Assembly: GCF_013283835.1 (NCBI RefSeq)
Contig: NZ_CP054052.1
Span: 1,240,001 to 1,304,000, forward strand
Length of the DNA stretch: 64,000 bases
Direction of reading: 5' to 3'
Source of the DNA: Poseidonibacter lekithochrous
GTDB lineage: Bacteria; Campylobacterota; Campylobacteria; Campylobacterales; Arcobacteraceae
In this document: positions 1 to 64,000 of the stretch, in pieces
Position numbering within the stretch: the first letter of the stretch is position 1
How the letters are laid out: each line of letters begins with the position of its first letter
Notes under the pieces: generated by a model
The model's database searches: none
What the model saw: the letters and a program-made list of their open reading frames with translations, nothing else
What the model was told of the DNA's origin: nothing
Position numbers and translations under genes: made by a program

Positions 1-1710
1 TTTTCAAGTGGTGCAAATGTAGATACTCTTGCTAGTAGAAATGCTTTATCAGGTACAAATAATACTGAAATTATTATAGATTATAATGGTAATCCTGTTT
101 TATCTGCTTACTCTGCAATTAAAATTGGGCAAGATTTAAATTGGGCAATTATTTCTGAAATTGATGAAGCTGAGGTATTAGTTACACCAAATGCAATTAG
201 AAATATCATTATTATCATTTCATTAGCCTTATTAGCATTTGTAGTAATTGGAGCAATTATTACAATAAATAATGTTGTTGTAAAAAGATTAAATAAATTC
301 CAACATGGTTTAGTTGGTTTCTTTGATTATGTAAATAGAGATGCTTCAGATGTAAAAGAATTAGAAGCTGATTCTTTTGATGAAATTGGTCTAATGGCAA
401 AAGTTGTAAATGAAAATATTGTAAAAGCTAAAAAAGGAATTGAAGAAGATAGAGCTATTATTGATGAATCAATTAATGTTTTAGGACAATTTGAAAAAGG
501 TGACTTTAGACAAAGAATTACAACAAATGTCAACAACCCAGCTTTAAATGAATTAAGAGATGTTCTTAATAATATGGCAACAAATCTAGAAAAAAATATA
601 GATAATATTTTAGAAGTTTTAGAGCAATTCTCAAATTACAACTATATGTCAAAAGTAGATACAAATGGAATTAAGGAGCATTTAGAAAGACTTGCAAATG
701 GTGTTAATTCACTTGGTTCTTCAACTACGGATATGTTAGTTCAAAATAAAAAAACTGGATTAATTGTAGATAATTCTTCAGATGTATTACTAAGAAATGT
801 TGATACTTTAAATCAAGCTTCAAATGAGGCAGCAGCTTCACTAGAAGAAACAGCAGCAGCATTAGAAGAGATTACTGGTAATGTTAGTTCAACTACAGAA
901 AAAATTGCACAAATGTCTAATTTTGCTACACAAGTTACAGATTCAGCAAGTCAAGGTGAAGTTCTAGCAACAAAAACTACAAGTGCTATGGATGAGATTA
1001 ATACTCAAGTAACTGCTATTAATGATGCAATTACAGTAATTGACCAAATTGCATTCCAAACAAATATTCTATCACTTAATGCAGCAGTTGAAGCAGCAAC
1101 AGCAGGAGAAGCTGGTAAAGGCTTTGCTGTAGTTGCAGCAGAAGTTAGAAATCTTGCATCAAGATCAGCAGAAGCTGCTAAAGAGATTAAAGACTTAGTT
1201 GAAAATGCAAATGTAAAAGCCAATGAAGGTAAAACAATTGCAGACAAAATGATTTCAGGATACTCAAGTTTAAATACAAATATTGATAAAACAATTGAGT
1301 TAATCTCTGATGTAGCAAATGCTTCAAAAGAACAAGAAGTTGGAATTGTACAGATTAATGATGCAATTAACTCTCTTGATCAACAAACGCAGAAAAATGC
1401 TGCCGTTGCAAATGAAACTAAAAATATTGCTTTAGATACTTCATCTTTAGCAAAAGATATAGTTGCAAATGCAGATGAAAAAGAGTTTGAAGGTAAAAAC
1501 AATATTGATATCTCTTCTGAGATAAAAAATACTACTTCATCAGCTCAAAATCAAAGAGTAGAAACTCCTACTCCACAAGTTTCAACTCCAAGTTATTCAA
1601 GACCTAAAACACCTGCATATTCTGCACCTGTTTCAAGACCTGTATCTACAGCTAAACCAGCACAAAAAATAGTAGATAATTCATCTGATGATGAATGGGA
1701 AAGTTTTTAA
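1..1710 (+). CDS. Methyl-accepting chemotaxis protein, 5' truncated by window edge
   Basis: The reading frame is open from base 1, so the true start lies outside the window. The first visible residues look like the end of a periplasmic Cache sensor ([20 protein letters not shown]), followed by a membrane helix at about bases 205-265 and a HAMP linker. The cytoplasmic coiled coil carries the highly conserved hairpin tip [20 protein letters not shown] (about 1039-1098). It would bind CheA/CheW and signal to the flagellar motor; the ligand is unknown. The end is a Pro/Ser/Thr-rich flexible tail finishing in WESF, which resembles the NWETF tether for CheR/CheB in enterobacterial receptors (inference). 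A strong hairpin follows the stop. An internal ATG at 394 is not the real start. Confidence 0.95.
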
Positions 1711-1718
1711 TTTATTAT

Positions 1719-1744
1719 AAAGATTCACTTTTTAGTGAGTCTTT
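1719..1744 (+). terminator. Terminator hairpin after chemoreceptor
   Basis: An 11-bp stem (AAAGATTCACT / AGTGAGTCTTT, one G-U pair) closes a TTTT loop nine bases after the stop codon. The downstream U-tract is weak (ATTCTC), but the stem is long for such AT-rich DNA. Confidence 0.7.
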
Positions 1745-1803
1745 ATTCTCACTAAACATTTAATTTACTTTTTTTTACTAAAATCCCAAAAAAACACTTG
1801 TAT

Positions 1804-1823
1804 TTAACGTATTAATATGTTAA
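1804..1823. promoter_or_regulatory. 20-bp palindrome upstream of the 1858 gene, possible operator
   Basis: TTAAC-N10-GTTAA is almost fully self-complementary across its 20 bases (TTAACGTATTAATATGTTAA, one mismatched pair). It lies about 35 bases upstream of the start of the unknown gene at 1858, where a promoter is expected. A dimeric repressor or activator site is plausible. No regulator can be assigned; the TetR gene at 3796 is the nearest candidate. Confidence 0.35.
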
Positions 1824-1857
1824 GGTACATTTCTTAATATTACATAAGGTTATAATA

Positions 1858-2439
1858 ATGGGATTCATAAAAAAGGCAATAAAAGGCTTAGTTAAGAGCT
1901 TTATCAAACTTTCACGTCCAATCTTTACTTTTGAAAATAATGAACTAAAATTTAAAATCGATTTAGAGACATTTTATACTTATCCTATTGAAAACTATGA
2001 AACAAAAACAAGACATGATTCTTATGTACTAGATGCATATACTCTTAAAAATGATGATATTTATTTAGAATATATTAGAGTTGATAATGATGTAGAATGG
2101 AATGGTGCTGCTGATGGTTTATTTACTACTTTATTAAAAGAACAATTAAAAATAAAAACAATGGAAGTATTAGAAAAAAAAGAGTTTGGAAATTATGAGT
2201 TTATTACTTATAAAATAGATGGACACTTTATTCTGAATTTTATTTATATTTATGAGATTTCAAAAGATATATTTATCTTAGATATAAAATCTGAACTTTA
2301 TACAAATTTAATTAAAAACTTTGATTCAAGTTATACTTATACTTTTGATAAGAATGAAGAAAATAGTTTAGATTTAGATGTTAGTTTAGTAAAAAACAAT
2401 GCTTTTAATAACTACTTTTCTTTAAGCACAAATAACTAA
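1858..2439 (+). CDS. Hypothetical protein, 193 aa
   Basis: I do not recognise this protein. It begins with a short basic amphipathic stretch (MGFIKKAIKGLVKSFIKL) that is not a classical signal peptide but could sit on a membrane surface. The rest is a soluble alternating beta/alpha pattern rich in Tyr, Asp and Glu, with no cysteines or obvious catalytic motif. It is a single-gene transcript: the previous gene ends in a terminator and the next gene converges on it, sharing a bidirectional hairpin. A palindrome lies in its upstream region. Confidence 0.8.
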   Translation: MGFIKKAIKGLVKSFIKLSRPIFTFENNELKFKIDLETFYTYPIENYETKTRHDSYVLDAYTLKNDDIYLEYIRVDNDVEWNGAADGLFTTLLKEQLKIKTMEVLEKKEFGNYEFITYKIDGHFILNFIYIYEISKDIFILDIKSELYTNLIKNFDSSYTYTFDKNEENSLDLDVSLVKNNAFNNYFSLSTNN

Positions 2440-2456
2440 ACCCAAAGGTTTAGTTA
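2433..2456. terminator. Bidirectional terminator between convergent genes
   Basis: TAACTAAACC, a CAAA loop and GGTTTAGTTA form a perfect 10-bp stem. It spans both stop codons of the convergent genes at 1858 and 3259, so it can serve both transcripts. Confidence 0.75.
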
Positions 2457-3259
2457 CCAAATACTTTTTGTAATAATGATGTAGTTTGTGCTACAGGACT
2501 TGTTCTAATTTCTGCTTCTTTTTGTGCAATCATTTTGAATAATCCATCAATTGCTTTGTTTGTAACAAACTCATCTATATTCTCATCTGAACTTCCTGGA
2601 ATATATGAATCAACACCAAAGTTTTTAGCTAATCCCATAACTGAACTATTTTGTACTGTATCTTTTAGATTTGTTTTATAAAAACTATTAGCTGTATCAT
2701 AATATGTTGCTACTTGATTTTGTTTCATTGTTTCTTGAATAAGTGGAGTAATTAACTTCTTTAAAGACTCAGTTGTATTTGCTTTAAAATAATCAGTTGC
2801 TGCATTTTCAGTTCCACCAAGGATTTTTTTTGCATCTTCAATAGACATTTTATCAATTGCTTGTACGAAAATTTCTGCTGTTTTTGGAGCTGCTTTTGTT
2901 GCTGCTGTATTCATTGAGTTGATTAAGTCATCAGCCATCTTATCCCCACCAGCTTTTCTAATAAGAGTTTCAGCTTTTGCTAAATTTTCTGGTAATGGAA
3001 TTTTTACTAATGAGTTGTTTAAATATCCATTTTGAGCGCCTAATGTTGATACAGCATATGATACACCTTTTTTAAGAGCTTCTTTTAGGCCACTATTTAC
3101 TGTAGATTCACTAAGATTAGTAGTTTTAGTCGTTGTTGTAGATTCGCTTGTTGATTTTGTAACATTATCAATTACACCTTTTGTAAGTGAGTTTAAATCA
3201 AAAGCAAATGATAAACTTGAAGTTAAAAGTAGTGTTGCAATTATTGTTGTTTTTTTCAT
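2450..3259 (-). CDS. DUF4197 family periplasmic protein
   Basis: The N-terminus is a clear Sec signal peptide (MKKTTIIATLLLTSSLSFAF). The mature protein matches the DUF4197 pattern I know: GLKEALKKGVSYAVSTLG near residue 60, the VKIPLPENLAKAE segment, an MNTAATKAAPKTAEIF helix, MSIEDAKKILGG, and the C-terminal TDYFK...VTNKAIDGLFKMIAQKE...RTSPVAQTTSLLQKVFG. The length of 269 residues fits the family. The family has no established function and is expected in the periplasm. The gene is monocistronic, facing the 1858 gene. Confidence 0.88.
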   Translation of the reverse strand: MKKTTIIATLLLTSSLSFAFDLNSLTKGVIDNVTKSTSESTTTTKTTNLSESTVNSGLKEALKKGVSYAVSTLGAQNGYLNNSLVKIPLPENLAKAETLIRKAGGDKMADDLINSMNTAATKAAPKTAEIFVQAIDKMSIEDAKKILGGTENAATDYFKANTTESLKKLITPLIQETMKQNQVATYYDTANSFYKTNLKDTVQNSSVMGLAKNFGVDSYIPGSSDENIDEFVTNKAIDGLFKMIAQKEAEIRTSPVAQTTSLLQKVFGN

Positions 3260-3333
3260 GATATTTCCTAATAAATTTTTGTTTTATATTAACATTATAT
3301 AATAGAGAAATTGTGAAAAGGATAATTTTTTTA

Positions 3334-3768
3334 ATGATTAATGAAATTTCAGATTATATATATAGTTTTAAAAACAAAGTTTTAGAAGCCAATGATGTAG
3401 CCAACACTTGTGCAGATGAGTTTTCTAAATATGCTAAACAACTAGATGAAGAGAATTTTAAAGAAGAGTTTGAAGAAAACTTCTTAACAATATTAGGTTA
3501 TACATATAGACTAGATGATATAAAACAAAGACTATTTTTTACTTTTCAAGAGGCAGTTTATGCTATTGACTTAGATAAATTAATGAGAAATGAAGACTCA
3601 TTAAGACTTAATAGTATTGTTTATACTTATGTGTTAGACACTTTGATTTCTGAATATAATGGAAAAGAAGTATCATCTGAATTAAAACAAAAAGCAATTG
3701 ATACTTATAAGAAGATTGAAGAGAGAAAAGCAAAAGAAAATACAAAATATCATATGTATCAGTATTAA
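3334..3768 (+). CDS. Hypothetical protein, 144 aa
   Basis: This is a small acidic, mostly helical cytoplasmic protein with no signal peptide, membrane helix or recognised motif. A GTG at 3313 would extend it by seven residues (MKRIIFL). I prefer the ATG at 3334 (MINEISDYIYSF) because an AAGGA-type ribosome site lies about 12 bases ahead of it. It is followed 27 bases later by a TetR regulator on the same strand and may be cotranscribed with it. Confidence 0.7.
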   Translation: MINEISDYIYSFKNKVLEANDVANTCADEFSKYAKQLDEENFKEEFEENFLTILGYTYRLDDIKQRLFFTFQEAVYAIDLDKLMRNEDSLRLNSIVYTYVLDTLISEYNGKEVSSELKQKAIDTYKKIEERKAKENTKYHMYQY

Positions 3769-3795
3769 TATACTTACATTATTATAAAATTCAAT

Positions 3796-4383
3796 ATGTT
3801 AAGTAAAAAAGAAAAAAGAAAATTAGAAATTTCTATACAAGCTTATGAAATGTTATTAGATACTGGGGTTGATAACTTTAGTGTTAATAATCTATTAGAA
3901 AACATTACAATGAGTAAGGGGAATTTTTATCACTATTTTAAAAATAAAGATGAACTATTTTGTGAAGCACTAAAAGTTGCTTATGGAAATATTTCTAATA
4001 AAATAAAAGTAGTGAAAGAGATTGAAACTTTTGAAGATAAATTATTAGAAATATTTGCAATATACCTATCAACACATAAAGATACTCTTGCTTATTTGTC
4101 TTTAGTAAATCAAATGTATTATATGTTTTCAAATAAAAAGAACATATATTTATATACTTATATGCAAGAAACATACCACTATATGTTTTCAAGTTTAGAG
4201 TATATTATGAAAGAAGAAATTGCTAATAATAAATTAAACCCAGATGTTTTACATATGGTAAAACCTCTAGTCGCAACTGCTGATGGTATGTTAACTCATC
4301 ACTTTATGCTTGAAGATTATAATTTCCATGATGAGTTGAAAAACTACTTATCTTTTATTTCAAAACAGTATAGTTTAAACTAA
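3796..4383 (+). CDS. TetR/AcrR family transcriptional regulator
   Basis: The N-terminal helix-turn-helix is typical of TetR proteins: a hydrophobic repeat followed by FSVNNLLENITMSKGNFYHY (residues about 34-53) and KNKDELF. The remaining 130 residues form the helical ligand and dimer domain. It is clearly paralogous to the regulator at 29671-30270: both have MSKGNFYHYF in the HTH and a similar C-terminal T/VDGM...F.LE.YN segment. No TAGAC-type palindrome (the operator proposed for its paralogue) is seen near it, so it probably reads a different site. The inducer and targets are unknown. Confidence 0.88.
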   Translation: MLSKKEKRKLEISIQAYEMLLDTGVDNFSVNNLLENITMSKGNFYHYFKNKDELFCEALKVAYGNISNKIKVVKEIETFEDKLLEIFAIYLSTHKDTLAYLSLVNQMYYMFSNKKNIYLYTYMQETYHYMFSSLEYIMKEEIANNKLNPDVLHMVKPLVATADGMLTHHFMLEDYNFHDELKNYLSFISKQYSLN

Positions 4384-4390
4384 CTGTTTT
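4362..4390 (+). terminator. Bulged hairpin over tetR stop codon
   Basis: AAAACAGTATAGTTT faces AAACTAACTGTTTT, a long stem with a small bulge that covers the stop codon. There is no good U-tract afterwards, so this is only a probable terminator. Confidence 0.4.
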
Positions 4391-4564
4391 GAACTCTTTC
4401 CTTTTAATATCTACATTTTTAATAAAATAAATATAATCAAATTACTCTATAATTATAAAGAACACTTTTTAGCCATTGTTTTTTAATATTATTTTTGATA
4501 TTTAAAAATCATATTTGATTATTTATATAATCTCTCATTTATCTAAATAGGAAACAAAACTACA

Positions 4565-6931
4565 ATGAAAAAACTCATTTATATCTTAGTATTTACAACA
4601 CTGTTTTTTACTGCTTATGCAGACACTTTAAATCTACCATATTGGGGAAAAAACTATAAAAAAGAATTAATTATAAAAGCAAACACAGGTGATATAAAAG
4701 CCATATTAGAATTAAATAAAGTATATCTATTCCCACAAACAAGGGAAGGATTAGAATTTTATGAAAAATGGTATGAGATAGTAATTCAAAGTGAAAATTT
4801 TGAAGATATTTTAGCTTTTATAAAAATACATAAAAAATATAAAGATTTATTTATTAATGGAGAACAAAAACATATAAAACTTCTGAAAAGGGCTAGTGAG
4901 CTTGAGCGTGACAAAGGTCTAAGTGAACTTTTAAACTATTATATTTCTAGATATTACTCAAAAGAAGAGCTAACAAAGCTACATGAAAAAATATTATTAT
5001 CAAAAGACAAAAATCAGATAAATATACTTTACAATACTTATATTCTAAATAATAAACATATTATGGCAAAAAAAATAGAACTAGAGATGAAAGAGCTTGG
5101 ATTCAAACCTACTATTTTTTCTAACTATTTAAAAATTATAAATGTTTATCATAAAAAAGACAAAAAAGCAGAGTATGAACGTGCTATACAAAATATATTA
5201 GAATCAAATAATTATAAATTAATTAAAAAAACAGCTTATTTTTTAACACATAGAAAAAGACAAAATGCAATGGAGTTATATAAAAAAGCTATTTTACTTA
5301 ATAAAGAAGATTTAGAGTCACATTTGCTTCTGAACAAATTATATAAAAAAATAGATAGGAAAAACTTAGAACCTAGAATTTATATTTTAAAAAAAGCTAT
5401 TCTACTTGATAGTAGTAAAGCCACAGAAGAACTTTTAGAAATATATCTAAAAGATAAAAAATATATAAATGACTATTTAATATTAAAAAAAGAGCTTTTA
5501 AATCTAAATGAAGCAAAAAGAGCTTTTTCAAACTTTTTATATACAAATATAAATAAAGATGAGGGAGTTAAACTTTTAAAAGAGTTAGCTTTCAAGAATA
5601 ATGTAAATGCAATAGTAGACCTAGCTACATTAACAAAAAGAAATCATAGATATTATGATACTCAAGAAATACAACTTGTGCAAGAGTGGCAAGATTTTAT
5701 ACAAAAGAGTGAAAACCCGTATCTTATTTCACTGTTGAGAAAAAAGCTTCAAAAGAATCGTTTATTAAAAAAAGAGTATGTAATTTTATTAAAAGAGTTA
5801 GAAGAGTTTGAAATAAAACAAGAGAATATATACACATTAAGAGAGTTATACTCTAGACATAATACAAAAGATAAAAACCTTCTACAATCATATATACAAA
5901 AAGCCTATTTATTAGGAGATTCAAAAACTGCATTGGCATTGGCAAAAAGTAATTTATATAAACCAGATATTAAAAAAATAAAAGAAGCAATAGATATATA
6001 TGAAACTTTAGGGGATAAAGGTGAAATATCTGCATTTAGAATTTTGGCTAAATTTTATCAGGAGCCAAGCTATTTTAATAAAAAAGCAGAAAATCTTAAA
6101 AATATAAATAAATCTATAATATATTATGAAAAACTTATAGCTTTAAATGATGCAAATGCAATAAGAAAACTTATTAATATTTATCTTTGTAATAAGTGTG
6201 ATAAGAATAAAAAAACTGCTGAATATAAACAAAAAGCTGACTTCTATATAAAAAAACTTATAAAACAAAAAGATGCTGTTCAAGTATATAAAATAGCAAA
6301 CTTACATTTTGAAGGTGAATATATAGAAAAAGATATTAATAAAGCTGAGTACTATTTTAATAAAGCTGGAGAATTAGGATATCTGAGTGCATATACTAAA
6401 CTAGCAGAGATTTATTATGAAGAAAAAGATTTTAAAAAAGCCATTGAGTATATAAAAATAGCTGCAAATAAAGGTCATCTTGATGCAATAAGTTGGCTAG
6501 GTAAAATTTATATAGATGGTTTTTCTCAAGATGGATACGAGATAAAAAAAGATATAAATAAAGGGATACAGTACCTTAAAGAATCTGATGAAATACCTTT
6601 TTCTTCTTATACTCTTGGAACAATATATTTGGAAAAACATGATTATATTAATACTATAAAATATTTCAAAAAAACATTAGAAGATAGTTTTAGTAATTAT
6701 TATAAAGTGGATGCATCTTTTGAAATAGGGTTATTATATGAAAGAGGTCTAGGGGTAGAAAAGGATTTAGAGGAAGCAGTTAAGTATTTTAAAAAATCAT
6801 ATAAAGTAGCTAGAACAAGTAAAAGTGCACAACATATTGGAGATTTTTATAAATTTAAGAAAGATTTAGAAACTGCAAAAAAATGGTATAAAAAGGCATC
6901 TAAACTAAAAAAGAAAGAAAGTAGATTTTAA
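4565..6931 (+). CDS. Sel1-like/TPR repeat protein, exported, 788 aa
   Basis: A signal peptide (MKKLIYILVFTTLFFTAYAD) is followed by a long all-helical, Lys/Tyr-rich protein. From about residue 570 onward there are recognisable Sel1-like repeats with the A-x-Y-F-x-K-A-x-x-x-G pattern, for example KAEYYFNKAGELGYLSAY, KAIEYIKIAANKGHLDAI and EAVKYFKKSYK. Earlier repeats are more diverged TPR-like helices. Such solenoids act as protein-binding scaffolds in the periplasm; AlgK-type proteins in exopolysaccharide export share the architecture. No partner gene is adjacent, so the role is open. It is a single gene ending at a convergent terminator. Confidence 0.82.
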   Translation: MKKLIYILVFTTLFFTAYADTLNLPYWGKNYKKELIIKANTGDIKAILELNKVYLFPQTREGLEFYEKWYEIVIQSENFEDILAFIKIHKKYKDLFINGEQKHIKLLKRASELERDKGLSELLNYYISRYYSKEELTKLHEKILLSKDKNQINILYNTYILNNKHIMAKKIELEMKELGFKPTIFSNYLKIINVYHKKDKKAEYERAIQNILESNNYKLIKKTAYFLTHRKRQNAMELYKKAILLNKEDLESHLLLNKLYKKIDRKNLEPRIYILKKAILLDSSKATEELLEIYLKDKKYINDYLILKKELLNLNEAKRAFSNFLYTNINKDEGVKLLKELAFKNNVNAIVDLATLTKRNHRYYDTQEIQLVQEWQDFIQKSENPYLISLLRKKLQKNRLLKKEYVILLKELEEFEIKQENIYTLRELYSRHNTKDKNLLQSYIQKAYLLGDSKTALALAKSNLYKPDIKKIKEAIDIYETLGDKGEISAFRILAKFYQEPSYFNKKAENLKNINKSIIYYEKLIALNDANAIRKLINIYLCNKCDKNKKTAEYKQKADFYIKKLIKQKDAVQVYKIANLHFEGEYIEKDINKAEYYFNKAGELGYLSAYTKLAEIYYEEKDFKKAIEYIKIAANKGHLDAISWLGKIYIDGFSQDGYEIKKDINKGIQYLKESDEIPFSSYTLGTIYLEKHDYINTIKYFKKTLEDSFSNYYKVDASFEIGLLYERGLGVEKDLEEAVKYFKKSYKVARTSKSAQHIGDFYKFKKDLETAKKWYKKASKLKKKESRF

Positions 6932-6938
6932 AAACATA

Positions 6939-6957
6939 TAGAAGAATAATTCTTCTA
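6939..6957. terminator. Perfect inverted repeat between convergent genes
   Basis: TAGAAGAAT, one base, then ATTCTTCTA: nine-base arms in perfect symmetry between the Sel1 protein gene and ogt, overlapping the ogt stop. It is likely a shared terminator. Confidence 0.6.
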
Positions 6958-7476
6958 CATGTTTTGAGTAAAAAGATTATTCTCTATTTCTATTAGTCTC
7001 TTTTTTAGATCCAATCCACCTGCATAACCTGTTAGTTTTCCATTTGTACCAATAACTCTATGACATGGAACAATAATAGATATGGCATTTGCACCATTTG
7101 CATTGGCTACTGCTCTAACTGCTTTTTCATTTCCTATATCTTTTGATAATTGTAAATATGAAGTTGTTTTACCAAATGGAATTTTTAGTAATGCTTCCCA
7201 AACAGTTTTTTGAAATTCTGAACCTACTAAAAGTAAAGGAATATCAAATTCATTTCTTTCCATATTAAAATATTCATCAATTTGTTTTTTACATTCTTCA
7301 ATTATATTATTGCTTTGTTCAACATATATAGCTTTTAGATTACTTTGTATTCTATTATCTACACTTTCTCTTTTTTTTCTATATCTATAATCAAGTAAAC
7401 ATATTTTATTATCATATGAACCTATTATAAATTCTGTTAAATTTGTTTTGTAGTATTGAATATATATTTCATTCAT
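6955..7476 (-). CDS. ogt: Methylated-DNA-[protein]-cysteine S-methyltransferase
   Basis: This suicide enzyme removes methyl groups from O6-alkylguanine in DNA. The active-site motif IIVPCHRVIG is intact, with the acceptor cysteine at residue 138. Upstream lie the helix with the nucleotide-flipping arginine (RAVANANGAN, residues 121-130) and FGKTTSYLQL. The length of 173 residues fits stand-alone Ogt/MGMT proteins without the AdaA part. The ATG has an AGGAAG ribosome site. It is upstream of nothing on its strand and faces the Sel1 gene. I am sure of the family; ogt versus another methyltransferase symbol is a naming choice. Confidence 0.93.
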   Translation of the reverse strand: MNEIYIQYYKTNLTEFIIGSYDNKICLLDYRYRKKRESVDNRIQSNLKAIYVEQSNNIIEECKKQIDEYFNMERNEFDIPLLLVGSEFQKTVWEALLKIPFGKTTSYLQLSKDIGNEKAVRAVANANGANAISIIVPCHRVIGTNGKLTGYAGGLDLKKRLIEIENNLFTQNM

Positions 7477-7513
7477 AAAAATACTTCCTGTATATGTTTA
7501 ATAATTTAAATGA

Positions 7514-8680
7514 TTATTGCATAACTATACTAATATTTCTATGTAGTTCATAAATTGATATTTGTTTATCTATCTTTAGAATATTAATATCTAGTTTGCT
7601 TGATTTTAATCTATTTTCAATAGTTAGTAAATCTTGTTTTGTTTTTAACAAACCTTCATATAAACCTTGTGTTAGTTTATATATATTCTCATAATTTTTA
7701 ATACTTTTTTGGCTGTTCTTGATTTTATTATCAATTCTTTTTAATGATTTTAATGTAGCTTCATACTTATTAATTTCATCATCTTTTTTGATATTACCTT
7801 TTATTTTTGATAATTTGTAATTAATCTTTGAAATTTGTTTGTTTTTATTCATATTAAAATCAAGAGGAATAGATACTCTTACTCCATAGTTGTAATAATC
7901 ATCGTTTATATCATTTGCATTGTTATCTTCATAACCTATTTGTGAGAATAATGAAACCTTTGGAAGATAATTTGTATTTGTAATACTAAGATCTTTTTGT
8001 GATATTTCACTATTTAGGTTTTCAATTATTAGTGTTTTATTATTATCTAAAAAACTTTTTAGATTTATAACTTCTATTTTATTAACTAAGATTTTTTTAT
8101 ATGAAGTAGTACTAAGATTTTTTAGTTGTTTCTCGAAATCATCTTTTGATGTTTTTAAATCTTCTATTTGATTTTCTAGGTCATTTTTCTCAATAATAGC
8201 ACTATCTAAGTCTTCAATACTAATAACTCCATTTATATATTGGGCTTGTTTTTTATCTATCTCTAGGCTTTTATTTTTTATAAGATAGTCTTGCTTTTCT
8301 ATCTGGTAATCAATTTTATTTAGTTGTAATACTAATTTATAAATATCAATATTCAAACTATTTAGATTTAAATCATAGTTTTGATGAGCCAAATCTTTTT
8401 GAAGTTTTGCTTTTTGAATAGTATATAGAATTCCACCACTTCTAAAAATATCTTGATTTATATCTAAATATATTTTATTTGAAGTACTTTTGCTATTACC
8501 TGACTTACTTTTTGTACTATCTGCACTAATATTAATAGGATTAATCCATGAGTCTTTTAATAAACTACTCTCTAAAGTACTTTTGTTTTTTGTTTCTTCT
8601 ATTTCTTGTAGTTTATTGTCTTTGATGCTTTGAGCATTTAGCCCAAGGGCTAAACACAAAATTAAAATTGAGTTTTTCAT
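7514..8680 (-). CDS. TolC-like outer-membrane efflux channel protein
   Basis: The protein is 388 residues with a signal peptide (MKNSILILCLALGLNAQS) and long alternating coiled-coil helices and short beta segments, as in TolC/OEP proteins. It is shorter than TolC (about 470) but has the two-fold helix-barrel plan: LDINQDIFRSGGILYTI in the first half and YGVRVSIPLDFN in the second. It is the last gene of the minus-strand RND operon. Its ATG overlaps the adaptor stop by four bases (ATGA), showing translational coupling. It would provide the outer-membrane duct. Confidence 0.85.
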   Translation of the reverse strand: MKNSILILCLALGLNAQSIKDNKLQEIEETKNKSTLESSLLKDSWINPINISADSTKSKSGNSKSTSNKIYLDINQDIFRSGGILYTIQKAKLQKDLAHQNYDLNLNSLNIDIYKLVLQLNKIDYQIEKQDYLIKNKSLEIDKKQAQYINGVISIEDLDSAIIEKNDLENQIEDLKTSKDDFEKQLKNLSTTSYKKILVNKIEVINLKSFLDNNKTLIIENLNSEISQKDLSITNTNYLPKVSLFSQIGYEDNNANDINDDYYNYGVRVSIPLDFNMNKNKQISKINYKLSKIKGNIKKDDEINKYEATLKSLKRIDNKIKNSQKSIKNYENIYKLTQGLYEGLLKTKQDLLTIENRLKSSKLDINILKIDKQISIYELHRNISIVMQ

Positions 8681-9402
8681 TTTAATTCTACTTTCACTAC
8701 TTTATCAAAGAAGTAGTTTTCTTCTTTTGTATTATCTTTGATAAACTCTACTTTATATCTAGATATTTTGTTTTCATCTTTGATTTTATGGATTTTATCT
8801 ACTTTGAAATAACTCTTTTTATTTTCAATATATAATGCTTTTGAATCTATATTTTTTATCTCTTCTTGTGATAAGAACAGGCTGATTTTTAGTTTTGTAA
8901 TATCATAAGAATTAAATAGTTTATCTCCTATATTTACATATTCACCCTTGTCTACAAAGATTTTATCTATGTATCTATTTTTTATAACAAAAGTTTTTTT
9001 AGAAATCTCATTTTCAAGTTTTTTAACAGTTTGTCCCAGATTACTTAACTCTTTTTTTGCTTCTAAAAATGATAGTTTTTCATTGTTTTTATCATAAAGG
9101 CTAAGCTGAGATATTCTTTTTTTTGCCTTATAGTTTTGCTCTTTTATTTTAACTATCTCTTTTTGTATTTCATAAGAGTTTCTATTTTTTTGAAGATCAA
9201 TCTCTTCATCTTTTGAATCAATTTTTATTAATAACTCTTTGTTTTTTATATATTTTGATTCTAAGTTTTTATTTACAATATTTATAATCCCAGATGTTTG
9301 CGATTTGATTTCATACATTTCATAAGTTTTTATTTGTGCCATATACTCTTTTGCAAAAAGTGTAGTAAAAGAAAGTAGGGCAAAAGTTAATATTTTTTTC
9401 AT
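8677..9402 (-). CDS. Short periplasmic adaptor (membrane fusion protein) of RND pump
   Basis: After a signal peptide (MKKILTFALLSFTTLFAKEY) the protein has an HlyD-type half-lipoyl pattern (KSQTSGIINIVNKNLESKYI) and a coiled-coil hairpin at about residues 75-135. A second lipoyl half follows (KNRYIDKIFVDKGEYVNIGD) and then a short beta-barrel region. At 241 residues it is well below the usual 350-400 of AcrA-like adaptors, and the hairpin and membrane-proximal domains look reduced. It lies between the pump and the channel genes with a 3-bp gap upstream and a 4-bp overlap downstream. Its role would be to join the inner-membrane pump to the outer-membrane channel. Confidence 0.83.
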   Translation of the reverse strand: MKKILTFALLSFTTLFAKEYMAQIKTYEMYEIKSQTSGIINIVNKNLESKYIKNKELLIKIDSKDEEIDLQKNRNSYEIQKEIVKIKEQNYKAKKRISQLSLYDKNNEKLSFLEAKKELSNLGQTVKKLENEISKKTFVIKNRYIDKIFVDKGEYVNIGDKLFNSYDITKLKISLFLSQEEIKNIDSKALYIENKKSYFKVDKIHKIKDENKISRYKVEFIKDNTKEENYFFDKVVKVELK

Positions 9403-9405
9403 AAA

Positions 9406-12400
9406 TTATCCTTTAATTTTTTTGTTTAACATTGCAAATAATGCTGGTAAAAATAGTAGTGTTAATACTGTTCCCCAAAGAAGACCAAAACCTAATGATG
9501 TAGCTAGAGGTTGTAATATCTTAGATTGTCCAGTTGCAAAGAATATAAGTGTTGATAAACCTAGGAATGTAGTAATTGAAGTAATTACAATTGGTCTTAA
9601 TCTTAATGTCGCTCTTTTGATTAACTCATCTACAGATTCTGTTTTTTTAATAAAATCAAGCATTACAATTGCATCATTAATAACAACTCCAGCAAGTCCT
9701 AATATTCCAACAATAGAAGTTAATGTTAGATTCATTCCTAATATTAAGTGACCGAAAATAGCCCCTGTTACAGATAAGGGAATCAAAGACAATACAAGAA
9801 CTGTATATTTAAAAGAATCAAACATAGTAAGTAGGGTTAAAAAGATTAAGAAAATAGCAATAAAGAATGCGAAAGTTAACTCTTTTGCCATTTGTTTATT
9901 TTGTTCAGCTTCCCCTTCTAAAATAATACTAACACCTTTCTCTTCTAATTCTTGTAATTTATTAGCAAGTAATTCTATTGTTTCTGTTGCTGTTATGATT
10001 TTATTATTAACATTTGCTACAACTGATTTGATATTAATTCCATTTTGTTTGTAAATAGAATCAAAGTTTTCAATATAAATAAAGTTTGCTATTTCATTTA
10101 AAGCTATTTGTTTACTTGTATTTGGTACTTGAACTTCAAAGTTTTCAAACTCTTCAAAACTGTTTTTATTTATGTCATAAGAAATAAATTCAATAACACC
10201 TTCATCATCTAAACCCTTAGATTGAGTAGATTTTAGATATGAACTTGATAATATATTTGATACATTTGTCTCATTAAATCCTAAGGATTGTCCATATTCA
10301 TTGATCTCTATTTTTAGCTCTTTAATACCTTTTTTTGCTGTATCATCTACAAAAATAATTCCATCAATATTTTTTAGTTCTTGTTTTAATTCATTTATAG
10401 ATGCATTTAATAGTTTTGTATCTTTTGTAGATATAAGAATTTCTATATCATTTGAGGTAATTCCTGCACCTTCTTTTTTAATAGCAAATTCGCTTAAACC
10501 CTCTGGTTTATAATCTTTAAATAAATCATTTAAATAAAGTACGATTTCATCTAAACTCTTTTTTCTAGTACGATTTTCTTCATCAGTATTAAAAGAGAAA
10601 ATAGGAGTAATAAACTCATCTACAAAGTTTTGAGGAACTCTCTCTTTTACTTCAATATTAAACTGAAAAACAGAAGGTTTTATTTCAATGTTTTCTTGAT
10701 TATCTGTTCTAAGACCCACTGTATAAGCAATAGATTTTAATCCTAAGTCTTCTTTTATTTCTAGTAGTTTTGCCTGAATTTCTAATGTTTTGTTTTTTAC
10801 TTCTAAAACAGAGTGATTCATATCAAACTTTCCTCTAATAAAGAATCTATCCCCATCAAAGTCAGGGAACATTTGATATCTCATACTTGAGATTAAAAAT
10901 ATTGTAAGAGCTGTAATACTAATAGTAAAACCAATAACAAATGTTTTTTTGTATTTTAAAATGCCTTCTAGACATTTTCTATAAATATTATTCGCCTTAC
11001 TCCAATCAAGTTCTTTATCATCTTTGTTTAATGTATGTAATCCATGAATAGGTAAGAATATAAAACTTTCAACTAGTGATGCAAGAATTAAAACAACAAC
11101 CGCAACTGGAATCATTTTTAGAAACTCTCCAAGCTCACCTGTTAGCATCATCATAGGGATAAAAGCAAATACCGTTGTAAGAGAAGAGGCTAGTACTGGT
11201 GTAATTACTTCTTTTGTTCCATTTATTGCACTTTGAAGTTTATCTTCACCTTTTGCTATATGTCTTTGTATATTCTCAGCGATAATTATCGCATCATCAA
11301 CTAAAATACCTAAGACTAATAAAGCCCCAATTAATGTAATCATATTAATAGTATAAGAAGTAAAAGATAGAAAAACTACACCCATTAAAATAGCAGTTGG
11401 AATACCAAGTACAACTATAAAAGCAACACGTTTATTAATCAAAATATATATGGCAATAGCCACAAGTAAAAGCCCAAACATTATCCCTGAGATAACAGTA
11501 TTAAGTCTTTTTTTAATTAGAATAGAAGTATCATAAAATGTGCCTACTTCTACATCTTTGTATTGAGTATTAAACTTTTTTACTTTTTCTTTTACTTGTT
11601 TTACTAACTCAATAGCATTTGCTTTTTCATTTTTTGATAAACCTAATTCAATGTTTTTTGAGCCATTTAAAAATGATAAAACATCAGTTTGTTGATATTT
11701 TCTTTTAACTTTTGCAATATCTGATAAGTATATAGATTTATCATCTATTTTAATCATGGTATTTAAAAGCTCATCTGCACTTTTTGCTCCATTTTTAGCA
11801 GATAAATAAAGATGTCCTTTTTTATCTTCAATTTTCCCAAGTGGGAAGATATAAGAAATATTTTGTATTTGGTTTTGTAATGTATTTTTATTTAACCCAT
11901 AAAGATCAATTTTTTGATTATCTAGAATAATTTCATAAACTCTAGTTGTACTTTCATATAAATCAACTTTGGAGATATTTTCAATAGAAGATAATGAGAT
12001 TTTTAATTTATCTGCAAGAGATATTAATTCATCTTGTGTTTTATTATTTGAAGCAATAGTAACACTTATTAAAGGAAAAGAGAAATCTACAATAGAAGCT
12101 CTTGGCTCATCCATATCTGAGGGTAAATTACCTTTGTTATTGGAAATAATATCTTTTACTTTATTTAGTAAACTATATGTATCTAAACCTTTCTCTAAAG
12201 TAAGTATTACACTAAACTCAGCATTTTTAATAAAAGACTCTACTTTTTTAACTCCATTTAGAGATTTCATGTCTTTTTCTAGTTTTGTAACAGCCATTTT
12301 ATTTAGGTTATCAATACTAGCTCCACTGTATGAACCACTAACAGCAATCTTATCAATTTTAATTGATGGGAATACATCTTTTGGTATTGTTTGATAAGAG

Positions 12401-12486
12401 ACTATTCCTAATAAAATAAGAAAGATAAACGCAGTGTAGTTTAATCTTGTTTTAGTAAGAAAAAATTTAATTAGCTTTTCCATCAT
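9406..12486 (-). CDS. RND family efflux transporter permease (AcrB-like)
   Basis: The length of 1026 residues and two repeats of six membrane helices with large periplasmic loops match the AcrB/HAE-RND family. The proton-relay aspartates are present in LGILVDDAIIIAENIQR (helix 4), and GILGLAGVVINDAIVMLDF sits in the second half. MMEKL gives two possible ATGs; the one at 12483 is better spaced from the AAAGGG ribosome site. It is first in a three-gene operon (pump, adaptor, channel), the reverse of the common adaptor-first order. The promoter region is shared with a divergent two-component system that probably controls it. The substrate is unknown; several substitutions are typical of the broader HAE family and do not identify the cargo. 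Confidence 0.93.
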   Translation of the reverse strand: MMEKLIKFFLTKTRLNYTAFIFLILLGIVSYQTIPKDVFPSIKIDKIAVSGSYSGASIDNLNKMAVTKLEKDMKSLNGVKKVESFIKNAEFSVILTLEKGLDTYSLLNKVKDIISNNKGNLPSDMDEPRASIVDFSFPLISVTIASNNKTQDELISLADKLKISLSSIENISKVDLYESTTRVYEIILDNQKIDLYGLNKNTLQNQIQNISYIFPLGKIEDKKGHLYLSAKNGAKSADELLNTMIKIDDKSIYLSDIAKVKRKYQQTDVLSFLNGSKNIELGLSKNEKANAIELVKQVKEKVKKFNTQYKDVEVGTFYDTSILIKKRLNTVISGIMFGLLLVAIAIYILINKRVAFIVVLGIPTAILMGVVFLSFTSYTINMITLIGALLVLGILVDDAIIIAENIQRHIAKGEDKLQSAINGTKEVITPVLASSLTTVFAFIPMMMLTGELGEFLKMIPVAVVVLILASLVESFIFLPIHGLHTLNKDDKELDWSKANNIYRKCLEGILKYKKTFVIGFTISITALTIFLISSMRYQMFPDFDGDRFFIRGKFDMNHSVLEVKNKTLEIQAKLLEIKEDLGLKSIAYTVGLRTDNQENIEIKPSVFQFNIEVKERVPQNFVDEFITPIFSFNTDEENRTRKKSLDEIVLYLNDLFKDYKPEGLSEFAIKKEGAGITSNDIEILISTKDTKLLNASINELKQELKNIDGIIFVDDTAKKGIKELKIEINEYGQSLGFNETNVSNILSSSYLKSTQSKGLDDEGVIEFISYDINKNSFEEFENFEVQVPNTSKQIALNEIANFIYIENFDSIYKQNGINIKSVVANVNNKIITATETIELLANKLQELEEKGVSIILEGEAEQNKQMAKELTFAFFIAIFLIFLTLLTMFDSFKYTVLVLSLIPLSVTGAIFGHLILGMNLTLTSIVGILGLAGVVINDAIVMLDFIKKTESVDELIKRATLRLRPIVITSITTFLGLSTLIFFATGQSKILQPLATSLGFGLLWGTVLTLLFLPALFAMLNKKIKG

Positions 12487-12510
12487 TCCCTTTCTTTTTA
12501 TTGATTTTAA

Positions 12511-12606
12511 AACTCATTATTTTTCCTTTTGTTTTTGCTTCTCTAATCATAAAAAAATTAAATGTGGAAAAACTGGGAAAAACTCATTATTTCCCCAGTT
12601 TTTTTA
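12511..12606. promoter_or_regulatory. Divergent control region with direct repeats and an inverted repeat
   Basis: The 155 bases between the RND pump and the response regulator hold two exact copies of AACTCATTATTT at 12511 and 12581, exactly 70 bases apart. The second copy is flanked by arms AAACTGGGAAA (12570-12580) and TTTCCCCAGTTT (from 12590), which can pair. One reading is response-regulator binding sites serving both promoters. Another is a hairpin in the leader of the regulator transcript, since a T-run follows. Confidence 0.5.
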
Positions 12607-12641
12607 AATATAATAAATTTATAAAATAAAAAAGATGAAAT

Positions 12642-13325
12642 ATGGAAAAACTAAAAAACATTAAAATACTTTATATTGATGATGAAGATTTAATAAGATC
12701 TAATGCTGTTGAATATCTAGAATTCTATTGTGATAATGTATATGAAGCTAAAGATGGATTAGAAGGTATAGAAGTATATGAAAAATTCAAACCTGATATT
12801 ATAATCACAGATATTAAAATGCCAAAACTAAATGGTTTAGAAATGGTTCGACAAATAAGACAAAAAGATAAAACTACTAGAATTATTGTTGCAACTGCAT
12901 TTTTAGAAACATCTTATTTATTAGAAGCTATAGATTTAGGCTTAGTAAAATATCTTACAAAACCAATAACAGAAGATAAACTACTTCCTATTTTAAAATC
13001 ATGTGTTTTAGATGTATTTGAAGATAAAAGTATATTCTTTTTTGAAAATGATATTAGCTTTGATATGTTAAATAAAACACTATTTAAAAATGAAATACAA
13101 ATTATGCTTACAAAAAAAGAGTTGATGTTTTTAGAGTTATTACTAAAGAACAGTAAAAGAGCTGTAAAGTATTCTGAATTAAGTAATTATGTTTGGAATG
13201 GGAATATGAGTGAAGATGCTATTCGATCTATTGTTAAAGAGCTTAGAAAAAAAATAAGTAAACAAACAATTAAAAATGTTTCAGGAATAGGTTATCAAGT
13301 ACAGGTTTTAGAAAAAAATGTTTAG
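12642..13325 (+). CDS. Response regulator with receiver and winged-helix DNA-binding domain
   Basis: The receiver domain has the acidic pocket (YIDDED, residues 11-16), phospho-acceptor Asp57 in IIITDIKMP and the conserved Lys in KYLTKPI. A C-terminal OmpR/PhoB-like winged helix follows (ELMFLELLLKNSKRAVKYSE ... AIRSIVKELRKK ... VSGIGYQV). The next gene, its histidine kinase, starts eight bases before its stop codon. It diverges from the RND efflux operon across a region with repeated sites, so control of efflux is the likely job (inference from position). Confidence 0.92.
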   Translation: MEKLKNIKILYIDDEDLIRSNAVEYLEFYCDNVYEAKDGLEGIEVYEKFKPDIIITDIKMPKLNGLEMVRQIRQKDKTTRIIVATAFLETSYLLEAIDLGLVKYLTKPITEDKLLPILKSCVLDVFEDKSIFFFENDISFDMLNKTLFKNEIQIMLTKKELMFLELLLKNSKRAVKYSELSNYVWNGNMSEDAIRSIVKELRKKISKQTIKNVSGIGYQVQVLEKNV

Positions 13326-15063
13326 AGTATTTATATATGTATTTTTATTTATATCTTTTTTAGATGCCTCAATAATCAAAAAAGTTGAAGTATTTGAAAG
13401 TACAGATAGAAGTTTGAGTGTAGAAGATATAAAAGAATCAAAAAAATTTAAACGAACTAAACTTCCTTTTATTAGAGCTTCCTCAAATATATTCTTTTTA
13501 AGAGTTACCTTTGATAAATCTAAACTTGATGATGAACTATATTCAGTTGAATTAGATACCGAGTTTAATAATATCTCTGTTGAAAAAGATATAAAGTATC
13601 TTGATATTTATAAAAATAAAGTTTTAGATCAGTCTTTAGATAGTTTTACGGAGACAATTTATATTAAACTTAACAATATTGATGATTATGTAAACTTTAA
13701 TATTTTTGTTTCTGAATCAAACGATTATGCCTTTAAACAAATATTATTAAGCAAGTTTTTTGGAGTTGCATATGGAATTGTATTCGCTGCTTTTTTATAT
13801 TATATAGCTTTTTTTATTTTTAATAGAGAAAAAACTTATATTTATTATGCTTTAACACAACTCTCAATGCTTGGTATTTTGCTTTTCTTATCGTATAGAG
13901 AAATTGAAAATGATAGATTTTATATGGATATAATTTTCTTTTCTTTCTATTTATTTTCAAATTTATTTACAAAATCATTTTTAAATACAAAAGTAAATAC
14001 TCCTATAATTGATAAAATCCTTACATATTCAATATTTTTATATACCCTAGATATGTTATCTGGTTGGATTTTTAATTTCTATTTTATGGCAGATATGATG
14101 CCTCTTTCTACTCTTTTAATTGTTTATCTTATTGCTGGTTATGTGGTATATAATCAAGGATATAAACCTGCATTATTCTATTTAATCTCATGGAGTATAA
14201 TGGTTTTCTCTTTTCTTTTTATTGAGTTCCAATTCTATTTTACTACGCAAGAACTTTTTATTAAACCAAATTATATTATTCATGTAATAGCTCCTTTAGA
14301 GTCGTTGATATTAGCATTTGCATTATCTTATAAAATGAAAATTTTAGAAGAAGAAAAACTACAACAACAAGAGTTTTTGACACACCAAAGTAAACTAGCT
14401 TCCATGGGAGAAATGATTGGTAATATTGCTCATCAATGGCGACAACCACTAACTCATCTATCATATATTATGATGAATCTAAAAACAGCATTTGAAAGAG
14501 ATAAATTAACAAGTGAGTATTTTGATAAGAAATCAATTGAAGCAAAAAATCAGTTAGAGTTTATGTCTCATACTATTGATGATTTTAGAGACTTTTTCAA
14601 AGTATCTAAGGAAAAAGAGCTTTTTAGTTTAAAAATAGCAATTGATGAGGTGATCAATCTTTTAAGTGCGAGTTTAAATTCATATGAAATAGAAGTAAAA
14701 TTTACATATGAAAAAGATATAGAAATTAAGAGTTTAAGAGGTGAGTTATTACAAGTAATTTTTAATATTTTAAATAATGCTAAAGATGAGTTTATTAGAA
14801 AAGATACAAGTAATCCTATAATTAATATTCATCTTTATAAAGAAAAGAAAAACATATTTATTGAAATTTCAGATAATGCAGGTGGAATAAAAAATGAAAT
14901 ATTACAGAAAGTTTTTGAACCATATTTTACAACCAAAGATAAAGGTTTAGGAATTGGACTTTATATGTCAAAAATGATTATTGAAAAAAATATTGCTGGG
15001 AAATTAGATGTTTCAAATATAGAAGAGGGTGCATTATTTAGTATAAAGATACCAAATAAATAA
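13318..15063 (+). CDS. Sensor histidine kinase with 7TM (7TMR-DISM-like) sensor
   Basis: A signal-like first helix is followed by a periplasmic beta domain of about 130 residues, then seven hydrophobic helices between about residues 145 and 340. This is the arrangement of 7TMR-DISM receptors. A short coiled coil leads to the H-box (MIGNIAHQWRQPLTHL), and the ATPase domain has N (NILNNAKDE), G1 (DNAGGI), F (FEPYFTTK) and G2 (GLGIGLYMSKMII) boxes. All kinase motifs are intact. It is coupled to the response regulator by an 8-bp overlap. The pair probably senses an envelope or toxic-compound signal and controls the divergent RND pump (inference). Confidence 0.92.
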   Translation: MFRVFIYVFLFISFLDASIIKKVEVFESTDRSLSVEDIKESKKFKRTKLPFIRASSNIFFLRVTFDKSKLDDELYSVELDTEFNNISVEKDIKYLDIYKNKVLDQSLDSFTETIYIKLNNIDDYVNFNIFVSESNDYAFKQILLSKFFGVAYGIVFAAFLYYIAFFIFNREKTYIYYALTQLSMLGILLFLSYREIENDRFYMDIIFFSFYLFSNLFTKSFLNTKVNTPIIDKILTYSIFLYTLDMLSGWIFNFYFMADMMPLSTLLIVYLIAGYVVYNQGYKPALFYLISWSIMVFSFLFIEFQFYFTTQELFIKPNYIIHVIAPLESLILAFALSYKMKILEEEKLQQQEFLTHQSKLASMGEMIGNIAHQWRQPLTHLSYIMMNLKTAFERDKLTSEYFDKKSIEAKNQLEFMSHTIDDFRDFFKVSKEKELFSLKIAIDEVINLLSASLNSYEIEVKFTYEKDIEIKSLRGELLQVIFNILNNAKDEFIRKDTSNPIINIHLYKEKKNIFIEISDNAGGIKNEILQKVFEPYFTTKDKGLGIGLYMSKMIIEKNIAGKLDVSNIEEGALFSIKIPNK

Positions 15064-15091
15064 ACAAGTAAAGTTTATCTTTACTTGTTTA
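15061..15091. terminator. Bidirectional terminator
   Basis: A perfect 13-bp stem (TAAACAAGTAAAG / CTTTACTTGTTTA) with a TTTAT loop begins at the kinase stop codon and ends just before the convergent lipoprotein stop. T-runs lie on both sides. Confidence 0.85.
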
Positions 15092-15095
15092 TTAT

Positions 15096-15530
15096 TTAAA
15101 GTTTATAGACACTAGAAACTTCATCTCCTACTTTAACTATTCGTATTCTATCCCCATTTATAAAGGCTGTTTCTTTTGATAAAACAACAATAGTCTCACC
15201 ATTTTCAAGTCTTACAGTAAGCTCTTGTGCTTTAGTTTTATTTATAGAATTACCAATAAATCCTCCCAATGCAACACCTCCTAGAGTTGCTAGTGTTGAG
15301 CCATTACCTTTTCCTATTGTTGATCCTAAAACTCCTCCACCTATTGCTCCAATTATGCTGCCTTTACCATCATCTTTAATATTAACAGCTCTAGCATTAA
15401 GTATTGTGCCAACCATTACTTGTTTAATTTTTTTATAATCTTCATAATCATATGAAACATCATTATTATTCATACAACCTGTAAATACAAGTGTTACCGC
15501 CAAAAATATTATAGAAAGAAATTTTTTCAT
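15096..15530 (-). CDS. Glycine-zipper 2TM lipoprotein (SlyB/Pcp-like)
   Basis: A lipoprotein signal peptide ends in the lipobox FTGC (Cys19). Residues about 55-95 form a glycine zipper (GAIGGGVLGSTIGKG, GGVALGGFIGNSI), followed by a small beta domain (LTVRLENGETIVVLS, GDRIRIVKVGDEV). The plan and the 144-residue length match SlyB/Pcp outer-membrane lipoproteins, which support envelope integrity. It is monocistronic, with a gap of about 130 bases to the upstream MATE gene. Confidence 0.9.
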   Translation of the reverse strand: MKKFLSIIFLAVTLVFTGCMNNNDVSYDYEDYKKIKQVMVGTILNARAVNIKDDGKGSIIGAIGGGVLGSTIGKGNGSTLATLGGVALGGFIGNSINKTKAQELTVRLENGETIVVLSKETAFINGDRIRIVKVGDEVSSVYKL

Positions 15531-15664
15531 TTTATCCCCTTTATTTAGTTCTTGAAATGTACTAAAAAAATATGTGGAAATTATGGGGATTTCTAAAAGT
15601 TTACTTCTAAATAAATTAAGAGTAGAAGTATTTATTGGATTAGAGCTGCTTTATTAATTAAAAG

Positions 15665-16990
15665 CTAACTCCTTTTTTCTATCAAAGTTGGTCTATTATT
15701 TATAAATATATAAGAAGCCACTATAAATGTAAGAAACTCTGAAATTGCTAAAGCCATAAAAATACCTACATTTCCAAAGATATTTGGAAGTGTGATTATA
15801 AATATAACTGGTAATATCAAACTTCTTAATAATGCAATAACTACAGAATATAGTGGTTTTTGTATAGATGTTAAATATGATGTAATCAAAATATTTAAGC
15901 CCAGAAATATAAATGCAGGCCAGGCATAAGATATAAACTCTATTGTAATTCTTTTTGTTTCAAGCTCAGAGCTTTCTAAAAATATATTTATTAATGCTTC
16001 TGGAACTATTAATACCGTTAGTGTTATAAGGGCTTCAATAATTATGATTGTAAGAAAGCCTAATTTTAGAAAACTTTTGATTCTCTGGAAGTGTAAAGCT
16101 CCGTAATTCTTGGAGATTATTGGCTGTAGTGCATCTGCGATTGCAAAACTAACCATAACACTTATCATAATGAAATAGCCAATAATTGTATACGAAGCAA
16201 CACCAGTTGCACCAAAGTTTTGAAGCATAATATAGTTGAAAATAAGTACAGTAATTCCAGCACTTGATTCATTTACAAACTCAGATACCCCATTTTTAAC
16301 AGCTTGTATTATATTTAGCCATGAACCTGTTGGTTTTACTAGTTTTAATGTTGCTTTTTTTGAAAAGAAATGAGGAAGTAAAATCAAAATAATAGCTGCT
16401 TGAGAAATACCAGTAGCATAAGCTGCTCCACTTATTCCCCAATCATACTTTACGATAAATAAGTAATCAAGTCCTACATTTATTAATGAACTTAAAAATA
16501 ATGCTGCAAAAGAAAGGTTTGGATTTTCATCTACTCTTACAAAATAATCCAAAACAATAGCACTCATTAAAAATGGTAAAAAAACTAAAAGTATTGGAAG
16601 ATAAAGAAAAGTCTTTTCTCTTAGTTCATCTTGAACATTTAAAATATCTAAAATATTTCCTAAACTTAAGTACAAAATTAAACATACAACAATACTAATA
16701 AGTGAAACAGAAATAATGGATTTTGTAAAAACATTGGAAGCATCTTTTGAATTGTTCTCACCCATTAGTTTTCCAACCATAACTGAGCTTCCAACTGCAA
16801 ACATTAAAGCTAATCCAAAAAGAACAGTAGTAATAGGGTATGAAATATTTATTGAAGCAAGTCCAATTGCTCCTACATAATTTCCTACAAAATATCCATC
16901 AATGATACTTGCAGAAGATATTGCTAATAGTCCTAATATTGAGGGAATAACATATTTAAAAAATAGTATATAAGGTTTTGTATCTAACAT
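15665..16990 (-). CDS. MATE family multidrug efflux transporter
   Basis: The 441-residue protein has twelve hydrophobic helices and the internal two-fold repeat of MATE transporters. Diagnostic stretches include FGLALMFAVGSSVMVGKLMG in helix 2, PFLMSAIVLDYFVRVDENP, and ADALQPIISKNYGA at the start of the second half, equivalent to the family's Q-P-I-x-S-x-N-x-G signature. It would export cationic compounds in exchange for Na+ or H+. An 11-bp inverted repeat at 17012-17040 lies between its likely promoter and start, suggesting repressor or leader control. It diverges from the chemoreceptor at 17269. Confidence 0.9.
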   Translation of the reverse strand: MLDTKPYILFFKYVIPSILGLLAISSASIIDGYFVGNYVGAIGLASINISYPITTVLFGLALMFAVGSSVMVGKLMGENNSKDASNVFTKSIISVSLISIVVCLILYLSLGNILDILNVQDELREKTFLYLPILLVFLPFLMSAIVLDYFVRVDENPNLSFAALFLSSLINVGLDYLFIVKYDWGISGAAYATGISQAAIILILLPHFFSKKATLKLVKPTGSWLNIIQAVKNGVSEFVNESSAGITVLIFNYIMLQNFGATGVASYTIIGYFIMISVMVSFAIADALQPIISKNYGALHFQRIKSFLKLGFLTIIIIEALITLTVLIVPEALINIFLESSELETKRITIEFISYAWPAFIFLGLNILITSYLTSIQKPLYSVVIALLRSLILPVIFIITLPNIFGNVGIFMALAISEFLTFIVASYIFINNRPTLIEKRS

Positions 16991-17011
16991 AATTTTCCAA
17001 TTTTAATGTAG

Positions 17012-17040
17012 TAAAATATCTTACTTGGAAAGATATTTTA
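17012..17040 (-). promoter_or_regulatory. Perfect 11-bp inverted repeat in front of MATE gene
   Basis: TAAAATATCTT and AAGATATTTTA are perfect complements separated by ACTTGGA. The element starts 22 bases before the MATE start codon, directly after a possible -10 (TATGAT on the minus strand). The position suits an operator overlapping +1; a leader hairpin is the alternative. Confidence 0.5.
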
Positions 17041-17268
17041 TCATAGTTTAGTATAAAATAATGTGAAAAAAGAGGGGTTTACCAAAATTAATAATCTGTA
17101 AATATTAATAAAATGTATTTCATTATTTACTTAGTGTTACATCAAGAGTTACTATTATACGGGCTTAGTAGAATTATTTGATTTGTTTTTTTTGTAGCTA
17201 AAATTCATTAACTATTAAGAAAAAGCATGTAGAATTTAGAAATTATTAATTAAGTTATAGGAGAAGAA

Positions 17269-19143
17269 ATGTTTGAAAATATGACGATTTCAAAGAAATT
17301 ATATTCTGGTTTTACTTTAATGATTATAATTATTATTTTTATTACATCTATTGGTGTTTATAAAGTAAATTTTATTAATGATACATTAAATGTAATAGTT
17401 GAAGTAAACTCAGTTAAACAAAGATATGCGATTAATTTTAGAGGTAGTGTTCATGATAGAGCTATTGCTATTAGAGATTTAGTATTAGCTACAAATAAAG
17501 ATGATGCATTATTTAAGAAATCTGTAGAAGATATAAAAAAATTAGAAAAGTTTTATATAATGTCCGCAAAACCTCTGGATATGATTTTTTCTGATGGTTT
17601 AAATGTTGATGCTAAAGAAAAAGAAATATTAGCAAAAATAAAAAATATTGAAAAAGAAACACTACCTTTGGTTTCTAAAATAATTGAATTGAAAATGGAT
17701 GCTAAAGATTCTGAAGCAAAAGATTTATTACTTGAAAAAGCCAGTGGAAATTTCACTTATTGGTTAAAAGTGGTAAATGAATTTATTGATTATCAAGAAA
17801 ATAAAAACCAAATTGCAACACCAGAAGCAAGAGAGGTAGCTAGTAGTTTCTCTAATATTATGATTTTAATTCTAATAGTTTCACTAATAATTGGAACGTT
17901 AATTGCTTATTTAATTTCAAACCAATTAATAAAATCAGTTGGAAAAGTACAATTTGGATTACAAGATTTCTTTGACTTTTTAAATAAAAAGACAAATAAA
18001 TCTTCTATTATTGATTTAAATTCAAAAGATGAATTTGGTCAAATGGCTCAAACGATTAATTCTAATATTCAAAATATTGAAAAGTCAATTATTCAAGATG
18101 ATGAGTTTGTAAAAGATATTGCTAATTTTGCAAAAGAGATTGGAAGTGGAAATTTAGTAGCTCAAATAAATAAAGAAACACAAACAAAAGCTTTATTAGA
18201 ATTAAAAGATATTCTAACAAAAATGCAGTGTGATTTAAATCATACAATTGCTGGAAATATTCCTACTTTATTAAATGTTTTATCAAGCTATAAAAATCAT
18301 GACTTTACTGTAAGATTCCCTGATACATCGGCAAATGTTGCTATTGCTATTAATGAATTAGGAGATGTAATCTCTGAGTTATTATCACAATCTTTTAATG
18401 TAGGAAAAACATTAGAGAGTTCATCTGACACATTAATTAAAAATGTTGATATGTTAAATATTAGTTCAAATGAAGCAGCAGCTTCTTTAGAAGAAACATC
18501 TGCCGTTTTAGAAGAAATTACATCAACAGTTACGAATAATTCAAATAATGTAATTGAGATGAGTAATTATGCAAATGAAGTTGATACTTCTGCAAAAGAA
18601 GGGCAAGAGTTAGCAAAAAATACAAGTAATGCTATGAGTGAAATTACAGAACAAGTAAATACAATAAATGAAGCAATTAGTGTTATTGATCAAATTGCAT
18701 TCCAAACAAATATTTTATCACTTAATGCAGCTGTAGAAGCGGCAACGGCTGGTGAAGCTGGAAAAGGTTTTGCTGTTGTTGCACAAGAGGTAAGAAACCT
18801 TGCCAATAGGTCTGCCGAGGCTGCTAAAGAGATTAAAAGTATAGTAGAACTTGCAACTTCAAAAGCTAGTTATGGAAAATCCATTAGTAATAAAATGATT
18901 GAAGGTTATGATGAGTTATTACATAATATTGAAAAAACTACAGAAACTATTCAAAGTATTGCAATAGCTTCGAGAGAGCAAGAACAAGGAATTACGCAAA
19001 TTAATAGTGCAATAGCTTTACTTGATACACAAACACAAAAAAATGCAGTAATTGCAAATGAAACAAAAGATATTGCTATGAAAACAGATTCAATAGCAAA
19101 AGAGATAGTTTTAGATTTAAGTAATAAGAAATTTAAAGAGTAA
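17269..19143 (+). CDS. Methyl-accepting chemotaxis protein with four-helix-bundle sensor
   Basis: This is a 624-residue chemoreceptor. It has a first membrane helix at about residues 12-32, a roughly 160-residue periplasmic helical domain of the 4HB_MCP type, a second helix at about 195-215 and a HAMP/coiled-coil linker. The conserved tip is [20 protein letters not shown]. Unlike the other two receptors in the window it stops after the coiled coil (KKFKE), without a flexible tail or a WESF end. An AGGAGA ribosome site precedes the ATG. It is a single gene followed by a terminator. The ligand is unknown. Confidence 0.95.
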
Positions 19144-19154
19144 AAACTAAATGA

Positions 19155-19178
19155 TTCTAGAAGCGGGTGCTTCTAGAA
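19155..19178. terminator. Bidirectional terminator
   Basis: TTCTAGAAGC, a GGGT loop and GCTTCTAGAA form a perfect 10-bp stem with relatively high GC for the region. It lies between the chemoreceptor stop and the convergent gene's stop, which sits in the right arm. Confidence 0.8.
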
Positions 19179-20081
19179 AAGGTAACCAAAACTTAAGATA
19201 CCAAATGTATTTTCTTTGTCATAGAAGTCTGTATTTGCTTCTTCTTTTTCATAGCCAGACTTTAAACTAACATAAGTATTTTTATAATCAAATGGTTTGC
19301 TCCATTTAAGAACTGCTTTTGCTCCATAAATTTTCACATTTACTTTTTGGTTTACAGCAGTATTATGTTTTTCATAATCTTGTTTTCCAAAGTTAGCTAA
19401 TAAAGTAAGTCTTAAATCATCATTGAAAGCAGTTGATGTTCCAAACTCAACTCCATATTTATTATATGAGTTAGCTTCTCCATCTGCATCAAAATTTTCT
19501 AGTGCTAAGTTTCCAATATAAGAAGTTTGTTTTCCAAATAATGAAGAGTGGTACATGTTTTCAAAAGATAAAACATGTCTTTTCCCATCTCTTTTTAAAT
19601 CACCTGTTAAATCGTCTTTGTCATACTCTTTGTTTGAAAATTCGTATTTTATCATAGATTCATGTTGCGCATTAAATGATAAACCATAACCTAAATATAC
19701 TCCAAATTCTTGAGTATCAGTTTTTTCTCTAGCACTTCCTGTTTGATATGGATTCTTCCATGCTTCACCCATTAAATCAGCTTTAACACCAAAGTCAAAT
19801 AATCCATAGTTTGATTCTACTTCTGAACCAATTCTAAACTCTCCAAATTGTGAAGCTGTATAGATTTTCATATTTTCATTTAATTCATAAGCATAAAGAA
19901 ATTCAAAATAAGGAATTGATTCTTTTTCAGATTGAGCATTTCCTAATGATGAGATACTCTCTTTTGAGTCAGTTGAAAAGTTGTCTTTTGAATCCATTGA
20001 TCCAAAACCTAGTTCTATATAATTTTGTTCAGCTGCGAATAATGAACAAGCTAATAATGATGATAATAATACTTTTTTCAT
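19173..20081 (-). CDS. Putative outer-membrane beta-barrel protein
   Basis: A signal peptide (MKKVLLSSLLACSLFAAEQ) precedes alternating amphipathic beta strands (IYTASQFGEFRIGSE, FGVYLGYGLSFNAQHE, LTLLANFGKQDYE). The last strand ends in Phe (FGILSFGYLF), the usual signature for BAM-assembled barrels. At 302 residues it could make a 12-14-strand barrel. I cannot assign a named porin family or substrate. It is monocistronic and lies divergent to the EF-hand gene, with 185 bases between them. Confidence 0.8.
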   Translation of the reverse strand: MKKVLLSSLLACSLFAAEQNYIELGFGSMDSKDNFSTDSKESISSLGNAQSEKESIPYFEFLYAYELNENMKIYTASQFGEFRIGSEVESNYGLFDFGVKADLMGEAWKNPYQTGSAREKTDTQEFGVYLGYGLSFNAQHESMIKYEFSNKEYDKDDLTGDLKRDGKRHVLSFENMYHSSLFGKQTSYIGNLALENFDADGEANSYNKYGVEFGTSTAFNDDLRLTLLANFGKQDYEKHNTAVNQKVNVKIYGAKAVLKWSKPFDYKNTYVSLKSGYEKEEANTDFYDKENTFGILSFGYLF

Positions 20082-20228
20082 AAATAATCCTTGATTTAAT
20101 TGTTACTGTAAATATAAAAGAAAAAAGTGTGAGAAAGGTGTGATTGATAAAGAATTTCAAAATTTATAAGAGCTCATTAAATTTCTATAAGTTTTATTTA
20201 GCATTATTTATTTATAATTGATTTATAA

Positions 20229-20245
20229 TTAGACTGATGGTCTAA
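20229..20245. promoter_or_regulatory. TetR-type operator (TTAGAC-N5-GTCTAA), site 1
   Basis: TTAGACTGATGGTCTAA has perfect 6-bp arms around TGATG. It directly abuts a -10-like TATAAT (20224-20229), so it would cover the transcription start of the EF-hand gene at 20267. The same palindrome appears at 30282, 30338 and 33636, in front of the tetR block and DUF1800. Confidence 0.75.
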
Positions 20246-20266
20246 AAATTAATTAGGAGATTTAAT

Positions 20267-20770
20267 ATGAAAATTACAAACTCAGTAAATAAAGATGCTA
20301 ATGCAATAATTGATTTAAAGAAGAAAGTATTAACTACTAAAAAAGATGAGATCCCAAAGAAAGAGGAAAAAACTGAAATAAAAGACCCTCGTGAGACTAT
20401 TGTTGTTTCTGTTGAACAAGCAAAATTAAAAGGAATAAAACAACTTATTGGTGGAAAAACAAATAAAGTTCTAGATGAATTAAATAAGCACAAAGTAAGT
20501 CCTAAGGATTTAGAAGATGCAATAAAGAAAATTAAAAGTTTGGATACAAATAAAGATGGAAAAGTAACAGTTGATGAAGTAAAAGCTGATTTAAAGAAGA
20601 ATGAAAATCCAAAGAAAGTTCTATCTTTAGTTAAAAATATAATTGAGGAAGTAAAAAAAGACAAAGATGAAGTAGATATTAATAAATTTAAGAATATTTC
20701 AAAAATGATTAATGAAAATATTATTGGAGGAAAAGAAGGTAAATCTATCAATAAGTTTTTAGAAGACTAA
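20267..20770 (+). CDS. EF-hand domain protein, 167 aa
   Basis: Residues 93-104 form a canonical EF-hand loop (DTNKDGKVTVDE) with calcium ligands at positions 1, 3, 5, 7, 9 and 12. A degenerate second loop (DKDEVDINKFKN) starts near residue 132. The protein is highly charged and Lys-rich, with no signal peptide or membrane helix, so it is either cytoplasmic or leaves the cell by a route that needs no Sec signal. A TetR-type palindrome overlaps its likely promoter and ties it to the distant 27-33.6 kb block. An AGGAGA ribosome site supports the start. The function is unknown; calcium sensing or buffering is an inference. Confidence 0.85.
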   Translation: MKITNSVNKDANAIIDLKKKVLTTKKDEIPKKEEKTEIKDPRETIVVSVEQAKLKGIKQLIGGKTNKVLDELNKHKVSPKDLEDAIKKIKSLDTNKDGKVTVDEVKADLKKNENPKKVLSLVKNIIEEVKKDKDEVDINKFKNISKMINENIIGGKEGKSINKFLED

Positions 20771-20852
20771 TTAACCCAAATTATACTGTAAGTTCGAATC
20801 AATTTTAAAAAAGATAAAATTATTGAAAATAAAGTAAATAGCAAGGCAGTTT

Positions 20853-21533
20853 ATGGATTCGAAGAAAATACTATTAATAGAAGATGATATTAGTTTACAA
20901 AATTTAATAGATGAGTATCTAAAAGAGTACAAGTACTTTTGTACAATTTTTTCAAGTCCACGAAGTGCTTTAGAAGAGTTTTCTAAAAATGCTAATGATT
21001 ACTCACTAGTCATTTTAGATTTAGGACTTCCAGAAATGGATGGTTTTGATTTACTAAAAAAACTAAAAGAGATAAAAGATATACCCATAATTATCTCAAC
21101 AGCTAGAGATGACTTAGGAAATAAAATATTTGGTTTTGAATTAGGAGCAGATGATTATCTTGCAAAACCTTATGAACCAAGAGAGTTAGTATTAAGAATT
21201 GATGCAATCTTAAAAAGATATGTTACTGAGAGTTCTTATATAATTGGTTCTTTTAAAGTACAAAAAGATACAAATCAAGTTTTTTTAGATAATAATGAAA
21301 TTGAGTTTACTAAAATAGAGAATGAAATATTTATGTTGTTGCTAAATAATGCAAATAAGATTATCTCAAGGGAAGTAATATTAAATCAAACTTCATTAAA
21401 AAATGATACAAAAAATAGAACTATTGATATGCATATTAGTAATATTAGATTCAAAATTGATGATGATTCAAAAGATTCTAAACATATTAAATCAGTTTGG
21501 GGGATAGGGTATAAGTTTATAAATGACAATTAA
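20853..21533 (+). CDS. OmpR-family response regulator
   Basis: The receiver domain has LIEDD (residues 8-12), phospho-acceptor Asp56 in VILDLGLPEMDG, the switch Thr/Ser in IISTARD and Lys in YLAKPYEPREL. It is followed by a winged-helix domain (IEFTKIENEIFMLLLNN ... NRTIDMHISNIRFKID ... VWGIGYKF). The cognate kinase overlaps it by 11 bases. The layout resembles the ArsR/ArsS acid-response pair of Helicobacter and Campylobacter, and a Na+/H+ antiporter gene lies downstream; this parallel is only suggestive. Confidence 0.93.
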   Translation: MDSKKILLIEDDISLQNLIDEYLKEYKYFCTIFSSPRSALEEFSKNANDYSLVILDLGLPEMDGFDLLKKLKEIKDIPIIISTARDDLGNKIFGFELGADDYLAKPYEPRELVLRIDAILKRYVTESSYIIGSFKVQKDTNQVFLDNNEIEFTKIENEIFMLLLNNANKIISREVILNQTSLKNDTKNRTIDMHISNIRFKIDDDSKDSKHIKSVWGIGYKFINDN

Positions 21534-22908
21534 AAAAAGATTATATATCTCCTTCTTATTAATTTTATCAATTATCATATTTATAATTGGAATTTTCTTT
21601 TATGCAATAATTAATGTAAATGATATTCATCTTTTACAAAATCAAAGATATGAACAAATTAGAAAAGTAGAGAAAATAAAAGAACTTAATACTGCTTTTG
21701 CTTGGGTTGTTCTTGATATTATTGTGGATAGAAGAAAAACAGAAATTGTAAAAGATAGAAAAGATAAAGCAAATGAACTTTTCAAAAAACTTTGGCAGTT
21801 AAAAACAGATGTATTAAAACATGCAGAAACTGGTATAGAAAAAGATAAATTACTTACAATTTTTAATAATCTAAAAAAAGCAGAAAATTTAATAAAAGTA
21901 GATTTATATAATCTTACTATTTCAAAATCAACAAAAGATAACTTTTTTGATTTTAGTGATAGGTTTGATTCTATAAGTAGTAGTACTCAGACCCTAATAA
22001 TCGAAGAAATTGAGTTATTACAAGCAAAACTAAATCAAACAGAAAAACAAAAAGAAGCCTTTTTAAGTAAGATAAAACTTGAACTTATAATTCTTCTTTT
22101 TATATCATTCTCACTATCTTTTATAATCTCATCTAAATTAATTAGAGAAATAAAAATCATGTTAAAAACTCTAAATAAAGGGGTTTTACAACTACTTAGT
22201 AATAATGAGAAAACTATTAAAATCAATATAGAAGAGGGTAATGAACTTAGTGAAATTACAAATAACCTTAATAAATATCTAGAACAACAAGAATCTTTTA
22301 TTAAATCAAGAGAAGAACTTCTTCGAAATATTAGTCATGAACTAAAAACTCCAATAACAAAAGGAAAGTTTTTATTAGAAAAAATTAGAGTAAAAAAAGA
22401 TGAAAAAAGTCTAGATAATATTAATGAAGTTTTTTATGATATTGAAACTCTAACAAGTAAACTTTTAGAGAGAGAAAGACTAAATCACGCTACTTTAGAT
22501 AAATCAAAATTCCTTATTTCAACAGTGATTTTAGAAGCTTTATCAAAATTATCAATTGATGATGAATCAAAAATATCTATAGAATTAGAGGATGATTTTC
22601 AAATTGAAGCAGATTTTTATTATCTTACTATTGTAATAAAAAATCTAATTGATAATGCTATGAAATACTCAAATATATACCCAATTGAAATTCATACAGA
22701 AAATAAAACTTTGTATATAAAAAACAACGCAAATAAATTATTTAATGATTTAAATTATTATATTCAACCTTTTACAAGGGAAGCAAATCAACAGCAAGGT
22801 CACGGTTTAGGATTGAATATTGTCAATAAAATCTTACAAATGCACGACTTTAATTTTCAATATAACTACAAAGAACCCCATAATATCTTCTCTATAAACT
22901 TCAAATAA
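21523..22908 (+). CDS. Sensor histidine kinase (ArsS-like organisation)
   Basis: Membrane helices lie at about residues 9-31 and 187-204, enclosing a periplasmic helical sensor of roughly 155 residues. Then come a HAMP-like segment and the H-box LLRNISHELKTPITK with His272. The ATPase domain has an N-box (IKNLIDNAMKYS) and a G2-like GHGLGLNIVNKIL. Its G1 region (LYIKNNANKL) lacks the usual DxGxG, as in several compact epsilonproteobacterial kinases. It is coupled to the regulator at 20853. A hairpin after the stop separates it from nhaA. Confidence 0.9.
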   Translation: MTIKKRLYISFLLILSIIIFIIGIFFYAIINVNDIHLLQNQRYEQIRKVEKIKELNTAFAWVVLDIIVDRRKTEIVKDRKDKANELFKKLWQLKTDVLKHAETGIEKDKLLTIFNNLKKAENLIKVDLYNLTISKSTKDNFFDFSDRFDSISSSTQTLIIEEIELLQAKLNQTEKQKEAFLSKIKLELIILLFISFSLSFIISSKLIREIKIMLKTLNKGVLQLLSNNEKTIKINIEEGNELSEITNNLNKYLEQQESFIKSREELLRNISHELKTPITKGKFLLEKIRVKKDEKSLDNINEVFYDIETLTSKLLERERLNHATLDKSKFLISTVILEALSKLSIDDESKISIELEDDFQIEADFYYLTIVIKNLIDNAMKYSNIYPIEIHTENKTLYIKNNANKLFNDLNYYIQPFTREANQQQGHGLGLNIVNKILQMHDFNFQYNYKEPHNIFSINFK

Positions 22909-22927
22909 TAAAAAAGTGTCAAGTAAT

Positions 22928-22965
22928 TGTCAATAAATCCTACCTAGGAGTATTGACAGTTTTTA
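22928..22965 (+). terminator. Hairpin plus T-run between kinase and nhaA
   Basis: TGTCAATA pairs with TATTGACA, and inside it TCCTA pairs with TAGGA around CC. The stem is followed by GTTTTTAT. This fits a terminator for the two-component operon. It might also be a leader element of nhaA, whose start is 37 bases downstream. Confidence 0.6.
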
Positions 22966-23001
22966 TATATAGTTAATGTAACAATATATAAAGGTTATTT
23001 A

Positions 23002-24300
23002 ATGACTCAACAGTTACAAGTTTTTCAACGATTTATAAAAGATGAATCGTTTAGTGGTGTATTATTATTCATAGCAACTTTATTAGCAGTTATTATTGCT
23101 AATTCAGCGTTTAGTGATAGTTATTTTGAATTATGGAATAAAAGTTTAGGTGTAACATTAGGTGAACATCAAATTTCTATGACCTTAACTCAATGGATAA
23201 ACGATGGATTAATGGCAATATTCTTTTTGATGGTTGGATTAGAGATTAAAAGAGAACTTTTAATAGGAGAATTGTCTTCTGTTCAAAAAGCATCTTTCCC
23301 AATTATCGCTGCAATTGGAGGAATGTTAATTCCTGCACTGTTCTATGTATTTTTTAACTTGGATGACCCAAAAGGATTTGGTATTCCAATGGCCACGGAT
23401 ATTGCTTTTGCTTTAGGTATTTTAATGCTTTTAGGAAAAAGAGTAAATCCAGCTTTAAAACTATTTTTAGTAGCTCTTGCTGTTGTTGATGATTTAGGTG
23501 CTGTAATGGTAGTTGCTACTGTATATACAAGCCAAATACATTTTGAGTACTTTCTTCATGCTGGTATTATATATGCCTTAATTTGGTTGTTAAACTATAG
23601 AAGAGTAACTTCATTAATTCCATATTTGATTTTAGGTATTGCATTATGGATTTATATTCACTCTATTGGAATTCATGCGACAATTGCAGGGGTTTTATTG
23701 GCTTTTGCTATTCCTATTAAATCTAAGGTAAATGAAAAAGAATTTATTAATGGTACTAAAGAACTAGTAAATGACTTTGAAAAAAACATAGATAATATAC
23801 CTATTTTAAATCACCATCAAATTGATGTATTAGAGAGTATTGCCTATAAATACGACAAGGTTCAAAACCCACTTTTAAAATTAGAACATCAATTACATGG
23901 TCTGTCTGCATTTTTAATTATGCCAATTTTTGCTTTTGCAAATGCAGGAGTTGTTTTAGATTTCTCAGCAGTATCTCAAAATATGATGATTGTATTAGGT
24001 GTTGTATTAGGTCTATTAGTAGGTAAACCAATAGGTATTTTTGGTTTTACATATTTAGCTACAAAATTAAAAATCGTAACAAAACCTGATGATATTTCAT
24101 GGGGTGAGATTATGGCAGTTGGTTTCTTGGGTGGTATTGGATTTACAATGTCCATTTTTATTACTCAATTAGCCTTTGTTGATGCTAGTGTTATTTCAGC
24201 TGTTAAAATTGGTATTTTCTTTGCTTCTTTTATTGCTGGTATTATTGGTGTTTTATTGATTTTAAAAGCAAATAATAAGACAAGGATTCAAAATGGCTGA
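23002..24300 (+). CDS. nhaA: Na+/H+ antiporter NhaA
   Basis: NhaA exchanges internal Na+ for external protons and serves pH and salt homeostasis. Diagnostic parts are present: FFLMVGLEIKRELLIGELS, PMATDIAFALGIL (sensor Asp) and LAVVDDLGAVMVVA (the two ion-binding aspartates). GIHATIAGVLLAFAIP and the C-terminal GGIGFTMSIFITQLAF also match. At 432 residues it is longer than the E. coli protein. The extra part is an acidic, hydrophilic insert around residues 245-300, which is common in marine NhaA proteins. It starts a three-gene operon; the next gene overlaps its end by 8 bases. Confidence 0.96.
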   Translation: MTQQLQVFQRFIKDESFSGVLLFIATLLAVIIANSAFSDSYFELWNKSLGVTLGEHQISMTLTQWINDGLMAIFFLMVGLEIKRELLIGELSSVQKASFPIIAAIGGMLIPALFYVFFNLDDPKGFGIPMATDIAFALGILMLLGKRVNPALKLFLVALAVVDDLGAVMVVATVYTSQIHFEYFLHAGIIYALIWLLNYRRVTSLIPYLILGIALWIYIHSIGIHATIAGVLLAFAIPIKSKVNEKEFINGTKELVNDFEKNIDNIPILNHHQIDVLESIAYKYDKVQNPLLKLEHQLHGLSAFLIMPIFAFANAGVVLDFSAVSQNMMIVLGVVLGLLVGKPIGIFGFTYLATKLKIVTKPDDISWGEIMAVGFLGGIGFTMSIFITQLAFVDASVISAVKIGIFFASFIAGIIGVLLILKANNKTRIQNG

Positions 24301-24928
24301 AGATATTGTTTTAAACACAAACTGTAAAAACAGAATAAAACCAAAACTAATAAGAGATGTAAAAACAGAAGCATTATTAGTATTTGCAAGAACTGCTCTA
24401 GAGCGGTTCTTTGCAAAAAATGAAAATGTAGAACTTATGAAAATAGGAAGTATTGAAGATACAAAAAAGATTTATAAAAGTTTATGGGATCTAAAAGAAA
24501 AACTAGAAGATGTTGTTGTAAATGTAGAGTACTTATTGAATCTAGTACAAACTGCAAAACGATATGCTCCTTTGAAAAAACTTGCAAAATATGAAGAACC
24601 TTTGATTACTTATTATGATGCAATGGCAAAAAGAATAGAGTTTCATATTCCTAAAGAGAGGGTGTTTATGCCTGAGTTCTTAGTACTTTGTACTTTGAGT
24701 CATTGGGTAATTGAAGAAGAAAAATCTGTGACTTTATATCCATTTTTAAAAGATTTCGATTTTCTATCTTTAATAGAAAAATATGAAGTTGCAGCTTTAG
24801 ATAAAAATGAAGATAAAAAAAATATTGTCGATATTCATAGGGTTTCAACAGATTTAATAGAAATACTTAAAAAAACAAAATACAAGTTTAATAAAGATCG
24901 TGTTTCAAAAACAAGAAGAAAGAAATAA
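24293..24928 (+). CDS. Hypothetical protein between two cation antiporters
   Basis: I do not recognise this family. The 211-residue protein is hydrophilic, rich in Lys and Glu, with no signal peptide, membrane helix or catalytic motif. One cysteine lies near the N-terminus (TNCKNRIKPKL) and the C-terminus is very basic (KDRVSKTRRKK). Its start overlaps the end of nhaA by 8 bases behind an AAGGA site, and the CPA2 antiporter follows 12 bases after its stop. Translational coupling suggests a cytoplasmic partner or regulator of ion transport (inference). Confidence 0.8.
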   Translation: MAEDIVLNTNCKNRIKPKLIRDVKTEALLVFARTALERFFAKNENVELMKIGSIEDTKKIYKSLWDLKEKLEDVVVNVEYLLNLVQTAKRYAPLKKLAKYEEPLITYYDAMAKRIEFHIPKERVFMPEFLVLCTLSHWVIEEEKSVTLYPFLKDFDFLSLIEKYEVAALDKNEDKKNIVDIHRVSTDLIEILKKTKYKFNKDRVSKTRRKK

Positions 24929-24940
24929 AAGGAAAATAAC

Positions 24941-26545
24941 ATGTTAGAAATTATTATATTTACAATTCTTATTTCAACAATCTTAAATCTATTTTTGAAA
25001 AAAGTAGGAATACCAACAATCATTGGATATATAGCAACAGGTACAATAATTGCTTATGGATTTAATTTACATGAAGCAGTTCATAATGAAGATTTAAAAG
25101 AAATAGCAGAATTTGGTGTTGTATTCCTGATGTTCACAATTGGTTTGGAATTCTCTGTAAATCATTTGATAAAAATGAAAAAGGAAGTATTTTTATATGG
25201 TGGTTCCCAAGTTATTTTAACAGCTGTTTTATTCTCTTTTATTGGAAACTATTTTTTCTCACTAGATTTAAAATCTTCAATTATTATAGGACTTGCTTTT
25301 GCTTTATCATCAACTGCAATTGTCTTAAAAGTTCTAAATGAAAATGGAGATATTAATAAACCTTATGGAAGAAGAGTTTTAGGGGTTTTACTATTTCAAG
25401 ATATTGCTGTAATTCCTATTTTATTAATGATTACGATTTTTTCAAGTGTAAATCAATCTATTTCTTCACTGCTTACACAAACATTTATAGATGCAACTAT
25501 TTTATTACTTGGTCTATTTATTGCAGGAAAGTATTTATTAGAGCCATTTTTATTAAATGTAGCAAAAGCAAAATCAAATGAAATATTCATTAGTTCGATT
25601 TTACTTTTAGTAATTGGAACTTCATATATAGCTCATGTTTTTGGGTTTTCTTATTCATTAGGAGCATTTATTGCAGGTATGATGATTGCAGAGACAAGAT
25701 ATAAACATCAAGTTGAAGCAGATCTAATTCCTTTTAGAGATCTTTTATTAGGTGTGTTTTTCATTACAGTTGGTATGCAATTAGATTTTAAAATTATTTA
25801 TGAAAATATTACTTCTATTGTAGTTTTATTACCAATTATTATTGTTATAAAAATTAGTATTATTTATGCAATTATGAGATTAACAAGTAATAATAGAACA
25901 TCACTTAAAACAGCTGTTTCACTGTTTCAATTAGGTGAATTTGCCTTAGTTATATTTGAGTTATCATTTGCACGAGATTTAATAGACCCAACTATTGGAC
26001 AGATTTTAATTGTAACAGTTGTAATTTCTATGATTATTACACCTTTTGTACTAAAAAATCTATCTACTATTGTTGATAAGTTAAATGGAGGAGAAAGCAA
26101 AGTAAGTAATAGTTCTGTTGTTAGTAATTCTGAATTATCAAATCATATTATTTTAATTGGTTTTGGAAGACTTGGTAAAAACATTGCTAATCTTATCAAA
26201 GAAGATGGTGGTACTTTTATAGCCATTGAAAATGATATAAAAACAGTAATAGATGCGCAAAAACTAGGACTTCCAGTGATTTATGGAAATGCAGCTAAAA
26301 AAGATATTTTAAAGTCTTTGAATATTCATGATGCTTCTTCTGTAATTGTATGTATTGGAAATAGTGAGAAACTAATCCATATATGTGAGGTTGTAGATGA
26401 AATGGCAGAGGGTAAAAAGACAGTTGTAAAAGTAAATAAATATGAAGAGAAGAATGATTTATCAAGATTAAACCTATCTCATATTATTGTAGAGACTGAA
26501 AAAACAGCCTCTGCCATGTATGAAGAAGCTATCTCTTTGGATTAA
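24941..26545 (+). CDS. CPA2-family cation:proton antiporter with TrkA-N domain (KefB-like)
   Basis: Residues 1-375 contain about 12 membrane helices with the CPA2 pattern (FLMFTIGLEFSVNHLIKM, ALSSTAIVLKVL, LLFQDIAVIPILL, GAFIAGMMIAETRYKHQVE). A cytoplasmic RCK/TrkA-N Rossmann domain follows (HIILIGFGRLGKNIANLI, IYGNAAKKDILKSL, VICIGNS) at about 400-510, so nucleotide gating is likely. There is no clear TrkA-C domain. The protein would move K+ or Na+ against protons in the inner membrane. It is last in the nhaA operon. Its last 17 bases overlap the convergent Rieske gene. Confidence 0.92.
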   Translation: MLEIIIFTILISTILNLFLKKVGIPTIIGYIATGTIIAYGFNLHEAVHNEDLKEIAEFGVVFLMFTIGLEFSVNHLIKMKKEVFLYGGSQVILTAVLFSFIGNYFFSLDLKSSIIIGLAFALSSTAIVLKVLNENGDINKPYGRRVLGVLLFQDIAVIPILLMITIFSSVNQSISSLLTQTFIDATILLLGLFIAGKYLLEPFLLNVAKAKSNEIFISSILLLVIGTSYIAHVFGFSYSLGAFIAGMMIAETRYKHQVEADLIPFRDLLLGVFFITVGMQLDFKIIYENITSIVVLLPIIIVIKISIIYAIMRLTSNNRTSLKTAVSLFQLGEFALVIFELSFARDLIDPTIGQILIVTVVISMIITPFVLKNLSTIVDKLNGGESKVSNSSVVSNSELSNHIILIGFGRLGKNIANLIKEDGGTFIAIENDIKTVIDAQKLGLPVIYGNAAKKDILKSLNIHDASSVIVCIGNSEKLIHICEVVDEMAEGKKTVVKVNKYEEKNDLSRLNLSHIIVETEKTASAMYEEAISLD

Positions 26546-27641
26546 GAAGCTTTTCTATAATAGATTGATACTCAAAAAGAGGTTTTTCTAAGTCTTGTGC
26601 TAAGGCATTTACTTTAAAGTGAGGTGATTTAATATTTTTTTGAATCATCTCACAAACATATATATCCTCATTCATTACATCAGGTTTTTTCAATAACTCA
26701 CTCTTTGATTTTTTTCCATCTCTATAGTCATAAACTAATTCATTTTTAAACTTTTTTGAACCATAGTTTGATTTAATAAATACTTCAATTTCAGTTTGAG
26801 TAGCACTTAGAGGTTTTATATGAATAAACATACATAAGTTCTCTGTAGCTGTTATTCCAAAGTTTGGAAATAACATACTTACATAAGCACCTTTTTGACC
26901 ATTGAAAGATTTTATATCACCCATATATCCACTCCACCAAGAACTAGAACTTTTTCCTTTTTGGCTTAGTGGCTGATAGAATAACCATTGATTATTTACA
27001 AACTCATTGTGTGAATTTTTATGGTCATACTCTTTTAGACTCTCTTTATGAATATGAAATAAATGATAAACATCCATGTAATTTTCTACGAATATTTTCC
27101 AGTTTGCATTTATAATATATTTATATCCATCATTTGATTTTAACTCAGAGATATTATCATAAGGTAAAATTCTGTCTTTAATAGGATTTAGAATATCACT
27201 AATACTTTGAGCTTTTAAATCAAGGTTTACAAATACTAAGCCGTTCCAAACTTCACATTGTACTTTTTTTAATCCTAGACATTTTTTTTCTTTATGGGCA
27301 AACTCTTTACTTTGAGGAAGACCTTTTAATTCACCTTTTAGTGAGAAGTTCCAGTTATGATAAGGACATATTATAGAAGACTCAATTTTTTCATCACCTC
27401 GTAAAATTGTCATTCCTCTGTGAGAACATATATTTACAAAAGCATTAATCTCATTTTTATCATTAACTACAATAATAGGTGTATTTCCAATATCTTTTAA
27501 TATATAAGATTTAGGTTCACTTAGCTCTTCTTCCATACATACAAATTGCCATTGTGTCTCAAAGATTTTTTCTTTTTCATTTTCAAAACATGCTTCATCA
27601 TAATAAGCAGTTTTATCTAGTATTTGTTTTATTTCTTGCAT
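26529..27641 (-). CDS. Rieske [2Fe-2S] non-heme iron oxygenase, alpha-subunit type
   Basis: The N-terminal Rieske domain has CSHRG (Cys72, His74) and CPYHNW (Cys92, His95) as cluster ligands. The catalytic domain has NWKIFVENYMDVYHLFHIH, in which Asp190, His193 and His198 match the bridging Asp and the 2-His facial triad of ring-hydroxylating or demethylating oxygenases. The length of 370 residues fits the family. No beta subunit, ferredoxin or reductase gene is adjacent, so it must borrow electrons elsewhere. It is the last gene of the tetR/radical SAM block, behind an AAGGA site. The substrate is unknown: related proteins act on aromatics, quaternary amines or other small molecules. Confidence 0.92.
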   Translation of the reverse strand: MQEIKQILDKTAYYDEACFENEKEKIFETQWQFVCMEEELSEPKSYILKDIGNTPIIVVNDKNEINAFVNICSHRGMTILRGDEKIESSIICPYHNWNFSLKGELKGLPQSKEFAHKEKKCLGLKKVQCEVWNGLVFVNLDLKAQSISDILNPIKDRILPYDNISELKSNDGYKYIINANWKIFVENYMDVYHLFHIHKESLKEYDHKNSHNEFVNNQWLFYQPLSQKGKSSSSWWSGYMGDIKSFNGQKGAYVSMLFPNFGITATENLCMFIHIKPLSATQTEIEVFIKSNYGSKKFKNELVYDYRDGKKSKSELLKKPDVMNEDIYVCEMIQKNIKSPHFKVNALAQDLEKPLFEYQSIIEKLLNPKR

Positions 27642-27650
27642 CTTATATCC

Positions 27651-27899
27651 TTAACTTGAAACCGTGAAAAAACTCAATATTGCAAAAGTAAACCAAGTTA
27701 TTACAATAATCCAATATAAAATTGGGTTTTCATCTTTTTGAATTATTTCTAATAGGTAAGTTTGTCTATTTCTAATATCTAATATTGTCCAAACTAAAAA
27801 TAAAAATCCAAATAACCAATATTTTCCACTTATTACACAAATCAAAATAAATAATAAGGCTAGTTTTGATTTGAGTTTATCTAATAGTATTTTTTTCAT
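27651..27899 (-). CDS. Small membrane protein, 82 aa
   Basis: Two hydrophobic segments (LALLFILICVISGKYWLFGFL and YWIIVITWFTFAILSFF, bounds approximate) with a short polar link indicate an inner-membrane hairpin. I know no family for it. GGAGAAAA precedes the ATG. It lies 8-9 bases from both the radical SAM gene upstream and the Rieske gene downstream, so all three are almost certainly cotranscribed. Confidence 0.78.
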   Translation of the reverse strand: MKKILLDKLKSKLALLFILICVISGKYWLFGFLFLVWTILDIRNRQTYLLEIIQKDENPILYWIIVITWFTFAILSFFTVSS

Positions 27900-27907
27900 T
27901 TTTTCTC

Positions 27908-29158
27908 CTATGCATAAAATGCATTTATTCCAAGTTGTTTTATTTGTCTAAATTTTCTTTTACTATAGTTTGAAAAAGAATTAAATTGTTTATAGAAATC
28001 ATATTGACCTTGAAGTAACTCTTCAACACTTAAATTTTTTGGTTCATATACAACATCAGAACCATTATAACGTGACCAGTCATAAGTTAGAATTCTATTT
28101 TGACTCTCTAAATCTTTAAAAAGTTTTGTTCCAGGAAAAGGTATTTGAACTACTGGGTCACAAACATCAATTTTTACATCTATTGCAAACTCTAAACTTC
28201 TATCAAAGATTGATTTATCATGTTCATCAAAACCAAACATCATTGCTGAATCAACTATAATTCCATGGTCATGTAGTTTTTTGATTCTATCTTTTATTTC
28301 ATTTACTTTTACAAAACCTTTTCCCGTACCCTTTAGTGCTTCTTGAGATGGAGTTTCTAGTCCAACTAATAAATACATAAGACCACTTTTTGAAGCAAGT
28401 CTTAAAAGTTCATCATCTTGGGCTATTGAAATATCACTTGCAACTGCCCATTTGATATTTAAAGGAGTTATTGCTTGGAATAACTCTTTTGCATAGTTTT
28501 TATCAGCTGTTAGATTATCCGAGTGTAACTCAATAAAAGAAGCCTTACTATTTGCTATTTCTTCTACTATTTGTTCAATTGGTCTATATCTTATTTTCCC
28601 AAAAAATGGATTTACAACACAGAAGTGGCATTTATAAGGACATCCTCTACTTACTGTAACTGTCCAAAAATCATCATAATCCTCTTTTGCTATTAAATCA
28701 GTTGGGTAGGGTTTTAATTCTTTTAAATCAAGAATAGAATCTCTTTTATAGATATCTTTTAATATATCACCTCTTTCATAATCATCTAATAAATCATGAA
28801 TTATCCCTTCACATTCACCTTGGATTACACTATGACCATATTTAAGTGCTTCTTCACTCATAAAACTAGCATGTAAGCCAGCTAAGAATACTAGTTTCCC
28901 CATATCTTTAAATTTTGATGCTATTTCATATGCTCTTATCGCATCGGGAGTTGAAAAAAATATTCCAATAATTTGGGCATCACTTTTATAGTTTACTAGA
29001 TGGTTGGCTGTTTCATCAATAAGTTCTAATTCAACTCTGCCTTTTAACTCAGCTGCCGCTGAAAATATGTTTTGAGAGGGACTTCCTCTTTTTGCTTTAT
29101 AATCTTTGAAATCACTTGGTGCTGATGCTTTAATAAGTTGAACTTTTGAAACTTTCAT
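27908..29158 (-). CDS. B12-binding-domain radical SAM protein
   Basis: The first 140 residues form a Rossmann-like cobalamin-binding domain (DAQIIGIFFSTPDAIRAYEI, KLVFLAGLHASFMSEEAL). The radical SAM core follows, with the [4Fe-4S] motif SRGCPYKCHFC (Cys173, Cys177, Cys180), then SFIELHSDNLTADKNYAK and LLVGLETPSQEALKGTGKG. Such class B enzymes methylate unactivated carbons or phosphinates, or rearrange rings and tetrapyrroles. The substrate cannot be read from sequence. It lies in a tight minus-strand operon with tetR upstream and the Rieske oxygenase downstream, suggesting consecutive steps on one small molecule or lipid (inference). Confidence 0.93.
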   Translation of the reverse strand: MKVSKVQLIKASAPSDFKDYKAKRGSPSQNIFSAAAELKGRVELELIDETANHLVNYKSDAQIIGIFFSTPDAIRAYEIASKFKDMGKLVFLAGLHASFMSEEALKYGHSVIQGECEGIIHDLLDDYERGDILKDIYKRDSILDLKELKPYPTDLIAKEDYDDFWTVTVSRGCPYKCHFCVVNPFFGKIRYRPIEQIVEEIANSKASFIELHSDNLTADKNYAKELFQAITPLNIKWAVASDISIAQDDELLRLASKSGLMYLLVGLETPSQEALKGTGKGFVKVNEIKDRIKKLHDHGIIVDSAMMFGFDEHDKSIFDRSLEFAIDVKIDVCDPVVQIPFPGTKLFKDLESQNRILTYDWSRYNGSDVVYEPKNLSVEELLQGQYDFYKQFNSFSNYSKRKFRQIKQLGINAFYA

Positions 29159-29167
29159 TTTTTGTCC

Positions 29168-29665
29168 TTATTTTGATGATAAATAAATTGTTACATCATA
29201 TTTGCTTTTACTTAAGTCAAATAATCTGTACTCTTCAATATCTGTTTTAAAATTTCTATTTACTTTTTCTTTTTGAATTTCATCCCATATATCACTCATA
29301 TTCAAATTCTGTTCATATTTTAAAATACCTCTTTGATATTTTGAATCTTTGATAAGTTTACTTTCGAAGTTTTTAATTTTTAAATCAGATTTTATTCCTA
29401 TAAAACAATCAAAAGAGTTCTTTTTATAATTAGTATAAACCACATATAATTTTTTATCTTTACTTTTTTTTACTGAAAAATTATTTGATGAGAATAGTTT
29501 TTCCCATAATTTTGCTATTTGATTATCTCTATCTTCTTTTGTTTTATATACAATGGCTTTACTGAAACCTTTTATTTCAAATTCATCTAATGCTGTTTGT
29601 TTGAAGTTGAATTCTAAAGCATTTGAATATGTATATAGAATAAGAAAAATTAGTATTTTTATCAT
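29168..29665 (-). CDS. Hypothetical exported protein, 165 aa
   Basis: A short signal peptide (MIKILIFLILYTYSNALE) is followed by about 145 residues of mixed beta/alpha, Lys-rich sequence without cysteines other than one at about residue 92. No known family is recognised. The ribosome site AAGGA lies inside the end of tetR, and the radical SAM gene begins 9 bases after its stop, so it belongs to the tetR operon. Probably periplasmic. Confidence 0.78.
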   Translation of the reverse strand: MIKILIFLILYTYSNALEFNFKQTALDEFEIKGFSKAIVYKTKEDRDNQIAKLWEKLFSSNNFSVKKSKDKKLYVVYTNYKKNSFDCFIGIKSDLKIKNFESKLIKDSKYQRGILKYEQNLNMSDIWDEIQKEKVNRNFKTDIEEYRLFDLSKSKYDVTIYLSSK

Positions 29666-29670
29666 TTTGC

Positions 29671-30270
29671 TTAGTCCTTTTTTATCATTAATATAAAGTT
29701 ATCTAGGTAGTCTTGAACTTCTTTATTTAGATTGTAATTTTCTAATATAAAAGAATACATCATCATTCCATCAACTGTTGCACTTAAAGTAGATACAAAA
29801 TATATAGCTTCTTCTTTTATAAATCCTTTTTCTATCTCTTCTTTAATAGCAGTTTTAATACTCAAAGAAAGATATGTAATATAATCATTGTTTATCTGAC
29901 ATATCTTTCTTTGATTATTAGAAGAATAAGTGATTAGAAATTCATTATATAGTTTTAGAAAATCTTTATTAGTTTTTGAATCTTTTAAATACATTTCAAA
30001 TAAAACTTCAAGTTTGTTTTTTAATGTTTCAGAGTTCTTTATTTTCTCATCACAATAAAGAATATATGATTTTGTAAACTCTTCCATCATTTTATGTATT
30101 AACTGATCTTTAGACTCAAAATAGTGATAAAAGTTACCTTTACTCATATTTAAATCTTTTAACAAAGAATCAATTGAAAACTTTTTAATACCTTCTTTGA
30201 TTAAAAAATCATAAGCCTTATGAAGTATCTCTAATCTCTTTTTATCTTTATTTACGATCTTTGGTGCCAT
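29671..30270 (-). CDS. TetR/AcrR family regulator, likely of the TTAGAC-N5-GTCTAA regulon
   Basis: The helix-turn-helix is FSIDSLLKDLNMSKGNFYHY at residues about 35-54, followed by SKDQLI and a 130-residue helical ligand domain. Two palindromes of TAGAC-N5-GTCTA lie in its upstream region, one just after a minus-strand -10 (TATAAT, 30305-30310). The same palindrome occurs before DUF1800 and the EF-hand gene. Autoregulation plus control of those genes is the natural reading, though binding is inferred. It heads an operon with an exported protein, B12-radical SAM, a small membrane protein and a Rieske oxygenase. It is paralogous to the regulator at 3796. Confidence 0.92.
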   Translation of the reverse strand: MAPKIVNKDKKRLEILHKAYDFLIKEGIKKFSIDSLLKDLNMSKGNFYHYFESKDQLIHKMMEEFTKSYILYCDEKIKNSETLKNKLEVLFEMYLKDSKTNKDFLKLYNEFLITYSSNNQRKICQINNDYITYLSLSIKTAIKEEIEKGFIKEEAIYFVSTLSATVDGMMMYSFILENYNLNKEVQDYLDNFILMIKKD

Positions 30271-30281
30271 TTAATTCCTTT

Positions 30282-30296
30282 TAGACTGATGGTCTA
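30282..30296. promoter_or_regulatory. TetR-type operator, site 2
   Basis: TAGACTGATGGTCTA has 5-bp arms with the same TGATG centre as site 1. It lies between the minus-strand -10 (30305-30310) and the tetR ribosome site, where binding would block transcription. Confidence 0.75.
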
Positions 30297-30337
30297 TAAA
30301 GAGAATTATAATAGCACTAAACTTAAAATACACTTTA

Positions 30338-30358
30338 TTATAGACTAATGGTCTATAA
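30338..30358. promoter_or_regulatory. TetR-type operator, site 3
   Basis: TTATAGAC, TAATG and GTCTATAA give perfect 8-bp arms. It is in the upstream part of the tetR promoter, about eight bases past the DUF1501 stop codon. With site 2 it forms a pair of operators 56-57 bases apart centre to centre. Confidence 0.75.
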
Positions 30359-30366
30359 AATATTAT

Positions 30367-31836
30367 TTAGGATAAAAAGCCAATAGGATTATTTGTACTA
30401 GATGAGGAATAAAAGTTTTTCAAATTAGGTAATAGAGTATCTAATTCATTTTTTTCATATCCAAACCAAAGTGCAAGTTCTGCAAACATTTCATCTGTAG
30501 ATAAACTAGGAATTATAACTCCCCCACCTATATCAACACTACTATTTAAAGCCAAACTAGGGTATTGACCAAAAACTTCTCCACCTTTGATATCTTTTCC
30601 CATAATAATTGTATTTCCTCCCCATCCATGGTCAGTTCCGTTTCCATTAGAGGTAAGAGTTCTAGCAAAATCAGAAGCAACAACAGTTAGTGTTTTATCA
30701 TCAACTCCTAACTCTTCTAGTGAGGCTTGAAAATCTCCTAAGGCATTACTTAATACTTCTAACATTCTTTTGTGATTATTTAAAAGTTCATCATGATGAT
30801 CCCAGCCATAATACTCAATAAAAAATGTCTGCTTAGGTAAGTTTAAATCACTTGAAGCTTTTATTGATTTAGCAATCATTTTAAATTGTTCAGGAATAGA
30901 TTTATCTGTACTTGTAAATTTAATATCACTTCTATTGTCATAATTTACATACGTATGAGCAATATTTACTTTATTAACTTCTGCTTTAAATTTCTCATGA
31001 TGTGTTTGAGCATACCTAGTTGTTTCCATATAAGTATTTTCAAAAGAGTCTGAATATGACTTATTTAAAACAGTATTAAAACTGCTAAGTAGGGCATTAT
31101 TTAGCTGTGTGATAGCGGGATCATTTGATGACTTTTTTACTAATAAACCTATACTTCCATCTTTTGTCACTGAATATTCTTTAGAAGAATTACCATTTTG
31201 TGAAATATTTGTACCTGATAAAGAGATATTCATAGAGATTTGATTATTTGCTTTATTAGCTTGGAATTTATCAGCAAACTTTCCTAATACCCCAATATTT
31301 GTTCTTTCATTTGCTCTTGATGTTTGCCAATGTTTTATTTGGTCAGAGTGTGACATTAATCCCAGAGGTAATTCCACACTATTATTGTTAAATGAAGTCT
31401 TATTTGTAGGTTTTACTAGGGGTGCAATATTTGAAATAAATGATAGTTTTTTACTGTTAAATAGATTTTGCACCTTTGCCATACTTGGATGTACAGCAAA
31501 AGTTTTACCATTTGAATCAGTAAAATCATTTAAAGGTAAAAGAGTATTTTTTGTTATTGCTAGGTTTGATCTTGAACTTTGATATTCATTATAAGAGTTT
31601 GTATTTGTAGGAACTAACATATTAAAACTATCATTTCCTCCTGCAAGCATTACATAAACTAAAGATTTATTAGCATTTACATTATTATTGTTTGGATTAC
31701 TTGGTAAATTGTTATTTGAACTTGTATTTATACTCAAAGATCCTGCTTCTCCACAACCATGTAAAAACATAGAAGCACTAATAGCCATTGCAGTGGAGTT
31801 TTTTATAAACTCTCGTCTTGTTAATTTTTTACTCAT
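30367..31836 (-). CDS. DUF1501 family protein with Tat/lipoprotein signal
   Basis: The N-terminus has a twin-arginine motif (TRREFIKNS) and a hydrophobic stretch ending at LHGC, so a Tat-exported lipoprotein with Cys28 at its N-terminus is likely. The body matches DUF1501, an alkaline-phosphatase-like fold family: VYVMLAGGNDSFNMLVP, FAVHPSMAKVQNLF, ASDFARTLTSNGNGTDHGWG. It is encoded 10 bases after DUF1800, its usual partner in many bacteria. The biochemical function of the pair is not established; roles in surface polymers or polysaccharide turnover have been discussed. An AAAGG site supports the start. Confidence 0.9.
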   Translation of the reverse strand: MSKKLTRREFIKNSTAMAISASMFLHGCGEAGSLSINTSSNNNLPSNPNNNNVNANKSLVYVMLAGGNDSFNMLVPTNTNSYNEYQSSRSNLAITKNTLLPLNDFTDSNGKTFAVHPSMAKVQNLFNSKKLSFISNIAPLVKPTNKTSFNNNSVELPLGLMSHSDQIKHWQTSRANERTNIGVLGKFADKFQANKANNQISMNISLSGTNISQNGNSSKEYSVTKDGSIGLLVKKSSNDPAITQLNNALLSSFNTVLNKSYSDSFENTYMETTRYAQTHHEKFKAEVNKVNIAHTYVNYDNRSDIKFTSTDKSIPEQFKMIAKSIKASSDLNLPKQTFFIEYYGWDHHDELLNNHKRMLEVLSNALGDFQASLEELGVDDKTLTVVASDFARTLTSNGNGTDHGWGGNTIIMGKDIKGGEVFGQYPSLALNSSVDIGGGVIIPSLSTDEMFAELALWFGYEKNELDTLLPNLKNFYSSSSTNNPIGFLS

Positions 31837-31845
31837 TTTATGCCT

Positions 31846-33615
31846 TTATCTTTTTTTCAATACTGTAAATTCAGGTGAAATAGCAATCATAAATACTACT
31901 GTTTGAACTACCCAGTTTTTATTGCTATATCCAATTTCATTATCAATTGTATTTTTGATTTCATTTAATATGCTAATGTTTTCTTTTCCAGTTAAAACTA
32001 AGGAGATTCTTTTTATTAGGGTTTCTATATCCGAAGCTGTAGCTAAGGCTTTTTCACTTGTAAAATCAAAAGCAAGTTTGTCATTTGCTAAAGTTGTATC
32101 AGAAGTTCTAAAAAACTCACTTGCATGAATTTGTGTAGGTACTGTAATATTTAGTTTATTATTTGAATCACTAAAAAGTAACTCATACATACTATTTACG
32201 TATGCTATTGATGTAGCAGAATTATGTAACTGAAATTCTGGTGCCACTTCATTTGCATTTTCAATACTTCCATGTGGGGCATAGTTTGGTAAATAAAAAT
32301 TAAAAACCGTAGGAGAAGATAAAACATGCTGGTTTAATTTATTATCTACTAAATCTCCTCTAAACCATAATTTTTTAGAAGTATTAGAAGTATTAAAAGC
32401 TCTTAATAATTGAGTGATTCTTAATAGTGGAGATTTTAGTTTTTTTGCACTTGTTTTAGCTTCACTATTTAAAAATATCTCTTTAATAACAGCTTTTAAA
32501 TCCCCACTAGTACCAAACTTACTAGCAACTGCTTGAATATAACTAGCACTAGGATTAGAGTTTGTAAGTTGTTGTATTAGTTTTTTTGCTATAAAAGGTG
32601 CAGTATTTGCATGTGCTACTAAATCATCAATTGCTTTATTTACATCAGAGATTAATGTACCTCCACTTGAGATATTAACTTTTGTATTTAATAAACTCTT
32701 AGTAGTAATATCATGTAGTGAACTCTCTTCAATCATTTGATTTCTTATATTAATATAAGGAATAGTTTTATGTATTTTAGGAGAGGAGTCACTTAAATCT
32801 ATTGCAGAGTTATTTGTAAAACCTGATATTTGAGCTGGCCATTCATACTCATATGAAGAGGCTTTAATGCCTGTAAAAACTTTCGCTAATTGTTTGATAT
32901 CATCATTGTTATAAGTAGGGATGTTTTTTCCATTGGCATCTTTTTTTTCACTAGCATCACTATTTAATTCATTTAGTCCAATAGTAAAAAGTTGCATTAA
33001 TTCTCTTGCATAATTTTCATCAGGATGTTGATTTCCATTCTCTTTTTTATTATTTAAGTGAGTTAAATAAACTCCCATACAAGGGTGTAATGATACTTCT
33101 TTTAGTATATCACTGTAATTCCCAAAAGCATTTTCATAAAAAATATCATAAAAATTCGCCATTCCTAGGGCATCTAATTCTAAGTTTGATTTATCGGAAA
33201 TAACAATGATTTCACTTAAAGCCTGAGCAATTCTGTGTCTTACTAAGTCATTACTATCAATTTCTTTTGCATTTGTTATAGGATTATTTACATTCATATT
33301 ACTGTTTGCTTTTGCTAAAGTTCTATGCCACCATGCCATTCTAAAATAAAAGTTATACGGTAGTGTTGCATTTCCAACTCCAATAATATTGCCACTTCCA
33401 TTATCTCCTGAGGCTGTAATTGCTTGAGTTCTAAAATCTTGCCAAATTTGATTTACTCTATTTTCAAAACTATCTGTATTATCAAAGCTTGAGTTTAATT
33501 GATTATCAAGCCATGTTTCAATTCCTGTACTTGCTACATTTGAAATGGTGTCATAATTTGCACCTAGTGTTGCTTGCATTAAAAAAAATGATGCATCTTC
33601 TAAAGTATCTGCCAT
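31846..33615 (-). CDS. DUF1800 family protein
   Basis: The start MADTLEDASFFLMQATLGAN is the typical DUF1800 opening. It is followed by WLDNQL, VRHRIAQALSEIIVIS, DIFYENAFGNYSDILKEVSL, the HPCMGVYLTHLNN region, NYARELMQLFTIGL and SPTVFNFYLPNYAP. At 589 residues it is of normal length. There is no Sec signal peptide, whereas its DUF1501 partner has a Tat signal; possibly the two are exported together. A perfect TetR-type palindrome lies 21 bases upstream of the start. AAGGA precedes the ATG. Confidence 0.92.
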   Translation of the reverse strand: MADTLEDASFFLMQATLGANYDTISNVASTGIETWLDNQLNSSFDNTDSFENRVNQIWQDFRTQAITASGDNGSGNIIGVGNATLPYNFYFRMAWWHRTLAKANSNMNVNNPITNAKEIDSNDLVRHRIAQALSEIIVISDKSNLELDALGMANFYDIFYENAFGNYSDILKEVSLHPCMGVYLTHLNNKKENGNQHPDENYARELMQLFTIGLNELNSDASEKKDANGKNIPTYNNDDIKQLAKVFTGIKASSYEYEWPAQISGFTNNSAIDLSDSSPKIHKTIPYINIRNQMIEESSLHDITTKSLLNTKVNISSGGTLISDVNKAIDDLVAHANTAPFIAKKLIQQLTNSNPSASYIQAVASKFGTSGDLKAVIKEIFLNSEAKTSAKKLKSPLLRITQLLRAFNTSNTSKKLWFRGDLVDNKLNQHVLSSPTVFNFYLPNYAPHGSIENANEVAPEFQLHNSATSIAYVNSMYELLFSDSNNKLNITVPTQIHASEFFRTSDTTLANDKLAFDFTSEKALATASDIETLIKRISLVLTGKENISILNEIKNTIDNEIGYSNKNWVVQTVVFMIAISPEFTVLKKR

Positions 33616-33635
33616 AAAAATCCTTATTAAAAGTA

Positions 33636-33652
33636 TTAGACTAGTAGTCTAA
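33636..33652. promoter_or_regulatory. TetR-type operator, site 4
   Basis: TTAGACTAGTAGTCTAA is a fully symmetric 17-bp palindrome (8-bp arms, central G). A minus-strand -10-like TAAAAT lies seven bases upstream (33660-33665), so the site covers the expected transcription start of DUF1800-DUF1501. Confidence 0.78.
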
Positions 33653-33745
33653 AAATAAGATTTTAAAACTTTTTTACTTAACTTTAGATTATTAAAAATA
33701 TATTTTAAAGGGATTGTTTGTTTATGAGAGCTTAGATAAACTAAG

Positions 33746-34411
33746 TTATTTTATTAGTTTATCTATTTCTTCTTCAATGAAATCTTTGTTTAATAAGGCT
33801 GATATATCTTTTTCAATTAATGAAATATCATCTGTTAATGTAATAAGATCTATGTCTTCTTTATTTATCATTCCTGTTGGATATAAAGATTTTTCAATAA
33901 ATTTTACTAAGTATTTCCAATACTCAACACCAACTAAATATACTTTAAATCCACCTGCCATTTTTCCTGTTTGTGTAAGAGTTAAAACTTCAAACATTTC
34001 ATCTAGAGTTCCGAAACCACCAGGGAAAACTACACATGCTCTTGAGTATTTAACCAACATATATTTTCTTGAAAAAAAGTAATTAAACATCAAGTTTCTT
34101 GTTGTATACGGGTTTGATGAATCCTCAAAAGGAAGTTTAATACTTAATCCAATTGATTCTGCATTATTTGATTTGTATGCACCTCTATTTGCTGCTTCCA
34201 TTATTCCTTTACCACCGCCACTTATGATATTAATACCTTTTTGAGCTAGGTTGTAGGCTAATTTTTGAGCTAGGATTGCATGTTGATCTGATTGAGCAGT
34301 TCTTGCACTACCAAACATTGTAATATTGTTTTCAAGGTTTTGTAAAAGTTCTTTTCCATCATTAAAATCATCCGCAATTCTTCTTTTGTAAATTGGTTCT
34401 TCTTTTTTCAT
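33746..34411 (-). CDS. LOG family protein (TIGR00730, nucleotide 5'-monophosphate phosphoribohydrolase-like)
   Basis: The family motifs are complete: MFGSARTAQSD, SGGGKGIMEAANRGAY and PGGFGTLDEMFEVLTLTQTGKM. LOG proteins cleave the N-glycosidic bond of nucleoside 5'-monophosphates (cytokinin precursors in plants, general nucleotides in bacteria); older annotation calls them lysine decarboxylases. The protein is cytoplasmic, 221 residues, monocistronic and divergent from the Cache kinase gene. A 12-bp stem (33733-33744 with 33754-33765) overlaps its last codons and may end transcription. Confidence 0.92.
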   Translation of the reverse strand: MKKEEPIYKRRIADDFNDGKELLQNLENNITMFGSARTAQSDQHAILAQKLAYNLAQKGINIISGGGKGIMEAANRGAYKSNNAESIGLSIKLPFEDSSNPYTTRNLMFNYFFSRKYMLVKYSRACVVFPGGFGTLDEMFEVLTLTQTGKMAGGFKVYLVGVEYWKYLVKFIEKSLYPTGMINKEDIDLITLTDDISLIEKDISALLNKDFIEEEIDKLIK

Positions 34412-34506
34412 GATTTCCTCCTTATTCCTTGTTATTTCTATTATATGCCCACTTTTCTTATAGAACCTATGTTTAGAAATATTAATTATTTTTTTTAAAA
34501 AACTAA

Positions 34507-34539
34507 AAACTCACTAATTACTCACCAAATTGTTATAAT
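34507..34539 (+). promoter_or_regulatory. ACTCAC direct repeats and -10 box in front of Cache kinase gene
   Basis: ACTCACT at 34509 and ACTCACC at 34520 are spaced 11 bases apart, about one helical turn, followed by TTGTTATAAT with a -10 TATAAT at 34534-34539. Direct repeats at this spacing just upstream of a -10 are the classical arrangement for an OmpR-type activator. The same half-sites are found at 37889/37900 and 40769. Confidence 0.6.
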
Positions 34540-34566
34540 ATAAATATATAAAGCTAAGGAGTCATT

Positions 34567-36108
34567 TTGTTTAGTGAAAAGAATATTCCAAAACTGATTA
34601 TTTTAACACCTATAATAACAGTTTTTATGATTGCATTTTTTACAATATACTTTTTTATACAAAATCAAAATAATTATTTTGAGGAAGAAAGTTTACGTAT
34701 TGAGAATGAATATATTCAAAAACAAAAGAATCTATTAGAAAAAGAAGTAAACTATATTATTAACTATTTAGAACATACGGTTCAAAGAAATAAAAACTTA
34801 AATGAAGAAGAGTTGAAATTTGAACTTTTAAAATATATTGAATCTATAAGATATGAAAAATATGGATATATTTGGGTTCACGATACATCTTATTATTTAA
34901 GAGCACATCCCTTTAGACAAAAAAGCATAGATACTTATGATATTAATTTAAAAGATGCCATTGGTACTCTTATTACAAAACAATTTATTGATGAAACAAT
35001 CAAAAAACCAAATGGTGTTTTTATTGAATACTTCTGGGCAAAACCAAAAGAGATACACCCTTCAAAAAAGTTGGGATTTTTTAGATTATATGAGAAATAT
35101 AACTGGGTAATTGGTTCTGGTTTATATATAGATGATATTCAAAAATCTATTTTCCAGAATAAAAAACTATTAGAGAAAAGAATAAATAAATATATACGTC
35201 TTGTTGTAACTATTTCAATTTTAGTGATTTTATTTATTGGTTTATTGACTTTTTTTATCTCAAGAAAAATCATTCAGGTATTTAAAGATTATCAAGATAA
35301 TGTACAGAAAAAAGAGTTATTACTAGAAGATTTAAATCAAAACTTAGAGTTAAAAGTTGAGAAGGCAATTAGCGATATTAAGAAAAAAGATAAAGCTATG
35401 TTACATCAATCAAGACTAGCTCGTATGGGTGCAATGCTTTCTATGATTGCTCATCAATGGAGGCAACCATTAAGTGAAGTATCTGGAATTCTAATGGAAT
35501 TAGAAACTGCAAATAAGTTTAATAATGTAAGTTCTTCCTTAATTGAAGAGTCTGTAAAAGATTCAAATAAACAAATACAGTTTATGTCAAATACAATAGA
35601 AGATTTCAGAAACTTCTTCAAACCTGATAAACAAAAGATTGATTTTTATATACAAGATGCTTGTAATGAGGCTCTTACTTTAGTGGATGCTTCTATTAAA
35701 AATTTCAATATAGAATTAAAACAAAATATAAAAGAGAATTGTTTAATTTATGGATATGAAAGAGAATTCTCTCAGGTGATTTTAAATCTTATGTCTAATG
35801 CAAAAGATGTATTAATTCAAAGAGAAATTGTAAATCCAACTATATATTTAGAACTGGATAAGCAAGATAATAATGCAATTATAAAAGTTTTAGATAATGC
35901 AGGAGGAATAGAAGAAGAACATATAGATCTAATTTTTGAACCATATTTCACAACAAAAAGTGCAGCTACTGGTACTGGTCTTGGTTTATATATGGCTAAG
36001 ATGATTATTGAAAAAAACATGGGTGGTGAACTTATGGTTGAGAATACAGAAGAAGGAGCACAATTTTTAATTATTTTACCAATGGGGAAAATGAAAAAAA
36101 ATGAATAG
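34567..36108 (+). CDS. Sensor histidine kinase with periplasmic Cache domain
   Basis: The start is TTG with an AAGGAG site five bases ahead. One helix at about residues 9-31, a periplasmic single Cache domain (YGYIWVHDTSYYLRAHPF, GVFIEYFWAKP, KYNWVIGSGLYIDDI) and a second helix at about 213-231 are followed by a coiled coil. The H-box is MIAHQWRQPLSEV, with N (LNLMSNAKDVL), G1 (DNAGGI), F (FEPYFTTK) and G2 (GTGLGLYMAKMII) boxes all intact. Cache_2-type domains bind small carboxylates. With the nearby TRAP transporter and 5-oxoprolinase, a carboxylate such as 5-oxoproline is the likely signal (inference). The HD-GYP and regulator genes follow. Confidence 0.92.
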   Translation: MFSEKNIPKLIILTPIITVFMIAFFTIYFFIQNQNNYFEEESLRIENEYIQKQKNLLEKEVNYIINYLEHTVQRNKNLNEEELKFELLKYIESIRYEKYGYIWVHDTSYYLRAHPFRQKSIDTYDINLKDAIGTLITKQFIDETIKKPNGVFIEYFWAKPKEIHPSKKLGFFRLYEKYNWVIGSGLYIDDIQKSIFQNKKLLEKRINKYIRLVVTISILVILFIGLLTFFISRKIIQVFKDYQDNVQKKELLLEDLNQNLELKVEKAISDIKKKDKAMLHQSRLARMGAMLSMIAHQWRQPLSEVSGILMELETANKFNNVSSSLIEESVKDSNKQIQFMSNTIEDFRNFFKPDKQKIDFYIQDACNEALTLVDASIKNFNIELKQNIKENCLIYGYEREFSQVILNLMSNAKDVLIQREIVNPTIYLELDKQDNNAIIKVLDNAGGIEEEHIDLIFEPYFTTKSAATGTGLGLYMAKMIIEKNMGGELMVENTEEGAQFLIILPMGKMKKNE

Positions 36109-36195
36109 TCACTAAAATGACACTTTTTTGATACCTTATTAAAGTACTCTGATTTGAACAGATGTAATAACAAAATAACTAAATATGGTGATAAA

Positions 36196-37152
36196 ATGGA
36201 AAAATCTAATAAGGCAAGTGTTTTCTCAGTTCCAAGGGCAGTTTTAAATATAAATAAAAAATATGATTATCCTATTTATAGAAAAGTGGATGAAAAGATT
36301 TTTAGAATTTTATTAGATAAAAATAATGTCTATGATGAAAGAAAAGACCTCTTTATTAGAGATGAAAATATCGAACAAGTGTTTATTGATGTTAAAGATA
36401 AAGTAAAATACCAAGACGATATTCAAGAACATATCTCTAGTATTATAGAGGATGAAAGTATTCCTTTAAATATAAAAGCTAGTTTAATAAATGATATTGC
36501 AAAAGAGACAGTAAATGATCTTTTTGAGAATGAATTGGATTTTAAAAAATTACAAAAGGTTGATAACTTATTATCTAATAGTATAGATTTTATTCTAAGA
36601 GATGATACAGCACTTGATACTATGCTTAAGATAACATCTTATGATTATTATACTTATACTCATTGTATTGATGTGTCAACTTATTGTATGGGATTTGGTT
36701 TATATCTAGGTCTTAATAAAGATGATGTAAAACTTCTAGGAAAAGCGGGAATGCTCCATGATATTGGTAAGAAATATATTGATAGAAGTATTATTTGTAA
36801 AAAAGGTAGATTAACACAAGAAGAGATTGCTATTGTACAAAGACATCCTGTGTATTCTGCTCAGATGTTACAAATAAAAGGTGAACCAGATATTAGACTT
36901 CTTAGAATTGTTGAACAACACCATGAAAAATGTGATGGTTCTGGGTATCCAAAAGGTTTGCAAGAACATGAAATAGATGATTTTGCAAAAATAGTTAGTA
37001 TTTGTGATATATTTAACGCACTTACAACTAGACGTACATATAAAGACAGAATGAGTACATACGATGCAATTATGCTTATGTATGAAAAAATGGGTAATGA
37101 ACTTTGTTTATTTTACTTAGAAAAATTTGTTAAGTTTCTCAAACTAGCTTAA
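36196..37152 (+). CDS. HD-GYP domain protein (probable c-di-GMP phosphodiesterase)
   Basis: The C-terminal half has the full HD-GYP signature: HDIGKK (metal-binding His-Asp), the RHPVYSAQML helix, EQHHEKCDGSGYPKGL and CDIFNALTTRRTYKDRMS. These enzymes hydrolyse cyclic di-GMP to pGpG or GMP. The N-terminal 130 residues are a helical region of unknown kind with no receiver domain. A TTG at 36154 could add 14 residues, but I chose the ATG at 36196 because the added part is unlike a protein N-terminus. It lies between a kinase and its regulator, so carboxylate sensing and c-di-GMP level may be linked. Confidence 0.9.
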   Translation: MEKSNKASVFSVPRAVLNINKKYDYPIYRKVDEKIFRILLDKNNVYDERKDLFIRDENIEQVFIDVKDKVKYQDDIQEHISSIIEDESIPLNIKASLINDIAKETVNDLFENELDFKKLQKVDNLLSNSIDFILRDDTALDTMLKITSYDYYTYTHCIDVSTYCMGFGLYLGLNKDDVKLLGKAGMLHDIGKKYIDRSIICKKGRLTQEEIAIVQRHPVYSAQMLQIKGEPDIRLLRIVEQHHEKCDGSGYPKGLQEHEIDDFAKIVSICDIFNALTTRRTYKDRMSTYDAIMLMYEKMGNELCLFYLEKFVKFLKLA

Positions 37153-37204
37153 TAAATTCTAATCCCTGTTTTTATAAAATAGTATTATAAAAAAAAGGGT
37201 TTAT

Positions 37205-37885
37205 ATGGAAAATCTACTTAGTCAACTTCAAAACTATACAGTTCTTTGTGTAGAAGATGAAGATGGAATTAGAAAAAGATTAGTTAATACACTAAAGTAT
37301 TACTTCAGTGAAGTTTATGAAGCATCAAATGGAGATGATGGTTATGATTTATATAAAGAGTATAAACCAAGCCTAATAATTAGTGATATTGAAATGCCAA
37401 ATAAAAATGGTATATCAATGATAGAAGATATTCGAAAAACTGATCTTGATACTATTGTAATTATGATTACAGCTTACAGTACAGAAGAGTACTTACTTGA
37501 ATTAATTAATCTAAATATCAATCAATATATTTTAAAACCTGTAAATTCTGAATTACTTTTAAATGGAATTGTGAAGTCTTTTGGAAATAAATTAATCAAT
37601 AAAATTGAGTTTAATGAAGAATTACATTTTGATATGCAAGCAAGAGAACTTATATACAAAGAAGAAATTATCCCTTTGAGGAAGAGGGATAAAGACTTCA
37701 TTTTACTTTTGTATAAAAATAAAAATTGTGTTGTTAGCTACGATTTAATCGAAGAGAATCTTTGGCGAGATAGGTCAATGAGTATGAGTGCCCTAAAGAC
37801 ATTTATTAAGGAGTTTCGCCAAAGAGTTCCAGTCGATTTGATTATAAATATACCCCAAGAAGGTTACAAATTAATTACTTTTTAA
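37205..37885 (+). CDS. Response regulator with winged-helix output domain
   Basis: The receiver has VEDEDG (residues 16-21), phospho-acceptor Asp61 in LIISDIEMPNKNG and Lys in YILKPVNSELL. The C-terminal OmpR-like domain is IPLRKRDKDFILLLYKNKN ... ALKTFIKEFRQRVP ... IPQEGYKLITF. It is the likely partner of the Cache kinase at 34567. It lies directly upstream of the TRAP operon, whose promoter has paired ACTCACT half-sites, the probable binding site. Control of transporter and oxoprolinase genes is inferred. Confidence 0.9.
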   Translation: MENLLSQLQNYTVLCVEDEDGIRKRLVNTLKYYFSEVYEASNGDDGYDLYKEYKPSLIISDIEMPNKNGISMIEDIRKTDLDTIVIMITAYSTEEYLLELINLNINQYILKPVNSELLLNGIVKSFGNKLINKIEFNEELHFDMQARELIYKEEIIPLRKRDKDFILLLYKNKNCVVSYDLIEENLWRDRSMSMSALKTFIKEFRQRVPVDLIINIPQEGYKLITF

Positions 37886-37886
37886 A

Positions 37887-37914
37887 AAACTCACTATAAA
37901 CTCACTTGTATATT
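37887..37914 (+). promoter_or_regulatory. ACTCACT direct repeats upstream of TRAP operon
   Basis: Two exact ACTCACT copies at 37889-37895 and 37900-37906 are 11 bases apart, followed by a -10-like TATATT at 37909-37914. They lie immediately after the response-regulator stop codon and 45-60 bases before dctP. Confidence 0.65.
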
Positions 37915-37950
37915 TTAAACTTCTTATATCAATTAACTAAGGAGTTTCAA

Positions 37951-38907
37951 ATGATTAAAAAAAGTTTAATAGTACTTTCATTAGCGGGTGTTGCACTAGC
38001 TGGAAATGTAAAAATGGATTTAAATGCGAAGTATGGAGCAAATAACTTTCATACTAAAGGTGCTGTAGAGTTCTCAAAACTTGTAAAAGACTATACAAAA
38101 GGTTCAGTTAATATTACTGTTCATCCAGGGTCTGCACTTATTAAAGGTAATCCTTTAAAAGCTGTAAAAGATGGAACTGTTGCAATGACTGATATGTTTA
38201 TTCCTTTCACATCAGGTGGAGGTAAAGTATTTGGTGTTTCTGCATTACCATTTATTGCAAGCTCTTACGATGACGCTTTCAAACTATATCAATTATCTAA
38301 ACCAGCTTATGAAAAAACTGCTAAAAAATGGAATCAAAAATTCCTTTATTCTGTAACATGGCCAGCATCTGGTTTTTACTCTAAAAAAGAATTAACTTCA
38401 ATTTCTGACTTTAAAGGTGTTAAAACTAGAACTTATGACAAAAACTCAGCTGCATTTGTAAATATGGCCGGTGGTTCAGCTGTAGCATTACCATGGGGTG
38501 AGGTTTACTCTTCATTAAGAACTGGAATGGTTGATTCTGTTGTAACTTCTTCTTCATCTGGAAAAGATGGTAAGTTTTGGGAAGTATTAGATAACTATAC
38601 AAAAATCAATTACGCATATCCATTACAAGCTGTTACTATTAACTTAGATTACTGGAATGCTTTAAGTAAAGATCAAAAAGATGCACTTACAAGAGCAGCA
38701 GCTTTAATTGAGAAAAAACAATGGGAAGCTGTAAAAGTAGAAGAAAAAACTGCCTTAGAAACATTAGCTAAAAATGGAATTAAAATTAATGAAGCAAGTC
38801 CAGAGCTTAAAAAAGAGTTAGATGGTATTGCATTAGAATTATTAACTAAATATTTAGATGGTGCTAACTCACAAATCCAAGGGATTTTCAAAGAGTATAG
38901 AAAGTAA
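37951..38907 (+). CDS. dctP: TRAP transporter periplasmic solute-binding protein (DctP family)
   Basis: A signal peptide (MIKKSLIVLSLAGVALAGN) is followed by the DctP fold: FHTKGAVEFSKLVKDYTKGS, VKDGTVAMTDMFIPF, FKGVKTRTYDKNSAAFVNMA and GGSAVALPWGEVYSSLRTGM. The conserved arginine that binds the substrate carboxylate is in KTRTYD. The start is ATG 37951 with AAGGAG seven bases ahead; upstream codons to 37906 are not coding. It would bind a carboxylate in the periplasm for DctQM. Given the PxpABC genes downstream, 5-oxoproline is a good candidate; generic dicarboxylates are an alternative. Confidence 0.93.
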   Translation: MIKKSLIVLSLAGVALAGNVKMDLNAKYGANNFHTKGAVEFSKLVKDYTKGSVNITVHPGSALIKGNPLKAVKDGTVAMTDMFIPFTSGGGKVFGVSALPFIASSYDDAFKLYQLSKPAYEKTAKKWNQKFLYSVTWPASGFYSKKELTSISDFKGVKTRTYDKNSAAFVNMAGGSAVALPWGEVYSSLRTGMVDSVVTSSSSGKDGKFWEVLDNYTKINYAYPLQAVTINLDYWNALSKDQKDALTRAAALIEKKQWEAVKVEEKTALETLAKNGIKINEASPELKKELDGIALELLTKYLDGANSQIQGIFKEYRK

Positions 38908-38912
38908 TTAAG

Positions 38913-39395
38913 ATGAATTTCTTAAATTTAATAGATAAGTTGAGCAAAGGCTCAGCTTACTTAGCGGGATTCACGCTAGTTGGGCTAGTTTTATTAATAT
39001 TAACGGAAATCTTTTTAAGATCGTTTTTTGATATTTCTACAATGATTGCTGATGAGTACAGTGGATATTTATATTTAGCTTCTATCTTTTTAGCATTAGG
39101 TTATGCATTCTCTCAAGATGCTCACATCAGAATTAACATAGTTACTTCAAGGTTATCAAAAAGAGCAAATAAAAAAATCGATATTCTTGCAGCAATTATC
39201 ACATTAGGTGTATTGGCTTTCGCATTATATAGAACAATTTTATTTACATATGATTCATATGAATTAGAGATGTTATCAGAAAATGTTTCAGAAACACCTC
39301 TATATTTAACACAACTTGCAATGCCAATAGGTATAACAATTTTTATGTTAGTTGTAGTTGCATTTATTTTCAAAGGATTCTCAAATGATAGCTGA
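38913..39395 (+). CDS. dctQ: TRAP transporter small permease (DctQ family)
   Basis: The 160-residue protein has four membrane helices with the DctQ pattern (LTEIFLRSFFDISTMIADEY, ASIFLALGYAFSQDAHIRI). It joins DctM to form the Na+-driven symporter in the inner membrane. It starts six bases after dctP and overlaps dctM by 11 bases, so the three subunits are translated together. Confidence 0.93.
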   Translation: MNFLNLIDKLSKGSAYLAGFTLVGLVLLILTEIFLRSFFDISTMIADEYSGYLYLASIFLALGYAFSQDAHIRINIVTSRLSKRANKKIDILAAIITLGVLAFALYRTILFTYDSYELEMLSENVSETPLYLTQLAMPIGITIFMLVVVAFIFKGFSNDS

Positions 39396-40719
39396 TCCAC
39401 TAATTTTATCAATGATTTTAATAGCAATCATGTTTGTGTTTCTTCTTTCTTCTTTATGGATTGGGGTTTCATTAATTTTAACAGGTATTATTGGAATGCT
39501 TTTATTTGATCATAATTTGCCACCAGTTCTTTCAGTGTATGACAAAATTGGAGATTTATTAGCAGGTTCTTTATATGATGCGATGAACTCATGGTCACTA
39601 GCAGCTTTACCTATGTTTATTTTAATGGGTGAGATTTTATATAAATCATCTATTTCAACTAAGTTGTTAAATGGTTTAAAACCGTGGCTTGCACATATTC
39701 CAGGAGGACTACTTCATGTAAATGTAGCTGCTTGTTCACTATTTGCAGCAGTTTCAGGTTCAAGTGCTGCTACAACTGCAACAGTTGGAAAAATCACATT
39801 AGATGAACTTAAAAAAAGAGGTTATTCAAAAGAGTTAGCAATGGGATCATTAGCTGGTTCTGGAACTTTAGGATTTTTAATTCCACCATCATTAATTATG
39901 ATTATTTACGGTGTAATGTCTGATGTTTCAATTGGTAAGTTATTCGTAGCAGGTATTTTACCTGGACTTTTAATGGCTTCTTTATACTCATTTTATATTA
40001 TGTATAAAGCAAAAACTGATCCATCTGTATTACCTGATGTTGAAGAAACATTTACATGGGCTGATAAATGGCATTCATTAAAAGATTTAGCTCCTATTTT
40101 TACTCTTATTACATTGGTACTTGGTTCAATTTATGGAGGATATGCGACTCCAACTGAAGCAGCTGCTTTAGGTGTTTTAGGCTCATTACTTTTAGCATTT
40201 TATTTTAAAGCTATTGATTTAGAAGTAATTCAAAATGCTATTTTAAATACAGTTAAAACATCTGTAATGATTGGGTTTATCATCGCTGGTGCTGTTTTCT
40301 TATCACAAGTTATTGGATTCTTAGGAATTGCAAGAGCTATGAGTGAATATATTACAGGACTTGGATTATCTCCATTAATGTTAATTTTACTAATTGGTAT
40401 TATGTATATTATTTTAGGAATGATTCTTGAAGCTATTTCAATTGTTGTAATGACTTTACCAATTGTATTACCAATAGTGGTACTTGCTGGTTTTGATCCA
40501 TTATGGTTTGGTGTATTCTTAGTATTTATGGTAGAAATGGCACAGATTACTCCACCTGTTGGATTCTCCCTCTTTGTAATACAAAGTATAAGTGATGAAA
40601 AGATTGAAACCATTTTAAAAGCAACATTACCATTCTTTATTTTAATGGTAGTTACAGTTGCACTTATTACATTCTTCCCAGAAATTGTATTTTATTTACC
40701 TAATCAAATGATTAAGTAA
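39385..40719 (+). CDS. dctM: TRAP transporter large permease (DctM family)
   Basis: The 444-residue protein has 11-12 helices and DctM motifs: GGLLHVNVAACSLFAAVSGS, SAATTATVGKITLDELKKRG, GSLAGSGTLGFLIPPSLIMI, GILPGLLMASLY and MVEMAQITPPVGFSLFVIQS. The start is ATG 39385 with AAAGGA nine bases ahead inside dctQ. A TTG at 39358 would add nine residues without a good ribosome site. It is the transport channel of the TRAP system. A strong terminator follows, separating it from the pxp operon. Confidence 0.94.
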   Translation: MIADPLILSMILIAIMFVFLLSSLWIGVSLILTGIIGMLLFDHNLPPVLSVYDKIGDLLAGSLYDAMNSWSLAALPMFILMGEILYKSSISTKLLNGLKPWLAHIPGGLLHVNVAACSLFAAVSGSSAATTATVGKITLDELKKRGYSKELAMGSLAGSGTLGFLIPPSLIMIIYGVMSDVSIGKLFVAGILPGLLMASLYSFYIMYKAKTDPSVLPDVEETFTWADKWHSLKDLAPIFTLITLVLGSIYGGYATPTEAAALGVLGSLLLAFYFKAIDLEVIQNAILNTVKTSVMIGFIIAGAVFLSQVIGFLGIARAMSEYITGLGLSPLMLILLIGIMYIILGMILEAISIVVMTLPIVLPIVVLAGFDPLWFGVFLVFMVEMAQITPPVGFSLFVIQSISDEKIETILKATLPFFILMVVTVALITFFPEIVFYLPNQMIK

Positions 40720-40723
40720 TTGT

Positions 40724-40752
40724 AAAAGAGTAGAGAAATCTACTCTTTTTTT
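40724..40752 (+). terminator. Strong intrinsic terminator after TRAP operon
   Basis: AAAAGAGTAGA, a GAAA tetraloop, then TCTACTCTTTT and more T residues: a perfect 11-bp stem with a U-tract. Confidence 0.92.
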
Positions 40753-40766
40753 GTTTAAAACTATAA

Positions 40767-40801
40767 AAACTCACTTTTTTCCTACTCCAAGTTGTTATTA
40801 T
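40767..40801 (+). promoter_or_regulatory. ACTCACT half-site and promoter of pxp operon
   Basis: AAACTCACT (ACTCACT at 40769-40775) is followed by a degenerate second half (ACTCC at 40784) and TTGTTATTAT with a -10-like TATTAT at 40796-40801. The string ACTC..CAA.TTGTTAT.AT is shared with the kinase promoter at 34520-34539, which supports common control. Confidence 0.5.
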
Positions 40802-40828
40802 TCTTTAAATCAAAATAGGTAGAAAGAT

Positions 40829-41029
40829 ATGATTGAGTTAGGATTTTTATTTGCTTGTGTAATTATTTATTTGGCTTCTTTTTTATATAGAAGACTTGCG
40901 ATAATTGCTAGTTTTATAGTTTTATTTACGGCTTTTAATGTTGATGTAAATGAAGTTTTTGTTTTAGGTATGTTAGGTTTTCTAACAATACTTAGATTTA
41001 GAAAATCAGGAATCAAAGATGAAATTTAA
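40829..41029 (+). CDS. Small membrane protein, 66 aa
   Basis: Two hydrophobic helices (LGFLFACVIIYLASFLY and IIASFIVLFTAFNV) are followed by a third weaker one and a basic tail (RFRKSGIKDEI). No family is recognised. It is the first gene behind the pxp promoter region and lies about 40 bases before pxpA, so it may be a small accessory of the oxoprolinase or transport system. AGGTAGAAAGAT precedes the ATG. Confidence 0.65.
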   Translation: MIELGFLFACVIIYLASFLYRRLAIIASFIVLFTAFNVDVNEVFVLGMLGFLTILRFRKSGIKDEI

Positions 41030-41068
41030 TAATCTAGTTTAATATATGGTAAAATAAAGGAATATTTT

Positions 41069-41818
41069 ATGCAAGGTAATGAAATGGCTATTAGATTAAA
41101 CTGTGATATGGGTGAGAGTTTTGGTATCTGGAAAATGGGACTTGATGAACAAGTTATGCCATATATTGATATGGCCAATCTTGCCTGTGGCTTCCATGCT
41201 AGTGATGCTGTTACAATGAATAAATCTGTTGCCCTAGCAAAAGAAAATAATGTAACAATTGGTGCACATCCAGGTTATCAAGACTTAGTAGGTTTTGGTA
41301 GAAGATCAATGACTTGTTCTCTTGAAGAAATCAAGTCAATAGTTTTATATCAATTAGGTGCGTTAAATGCATTTTGTAGAGCTCACGGAACTGCAATTTC
41401 TTATGTGAAACCTCATGGGGCTTTATATAATGATATGATGAGAGATGAAAATATTTTTAAAGCAATTGTAAGTGCTATTGCTTCTTTTGATAAAAATATA
41501 AAAGTAATGATTCTTTCAAGCCCTAAAAATGAAGCTTATAAACATACTGCTTTATTATATGGTGTAAATGTAATTTTTGAAGTATTTGCAGATAGAAATT
41601 ATAATGATGATGGTACTTTAGTAGCAAGATCAAGACCAAACGCTGTAATCCATGATGAGCTTGAAGTGGCACAAAGATTAGCCACTTTAACTGAAAAAGG
41701 TTATATCGTTACTATTGGTGGTCAAAAACTTGTAATGGCAGTTGATACTATATGTGTTCATGGTGACAACGAAAAAGCCTTAGAGTTTATTAAGATACTT
41801 AGAAAAGCTATGTATTAA
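41069..41818 (+). CDS. pxpA: 5-oxoprolinase subunit PxpA (LamB/YcsF family)
   Basis: PxpA with PxpB and PxpC forms the bacterial ATP-dependent 5-oxoprolinase, which opens pyroglutamate to glutamate. The signature is complete: IRLNCDMGESFGIWKMG, MANLACGFHASDAVTMNKS, GAHPGYQDLVGFGRRSM, VKPHGALYNDM and ADRNYNDDGTLVARS. Two starts are possible: ATG 41069 (AAAGG eight bases ahead) and ATG 41084 (MAIRLNC, nearer the family N-terminus, with its own AAGG). The stop overlaps the pxpB start (TAATG). The enzyme is cytoplasmic. Confidence 0.95.
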   Translation: MQGNEMAIRLNCDMGESFGIWKMGLDEQVMPYIDMANLACGFHASDAVTMNKSVALAKENNVTIGAHPGYQDLVGFGRRSMTCSLEEIKSIVLYQLGALNAFCRAHGTAISYVKPHGALYNDMMRDENIFKAIVSAIASFDKNIKVMILSSPKNEAYKHTALLYGVNVIFEVFADRNYNDDGTLVARSRPNAVIHDELEVAQRLATLTEKGYIVTIGGQKLVMAVDTICVHGDNEKALEFIKILRKAMY

Positions 41819-42492
41819 TGGATTTTAAATTAGCTTCTGTTGATTCTTTGATTATATATTTTGGAAATGAGATTTCTGCTGATATATCTTCAAAAGTCAA
41901 AAATGCATATTTAAGTCTACAAAAACTAAATTGTGAAGGAATTATTGAAATAATCCCTTCTTACTCTTCAATTTTTATAACTTATGACATTTTCAAATAT
42001 GATTATGAAAAAGTTGTAGAACTACTAAAAAATTCAATAACTACAAAATCAAATGAATCAAATGATGAAAAGGTAGTAAATATTGATGTTTATTATGGAG
42101 TTGAAGTAGGTCTTGATTTAGAAGATATGAGCACAAAAACAGACTTAAGTATTCAAGAAATCATAGATATACATAGCAATAAATTATATGATGTTTATGC
42201 AATAGGTTTTTTACCTGGATTTGCATATTTAGCAAGTGTTGACCAAAGAATTGCAATGCCAAGACTAAGTAGTCCACGAAAACAAATACCAAAAGGTTCA
42301 GTATCAATTGCTGATACTCAAACTGCTGTATACCCGCAAGCAAGTCCTGGGGGTTGGAATATTATAGGTAGAACAGCCCTAGAGTTATTTGATAAAAATC
42401 TTGATAGCTTATCGCCTTTAAGTGTAGGGAACAAAGTTAAATTTAATTCAATCTCTAAAGAAGAGTTTCTATCACAAGGGGGAATTTTATGA
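41818..42492 (+). CDS. pxpB: 5-oxoprolinase subunit PxpB
   Basis: This matches the KipI/PxpB family: an N-terminal ferredoxin-like domain, then VDVYYGVEVGLDLEDMS-type sequence, HSNKLYDVYAIGFLPGFAYL, MPRLSSPRKQIPKGSVSIAD and TAVYPQASPGGWNIIGRTAL. With PxpC it forms the part that acts in the ATP-dependent phosphorylation step. Translation is coupled on both sides: TAATG with pxpA and ATGA with pxpC. Confidence 0.95.
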   Translation: MDFKLASVDSLIIYFGNEISADISSKVKNAYLSLQKLNCEGIIEIIPSYSSIFITYDIFKYDYEKVVELLKNSITTKSNESNDEKVVNIDVYYGVEVGLDLEDMSTKTDLSIQEIIDIHSNKLYDVYAIGFLPGFAYLASVDQRIAMPRLSSPRKQIPKGSVSIADTQTAVYPQASPGGWNIIGRTALELFDKNLDSLSPLSVGNKVKFNSISKEEFLSQGGIL

Positions 42493-43400
42493 GTTTAGAA
42501 ATAATTAATTCTCCTTTATTTGCAACTTTGCAAGATCAAGGTAGATTCTCATACACACATATAGGGGTTACAAATTCTGGTGTTATGGATGAATACTCTT
42601 ATTTAGTTGCAAATAAAATACTTGGAAATAAATTAGATACAAATATTATTGAAATATCTTTTTCAAATGTAGAGTTTAAATCTAATGTAAATACAGTAAT
42701 TGCAATTACAGGTTCTTCTTGTGAGTTTTTTATAAATGGTGTATCAAAAAACACTTGGCAAAGCCATAATATAAAAGTAGGGGATAGTATCAAGATTGGT
42801 AAGATTCTTGAAGGCTCTAGGGTTTATCTAGGGGTTAAAGGTGGCTTTGATATAAATAAAGAGTTTGGAAGTAACTCAACAACTATAAAAGAGAATCTAG
42901 GTGGAATAGATGGGGATAGATTAAAAAAATCTCAAATACTGCCTTGTGATACTTTTGTTCAAAGTCATAACACAAGATTAAAAGATACTTTTATTCCAAA
43001 ATATGAAAATGAATTAGAATTAAGAGTTGTATTATCATATCAAGATGAGTTTTTCCCTAAAGAGCAAATAGAGAAGTTTTTCTCTTCATCTTATATTATA
43101 AGTAATGAGTTTAATAGAATGGGTTGTAAACTAAAAGGTGAAGCAATCTCTTGTGATATAAATGGAATTATTTCAGAAGGTATATCTTTTGGAGCAATTC
43201 AAATACCAAGTGATGGACAGCCAATTATTTTACTAAAAGATAGACAAACAATTGGTGGATATCCTAAAATTGGTTCAGTTCTAAGTATTGATTGTTTTAA
43301 ACTAGCACAAGCAAAACCTAGCTGTAAAATTACGTTTAAACCAATTGAAATAAAAGAAGCTCAAGAAAAAGTAAGAGAGTTTTATTCTTCTTTTAATTGA
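42489..43400 (+). CDS. pxpC: 5-oxoprolinase subunit PxpC (biotin-dependent carboxylase-like domain)
   Basis: This matches the KipA/PxpC family: LFATLQDQGRFSYTHIGVTN, SGVMDEYSYLVANKILGN, AITGSSCEFFING, VYLGVKGGFDI, SNEFNRMGCKLKGEAI, EGISFGAIQIPSDGQPIILL and RQTIGGYPKIGSV. The 303 residues are of usual length. It is the last gene of the operon. Its end overlaps the convergent GGDEF-like gene by 19 bases, and no terminator hairpin was seen. Confidence 0.95.
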   Translation: MSLEIINSPLFATLQDQGRFSYTHIGVTNSGVMDEYSYLVANKILGNKLDTNIIEISFSNVEFKSNVNTVIAITGSSCEFFINGVSKNTWQSHNIKVGDSIKIGKILEGSRVYLGVKGGFDINKEFGSNSTTIKENLGGIDGDRLKKSQILPCDTFVQSHNTRLKDTFIPKYENELELRVVLSYQDEFFPKEQIEKFFSSSYIISNEFNRMGCKLKGEAISCDINGIISEGISFGAIQIPSDGQPIILLKDRQTIGGYPKIGSVLSIDCFKLAQAKPSCKITFKPIEIKEAQEKVREFYSSFN

Positions 43401-44182
43401 GCAAATAGAGACTCTAAAATATCTTTAGAGTCTTGATTTTTCATATACGCTGTTAAGTAGTACTCATAGTTTGCTTTTATAACTAAACCTGAGTTACTCT
43501 TAAGAGTTGTATTTGATAATAGTTGTTTAATATTATTAACCAAAGTTTTACACTCTTTTTCACTTTTATCAGATACAAATATAATAAACTGATTATCAAA
43601 GAATCTTGCAATTTTAAATTTACAATCATCTTCTGTTAAATTCTTCTTTAAAAAATTAGATATAAAAATCAGTAAGTTATCTGCTAATAAATCCCCATAT
43701 TCACTTTGAATATAAGAGTAATCATTTACATCAATTAGTATAGATATTCCATTCTCTTTAAATGTAGCATCGTCATTTAGAAATTTATTATAAATCCATT
43801 TTCTATTTTGAACATTTGTTAATTCATCTACAAATAGTTTTTTATTTAGACTTTTAAGCTCTTTCTCCAAATTTTGCATTTGATTATATATTGCACTTAA
43901 GGTATCAATATCTTTATTTAATAGGGCAGTTTTTGTATCTTTTGCTGCCTTTCCAATTGATTCTGTACTTGAAATAATATTTCCCATATAGTCTTCAATT
44001 GAATTAAAATCTTCGATAATTATCTGATTTAATTCTTTATTAAAAGAAGTATCACTTAAGTTGATCTCTAAGGTTCTAGCATTTTTATTAAACTTTTCAA
44101 AATAAATTGAAGGCATAATAACATCTTTATTTAGCAAATCATTAATTGTTAAATTGGTTATCTTTTTAAGTTCTTTTTTCAT
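43382..44182 (-). CDS. Protein with degenerate GGDEF domain
   Basis: After a helical N-terminal region, residues from about 125 on follow the GGDEF fold (DELTNVQNRKWIYNKFL, ISILIDVNDYSYIQSEYG, LLADNLLIFISNFLKK). However, the signature loop reads ARFFDNQFIIF instead of RxGGDEF, so cyclase activity is very unlikely. The start is ATG 44182 with GGAG six bases ahead; a TTG 12 bases upstream is less likely. Its start lies within the end of the EAL gene (17-base overlap). It may act as a partner or nucleotide sensor for that phosphodiesterase. Confidence 0.82.
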   Translation of the reverse strand: MKKELKKITNLTINDLLNKDVIMPSIYFEKFNKNARTLEINLSDTSFNKELNQIIIEDFNSIEDYMGNIISSTESIGKAAKDTKTALLNKDIDTLSAIYNQMQNLEKELKSLNKKLFVDELTNVQNRKWIYNKFLNDDATFKENGISILIDVNDYSYIQSEYGDLLADNLLIFISNFLKKNLTEDDCKFKIARFFDNQFIIFVSDKSEKECKTLVNNIKQLLSNTTLKSNSGLVIKANYEYYLTAYMKNQDSKDILESLFAQLKEE

Positions 44183-45401
44183 TTTTTGCTCCAATTATAT
44201 TCTCGATTGGTTCGGGTTTCCCAATATAGTATCCTTGTGAATAATCAATACCTATGGACTTAACATATCGAAGTATTTTTAACTCACTTACAAACTCTGC
44301 AACTATTTTGATTTTTTGTTCTTTTGAAAATAAAACAATACTTTTAATCAAGTTAAGATAAATATCTTCATCAATTTTTTTGATTAGTGATCCATCAATT
44401 TTTATATAATCAACATTTAAATTAAGAATATATTCATAATTAGAAAAACCAGTACCAAAGTCATCAATAGCTATTTTTACATTATATTTTTTCACTGAAC
44501 TAATAAACTCATTTACAATTGCGTAATTTGATATTTTTTCGCTTTCTAAAATCTCAATAGTTAAATATTTACCAATATTATTTTGATTTATTTTAGAAAT
44601 AAGTGAATGTTTTATTTTTGGGTTTAAAATATCTGTATAGTCTAGATTAATACTGATATGTTTTTTATGTATAGTGATGTAATCAATGATTTTATCAATC
44701 ATTATTTCCATAAGTTTGTGATAAAGTCTTGCTTTTTTTGCTTTGAATATAAATGTATAAGGAGAGAGAATATTTCCTTCTCTATCAAATAGTCTCATTA
44801 AAGCTTCATACTTAATGATTTTGTCTGTTTTATTATCCATAATAGCTTGGAAAAAAGGTTCTACCATTTTTTCATTTATATTATAAGTTAGAATATCAAT
44901 AATTGTTTCATTAACAGATTCATTTTTATATAAATTTGCATCATAATACATAAAATGAATACCATTTAGTTTTGCATTATGTAAAGCTTTTTCTGTATAA
45001 ACCCTAAGCATATTATCTTTAGATTTTGAACATCCAATAGTAATATCAATATTAATTGTTGTATTTGCTTTTTTTAATTTAAAGTCATAGTTAATGATTT
45101 TTTTAAATATTAGTTTTCTTATAGCATTTATTTCATCTTGTGTTAAATCATCATAAAGTTTCAGAGAAAACACATCTGCATGTAAATTTGTAAGTTCAAT
45201 TAACACTTTTCGTTTAAGTTGTTTATTGATTAATCTTGTGATTGTTTTTTTTAGAAGATCTCTTAATTGTGAGATTATATAATCTCCATTCTTGAAAGAG
45301 TAAATTGCATTAATATCTTTCATATATAGAATATCAATTAGAAAAAGAGTTTTTACATTATTTTTATTAAAAAACTTGTATATTTGACCTTGAATTGACA
45401 A
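44166..45401 (-). CDS. EAL-domain c-di-GMP phosphodiesterase with degenerate GGDEF-like N-terminus
   Basis: The EAL domain keeps the residues expected of an active enzyme: YEALMRL, SINLDYTDIL, IEILESEKI, AIDDFGTGFSNYEYI, VDYIKIDGSLI, KIVAEFV and YSQGYYIGKP. It would hydrolyse c-di-GMP to pGpG. The first 150 residues resemble a GGDEF fold lacking the signature, and there is no membrane segment. The start is TTG 45401 with AGAAGG six bases ahead. It is cotranscribed with the degenerate GGDEF gene downstream. Confidence 0.9.
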   Translation of the reverse strand: MSIQGQIYKFFNKNNVKTLFLIDILYMKDINAIYSFKNGDYIISQLRDLLKKTITRLINKQLKRKVLIELTNLHADVFSLKLYDDLTQDEINAIRKLIFKKIINYDFKLKKANTTINIDITIGCSKSKDNMLRVYTEKALHNAKLNGIHFMYYDANLYKNESVNETIIDILTYNINEKMVEPFFQAIMDNKTDKIIKYEALMRLFDREGNILSPYTFIFKAKKARLYHKLMEIMIDKIIDYITIHKKHISINLDYTDILNPKIKHSLISKINQNNIGKYLTIEILESEKISNYAIVNEFISSVKKYNVKIAIDDFGTGFSNYEYILNLNVDYIKIDGSLIKKIDEDIYLNLIKSIVLFSKEQKIKIVAEFVSELKILRYVKSIGIDYSQGYYIGKPEPIENIIGAKNEKRT

Positions 45402-45582
45402 CTTTGACCTTCTTTTTTATTACCTATCGCTAATCAATTATATATAATTAAACTTTAAGAATTGTAAAAAATATTGTAGATTTTAAATAAATTTACGAAT
45501 TATTTCGTATTTTAAATAAAAGTTTTTTATTTAATGGGTTTTTAGTTAAAATCGCACAGTTATTTATATAGGAAAAAAACAT

Positions 45583-46215
45583 ATGAGAAAAATAAATATT
45601 AAAGATATTTTATTAGATATTGATATTGTACAACTATTAAATTCTAATAATGTTAAAAAAACAATATATATAGATATTGATGGTAATATCTATGATAATA
45701 AAGAAGATACTACTAATAAAGCAATAATCTACGAAAACCTTGAATTCGATAAGTTTTCGCATATTACTGAAGCAAAAGCATTAGCTAATGAAATTTTCAC
45801 AGCATATAAGCCTGTCATGTTAGGAACAACATGTAAAATCAAACCTTTAAACAATTGGCAAAATATTATTGATTTAAATAAAAATGAAATGTTATATTTT
45901 GATCACCAAAGTGATGGGGTAGAGATTTTCGAAGATAAAGAGCTTGAAGAGTATGGTTGGCAAGCAACACCTTTAGAAATTAAATATAGAGAATTAAGTG
46001 ATTTTATTGAAAATAATTGTGATGGAACACTTTTATTTTATGACAATGAAATTCAATTTAGTGGGTTTGCAATAATAAATGATATTGTGAAGGTAAGAGA
46101 ACAAGTAAAAGAGTTCATTATTACTAAAGCAAAAGAAAATATTTCAGAAAAACTAGTAGAGTTAGATGACGATGATGTTATTGAAGCTTTAGAGTTTTTT
46201 AATATAGAGGAATAG
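45583..46215 (+). CDS. Hypothetical protein, 210 aa
   Basis: This is a soluble acidic protein of mixed alpha/beta pattern with no signal peptide or membrane helix; I know no family. The N-terminal segment (INIKDILLDIDIVQLLNSNN) may form helices and the C-terminus is strongly acidic (LVELDDDDVIEALEFFNIEE). It is followed by the DedA gene with one base between stop and start, indicating coupling. A -10-like TAAAAT (45550) lies upstream. Confidence 0.78.
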   Translation: MRKINIKDILLDIDIVQLLNSNNVKKTIYIDIDGNIYDNKEDTTNKAIIYENLEFDKFSHITEAKALANEIFTAYKPVMLGTTCKIKPLNNWQNIIDLNKNEMLYFDHQSDGVEIFEDKELEEYGWQATPLEIKYRELSDFIENNCDGTLLFYDNEIQFSGFAIINDIVKVREQVKEFIITKAKENISEKLVELDDDDVIEALEFFNIEE

Positions 46216-46216
46216 A

Positions 46217-46747
46217 ATGGAAGATTTAATAAGGGACTGGGGATATATAGCACTATTTGCTTACTCTTTTGGTGGAGGCTTTGTAGGACTAGTATTTGCA
46301 GGAGTTTTATCTTATGCTGGAGATTTAAATTTATATATCTCAATTTTAGTTGCAGGTACTGCAAACTTTTTAGGAGATCAATTTTTATTCTTCTTAGCAA
46401 GAAAAAACAAATCTTATGCAAAAGATATGATGAGTAAGTATGGACGAAAAATAGCTTTAGCTCATATTATGATGAGAAAATATGGTTCTTTAGTTGTATT
46501 TATTCAAAAGTATATTTATGGAATTAAAACCTTAATACCTTTAGCTATGGGACTTACAAAGTACTCAGCAGTTAAATTTACAATCTTTAATGTAATAGCT
46601 ACTATGTTATGGGGATTAGTTGTAGGATATGCTTCTTATACAGCTGGTGAATATATTTTAAGTGCAGCTGATGATTTTAAATATATTGGACTTGGAATAA
46701 TTGCAGTTATTTTATTAACTGTTTCTTATTACTTTAAGAAAATATAA
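46217..46747 (+). CDS. DedA family inner-membrane protein
   Basis: The 176-residue protein matches the DedA/SNARE-associated family: an opening helix pair (GYIALFAYSFGGGFVGLVFA), AGTANFLGDQFLFFLARK, and the conserved region KYGSLVVFIQKYIYGIKTLI followed by PLAMGLTKYS. In this family the arginine usual in FGRFIPGVR is replaced by Lys/Gly here (QKYIYGIKTLIP). DedA proteins include undecaprenyl-phosphate and phospholipid flippases. It is coupled to the unknown gene upstream. Confidence 0.88.
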   Translation: MEDLIRDWGYIALFAYSFGGGFVGLVFAGVLSYAGDLNLYISILVAGTANFLGDQFLFFLARKNKSYAKDMMSKYGRKIALAHIMMRKYGSLVVFIQKYIYGIKTLIPLAMGLTKYSAVKFTIFNVIATMLWGLVVGYASYTAGEYILSAADDFKYIGLGIIAVILLTVSYYFKKI

Positions 46748-46750
46748 TTT

Positions 46751-46779
46751 ATAAACAAAGAGTTTAACTCTTTGTTTAT
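46751..46779. terminator. Bidirectional terminator
   Basis: ATAAACAAAGAGTT and AACTCTTTGTTTAT are perfect complements around one base (effective loop a few bases), between the DedA gene and the convergent chemoreceptor. Confidence 0.85.
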
Positions 46780-46785
46780 TCTCTT

Positions 46786-49164
46786 TTAGAATGATTCCCA
46801 AGAATCATTTGACTCACTTGTAGTATTTGAATGAGTACTTTGACTATGATTTGTTCTAATTGTTTTTATTTGTCTCTCAGCTGATCTTTTTTCAACTCCT
46901 GAGTAAGCTAAATCAGTTGTTTTTTCTCTAATGGCAATACTATCTTTACCTTCGAATTCTTTAGCATCTGCATGTTCAATAATCATATTAGAAATTTCTA
47001 ATGTTCTATTTGCAATACTATCTGCTTCACTTGCACTTGTTGCATTTTGCTGAGTGATTTTATCTAGGTTATTAACAGCATCATTAATTTGTGTAATTCC
47101 TGATGATTGCTCTTTACTAGCAGTTGTTACATTATCAATTAATTCAATTGTTTTATTGATATTTATATTTAATGCTTCATAACCATCAATCATATTTGTA
47201 GCTGCTTTTTTACCATCAAGAGTTTTATCTTGAGCTGATTCAACTAAGCTTTTAATCTCTTTGGCAGCTTCTGCTGATCTGTTTGCTAAGTTTCTAACTT
47301 CCTGAGCAACTACGGCAAAACCTTTTCCTGCTTCCCCAGCAGTTGCAGCTTCAACTGCAGCATTAAGTGATAAAATATTTGTTTGGAAGGCAATTTGGTC
47401 AATTACTGTAATTGCTTCATTAATAGAAGATGTTTGTTCATTAATCTCTTCCATTGCTTTTGTTGTATTCTCTGCTAATACTTGTCCATTTTTAACAGAA
47501 TCTTTTACTTTATTACCATATAAAGCCATTTCTAGTGTTGTTTGAGTATTATTTGTAATGTTAGCAGTAATTTCTTCTAATGCTGCTGCTGTTTCTTCAA
47601 GTCTTCCTGCTTGATCATTAGCTGCATTTGAAATCATATCCATGTTATTAGATAATGTATTTGCATTTTGACTTAATATCATTCCACTTTTTTTATTTTC
47701 AACTAAAGTTTCAGTGATTACTTTACCAAGGCTATTTACATCTTCTTCTAAGGCTTTAATAATACCTTCTAAGTTATTGTCTTGAACTGTTGGTCTAAAA
47801 TCTAGTTTTGAGTATGAACTTAAAACATTCATTACATTTTCAATATTAAGATTTAATGTTTCTAACATCTCATTAATAATTTGTTTTAATGATTGTAAAG
47901 CTGGATTATTTGAATCAGCCGAAATTCTAGAGTCTAATGAACCTTTATTGATTTTATTAGCAACTTCAATTGTATTAGCAATTAAATCTCTATCTGCTTG
48001 AATATTTGCTTTTGTTTTATTAATATTTTCATTAATAAGTTTTGACATCATTCCTAGTTCATCTTTTGATTCAACAATCTCTAAATGAATATCATCTTTT
48101 TCATAATTAATAAAGGCAAAGAAATCAGTAAGACCTTTTTTTACTAAATCAACATCTAATAAAATAGCAAAAGCAATAGTTCTAGCTAAGATTAAAGTAA
48201 GTGCAATACCAATAAGACTTAATATTCCAAAAATAATCATCTCTTGTCTTGCAACATCTTCTTCACTAATAATAGTTTTTGTAAGTTTATCTGCAAGGTA
48301 GTTTTCTACGATTTTAAGTTTATTGATTTTTTGAGTAATTTGATCAAACCAATATGGAGCTTCAACATTAAAGTTGCTATCTTTATTTGAATAAAGTGCA
48401 ATTTTTCTCATTTTCTCAACTTCATCTATTGCTGAACCTTGTACTGTATCAAAATAGAAATCTTTTGATTCTTGTTTTGTTACTTTAATAAAGGCATCAA
48501 GATATGCATTTTGTTCTGCAATTAAAGTATATAGTTTTGATTTCATTCCCGGAGCAAAATTATCTCTAGCAAAAGTGTTAGTTGCAACTGCTCTTTCAAT
48601 TCCAGCTCTCTCTTTTGATAATAAGAAGTTCATGTAAGAAACAATATCTTGTGATACTTTTGCACTATTAGATAGTTTTGTAATAGAACTTATAAGATTT
48701 AATAAAATAGCATTTGTTTTAGTATAAAAATTAATTGCTTTTCCTGTAGCAATACTTTGTGATGAAACTTGATTTCTAATATCATTAAATTGTTCAATAT
48801 TACCAAGTCCTAAATTTAGGCTAGAAACAAATTCTTTTCCATAAATTTTTGTATCAAAATCATTTAAAAATGCTTTTAAATCATTTATTCTATCATTTGT
48901 ATTTTCTCTTTGAGTTGGTAGTTTTTGAGTAAACTTCTTACCTTTACTTCCAAGAAAACCTGCTGTCATTCCTCTTTCTTTTTGTGTTTCATGTAATAAA
49001 GCACCAATCTTTGTTGATAAGACTACTACTTTTTCTAAATTTTTTAATGAATCATTATATGTATATGAGTCATATGTTAATTTTGCTGCTAATAAAATAA
49101 CAACAATTAGGGGTATTGACATAATTAAAATCAATTTCTGTTTGATTGATAATCGTGTAAGCAT
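46786..49164 (-). CDS. Methyl-accepting chemotaxis protein with NIT (nitrate/nitrite-sensing-like) domain
   Basis: The 792-residue receptor has a first membrane helix at about 11-30 and a large periplasmic helical domain with the NIT hallmark LLHETQKERGMTAGFLGS near residues 55-72. A second helix lies at about 310-330, followed by HAMP-like linkers and the signalling hairpin [23 protein letters not shown] domains are associated with nitrate or nitrite sensing in NasR-type proteins. The tail is Ser/Thr-rich and ends in SWESF, as in the receptor at the left edge, resembling a CheR tether. It is monocistronic and divergent from dbpA. Confidence 0.94.
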   Translation of the reverse strand: MLTRLSIKQKLILIMSIPLIVVILLAAKLTYDSYTYNDSLKNLEKVVVLSTKIGALLHETQKERGMTAGFLGSKGKKFTQKLPTQRENTNDRINDLKAFLNDFDTKIYGKEFVSSLNLGLGNIEQFNDIRNQVSSQSIATGKAINFYTKTNAILLNLISSITKLSNSAKVSQDIVSYMNFLLSKERAGIERAVATNTFARDNFAPGMKSKLYTLIAEQNAYLDAFIKVTKQESKDFYFDTVQGSAIDEVEKMRKIALYSNKDSNFNVEAPYWFDQITQKINKLKIVENYLADKLTKTIISEEDVARQEMIIFGILSLIGIALTLILARTIAFAILLDVDLVKKGLTDFFAFINYEKDDIHLEIVESKDELGMMSKLINENINKTKANIQADRDLIANTIEVANKINKGSLDSRISADSNNPALQSLKQIINEMLETLNLNIENVMNVLSSYSKLDFRPTVQDNNLEGIIKALEEDVNSLGKVITETLVENKKSGMILSQNANTLSNNMDMISNAANDQAGRLEETAAALEEITANITNNTQTTLEMALYGNKVKDSVKNGQVLAENTTKAMEEINEQTSSINEAITVIDQIAFQTNILSLNAAVEAATAGEAGKGFAVVAQEVRNLANRSAEAAKEIKSLVESAQDKTLDGKKAATNMIDGYEALNININKTIELIDNVTTASKEQSSGITQINDAVNNLDKITQQNATSASEADSIANRTLEISNMIIEHADAKEFEGKDSIAIREKTTDLAYSGVEKRSAERQIKTIRTNHSQSTHSNTTSESNDSWESF

Positions 49165-49330
49165 AAACGTTCCTCTCTCTTCTTTCTACTAATATGGAAG
49201 GGATTATAATATAATTACCTTAACGTAGCTATGACTCTGATCAATATAAAAAATAACTTTATATAACACTACAAAAGTAAACAATTTTAGAATTATGATA
49301 TAATTCAAAAAATAAAAAGGCTTTAAAACT

Positions 49331-50695
49331 TTGAACTTTACAAAATTAAATTTAAATAAGAGTTTCTTATCAAACCTAGAATCTTTAGGTTTTAAAAGTA
49401 TGACTCAAATACAAGAACTTTCTTTACCTTTACTTCTAGAGAATAAAGATGTTATTGCTCAAGCAAAAACAGGTTCTGGGAAAACAGTATCTTTTGGAAT
49501 TCCTTTAGTGAATAAATTAGATGTAAAAAACTTTAGAATACAATCTTTAGTTCTTGCACCTACAAGAGAACTTGCAAACCAAATTGCAGTAGAAATTAGA
49601 AGATTATCAAGACATATCCATAATGTAAAGGTTCTTACATTAACAGGTGGAGTTCCATATAATCCTCAAGTATCTTCTTTATTCCATGGAGCACATATTA
49701 TTGTTGGAACTCCAGGAAGAGTATTAAAACATATTAAAGAAGAAAATATTAATTTTGAGAATCTAAACACTTTAGTATTAGATGAAGCAGATAAAATGTT
49801 AGATATGGGATTCTTTGAAGATATCAGCACTATTATTGAATCACTTCCTCAAAACAGACAATCTATGTTATTCTCTGCAACTTATGAAGAAGGAATTGAA
49901 AAACTATCTAAAGGTGTTTTAAATAACCCAACAATGGTAGAAGCAGTAGTAACAGAAAAAGTTAGTATTGAACAAAGATTCTATGAAGTACAAGAAAGTA
50001 CTAAAGTATCTTTAATTTCACCTCTAATTTCATCAAATAAAGCAAAATCTATTTTAATCTTCTGTAATACTAAAATCAAATGTGATGAAGTAGCAGATGA
50101 ATTAGATGCTTTAGGATTAGATGTTCTTACATTACACTCTGATTTAGATCAAAGAGATAGAGATGAAATTATTACTTTATTCTCTCATAAGTCATATCCT
50201 ATATTAATAGCAACAGATGTAGCCTCAAGAGGTTTACATATTGATGATATTGATTTAGTAATTAATTATGATTTAGCTAGAGATGAAAAAGTACATACTC
50301 ATAGAATCGGTAGAACGGCAAGAGCTGGAAAAGGTGGATTAGCAGTTTCATTATATACTGAATATGAAGATGATAAAGTTGATGAAATTAAAGATTTCTT
50401 TGATGATATTAAGTTTGATAATATCACTAATATTGAAGATGATTTAACATTCAAAATTGACAGTGATTATAGAACACTATTTATTAATGGTGGGAAAAAA
50501 CAAAAACTAAGAGCTGGAGATATTCTTGGAGCTTTAACTGCTGGATGTGGTTTACCAAAAGATAGTATTGGTAAAATCAATTCAATGGATTTTTGTTCTT
50601 ACGTAGCAGTAAAAAAAGAATACATAAAAAAAGCTTTTGATGGATTAAGCAATAATAAAATCAAAGGTAAATATTTCAGAATATTTGAAAAATAG
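49331..50695 (+). CDS. dbpA: DEAD-box RNA helicase DbpA
   Basis: The helicase motifs are complete: Q motif (GFKSMTQIQ), I (AQAKTGSGKT), Ia (PTRELANQ), Ib (TPGR), II (DEAD), III (SAT), IV, V (ATDVASRGLHI) and VI (HRIGRTARAG). The C-terminal domain (YRTLFINGGKKQKLRAGDIL ... GCGLPKDSIGKI) is the RNA-binding fold of DbpA, which binds helix 92 of 23S rRNA during 50S assembly. At 454 residues it has the expected size. The start is TTG 49331 with AAGG ten bases ahead; no ATG lies before the Q motif. Confidence 0.93.
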   Translation: MNFTKLNLNKSFLSNLESLGFKSMTQIQELSLPLLLENKDVIAQAKTGSGKTVSFGIPLVNKLDVKNFRIQSLVLAPTRELANQIAVEIRRLSRHIHNVKVLTLTGGVPYNPQVSSLFHGAHIIVGTPGRVLKHIKEENINFENLNTLVLDEADKMLDMGFFEDISTIIESLPQNRQSMLFSATYEEGIEKLSKGVLNNPTMVEAVVTEKVSIEQRFYEVQESTKVSLISPLISSNKAKSILIFCNTKIKCDEVADELDALGLDVLTLHSDLDQRDRDEIITLFSHKSYPILIATDVASRGLHIDDIDLVINYDLARDEKVHTHRIGRTARAGKGGLAVSLYTEYEDDKVDEIKDFFDDIKFDNITNIEDDLTFKIDSDYRTLFINGGKKQKLRAGDILGALTAGCGLPKDSIGKINSMDFCSYVAVKKEYIKKAFDGLSNNKIKGKYFRIFEK

Positions 50696-50701
50696 AAATT
50701 T

Positions 50702-50730
50702 AACTAGAAAGGCTTCTTTCTAGTTTCTTC
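50702..50730 (+). terminator. Terminator after dbpA
   Basis: AACTAGAAAG, a GCTT loop and CTTTCTAGTT form a perfect 10-bp stem followed by a T-rich stretch. Confidence 0.85.
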
Positions 50731-50885
50731 TAATATTATAAAATAATAACTATCATAATTCTTAATAATCTACTATAATAAACAAAATGTTACGTGTCAA
50801 ATATATTATTTAGTTTACTTTCTATATAAATTTTATTTTAAGATGACAGCCAATATAATACAAATAACTAAATAGGGGCTAATTT

Positions 50886-53330
50886 ATGATAAATAATTTA
50901 TTAAAATTTTTTTTATTAAAAAACACACTTTTCCTTAAAATCATTTTAGTATTTACTTTACCCGCTATTGGAATGTTGTATTTTAGTAGTGTTTTAGTTT
51001 ATGAAAAAATTGATACATTAGCTGAAGTTTCAAATATTCAAAAAAATATACAATATATTAATGCTACTCAAAAATTAGTTGATTCTCTCGAGAAAGAGAG
51101 AGGTTATTCAGCTATATATTCAGGCGCAGAAAAATTCAAAGAAAAGTTAGACAAACAAAGAATTAAAACAAATGAAATGTATGCTAATTATTTAAAAAAA
51201 TCTATACATTTTAAAAATCAAACAGAAATTGTAGTAAATATAAAAAAAGTACAATCAAATTTTTATTCTCTAGAATTAATACGAAATGAAGTGAATAATA
51301 AAAAAAATAACTCTTTTGAAAGTTTTAAAAAATATAGTTATTTAAATGAATTATTATTAGATAGTATTTATTCTTTAAGACCAATTCATTTTGCTGCTGA
51401 GTTCAATAATAAATTTTCATATTTATTAAATTTATTATTACAAAATGAATATATTGCAATTGAGAGAGGTTTATCTTCTATTTTAATTACTTCAAAAATC
51501 AATAACCCTGAAATTCATAAAGAGTTAATAAAATCATATACTAAGCAACTTATTAATAAAAAGCAGTTTTTATTAAAAGCAGAACTTGATGAAGTTAATA
51601 AATATAATCAAGAGTTAAAATTAACTACAGAAAATGATATTCAAGAAATAAGAAAAAAATTAGAATCATACAGAAGTAGGGATTATCCCGATATCAATGT
51701 TTGGTGGGATTTATCAAGTCAAAAAATTGATTCTTTAGAAAATGTATATGATTATGTAACTGTAAAAGTATTAAAGTTAGCAAGGGATTTGGAGAATGAC
51801 GCTTATTTAGCACAAATTCTAAGTCTTACTTTTTTATTAGTTTCTTTTATCACTTTGATTTCTCTTTTATTTGTATTAAGAAGTATTATTTTTAATGAAC
51901 AAAGAAGTTTTACTAAAATTAAAAAACAACAAGATGTATATAAACTTCTAAATAAAACAAATAAATTTTTATTAAAGATTGATAATGAAAAGTTATTGTT
52001 TAATAAAATATGTAAATTAATATCAGAAAATAATAGTATGACTTTTGGTTTTATTTATAAAAAGACTAAAGAACATAATATGAAATTAATTGCCCAACAA
52101 GGGGAATTAAAAGAACTGCTTACTACTAAACTTATAGATGAGAATAATAAAAATGACAATCTTATCACTAAAGTTTTAAATGAAAAAAGGAATGTAATTA
52201 TTCCTGATTTTGAAGTAGATAATATTTCTGTTCTTTCAGATGTTGCAAGTTTATTTGATATTAAATCTGCTGCTGCTTTTCCTATTATGAAGTTTAATAA
52301 TATTGTTTCAGTACTAGTTTTATATTCAAATGTAAAAAACTTCTTTGATGAAGAAATAGAAATACTATTTGAAAAAATGATAAATGATATGACCCATGCT
52401 TTAGAAAAAATGGATTATGAAAAAAATAGATTAAAACAAGAAGCAGAATTAAGACTAGCTTCTTATGCTTTTGAATCAAATGAACCAATGATTATTACAA
52501 ATAGTGAAGCTTCAATAATTAATGCAAATACAGCATTTTGTAATGTAATGGGTTATACGAAACAAGACGTAATTGATAGAAATCCTAATATGTTTAAATC
52601 AAAACATCAAAATAAAGAGTTCTACGATAAGTTATGGTCTGATTTATTAAATGAAGGCTCTTGGAGTGGAGTTATTTATAATACTAAGAAGAATAAGGAA
52701 AAAATTCCTTTACGTTCAACAATTACTGCTATTAAAGATGATAATGGAGATATAACACACTTCTTAGGTCAATATATAGATATTAGTGAAGATATTGATA
52801 AACAAAAAGTATTAGAGTACCAAGCAACACATGATAACTTAACAGGTTTACCAAATAGGCTTTTATTATTAGATCGAATTGAACATGCAATTACTAAAGT
52901 TACTAGACATAATATTTTAGGTGGTTTAGTATTTATTGATCTTGATAACTTTAAAAAAATCAATGATACTTTAGGTCATGATGTTGGAGATAGCCTTTTA
53001 ATTATGGTTGCTAAAAAAATAAGAGAAACTGTAAGAGAAGAAGATACAATTGCTAGAATTGGTGGGGATGAGTTTATTGTACTTGCTGATTGTATTGGAG
53101 CTTCAAAAGAAGAAGCTAAATTTAATATGCAAAGATTATCAGAGAAAATTAAATTTTCACTAAATAGTATTATGGAAATAGATGGGCATAAAAATATATC
53201 AACTCCAAGTATTGGGGTGACTTTATTTAGTGATGCTTCTATTGGTGCAAAAGATATTATCAAACAAGCTGATACAGCAATGTATGTGGCTAAAAAACAA
53301 GGTAAAAATTCTATCGAGTTTTTTGACTAA
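50886..53330 (+). CDS. Diguanylate cyclase with NIT, GAF, PAS and GGDEF domains
   Basis: A membrane helix at about 17-38 is followed by a periplasmic NIT-like domain (LVDSLEKERGYSAIYSGAEK, residues about 60-80), then a second helix at about 308-332. A GAF domain lies at roughly 350-510 and a PAS domain at 525-645 (EPMIITNSEASIINANTAF). The GGDEF domain begins with HDNLTGLPNRLLLLDRIEHA and has an intact RIGGDEFIV signature. It should synthesise c-di-GMP from GTP. The NIT domain is the same type as in the chemoreceptor at 46786, on the other side of dbpA. It is a single gene. Confidence 0.93.
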   Translation: MINNLLKFFLLKNTLFLKIILVFTLPAIGMLYFSSVLVYEKIDTLAEVSNIQKNIQYINATQKLVDSLEKERGYSAIYSGAEKFKEKLDKQRIKTNEMYANYLKKSIHFKNQTEIVVNIKKVQSNFYSLELIRNEVNNKKNNSFESFKKYSYLNELLLDSIYSLRPIHFAAEFNNKFSYLLNLLLQNEYIAIERGLSSILITSKINNPEIHKELIKSYTKQLINKKQFLLKAELDEVNKYNQELKLTTENDIQEIRKKLESYRSRDYPDINVWWDLSSQKIDSLENVYDYVTVKVLKLARDLENDAYLAQILSLTFLLVSFITLISLLFVLRSIIFNEQRSFTKIKKQQDVYKLLNKTNKFLLKIDNEKLLFNKICKLISENNSMTFGFIYKKTKEHNMKLIAQQGELKELLTTKLIDENNKNDNLITKVLNEKRNVIIPDFEVDNISVLSDVASLFDIKSAAAFPIMKFNNIVSVLVLYSNVKNFFDEEIEILFEKMINDMTHALEKMDYEKNRLKQEAELRLASYAFESNEPMIITNSEASIINANTAFCNVMGYTKQDVIDRNPNMFKSKHQNKEFYDKLWSDLLNEGSWSGVIYNTKKNKEKIPLRSTITAIKDDNGDITHFLGQYIDISEDIDKQKVLEYQATHDNLTGLPNRLLLLDRIEHAITKVTRHNILGGLVFIDLDNFKKINDTLGHDVGDSLLIMVAKKIRETVREEDTIARIGGDEFIVLADCIGASKEEAKFNMQRLSEKIKFSLNSIMEIDGHKNISTPSIGVTLFSDASIGAKDIIKQADTAMYVAKKQGKNSIEFFD

Positions 53331-53390
53331 TTGCTAAAAATTTAAACTTATGCTAAAATTCGCCTTTAGATTAAAAAAAGGAATTATAAT

Positions 53391-53672
53391 ATGAAATCAG
53401 CATCAGCTAGACATTTATTAGTAGAAACAGAAACACAATGTAATGAATTAAAACAAAGAATTGAAAACGGTGAAAAATTTGAAGATATTGCAAAAGAATT
53501 TTCAAAATGTCCATCAGGAGCTCAAGGTGGAGATTTAGGTACATTCTTCCAAGGACAAATGGTTCCTGAATTTGATGCAGTAGTATTCAATGAAGACTTA
53601 AATGTAGTACATGGTCCAGTTCAAACTCAGTTTGGATACCACTTATTAGAAACTACAGCTAGAAACGACTAA
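53391..53672 (+). CDS. Parvulin-type peptidyl-prolyl cis-trans isomerase (PpiC-like)
   Basis: This compact single-domain parvulin of 93 residues reads ASARHLLVETETQCNELKQR, then FEDIAKEFSKCPSGAQGGDL, then GTFFQGQMVPEFDAVVF and GPVQTQFGYHLLETT. It has no signal peptide, so it works in the cytoplasm and catalyses prolyl bond isomerisation. The size and sequence match E. coli PpiC. AAAGGA precedes the ATG and a -10-like TAAAAT lies about 40 bases upstream. Confidence 0.94.
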   Translation: MKSASARHLLVETETQCNELKQRIENGEKFEDIAKEFSKCPSGAQGGDLGTFFQGQMVPEFDAVVFNEDLNVVHGPVQTQFGYHLLETTARND

Positions 53673-53681
53673 TTTATTTTT

Positions 53682-53706
53682 AAAAGAGAAGTTTATCTTC
53701 TCTTTT
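53682..53706 (+). terminator. Terminator after parvulin gene
   Basis: AAAAGAGAAG, a TTTAT loop and CTTCTCTTTT form a perfect 10-bp stem with T residues. Confidence 0.85.
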
Positions 53707-53822
53707 GCCTAACTTTTAAAATACCTATAAAACACAACTCCCTTTTATATATTTTCCAAAACATAATATTATAAATTTAAATTATATTAATAACAATAAT
53801 AATATTAAGTTTCCTTATTGTA

Positions 53823-53849
53823 TTATTTTAATAATGATTATCAAAATAA
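53823..53849. promoter_or_regulatory. Fur-box-like palindrome upstream of ABC/TonB operon
   Basis: The 27 bases form a near-perfect palindrome. The core, TAATAATGATTATCA (53829-53843), is one base from the 7-1-7 Fur consensus TGATAAT-N-ATTATCA. It ends just ahead of the AAGGA ribosome site of the substrate-binding protein gene, so it would block transcription when occupied. Iron control is inferred from the match. Confidence 0.65.
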
Positions 53850-53861
53850 TAAAGGAATACC

Positions 53862-54842
53862 ATGTTAAGAAAAATACTTTTAAGTTTCGCAGTTTTACTA
53901 ACTACAAATCTATGGGCTAAAAAGACTGACAAGATCGTTGTTGCAGGACCTTTTGCAACAGTATCTCATCCAATGATTTTAATGCAAAACAATGATGTAC
54001 TAAAAGACTTAGGTAAAGAAATAGAATTTAAAGTTTGGAGAAATCCAGATGAATTACGAGCACTAGCATTAAATTCTGATGTAGATTTTATTGCAGTTCC
54101 TACTAATGTTGCTGCAAATTTATATAATAAAGGTGTTGATATAAAACTTCTAAATGTCTCGGTTTGGGGAATATTAGGAATGTTAACACGAGATAAAAGC
54201 CTTAAAAAACTTTCTGATTTTAAAGACAAAGAAATTGTAATGCCATTTAAATTTGATATGCCTGATATTGTATTTAAAGAGATTGTAAAAGCCCAAGGTT
54301 TTGATTATAAAAAAGATTTTAAATTAAAATATGTAGCTAGTCCAATAGATGCAATGCAAATGCTAATAATGAGACGAGTTGACCATGCTTTACTTGCAGA
54401 ACCTGCTACTTCTATTGCTTTAAGAAAAACAAAATCTTTCCCTTTAAAAGTTGTTGCACCTGAATTGTATAGAAGTGCTGATTTACAAAAAGAGTGGGGT
54501 GAAGTATTTAAAATAGAATCAAAAATACCACAAGCAGGAATTGCTTACCTAGGAAAAACTGAGGGAAAAAAAGAGATTATTGATAGATTTATGCTTGAGT
54601 ATAAAAAAGCATTAGCTTGGTATAAAAATAACCCAGAGAAGTCATCTGAAATTATTGTTAAAGCCTTACCTATGTTAGAAGAAAAAGGTCTTGCTGATTC
54701 TATAAAATATGTGAATATTGATTCTGTTAAATCTACTGACTCTCAAAAAGATTTAGAGTTTTTCTTTGATATTTTAAAACAGAGTAATCCTAAATTAATT
54801 GGTGGAAAATCTCCAGATTCTAATTTTTATTACAAGTATTAA
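53862..54842 (+). CDS. ABC transporter substrate-binding protein (NMT1/SsuA-like)
   Basis: A signal peptide (MLRKILLSFAVLLTTNLWAK) precedes a type II periplasmic binding fold like NMT1/THI5, SsuA or TauA: KIVVAGPFATVSHPMILMQN, NSDVDFIAVPTNVAANLYNK, LSDFKDKEIVMPF, and RRVDHALLAEPATSIALRK. It belongs with the SsuC-type permease and ATPase encoded 2 kb downstream, after a TonB-dependent receptor gene. The ligand is unknown: the family binds sulfonates, nitrate, pyrimidines and other compounds. The Fur-like box and TonB partner favour a metal chelate or a related nutrient (inference). Confidence 0.9.
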   Translation: MLRKILLSFAVLLTTNLWAKKTDKIVVAGPFATVSHPMILMQNNDVLKDLGKEIEFKVWRNPDELRALALNSDVDFIAVPTNVAANLYNKGVDIKLLNVSVWGILGMLTRDKSLKKLSDFKDKEIVMPFKFDMPDIVFKEIVKAQGFDYKKDFKLKYVASPIDAMQMLIMRRVDHALLAEPATSIALRKTKSFPLKVVAPELYRSADLQKEWGEVFKIESKIPQAGIAYLGKTEGKKEIIDRFMLEYKKALAWYKNNPEKSSEIIVKALPMLEEKGLADSIKYVNIDSVKSTDSQKDLEFFFDILKQSNPKLIGGKSPDSNFYYKY

Positions 54843-54853
54843 TGATATTTATT

Positions 54854-54878
54854 CTCATTATTGATATTAATCAATGAG
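54854..54878. promoter_or_regulatory. AT-rich palindrome upstream of TonB receptor gene
   Basis: ATTGAT-ATTA-ATCAAT (54860-54875) is flanked by CTCATT and AATGAG, giving a larger imperfect palindrome 50 bases before the receptor start. It may be a second Fur-type site or an intercistronic hairpin that tunes the expression of receptor versus binding protein. Confidence 0.4.
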
Positions 54879-54929
54879 ATAAATTTATATTAATACTAGA
54901 ATACAACAATTTTATAAATAAGGAAAAAA

Positions 54930-56990
54930 ATGAAAAAGAATATATTGCTTTCAACAATAGTATGTTTTTCTATATTAAATACTGCGAATGCTCAAAACCT
55001 AGGTGAAATTACTGTTTCAACTGCTACAAAAACAGAAAAATCAATTGATGGAGTAAGTGCATCTGTTGTTGTTATTACTCAAAAAGATATTCAAAAAACT
55101 GGTGCTAGTACATTAGATAAGATTTTAAAAAAAATACCTTCTATTAATGCTCAATTTGCAAGGTTTCCTCATCCAAGTTCTGCTTCAAAAGCTGCAATTT
55201 CTTTACGAGGAGTTGGTGCTAATGGAACACTGATTTTAATTGATGGGAAGAGATTATCAGGGGAGACAGAAAGCCCTTATGAAATGACAAGAATATCAGC
55301 ATCTATGATTGAGAGAATTGAAATTGTAAAAGGTTCAATGTCAACTCTTTATGGTTCAGATGCAATTGGTGGAGTTATTAATATCATTACAAAAAAGATT
55401 GATAAGAATATTTCAACACTTGATATGAAATATGGTGCAAATTCTAATGGGGATGCTAAAAATAAAAATATCAACTTTACTACAAGTGGAAAAGTAAATA
55501 CTTTTAAATATAGAGTTTATGGCTCTTACAATAATACAACACCGTTCACAAAATCTAAATCATATTCTCAAATTGCAACTAATCCAAACTCTGGGGCAGT
55601 AATTGCAGGAGATGCTCAACATGGAGTTGCTGGAGATTTTGGAGTAACGTATAGAGATGAATCAACAGTAAAAACAATTGGAACAAGATTTGAAAATGAT
55701 TTTTCTGATAACTTTACTTTAGGTTTTGATTTAAATTACTTTATTGAAAAAAGAAATGGTATTTATTTAGGTAATGCAAAATATGTAAATGCTGGTACTC
55801 CTATTTTAGTTAAACAAACACCAATTGATTCTAGAGATGAAAATAGAAGATTAGATATATCTACAGATATGAATTATTTTATTAATGATGATTTATCTAT
55901 TGATGCAAAAGTTTATAGATCTTATTATAAAAAAAGAAACTATACTAATGCAATTAATTTCAATGGTCCTACAAATACTAAATTTAGTGCAAATGTTACA
56001 TTTGATACTTTTGAATCAAATATTAAATATGGACTAAATGAAAATAACTTCATTACAACAGGAGTTGAGTATAGAAAAGAAACTAGAGATTCAAGTGCTA
56101 TAAATCCTGTTCCTTCTTCTAGTGAATTTATTACTAAAACAGCAAAATATAAATCTTTATTTATTCAAGATGAGATTGCTTTCTCTGATACTTTAAATGC
56201 AACAATTGGTGCTAGATATGACAATATTTCTAGTTTTGATAATAAAGTTACTTTTCAAGCAGGACTTGTGAAGAACTTAAGTGAAAATACAAGTATTAGA
56301 GCAAATTATGCGCAAGGATATAGAACACCTGATGTTGCAGAATTATTTGTTGTTGCTCCAAGCTTTAAAGATGGGAAAAGATTTGGTGCTGATGTAATCT
56401 TTGGTCCTAAAACTACTGCTTATGATTTAAAACCAGAACAGTCTCAGACTTTTGAGATTTCATTATCTAATAGAAGTGAATCTACGTCATCACAAATTAC
56501 AATCTTTAATAATAAGATAAAAGATAAAATTGAATTAGTATCATACGGTACTGGTGCTGCTAAATATTATACTTCTGAGAATTTAGAAAAAGTTGATATT
56601 AAAGGTGCCGAAGCTTCATTATCACATGAAGTAAATGATAAATTAGGTGTAGCTCTAAATGCTACATATTTAAAATCTGAAGATGAAAGTACACAAAAAG
56701 AGCTTTCATTTACACCAAATATTTCTGCTTCATTTAGTGCAAATTATGACTTTACATCAAAGTTTTCAACTAATTTAATACTTAGATATATTGGAAAACA
56801 ATATACAGATTCTTCTAATACTACAAAAGCAGATGCTTATAATTTAGTGGATATTTCTGGAAAATATGAAGTTAAGAAAAATGTTGAACTTTATGCAGGT
56901 GTAGATAATATTTTTGATAAAGAACTAGATACTGTTTTAGGTTCAAACGTTGGAGTATATTATTTCACTGGTGTTAAAGTTAGCTTTTAA
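54930..56990 (+). CDS. TonB-dependent outer-membrane receptor
   Basis: A signal peptide (MKKNILLSTIVCFSILNTANA) is followed by a TonB box region (GEITVSTATK) and a plug domain (VVVITQKDIQKTGASTLDKI, ISLRGVGANGTLILIDGKRL, IERIEIVKGSMSTLYGSDAI, GGVINIITKK). A 22-strand barrel ends in Phe (VKVSF). At 686 residues it has the size of siderophore, heme or cobalamin receptors. It lies between a substrate-binding protein and a permease of one ABC importer; the permease start overlaps its stop (TAATG). The substrate is unknown. Confidence 0.94.
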   Translation: MKKNILLSTIVCFSILNTANAQNLGEITVSTATKTEKSIDGVSASVVVITQKDIQKTGASTLDKILKKIPSINAQFARFPHPSSASKAAISLRGVGANGTLILIDGKRLSGETESPYEMTRISASMIERIEIVKGSMSTLYGSDAIGGVINIITKKIDKNISTLDMKYGANSNGDAKNKNINFTTSGKVNTFKYRVYGSYNNTTPFTKSKSYSQIATNPNSGAVIAGDAQHGVAGDFGVTYRDESTVKTIGTRFENDFSDNFTLGFDLNYFIEKRNGIYLGNAKYVNAGTPILVKQTPIDSRDENRRLDISTDMNYFINDDLSIDAKVYRSYYKKRNYTNAINFNGPTNTKFSANVTFDTFESNIKYGLNENNFITTGVEYRKETRDSSAINPVPSSSEFITKTAKYKSLFIQDEIAFSDTLNATIGARYDNISSFDNKVTFQAGLVKNLSENTSIRANYAQGYRTPDVAELFVVAPSFKDGKRFGADVIFGPKTTAYDLKPEQSQTFEISLSNRSESTSSQITIFNNKIKDKIELVSYGTGAAKYYTSENLEKVDIKGAEASLSHEVNDKLGVALNATYLKSEDESTQKELSFTPNISASFSANYDFTSKFSTNLILRYIGKQYTDSSNTTKADAYNLVDISGKYEVKKNVELYAGVDNIFDKELDTVLGSNVGVYYFTGVKVSF

Positions 56991-57772
56991 TGAAGTTCAT
57001 AATTAAATTACTAAAAGACTTCCCAGCCTATTTATTTTCAGGTTGGGGAGCTATTGCTTCTATTTTACTTTTTATTGCCTGTTGGGATATAGGAAATCAA
57101 GTTTATGGAAATTTAGTTTTACCATCACCTCTACAAACTTTTCAAACTTTGTTTTTAATGCTTCAAGACCTAGAGGTTTGGAGTGAGATTAAAACTACAA
57201 TATATAGAGCTTCTATAGGCTTTTCAATATCTTTTCTAATAGGAACTACCCTTGGATTATTAGCAGGCTTTTTTGCAACTGCTTCAATTATGAGTAGACC
57301 AATAGTTACTATATTAGTTGGAATGCCTCCAATTGCTTGGATTGTATTAGCAATGATTTGGTTTGGTATGAATGACCAAACAGTAATATTTACAGTTGTC
57401 GTAGCTTCCTTTCCTATAATTTTTGTAGGAGCCTTACAAGGAACTAGAACAATTGAAGGGGATTTAAAAGAGATGGTAGATTCTTTTAATTTACCTTTTT
57501 ATCAGAAGTTTTTGAATCTATATTTTCCTCATATTTTCTCTTATGTTTTTCCTGCTTTAATTTCAGGACTTGGTATGTCTTGGAAGATTGTTGTAATGGC
57601 TGAGCTTTTAGCTTCAAACTCTGGAATAGGTTACTCTTTATCAATTGCAAGAGCTCAGTTAGATACGCCTACAGCTTTAGCATTAGTTGTTATTATGATT
57701 GGTACTTTGATGATTATTGAATATATAATTTTAGAACCTATAAAAAGAGAGGTTGAATCATGGCGAGATTAG
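56990..57772 (+). CDS. ABC transporter permease (SsuC/TauC-like)
   Basis: The 260-residue protein has six membrane helices and the BPD_transp_1 fold, with EIKTTIYRASIGFSISFLIG, VGMPPIAWIVLAMIWFG and GTRTIEGDLKEMVDSFNLP. The latter is followed by the EAA-type loop LYFPHIFSYVFPALISGLGM. Best resemblance is to permeases of nitrate, sulfonate and taurine importers. It is coupled to the receptor gene by TAATG and overlaps the ATPase gene by 13 bases. Confidence 0.93.
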   Translation: MKFIIKLLKDFPAYLFSGWGAIASILLFIACWDIGNQVYGNLVLPSPLQTFQTLFLMLQDLEVWSEIKTTIYRASIGFSISFLIGTTLGLLAGFFATASIMSRPIVTILVGMPPIAWIVLAMIWFGMNDQTVIFTVVVASFPIIFVGALQGTRTIEGDLKEMVDSFNLPFYQKFLNLYFPHIFSYVFPALISGLGMSWKIVVMAELLASNSGIGYSLSIARAQLDTPTALALVVIMIGTLMIIEYIILEPIKREVESWRD

Positions 57773-58497
57773 AAGTACAAAAAGTAAATCACTCTTTTGG
57801 TTTTACTGAGATTTTAAATGATATTAACTTTACTTTAGAAAAAGGAGAGGTTTTATCAATTGTAGGTCCTAGTGGTGGTGGAAAAACCACTCTTTTACAC
57901 TTATGTGCAAAACTTCTAAAACTAGAAGAAGGCAAAATAAAAAACTCTTTTAAAAGTTCTTCCTTTGCTTTTCAAGAACCAAGACTTCTTCCTTGGAAAA
58001 ATGTACTAGATAATATCTCTTTGGGTTTAATTGCAAAAGGTGAGAAGAAAAAAACAGCACTTGAAAAATCAAAAAAGATTGCTTTACAATTTGGTTTGGA
58101 AGTTGAGGATTTTGAGAAGTTTCCAAAAGATTTAAGTGGTGGAATGAGACAAAGAGTCTCTTTTGCAAGAGCTTTAGTCGTTGAACCTGAGCTTTTATTT
58201 TTAGATGAGCCTTTTTCTGCTTTAGATATTGGTTTAAAAAAAGAGTTACAAAATATATTAATTGAGAAAATAGAAAATAAAGAGTTATCTATTCTATTTA
58301 TTACCCATGATTTAATGGAAGCTATTAGATTAAGCAATAAAGTCTTATTACTAAAAGCAGATCCTGGACAAATAGTAAAAAGTTTTGATTATGATATTTC
58401 TCACAAACAAAGAAATGACGAGTTTGTTTATAATGAATGTGCAAAGTTATTGCAAGATAATACAATCATCTCAACATTTGAATTGGAGTTAAAATAA
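57760..58497 (+). CDS. ABC transporter ATP-binding protein (SsuB/TauB-like)
   Basis: All nucleotide-binding motifs are present: Walker A GPSGGGKTT, Q-loop (FAFQEPRLLPWKNVLDNI), signature LSGGMRQRVSFARAL, Walker B LLFLDEPFSALD and the switch His in FITHDLMEA. The 245 residues are of normal length. EPRLLPW is typical of the nitrate/sulfonate/taurine subfamily, consistent with the permease. The downstream NnrS gene starts at its last stop base (TAATG), so all are one operon. Confidence 0.94.
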   Translation: MARLEVQKVNHSFGFTEILNDINFTLEKGEVLSIVGPSGGGKTTLLHLCAKLLKLEEGKIKNSFKSSSFAFQEPRLLPWKNVLDNISLGLIAKGEKKKTALEKSKKIALQFGLEVEDFEKFPKDLSGGMRQRVSFARALVVEPELLFLDEPFSALDIGLKKELQNILIEKIENKELSILFITHDLMEAIRLSNKVLLLKADPGQIVKSFDYDISHKQRNDEFVYNECAKLLQDNTIISTFELELK

Positions 58498-59720
58498 TGG
58501 CAAATGCAATGAAACATTATATGTATTATCCAGATGATAAAAATGTACCAATATATCTAGCTTATGGTTTTAGAATTATCTTTTTACTTCTAGCTCCTTA
58601 TATTGTAATCTCTTCAATTTTATGGGGATTTGTATACTCTGGAATGATTCCTTTTTTTACTGATGATATTTTAACTTGGCATATTTATGAGTTTTTATAT
58701 GGTATTGGAATTGCAGGAATATTGGCTTTTTTACTTACTGGATTACCTGAAATGTATCCAGGTTCTGTTCCTATTATTGGAAACAAACTAAAAATGATTA
58801 CAGCTTTATGGTTAAGTGGAAGAGTTAGCTTCTGGTTTATTGATTATCTTAGTATTTATATAGTTTTTATTTTGAATGTATCTATTTTATTATGGATTTT
58901 AGTTTGGGCTTTTAAACCTGTGGTTTTAGATAAGTTCCAAAAACACTCTTCAATTGCTTATACTATATGTGCTCTGTTTTTTGTGCAAGTGTGGTTTTTC
59001 TTATCACAGATGTCATTAGTTCAAAGTGATTCTTTGGCTATTTTAAAAGTGGCATTAGGATTGTTTATGGTTTTAATTCTTTTAGCGTTAAGACGAGTTA
59101 ATATGGAAGCTTTAAATGAAATTATGGAAGATAAAAATATTGATGATATATTTTTAGCAAGAAGTTTTAGATATAACCTAGCTATTTTTACTGTTTTATT
59201 ATATACAGTAGGGGAGTTTTTTTATGAAGGAAATTCTGCTTTAGCATGGATTGGTTTTGCTTGTGCTTGTGCTATTATTTCTATACTAAATGACTATATT
59301 TTAAAATATGAATCAATACTATTTGAGCCCTTTGTGATTTTTTTATCATTGGTAACAATTTTAATGAGTTTAGGTTATGGTTTTATTGCTTATGATATTT
59401 TAGATGAGTCTTTATATGCTATAAATCATTTTAGACATTTTTTAACTACTGGTTCTTTTGGAATTGCATTTTTTGTCATAATGGTTGTAATTTCAACAGT
59501 TCATACTGGAAGACAATTAACATCAAATATTTATATAGTATTAGGAATTTTATTTATATTAGCCTCTACACTTATTAGAGTATTAATACCTTTTTATGAA
59601 GAGTATACAATTCTAGCATACGTGAGTTCTTCAATTCTTTGGGCTTTGGCATTTGTACTTTATATGATTAAATATTTTCCATATTTATTAGCTAAAAGAG
59701 CTGATGGAATAAAAGGTTAG
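58497..59720 (+). CDS. NnrS family membrane protein
   Basis: The 407-residue protein has about 12 membrane helices and NnrS features: YGFRIIFLLLAPYIVISSIL, TWHIYEFLYGIGIAGILAFL and LTGLPEMYPGSVPIIGNKL followed by LWLSGRVSFWFI, and a late HFRHFLTTGSFGIAFFVIM. NnrS proteins bind heme and copper and protect against nitric oxide stress in denitrifying or pathogenic bacteria. Its position as the fourth gene of a TonB/ABC operon is unusual and suggests that the imported nutrient serves respiration or NO defence (inference). Confidence 0.87.
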   Translation: MANAMKHYMYYPDDKNVPIYLAYGFRIIFLLLAPYIVISSILWGFVYSGMIPFFTDDILTWHIYEFLYGIGIAGILAFLLTGLPEMYPGSVPIIGNKLKMITALWLSGRVSFWFIDYLSIYIVFILNVSILLWILVWAFKPVVLDKFQKHSSIAYTICALFFVQVWFFLSQMSLVQSDSLAILKVALGLFMVLILLALRRVNMEALNEIMEDKNIDDIFLARSFRYNLAIFTVLLYTVGEFFYEGNSALAWIGFACACAIISILNDYILKYESILFEPFVIFLSLVTILMSLGYGFIAYDILDESLYAINHFRHFLTTGSFGIAFFVIMVVISTVHTGRQLTSNIYIVLGILFILASTLIRVLIPFYEEYTILAYVSSSILWALAFVLYMIKYFPYLLAKRADGIKG

Positions 59721-59756
59721 AAAAGAGTTAATAACTCTTTTCTAGTTTTTGTTTTT
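59718..59756 (+). terminator. Terminator between convergent uptake clusters
   Basis: TAGAAAAGAGTT, an AAT loop and AACTCTTTTCTA form a perfect 12-bp stem followed by GTTTTTGTTTTTT, a strong U-tract on the plus strand. It overlaps the end of the convergent gene at 59728. Confidence 0.9.
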
Positions 59757-60177
59757 TATTTCTAAACATCAAAATTATTGATATAAATATAAAAATAAAA
59801 GAAGTTATACTTGTGTATAAAAAAGCTTTAGCTTCTTTTTTTACTTCAATTTTAAAGCCCTTATTAGGAGCTGGCCCATCTTTTACTACATCATTATCTC
59901 TTACAATTAAATATACCCAATAAGATTCATTTGGTATATTTGTAATAAGACCTTTTTTTGAGAGTTTATCTTCAAATAAAACTCTATTATCAATCATAGA
60001 AATAAGTTTTATTTTATTTCCAGCTAAAGCTCTTTTTGATTTTTTGAAAAAAGCATTTATATGGATTTTGTCGTTTTCTATTTTTTTTACTTCTAATTCT
60101 ACTCCTGCTATTTTATGTGCAAAAAGAGTTGTTGTAAATAAAAGTAAAAAAATAGATATTACTTTATTGATTTTCAT
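59728..60177 (-). CDS. Exported protein with C-terminal membrane anchor, 149 aa
   Basis: From ATG 60177 (GGAGATAGAT ahead) the protein begins with a signal peptide (MKINKVISIFLLLFTTTLFA). A periplasmic beta-rich domain follows (VELEVKKIENDKIHINAFFK, NKIKLISMIDNRVLFED), and one helix near the C-terminus (FLYTSITSFIFIFISIILMF) ends in a basic tail. A longer frame up to 60252 has no good start. The plan resembles small periplasmic binding or accessory proteins of metal uptake loci, but I cannot name the family. Its start lies in the end of the PepSY gene, so it is in that operon. Confidence 0.75.
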   Translation of the reverse strand: MKINKVISIFLLLFTTTLFAHKIAGVELEVKKIENDKIHINAFFKKSKRALAGNKIKLISMIDNRVLFEDKLSKKGLITNIPNESYWVYLIVRDNDVVKDGPAPNKGFKIEVKKEAKAFLYTSITSFIFIFISIILMFRNKKQKLEKSY

Positions 60178-61708
60178 ATCTATCTCCATCATATTTATAA
60201 AAGAAAGGTATTTTCTTTGAAGTTTTTGTAAAAACAAAAAACAACAGTGCAAAAACTAATAGTGTTAAATCTACAAAAAAAACTTCATTTAAATTTGCTT
60301 TGAAACTAAGCCATGGGTAATAACCTGTACTTATTCCATGATAAACTACTGTTAAAATCAGAAATATTGAAGAGATAAATAAAAGGTGATTTATTACTTT
60401 TAATACATTGTCTTTTATTACTGCATAAAGCAAAGTGGCTGCCCAAAAACTATAAAATGAACCCTTTAACCAAGTGATTCTCTCAAACATATCAAAAGGT
60501 AAATACCAATATAAAAACATTAATAAACAAGATGCTGGAATAACTCCAATCATTGTAGCCATTGCTAGTTTGTTTAAAATACTGTAATACTTCTCATCTG
60601 CTTTGGCTTTTTTAGCTTTTTTTTCACTATAAATTAAAAAACCAAAAGATAGGGATACGGCCATGATAATTCCAAAAATAAAATAGATTATTCTAAGAAC
60701 TAATGTTTCATCAGGAATAAAATGTAAAAAATAAAAAGTGGATAATATTCCATTTGTGATATTTGCATTAGCTAAATCTTTTTTATCTAAAACTTTTCCA
60801 TTTACTGCACTTAATTCAATATACATTCTATTTATTCTTCCAGAGATATATCTATTATCTTTTAGATATCCAGAGAATTTTATTTTTGCATTTTCTTCAT
60901 TCCATGATTGTAGTTTGATTTTATTTATTTCTAAATTTACAAAGTTTTTTTGTGCAAGTTCTTGCAGTTTATTTATACTTAACATCTCAGTTTTTCTTGA
61001 AGCTTCAATTTTTTTATCTCTTGGAAATAAAATAGGTCCAACTAACTGTCTAAGACTTGTTTCTTGTGTATTTGAAGCGCTATATGCAATAGGAGAGGCT
61101 GAACTTAGCATAAATCCTAAAAGTGATCCAGTTAAGGCAAATATTAGAATAAATGGAAGTAAACTCAAACTTAGGTTTTTATGCCATTTTAAATAGAACT
61201 TCTCTTTTTTTGTACTTTTCTTTTTGTTGCTTAACCAAAGAATAACTCCACTTAAAGATAAAAATATCATTAGAATTGAAGCAATTCCCATAAGAACTAT
61301 TCCTACTTTTGGAATATTTCTTCCTATATGTATTTCATTAAAAAAATTACTTATAAAATTTGTTTCATTTTGTGTATTTAGTATTTCATTTGTATTTGGA
61401 TTTATATATATTGTTTTTGATTTATCGTCATTTATAGCTAGAGCTTTATCTCTAAAAGAGGGTAGTGAAATTTCAATATTATTATTTAAATCTTTTTCTT
61501 TTATGATTTTAGGTACTAAAATGTCAAGGTCTGTTTTTTCATATGAAGAGACAAAATGCCTTGATGGATTTTCCCAAGTATTTATATATGGTAAGAACAC
61601 TGTTATTGTTCCAAAATATGTTGCAATATAAAAAAGAAAAATTGCAAATAAGCCTAGAATTGTATGTGCGCGCATTAGATATTTTAGATTTATATTATTT
61701 AGTCTCAT
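60164..61708 (-). CDS. PepSY-associated transmembrane protein (PiuB/FoxB-like)
   Basis: The start ATG 61708 forms TAATG with the stop of the upstream gene, with AAAGG eight bases ahead; a longer frame from 61765 is not needed. The protein has a first helix (MRAHTILGLFAIFLFYIATY), a PepSY-type periplasmic region and three more helices up front, with the FYLKWHKNLSLSLLPFILIF segment. Then come further helices to about residue 505. This is the family of inner-membrane ferric-siderophore reductases and iron-regulated PiuB proteins. The TonB receptor upstream in the operon agrees with ferri-chelate uptake. Confidence 0.87.
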   Translation of the reverse strand: MRLNNINLKYLMRAHTILGLFAIFLFYIATYFGTITVFLPYINTWENPSRHFVSSYEKTDLDILVPKIIKEKDLNNNIEISLPSFRDKALAINDDKSKTIYINPNTNEILNTQNETNFISNFFNEIHIGRNIPKVGIVLMGIASILMIFLSLSGVILWLSNKKKSTKKEKFYLKWHKNLSLSLLPFILIFALTGSLLGFMLSSASPIAYSASNTQETSLRQLVGPILFPRDKKIEASRKTEMLSINKLQELAQKNFVNLEINKIKLQSWNEENAKIKFSGYLKDNRYISGRINRMYIELSAVNGKVLDKKDLANANITNGILSTFYFLHFIPDETLVLRIIYFIFGIIMAVSLSFGFLIYSEKKAKKAKADEKYYSILNKLAMATMIGVIPASCLLMFLYWYLPFDMFERITWLKGSFYSFWAATLLYAVIKDNVLKVINHLLFISSIFLILTVVYHGISTGYYPWLSFKANLNEVFFVDLTLLVFALLFFVFTKTSKKIPFFYKYDGDRYENQ

Positions 61709-62010
61709 TAAAATACCTTTATAGAAAAAATTAATGAAACTACTAGGAGAACAAAAGTAAAACAAATCTTTTTAATAGCTAATATTCTAGTTTTTGAAAA
61801 CAGTATCCATATACCATAAAAGGACATTAGTATAGGAGTCAGTATCATTGAAGGAATTATTTTTAGTGCAAAATCCCCTATAATAATTGAAGATAATAAC
61901 ATTGTTGTTAAATAGCTTAATAATACTGCGCCTATACAGGCTAAAGCTGCATGAACTAAGCCAATTTTTGACTTAGATTCATACATAAAGTTTTTAGTTT
62001 TTTCTAACAT
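61708..62010 (-). CDS. Small inner-membrane protein, 100 aa (DUF3649-like)
   Basis: Three hydrophobic helices (VHAALACIGAVLLSYLTTML, IIPSMILTPILMSFYGIWIL, ICFTFVLLVVSLIFSIKVF) with short polar links. The size, topology and place between a TonB receptor and a PepSY protein resemble the DUF3649-type proteins of siderophore uptake loci; this is a positional match more than a sequence match. It starts 10 bases after the receptor stop and overlaps the PepSY start by one base. Confidence 0.75.
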   Translation of the reverse strand: MLEKTKNFMYESKSKIGLVHAALACIGAVLLSYLTTMLLSSIIIGDFALKIIPSMILTPILMSFYGIWILFSKTRILAIKKICFTFVLLVVSLIFSIKVF

Positions 62011-62020
62011 TTCTTAACTT

Positions 62021-64000
62021 TTAGAACTTGTAAGATAGTGTTAACTTCATATTTCTTCCAGCTTCATAATCCCCGAAGAATGCACCTCTTCCTGAGCCTG
62101 TTGATGAGGCATGTGAAATAAACTCTTTATTAAAGATATTATCAACTCCTGCAATTACAGATAAGTTTTTGATAGTTTCTGGTGTATAGTTTACTGCCAT
62201 ATTATGTACAGAATATCCTGGTTTATTTTCAATTCCATTGATACTTCCTATATCTTTCTCTTTTTTTACAAAAATAGAGTTCCATGATGTATTTATATTA
62301 GGTGTAACTTGATAATTTAGATTTAAACTTAAGCTATCCCCTGGTTCATAGTTCGTAGATTTGTTTGTTGCTGTAAAATTTGAATTAGAGTGAGCATATG
62401 TTAATAATGAGCTAAAATCTCCTAGTTCATATTTAAAACTAGCTTCAACCCCATCTAAATCTAAGTCACCATTATTAGCTTTTGTTGCATACCATGTTCC
62501 AGATACATTTGCCCAGTTAGTTACAATAGTATCTTTGATATTTGTTCTAAAGTATTTTACAGATAATCCAATATTATCAGCACCTAATACATTATCTTTG
62601 ATATATCTAAATCCTATTTCTTTATTTATCCCTGTTTCAGCTTTTAAAGATTTAACTTCTGTACTTACTGTTCTTGATGAATCTAATACATCAACCATTT
62701 CAACACCTTTGTAAAGTGTTGTTGCACTTGCAAGTAATGTTAGATTATCACTTATTAAATATTCAGCTGCTAAACCATAAGTGAATTTATTATCTTTAAT
62801 TTTTCCATAAGCTCCATCAAAATCATAATGATTAAATCTAATTCCTGGTGTTAAAACTAAACCATTGTCAAAATCAATTGCATCTTCAATAAATAAAGCT
62901 GATGATTTAGCTTCTTCTTTTTCCCCATATGCTGATCCTGCCCATGTTACATCACTTGATTGTTTATCATAAATACCACCATAAGTTAGTGTATGTAAAG
63001 TATTTCCAACATCTATATTAGATTGTGCTTTAGAGTTTAATCCAAGAGTTTTTACTTCACCTTTTAACTCTCCACTAAATGTAGGTCTAGGACTTCTTCC
63101 AACCCATGTTTCATGTCTTTTTAATTCATTAGTATTTGAATACACTGTTGTATCTAATAAAATCTTTTCCCCTAAATCAAGTTTATGTTTTAAAGTAATT
63201 GTATTTCTTGTATATTCTGTTGGGAAAGTTACTTCTCCTCCTGAGATTGTTGTATTTGCAGTTGAGCTAAAGTTTGGTCTTGGTAGATAATCACCTTCAT
63301 CTTTTAGTTTGTCATAAGATAATGAAATGCTCTGATTATCATTAATATCATAAGAAGCTTTTAATAAGGTATTTTGGTTTTTACCCTTAATTCCATATGT
63401 GTCTTCTCCTGATGGATATTGCCAGTTCCCTCTATCTAAGTAGTTATGATAAACTAAGAAATTTAAGTCTTCACTTGCATTTCCATAGGCTGTAATTGAA
63501 CCAGAAAGGCTTTTGTTTGAGTTATAAGATGAAGATATTCTTGCTCCAAAGTCTTTACCTTTTTCTAACATTTCTCTTCCATCTTTTGTTTCAAAGGCTA
63601 CAGAACCACCAAGACTTCCATTAATTACAGAGTTAGTACCTACTTGGATATTGGCTTTTTTTAAAATATCTGGATTGATTAACATATTTCCAATATGGTG
63701 GAACATATTTGCATTTTGTACTTTAGCTCCATCAATTGTAATATCTAGGTCATCATCTTGTAAACCTCTAATATTAATTCTATTATTAATAGAGTGAGTT
63801 CCCCCTACATCAACTCCTGGAATATCTCTTAATAAATCACTTAAGTGATCTGCTTGTTTTGTTGCAATTGACTCTTTTCCTAAATTAATTGATGAACTTA
63901 CAACTTCTGTTTCCCAAACATCAACCTGTGCTAATTGATCTGCTTGTGCATTAATTGTTGAAATGCTTAGAGCTGCAACGGCACTTAATAATATACTTCT
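62021..64000 (-). CDS. TonB-dependent receptor, start just beyond the right window edge
   Basis: The frame is open to base 64000. The first visible codons read RSILLSAVAALSISTINAQA, the end of a signal peptide, so only a few residues are missing. The plug domain follows (LSDLLRDIPGVDVGGTHSIN, INIRGLQDDDLDITIDGAKV, INPDILKKANIQVGTNSVIN, GSLGGSVAFETKDG), then a 22-strand barrel ending in KLTLSYKF. About 660 residues are seen. The internal ATG at 63706 is not the start. It is first in an operon with a small membrane protein and a PepSY protein, as in iron-chelate uptake loci. Confidence 0.93.
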   Translation of the reverse strand, partial: RSILLSAVAALSISTINAQADQLAQVDVWETEVVSSSINLGKESIATKQADHLSDLLRDIPGVDVGGTHSINNRINIRGLQDDDLDITIDGAKVQNANMFHHIGNMLINPDILKKANIQVGTNSVINGSLGGSVAFETKDGREMLEKGKDFGARISSSYNSNKSLSGSITAYGNASEDLNFLVYHNYLDRGNWQYPSGEDTYGIKGKNQNTLLKASYDINDNQSISLSYDKLKDEGDYLPRPNFSSTANTTISGGEVTFPTEYTRNTITLKHKLDLGEKILLDTTVYSNTNELKRHETWVGRSPRPTFSGELKGEVKTLGLNSKAQSNIDVGNTLHTLTYGGIYDKQSSDVTWAGSAYGEKEEAKSSALFIEDAIDFDNGLVLTPGIRFNHYDFDGAYGKIKDNKFTYGLAAEYLISDNLTLLASATTLYKGVEMVDVLDSSRTVSTEVKSLKAETGINKEIGFRYIKDNVLGADNIGLSVKYFRTNIKDTIVTNWANVSGTWYATKANNGDLDLDGVEASFKYELGDFSSLLTYAHSNSNFTATNKSTNYEPGDSLSLNLNYQVTPNINTSWNSIFVKKEKDIGSINGIENKPGYSVHNMAVNYTPETIKNLSVIAGVDNIFNKEFISHASSTGSGRGAFFGDYEAGRNMKLTLSYKF

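Follow-up and report, generated by a model that had tools for sequence, protein, structure and literature searches.

Four perfect palindromes in a 64,000-nucleotide stretch of the Poseidonibacter lekithochrous genome (hereafter the window; bases 1240001-1304000 of the contig) are predicted to be operators of the TetR-family regulator encoded at 29671, TetR(29671), which would repress three transcription units, eight genes in all, together. From the sequence evidence presented below, the probability of this reading is put at roughly four in five (0.82). The four sites are unique in the genome, they stand in front of the three units, and their arms are conserved in a sister genome. A TetR dimer would bind each TAGAC-YRNYR-GTCTA core, whose half-sites, one helical turn (10 bases) apart, fit a single dimer. 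The position of the operators at or just after a -10 element or start fits repression by blocking of the polymerase. The units predicted to be repressed by TetR(29671) are the gene of a calcium-binding (EF-hand) protein, a DUF1800-DUF1501 operon and its own small redox-enzyme operon, and a ligand would release the regulator and so switch on the eight genes together. A second operator at tetR, recurrent in this group of regulators, may serve cooperativity.

The Palindrome and Its Rarity

The element shared by the four sites is a 15-mer, TAGAC-N5-GTCTA, which is perfect at all of them. The preliminary description had given it as TTAGAC-N5-GTCTAA. The four sites do exist, with the spacers TGATG, TGATG, TAATG and TAGTA that were listed, all matching YRNYR, but only 20229 and 33636 carry the longer 17-mer without mismatch; at 30281 it has one mismatch (it ends in TAT) and at 30340 two (ATAGAC...GTCTAT). 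The coordinates 20229-20245 and 33636-33652 likewise stood, while 30282-30296 and 30338-30358 had to be replaced by 30281-30297 and 30340-30356 for the 17-base sites. All four palindromes are intergenic, in agreement with the same description.

A genome-wide search had been set beforehand as the test of the motif. The genome is a single contig of 3,568,672 bases (3.57 Mb), and the 15-mer occurs in it without mismatch at these four places and nowhere else; the outcome that would have spoken against a regulon, many copies within genes or before unrelated ones, thus did not appear. Under a first-order (dinucleotide) model built on the window, which has 27% G+C, the genome should contain ~1.9 such 15-mers and the window 0.035, so that at least four cores in the window have a Poisson P of ~6e-8; for a core with a YRNYR spacer the expectation is 0.13 genome-wide. 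A relaxed pattern brought in three more places and no others, none of them a promoter: a one-mismatch near-match at 2381038 and a TAAAC/GTTTA near-match at 2686192, both inside genes, and a one-mismatch near-match at 2763790 that covers the 3′ end of a tolB-like gene. Genome-wide, 60 cores with one mismatch were counted, against 73 for a reversed control, which is noise, and those that fit YRNYR were never at promoters. The 17-mer, when as many as 3 mismatches were allowed, showed no enrichment in the window either, with 39 matches against 48 expected, and the signal therefore lies in the perfect cores. By the perfect-core search, the shared operator is limited to the promoters of the member units, as is expected for a regulon. 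Outside the window, at C1:864296-864790, a repeated unit with 60-base spacing contains AAGACTCCAAGTCTA and probably belongs to a repeat-bearing gene.

Promoters and Genes of the Predicted Regulon

Operator 1 (TTAGACTGATGGTCTAA, 20229-20245) is located in front of the EF-hand gene and abuts a TATAAT (20224-20229), whose last base immediately precedes the core at 20230. The gene (20267-20770, + strand) has an AGGAG ribosome site before its ATG and encodes a 167-aa protein with one canonical EF loop (DTNKDGKVTVDE). The spacer of operator 1 is identical to that of operator 2.

The 96 bases that separate the DUF1501 stop from the tetR start contain both operators 2 and 3. The tetR-proximal operator 2 (30281-30297, core TAGACTGATGGTCTA) is 8 bases downstream of a TATAAT on the - strand, and the tetR-distal operator 3 (30340-30356, core TAGACTAATGGTCTA) is 59 bases from it, just after the DUF1501 stop. 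A palindromic operator overlapping its own promoter is characteristic of a TetR-family regulator, and the pair of perfect cores ahead of tetR, which homologues have too, agrees with this. The proposed reader, TetR(29671) (199 aa, 29671-30270, - strand), has the recognition helix SKGNFYHYF and a TetR_N helix-turn-helix domain above cut-off (Pfam PF00440, E 1.8e-8); for named TetR equivalogs (BetI, AcuR, FadR and others) it is below the NCBIfam cut-off, with 44 bits at best against 201 for BetI. Its gene is the first of five on the - strand separated by gaps of 5-9 bases. The second (29168-29665) encodes a Cass2-like (GyrI-type effector-binding) protein whose N-terminus has a signal-like stretch, the third (27908-29158) a radical SAM protein for which the nearest NCBIfam models, BchE/HpnJ, are below cut-off and the B12-binding match is weak, the fourth (27651-27899) an 82-aa membrane protein, and the last (26529-27641) a Rieske/ring-hydroxylating oxygenase alpha-type protein. 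A hint at the ligand from the matches of TetR(29671) to BetI and of the Rieske protein to glycine betaine monooxygenase was set aside, both being weak and far below cut-off.

Operator 4 (TTAGACTAGTAGTCTAA, 33636-33652) is in front of the gene of the 589-aa DUF1800 protein (31846-33615, - strand), with 8 bases between a TAAAAT and the core. A 9-base gap separates this gene from the co-operonic DUF1501 gene (30367-31836, - strand), whose 489-aa product has a twin-arginine/lipoprotein-like N-terminus. Outside the window, at C1:1090379-1091386, there is another DUF1800 gene, diverged (41-50% in parts) and without the operator. As tetR heads a five-gene operon, the predicted regulon consists of three transcription units and eight genes.

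The -10 hexamers at the operators were identified by eye. By this means the -10-like hexamers previously described at three of the sites were found again (one abutting, two at 8 bases), but an automatic -35/-10 scan gave no promoter overlapping any of the four sites, and a consensus -35 was not found at the operator-bearing promoters. The promoters are therefore putative.

Recognition Helix and Operator in TetR Homologues

Homologues of TetR(29671) were drawn from 150 related genomes, and the best 30 loci, that of its own genome included, were examined. Among these loci, TARACYRNYRGTYTA was found upstream of tetR in 15 of the 19 with an SKGNFY or SKGQFY helix, TetR(29671) being one of them (14 of the 18 SKGQFY-helix homologues when it is left out), and in none of the 11 with another helix. 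The association has a Fisher P of 5e-5, a value that ignores shared ancestry and for which two rows are identical proteins. At 39% identity, the closest relatives differ both in the helix, GKSSFYNYF, and in the palindromes at their tetR, GGGAC/AGGAC. Helix and operator thus co-vary, which ties the palindrome to the SKG[NQ]FY type of regulator.

Two sites upstream of tetR were observed in seven homologues besides TetR(29671) among the best 30 loci, with a spacing of 43-45 bases in the homologues versus 58-59 in this genome and in the sister genome described below. In five loci (L020, L022, L023, L024 and L026) a TATAAT is followed directly by the core in front of tetR, the same arrangement as at the EF-hand promoter. 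Efflux genes (MATE, SMR or RND/TolC) lie next to most of these homologues. TetR(29671) shares with this SKG[NQ]FY/TARAC efflux-type group the helix, SKGNFYHYF, and the TARACYRNYRGTYTA operator, with four cores, and no efflux transporter is adjacent to it. Genome contigs searched with TetR gave no close relative. A MATE transporter gene in the window (15665-16990) resembles the ones that accompany SKGQFY-type tetR genes in relatives and has no such operator ahead of it.

Comparison with a Sister Genome

The sister genome G009 (Arcobacter sp. UBA7394) is a metagenome-assembled genome (MAG), 86% complete, in which the DUF1800 protein is 99% and the radical SAM protein 97% identical to those of the window; DUF1501 and the genes from Cass2-like to Rieske are in the same order. 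It has three perfect cores only, one at DUF1800 and two in the interval from DUF1501 to the Cass2-like gene. When the intergenic DNA of the two genomes was aligned, changes were found at 0 of 30 arm positions, 4 of 15 spacer positions and 30 of 173 flank positions (P ~0.01), a pattern that supports the regulon reading. The EF-hand region was not recovered in this MAG, whose 86% completeness is too low for a claim of true absence.

In G009 the Cass2-like gene comes directly after the two operators, with no tetR in between, and a close tetR copy was not found elsewhere in the incomplete MAG. The G009 sites may consequently be read by something other than the product of this tetR. Their retention without it suggests that the Cass2/radical-SAM operon, and not tetR alone, is served by them. 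In the stretch from the proximal operator to the Cass2-like start (L063:2360-2470), AGGACTAA matches the last tetR codons and hints at a deletion.

Alternative Explanations

The window encodes a second TetR protein at 3796-4383 (+ strand), TetR(3796), with a recognition helix identical to that of TetR(29671), SKGNFYHYF, and thus a possible competing reader. The sites would then be real operators read by TetR(3796) or by both proteins, with control of the EF-hand and DUF1800 promoters shared or split. The retention of operators in G009 without an adjacent tetR also points to a reader other than TetR(29671). We nevertheless regard this explanation as unlikely: no palindrome stands at the start of TetR(3796) itself, which shares only about 33% identity with TetR(29671), sits on a long branch and lacks the MAPKIVNKDKK N-terminal arm, and a close copy of neither TetR was found in the sister MAG. 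The proposal of TetR(29671) as the natural reader is strengthened by the pairing of helix and operator and weakened by the missing tetR at the G009 locus and by the shared helix.

It is very improbable that only the tetR and DUF1800 sites function and that the EF-hand copy is a chance palindrome. The EF-hand gene is 9 kb away, and neither it nor its site has an ortholog for comparison, as would suit a chance occurrence; against this, no core is found elsewhere in a genome where only ~0.13 of such cores are expected, the spacer is the same as in operator 2, the core directly follows the TATAAT, just as it does in five tetR promoters of homologues, and an EF-hand gene is part of the corresponding Vibrio cluster (see below). 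Scarcely any weight is given to the idea that the palindromes are RNA hairpins, terminators or copies of a small repeated element instead of operators. They are perfect inverted repeats, and one comes after the DUF1501 stop; yet both a T-run and a terminator call are missing, the arms are kept while spacers and flanks differ, the same palindromes precede unrelated tetR operons, and other copies were not found in the genome. The preferred reading, a regulon of TetR(29671), had been proposed as a probable regulon of three promoters. It is supported by the uniqueness of the sites, the 14 homologous tetR genes, G009 and the Vibrio cluster, and its extent has grown by the four further genes of the tetR unit.

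A Similar Gene Cluster in Vibrio

Vibrio sp. THAF191d (L106) has, within 5.5 kb, a homologue of the 82-aa membrane protein (29%, E 3e-15) adjoining a radical SAM gene (47% identity), together with genes for a secreted EF-hand protein, DUF1501 and DUF1800 (46%). In contrast to the window, these genes form one contiguous locus, and a tetR or Rieske gene was not seen there. The two EF-hand proteins show no sequence homology beyond the calcium loop; the one described here, unlike the secreted Vibrio protein, has no evident signal peptide. Beside the other DUF1800/DUF1501 pairs examined, neither an EF-hand nor a radical-SAM gene was present.

Within Arcobacteraceae the radical-SAM gene is found in this genome and G009 only (104 family genomes, E 1e-40), and 397 genomes from the phylum contain distant ones only. 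A search for EF-hand homologues in the same two sets of genomes and in plasmids gave, outside this genome, only two weak matches, to 1000-aa open frames; nothing recognisable as a homologue came from the Arcobacteraceae genomes covered. The gene set resembles a module that few lineages have acquired. A tentative extension is that a TetR of efflux-type lineage was rewired to an undescribed candidate cell-surface module comprising the Tat-exported DUF1501 with DUF1800, the EF-hand protein and the radical-SAM/82-aa membrane/Rieske set. Because the module recurs largely as one Vibrio cluster and is rare in Campylobacterota, the operators would, if the rewiring took place, define its member genes; this is possible, with the odds somewhat against it.

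Known Systems and Significance

TAGAC/GTCTA half-sites are known from other TetR-family operators, namely the McbR operator of C. glutamicum, TAGAC-N6-GTCTA, and the IR1 of QacR in S. aureus, CTTATAGACCGATCGATCGGTCTATAAG (PMC9210681). The spacer here is N5 with the YRNYR pattern, the regulators and targets of McbR and QacR are unrelated to those of the window, and QacR binds a longer site as two dimers. Nearer are the efflux-linked SKGQFY TetRs of Arcobacteraceae (MATE, SMR and RND/TolC operons; L020-L041), which have the same helix type and palindrome class at tetR, often two sites, and the TATAAT abutment. They are located beside drug-efflux genes, whereas the targets here are DUF1800/DUF1501, EF-hand and radical-SAM/Rieske genes, two of them at other promoters.

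In PMC5122149, DUF1501/DUF1800 genes are linked to bacterial chitin synthase genes. In that system, as here, the genes are paired and DUF1501 has a twin-arginine signal; the window differs in that the pair has no chitin synthase neighbour and is joined by operators to the EF-hand and radical-SAM/Rieske genes. In literature represented mostly by titles and abstracts, nothing on the function of DUF1800/DUF1501 beyond gene linkage was found, and among titles none on an Arcobacter TetR operator was recognised.

There is nothing unusual in an autoregulated TetR with few targets, and TetR operators with TAGAC/GTCTA arms are already known; what is new is the set of targets. DUF1800 and DUF1501 are widespread and paired, without known function. 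The predicted regulon, small, closed and comprising eight genes, has independent support from the Vibrio cluster; it names their probable partners and offers a way to switch on the DUF1800/DUF1501 genes, by deletion of tetR. Moreover, the pairing of helix and operator across Arcobacteraceae provides a rule for predicting TetR targets in the family.
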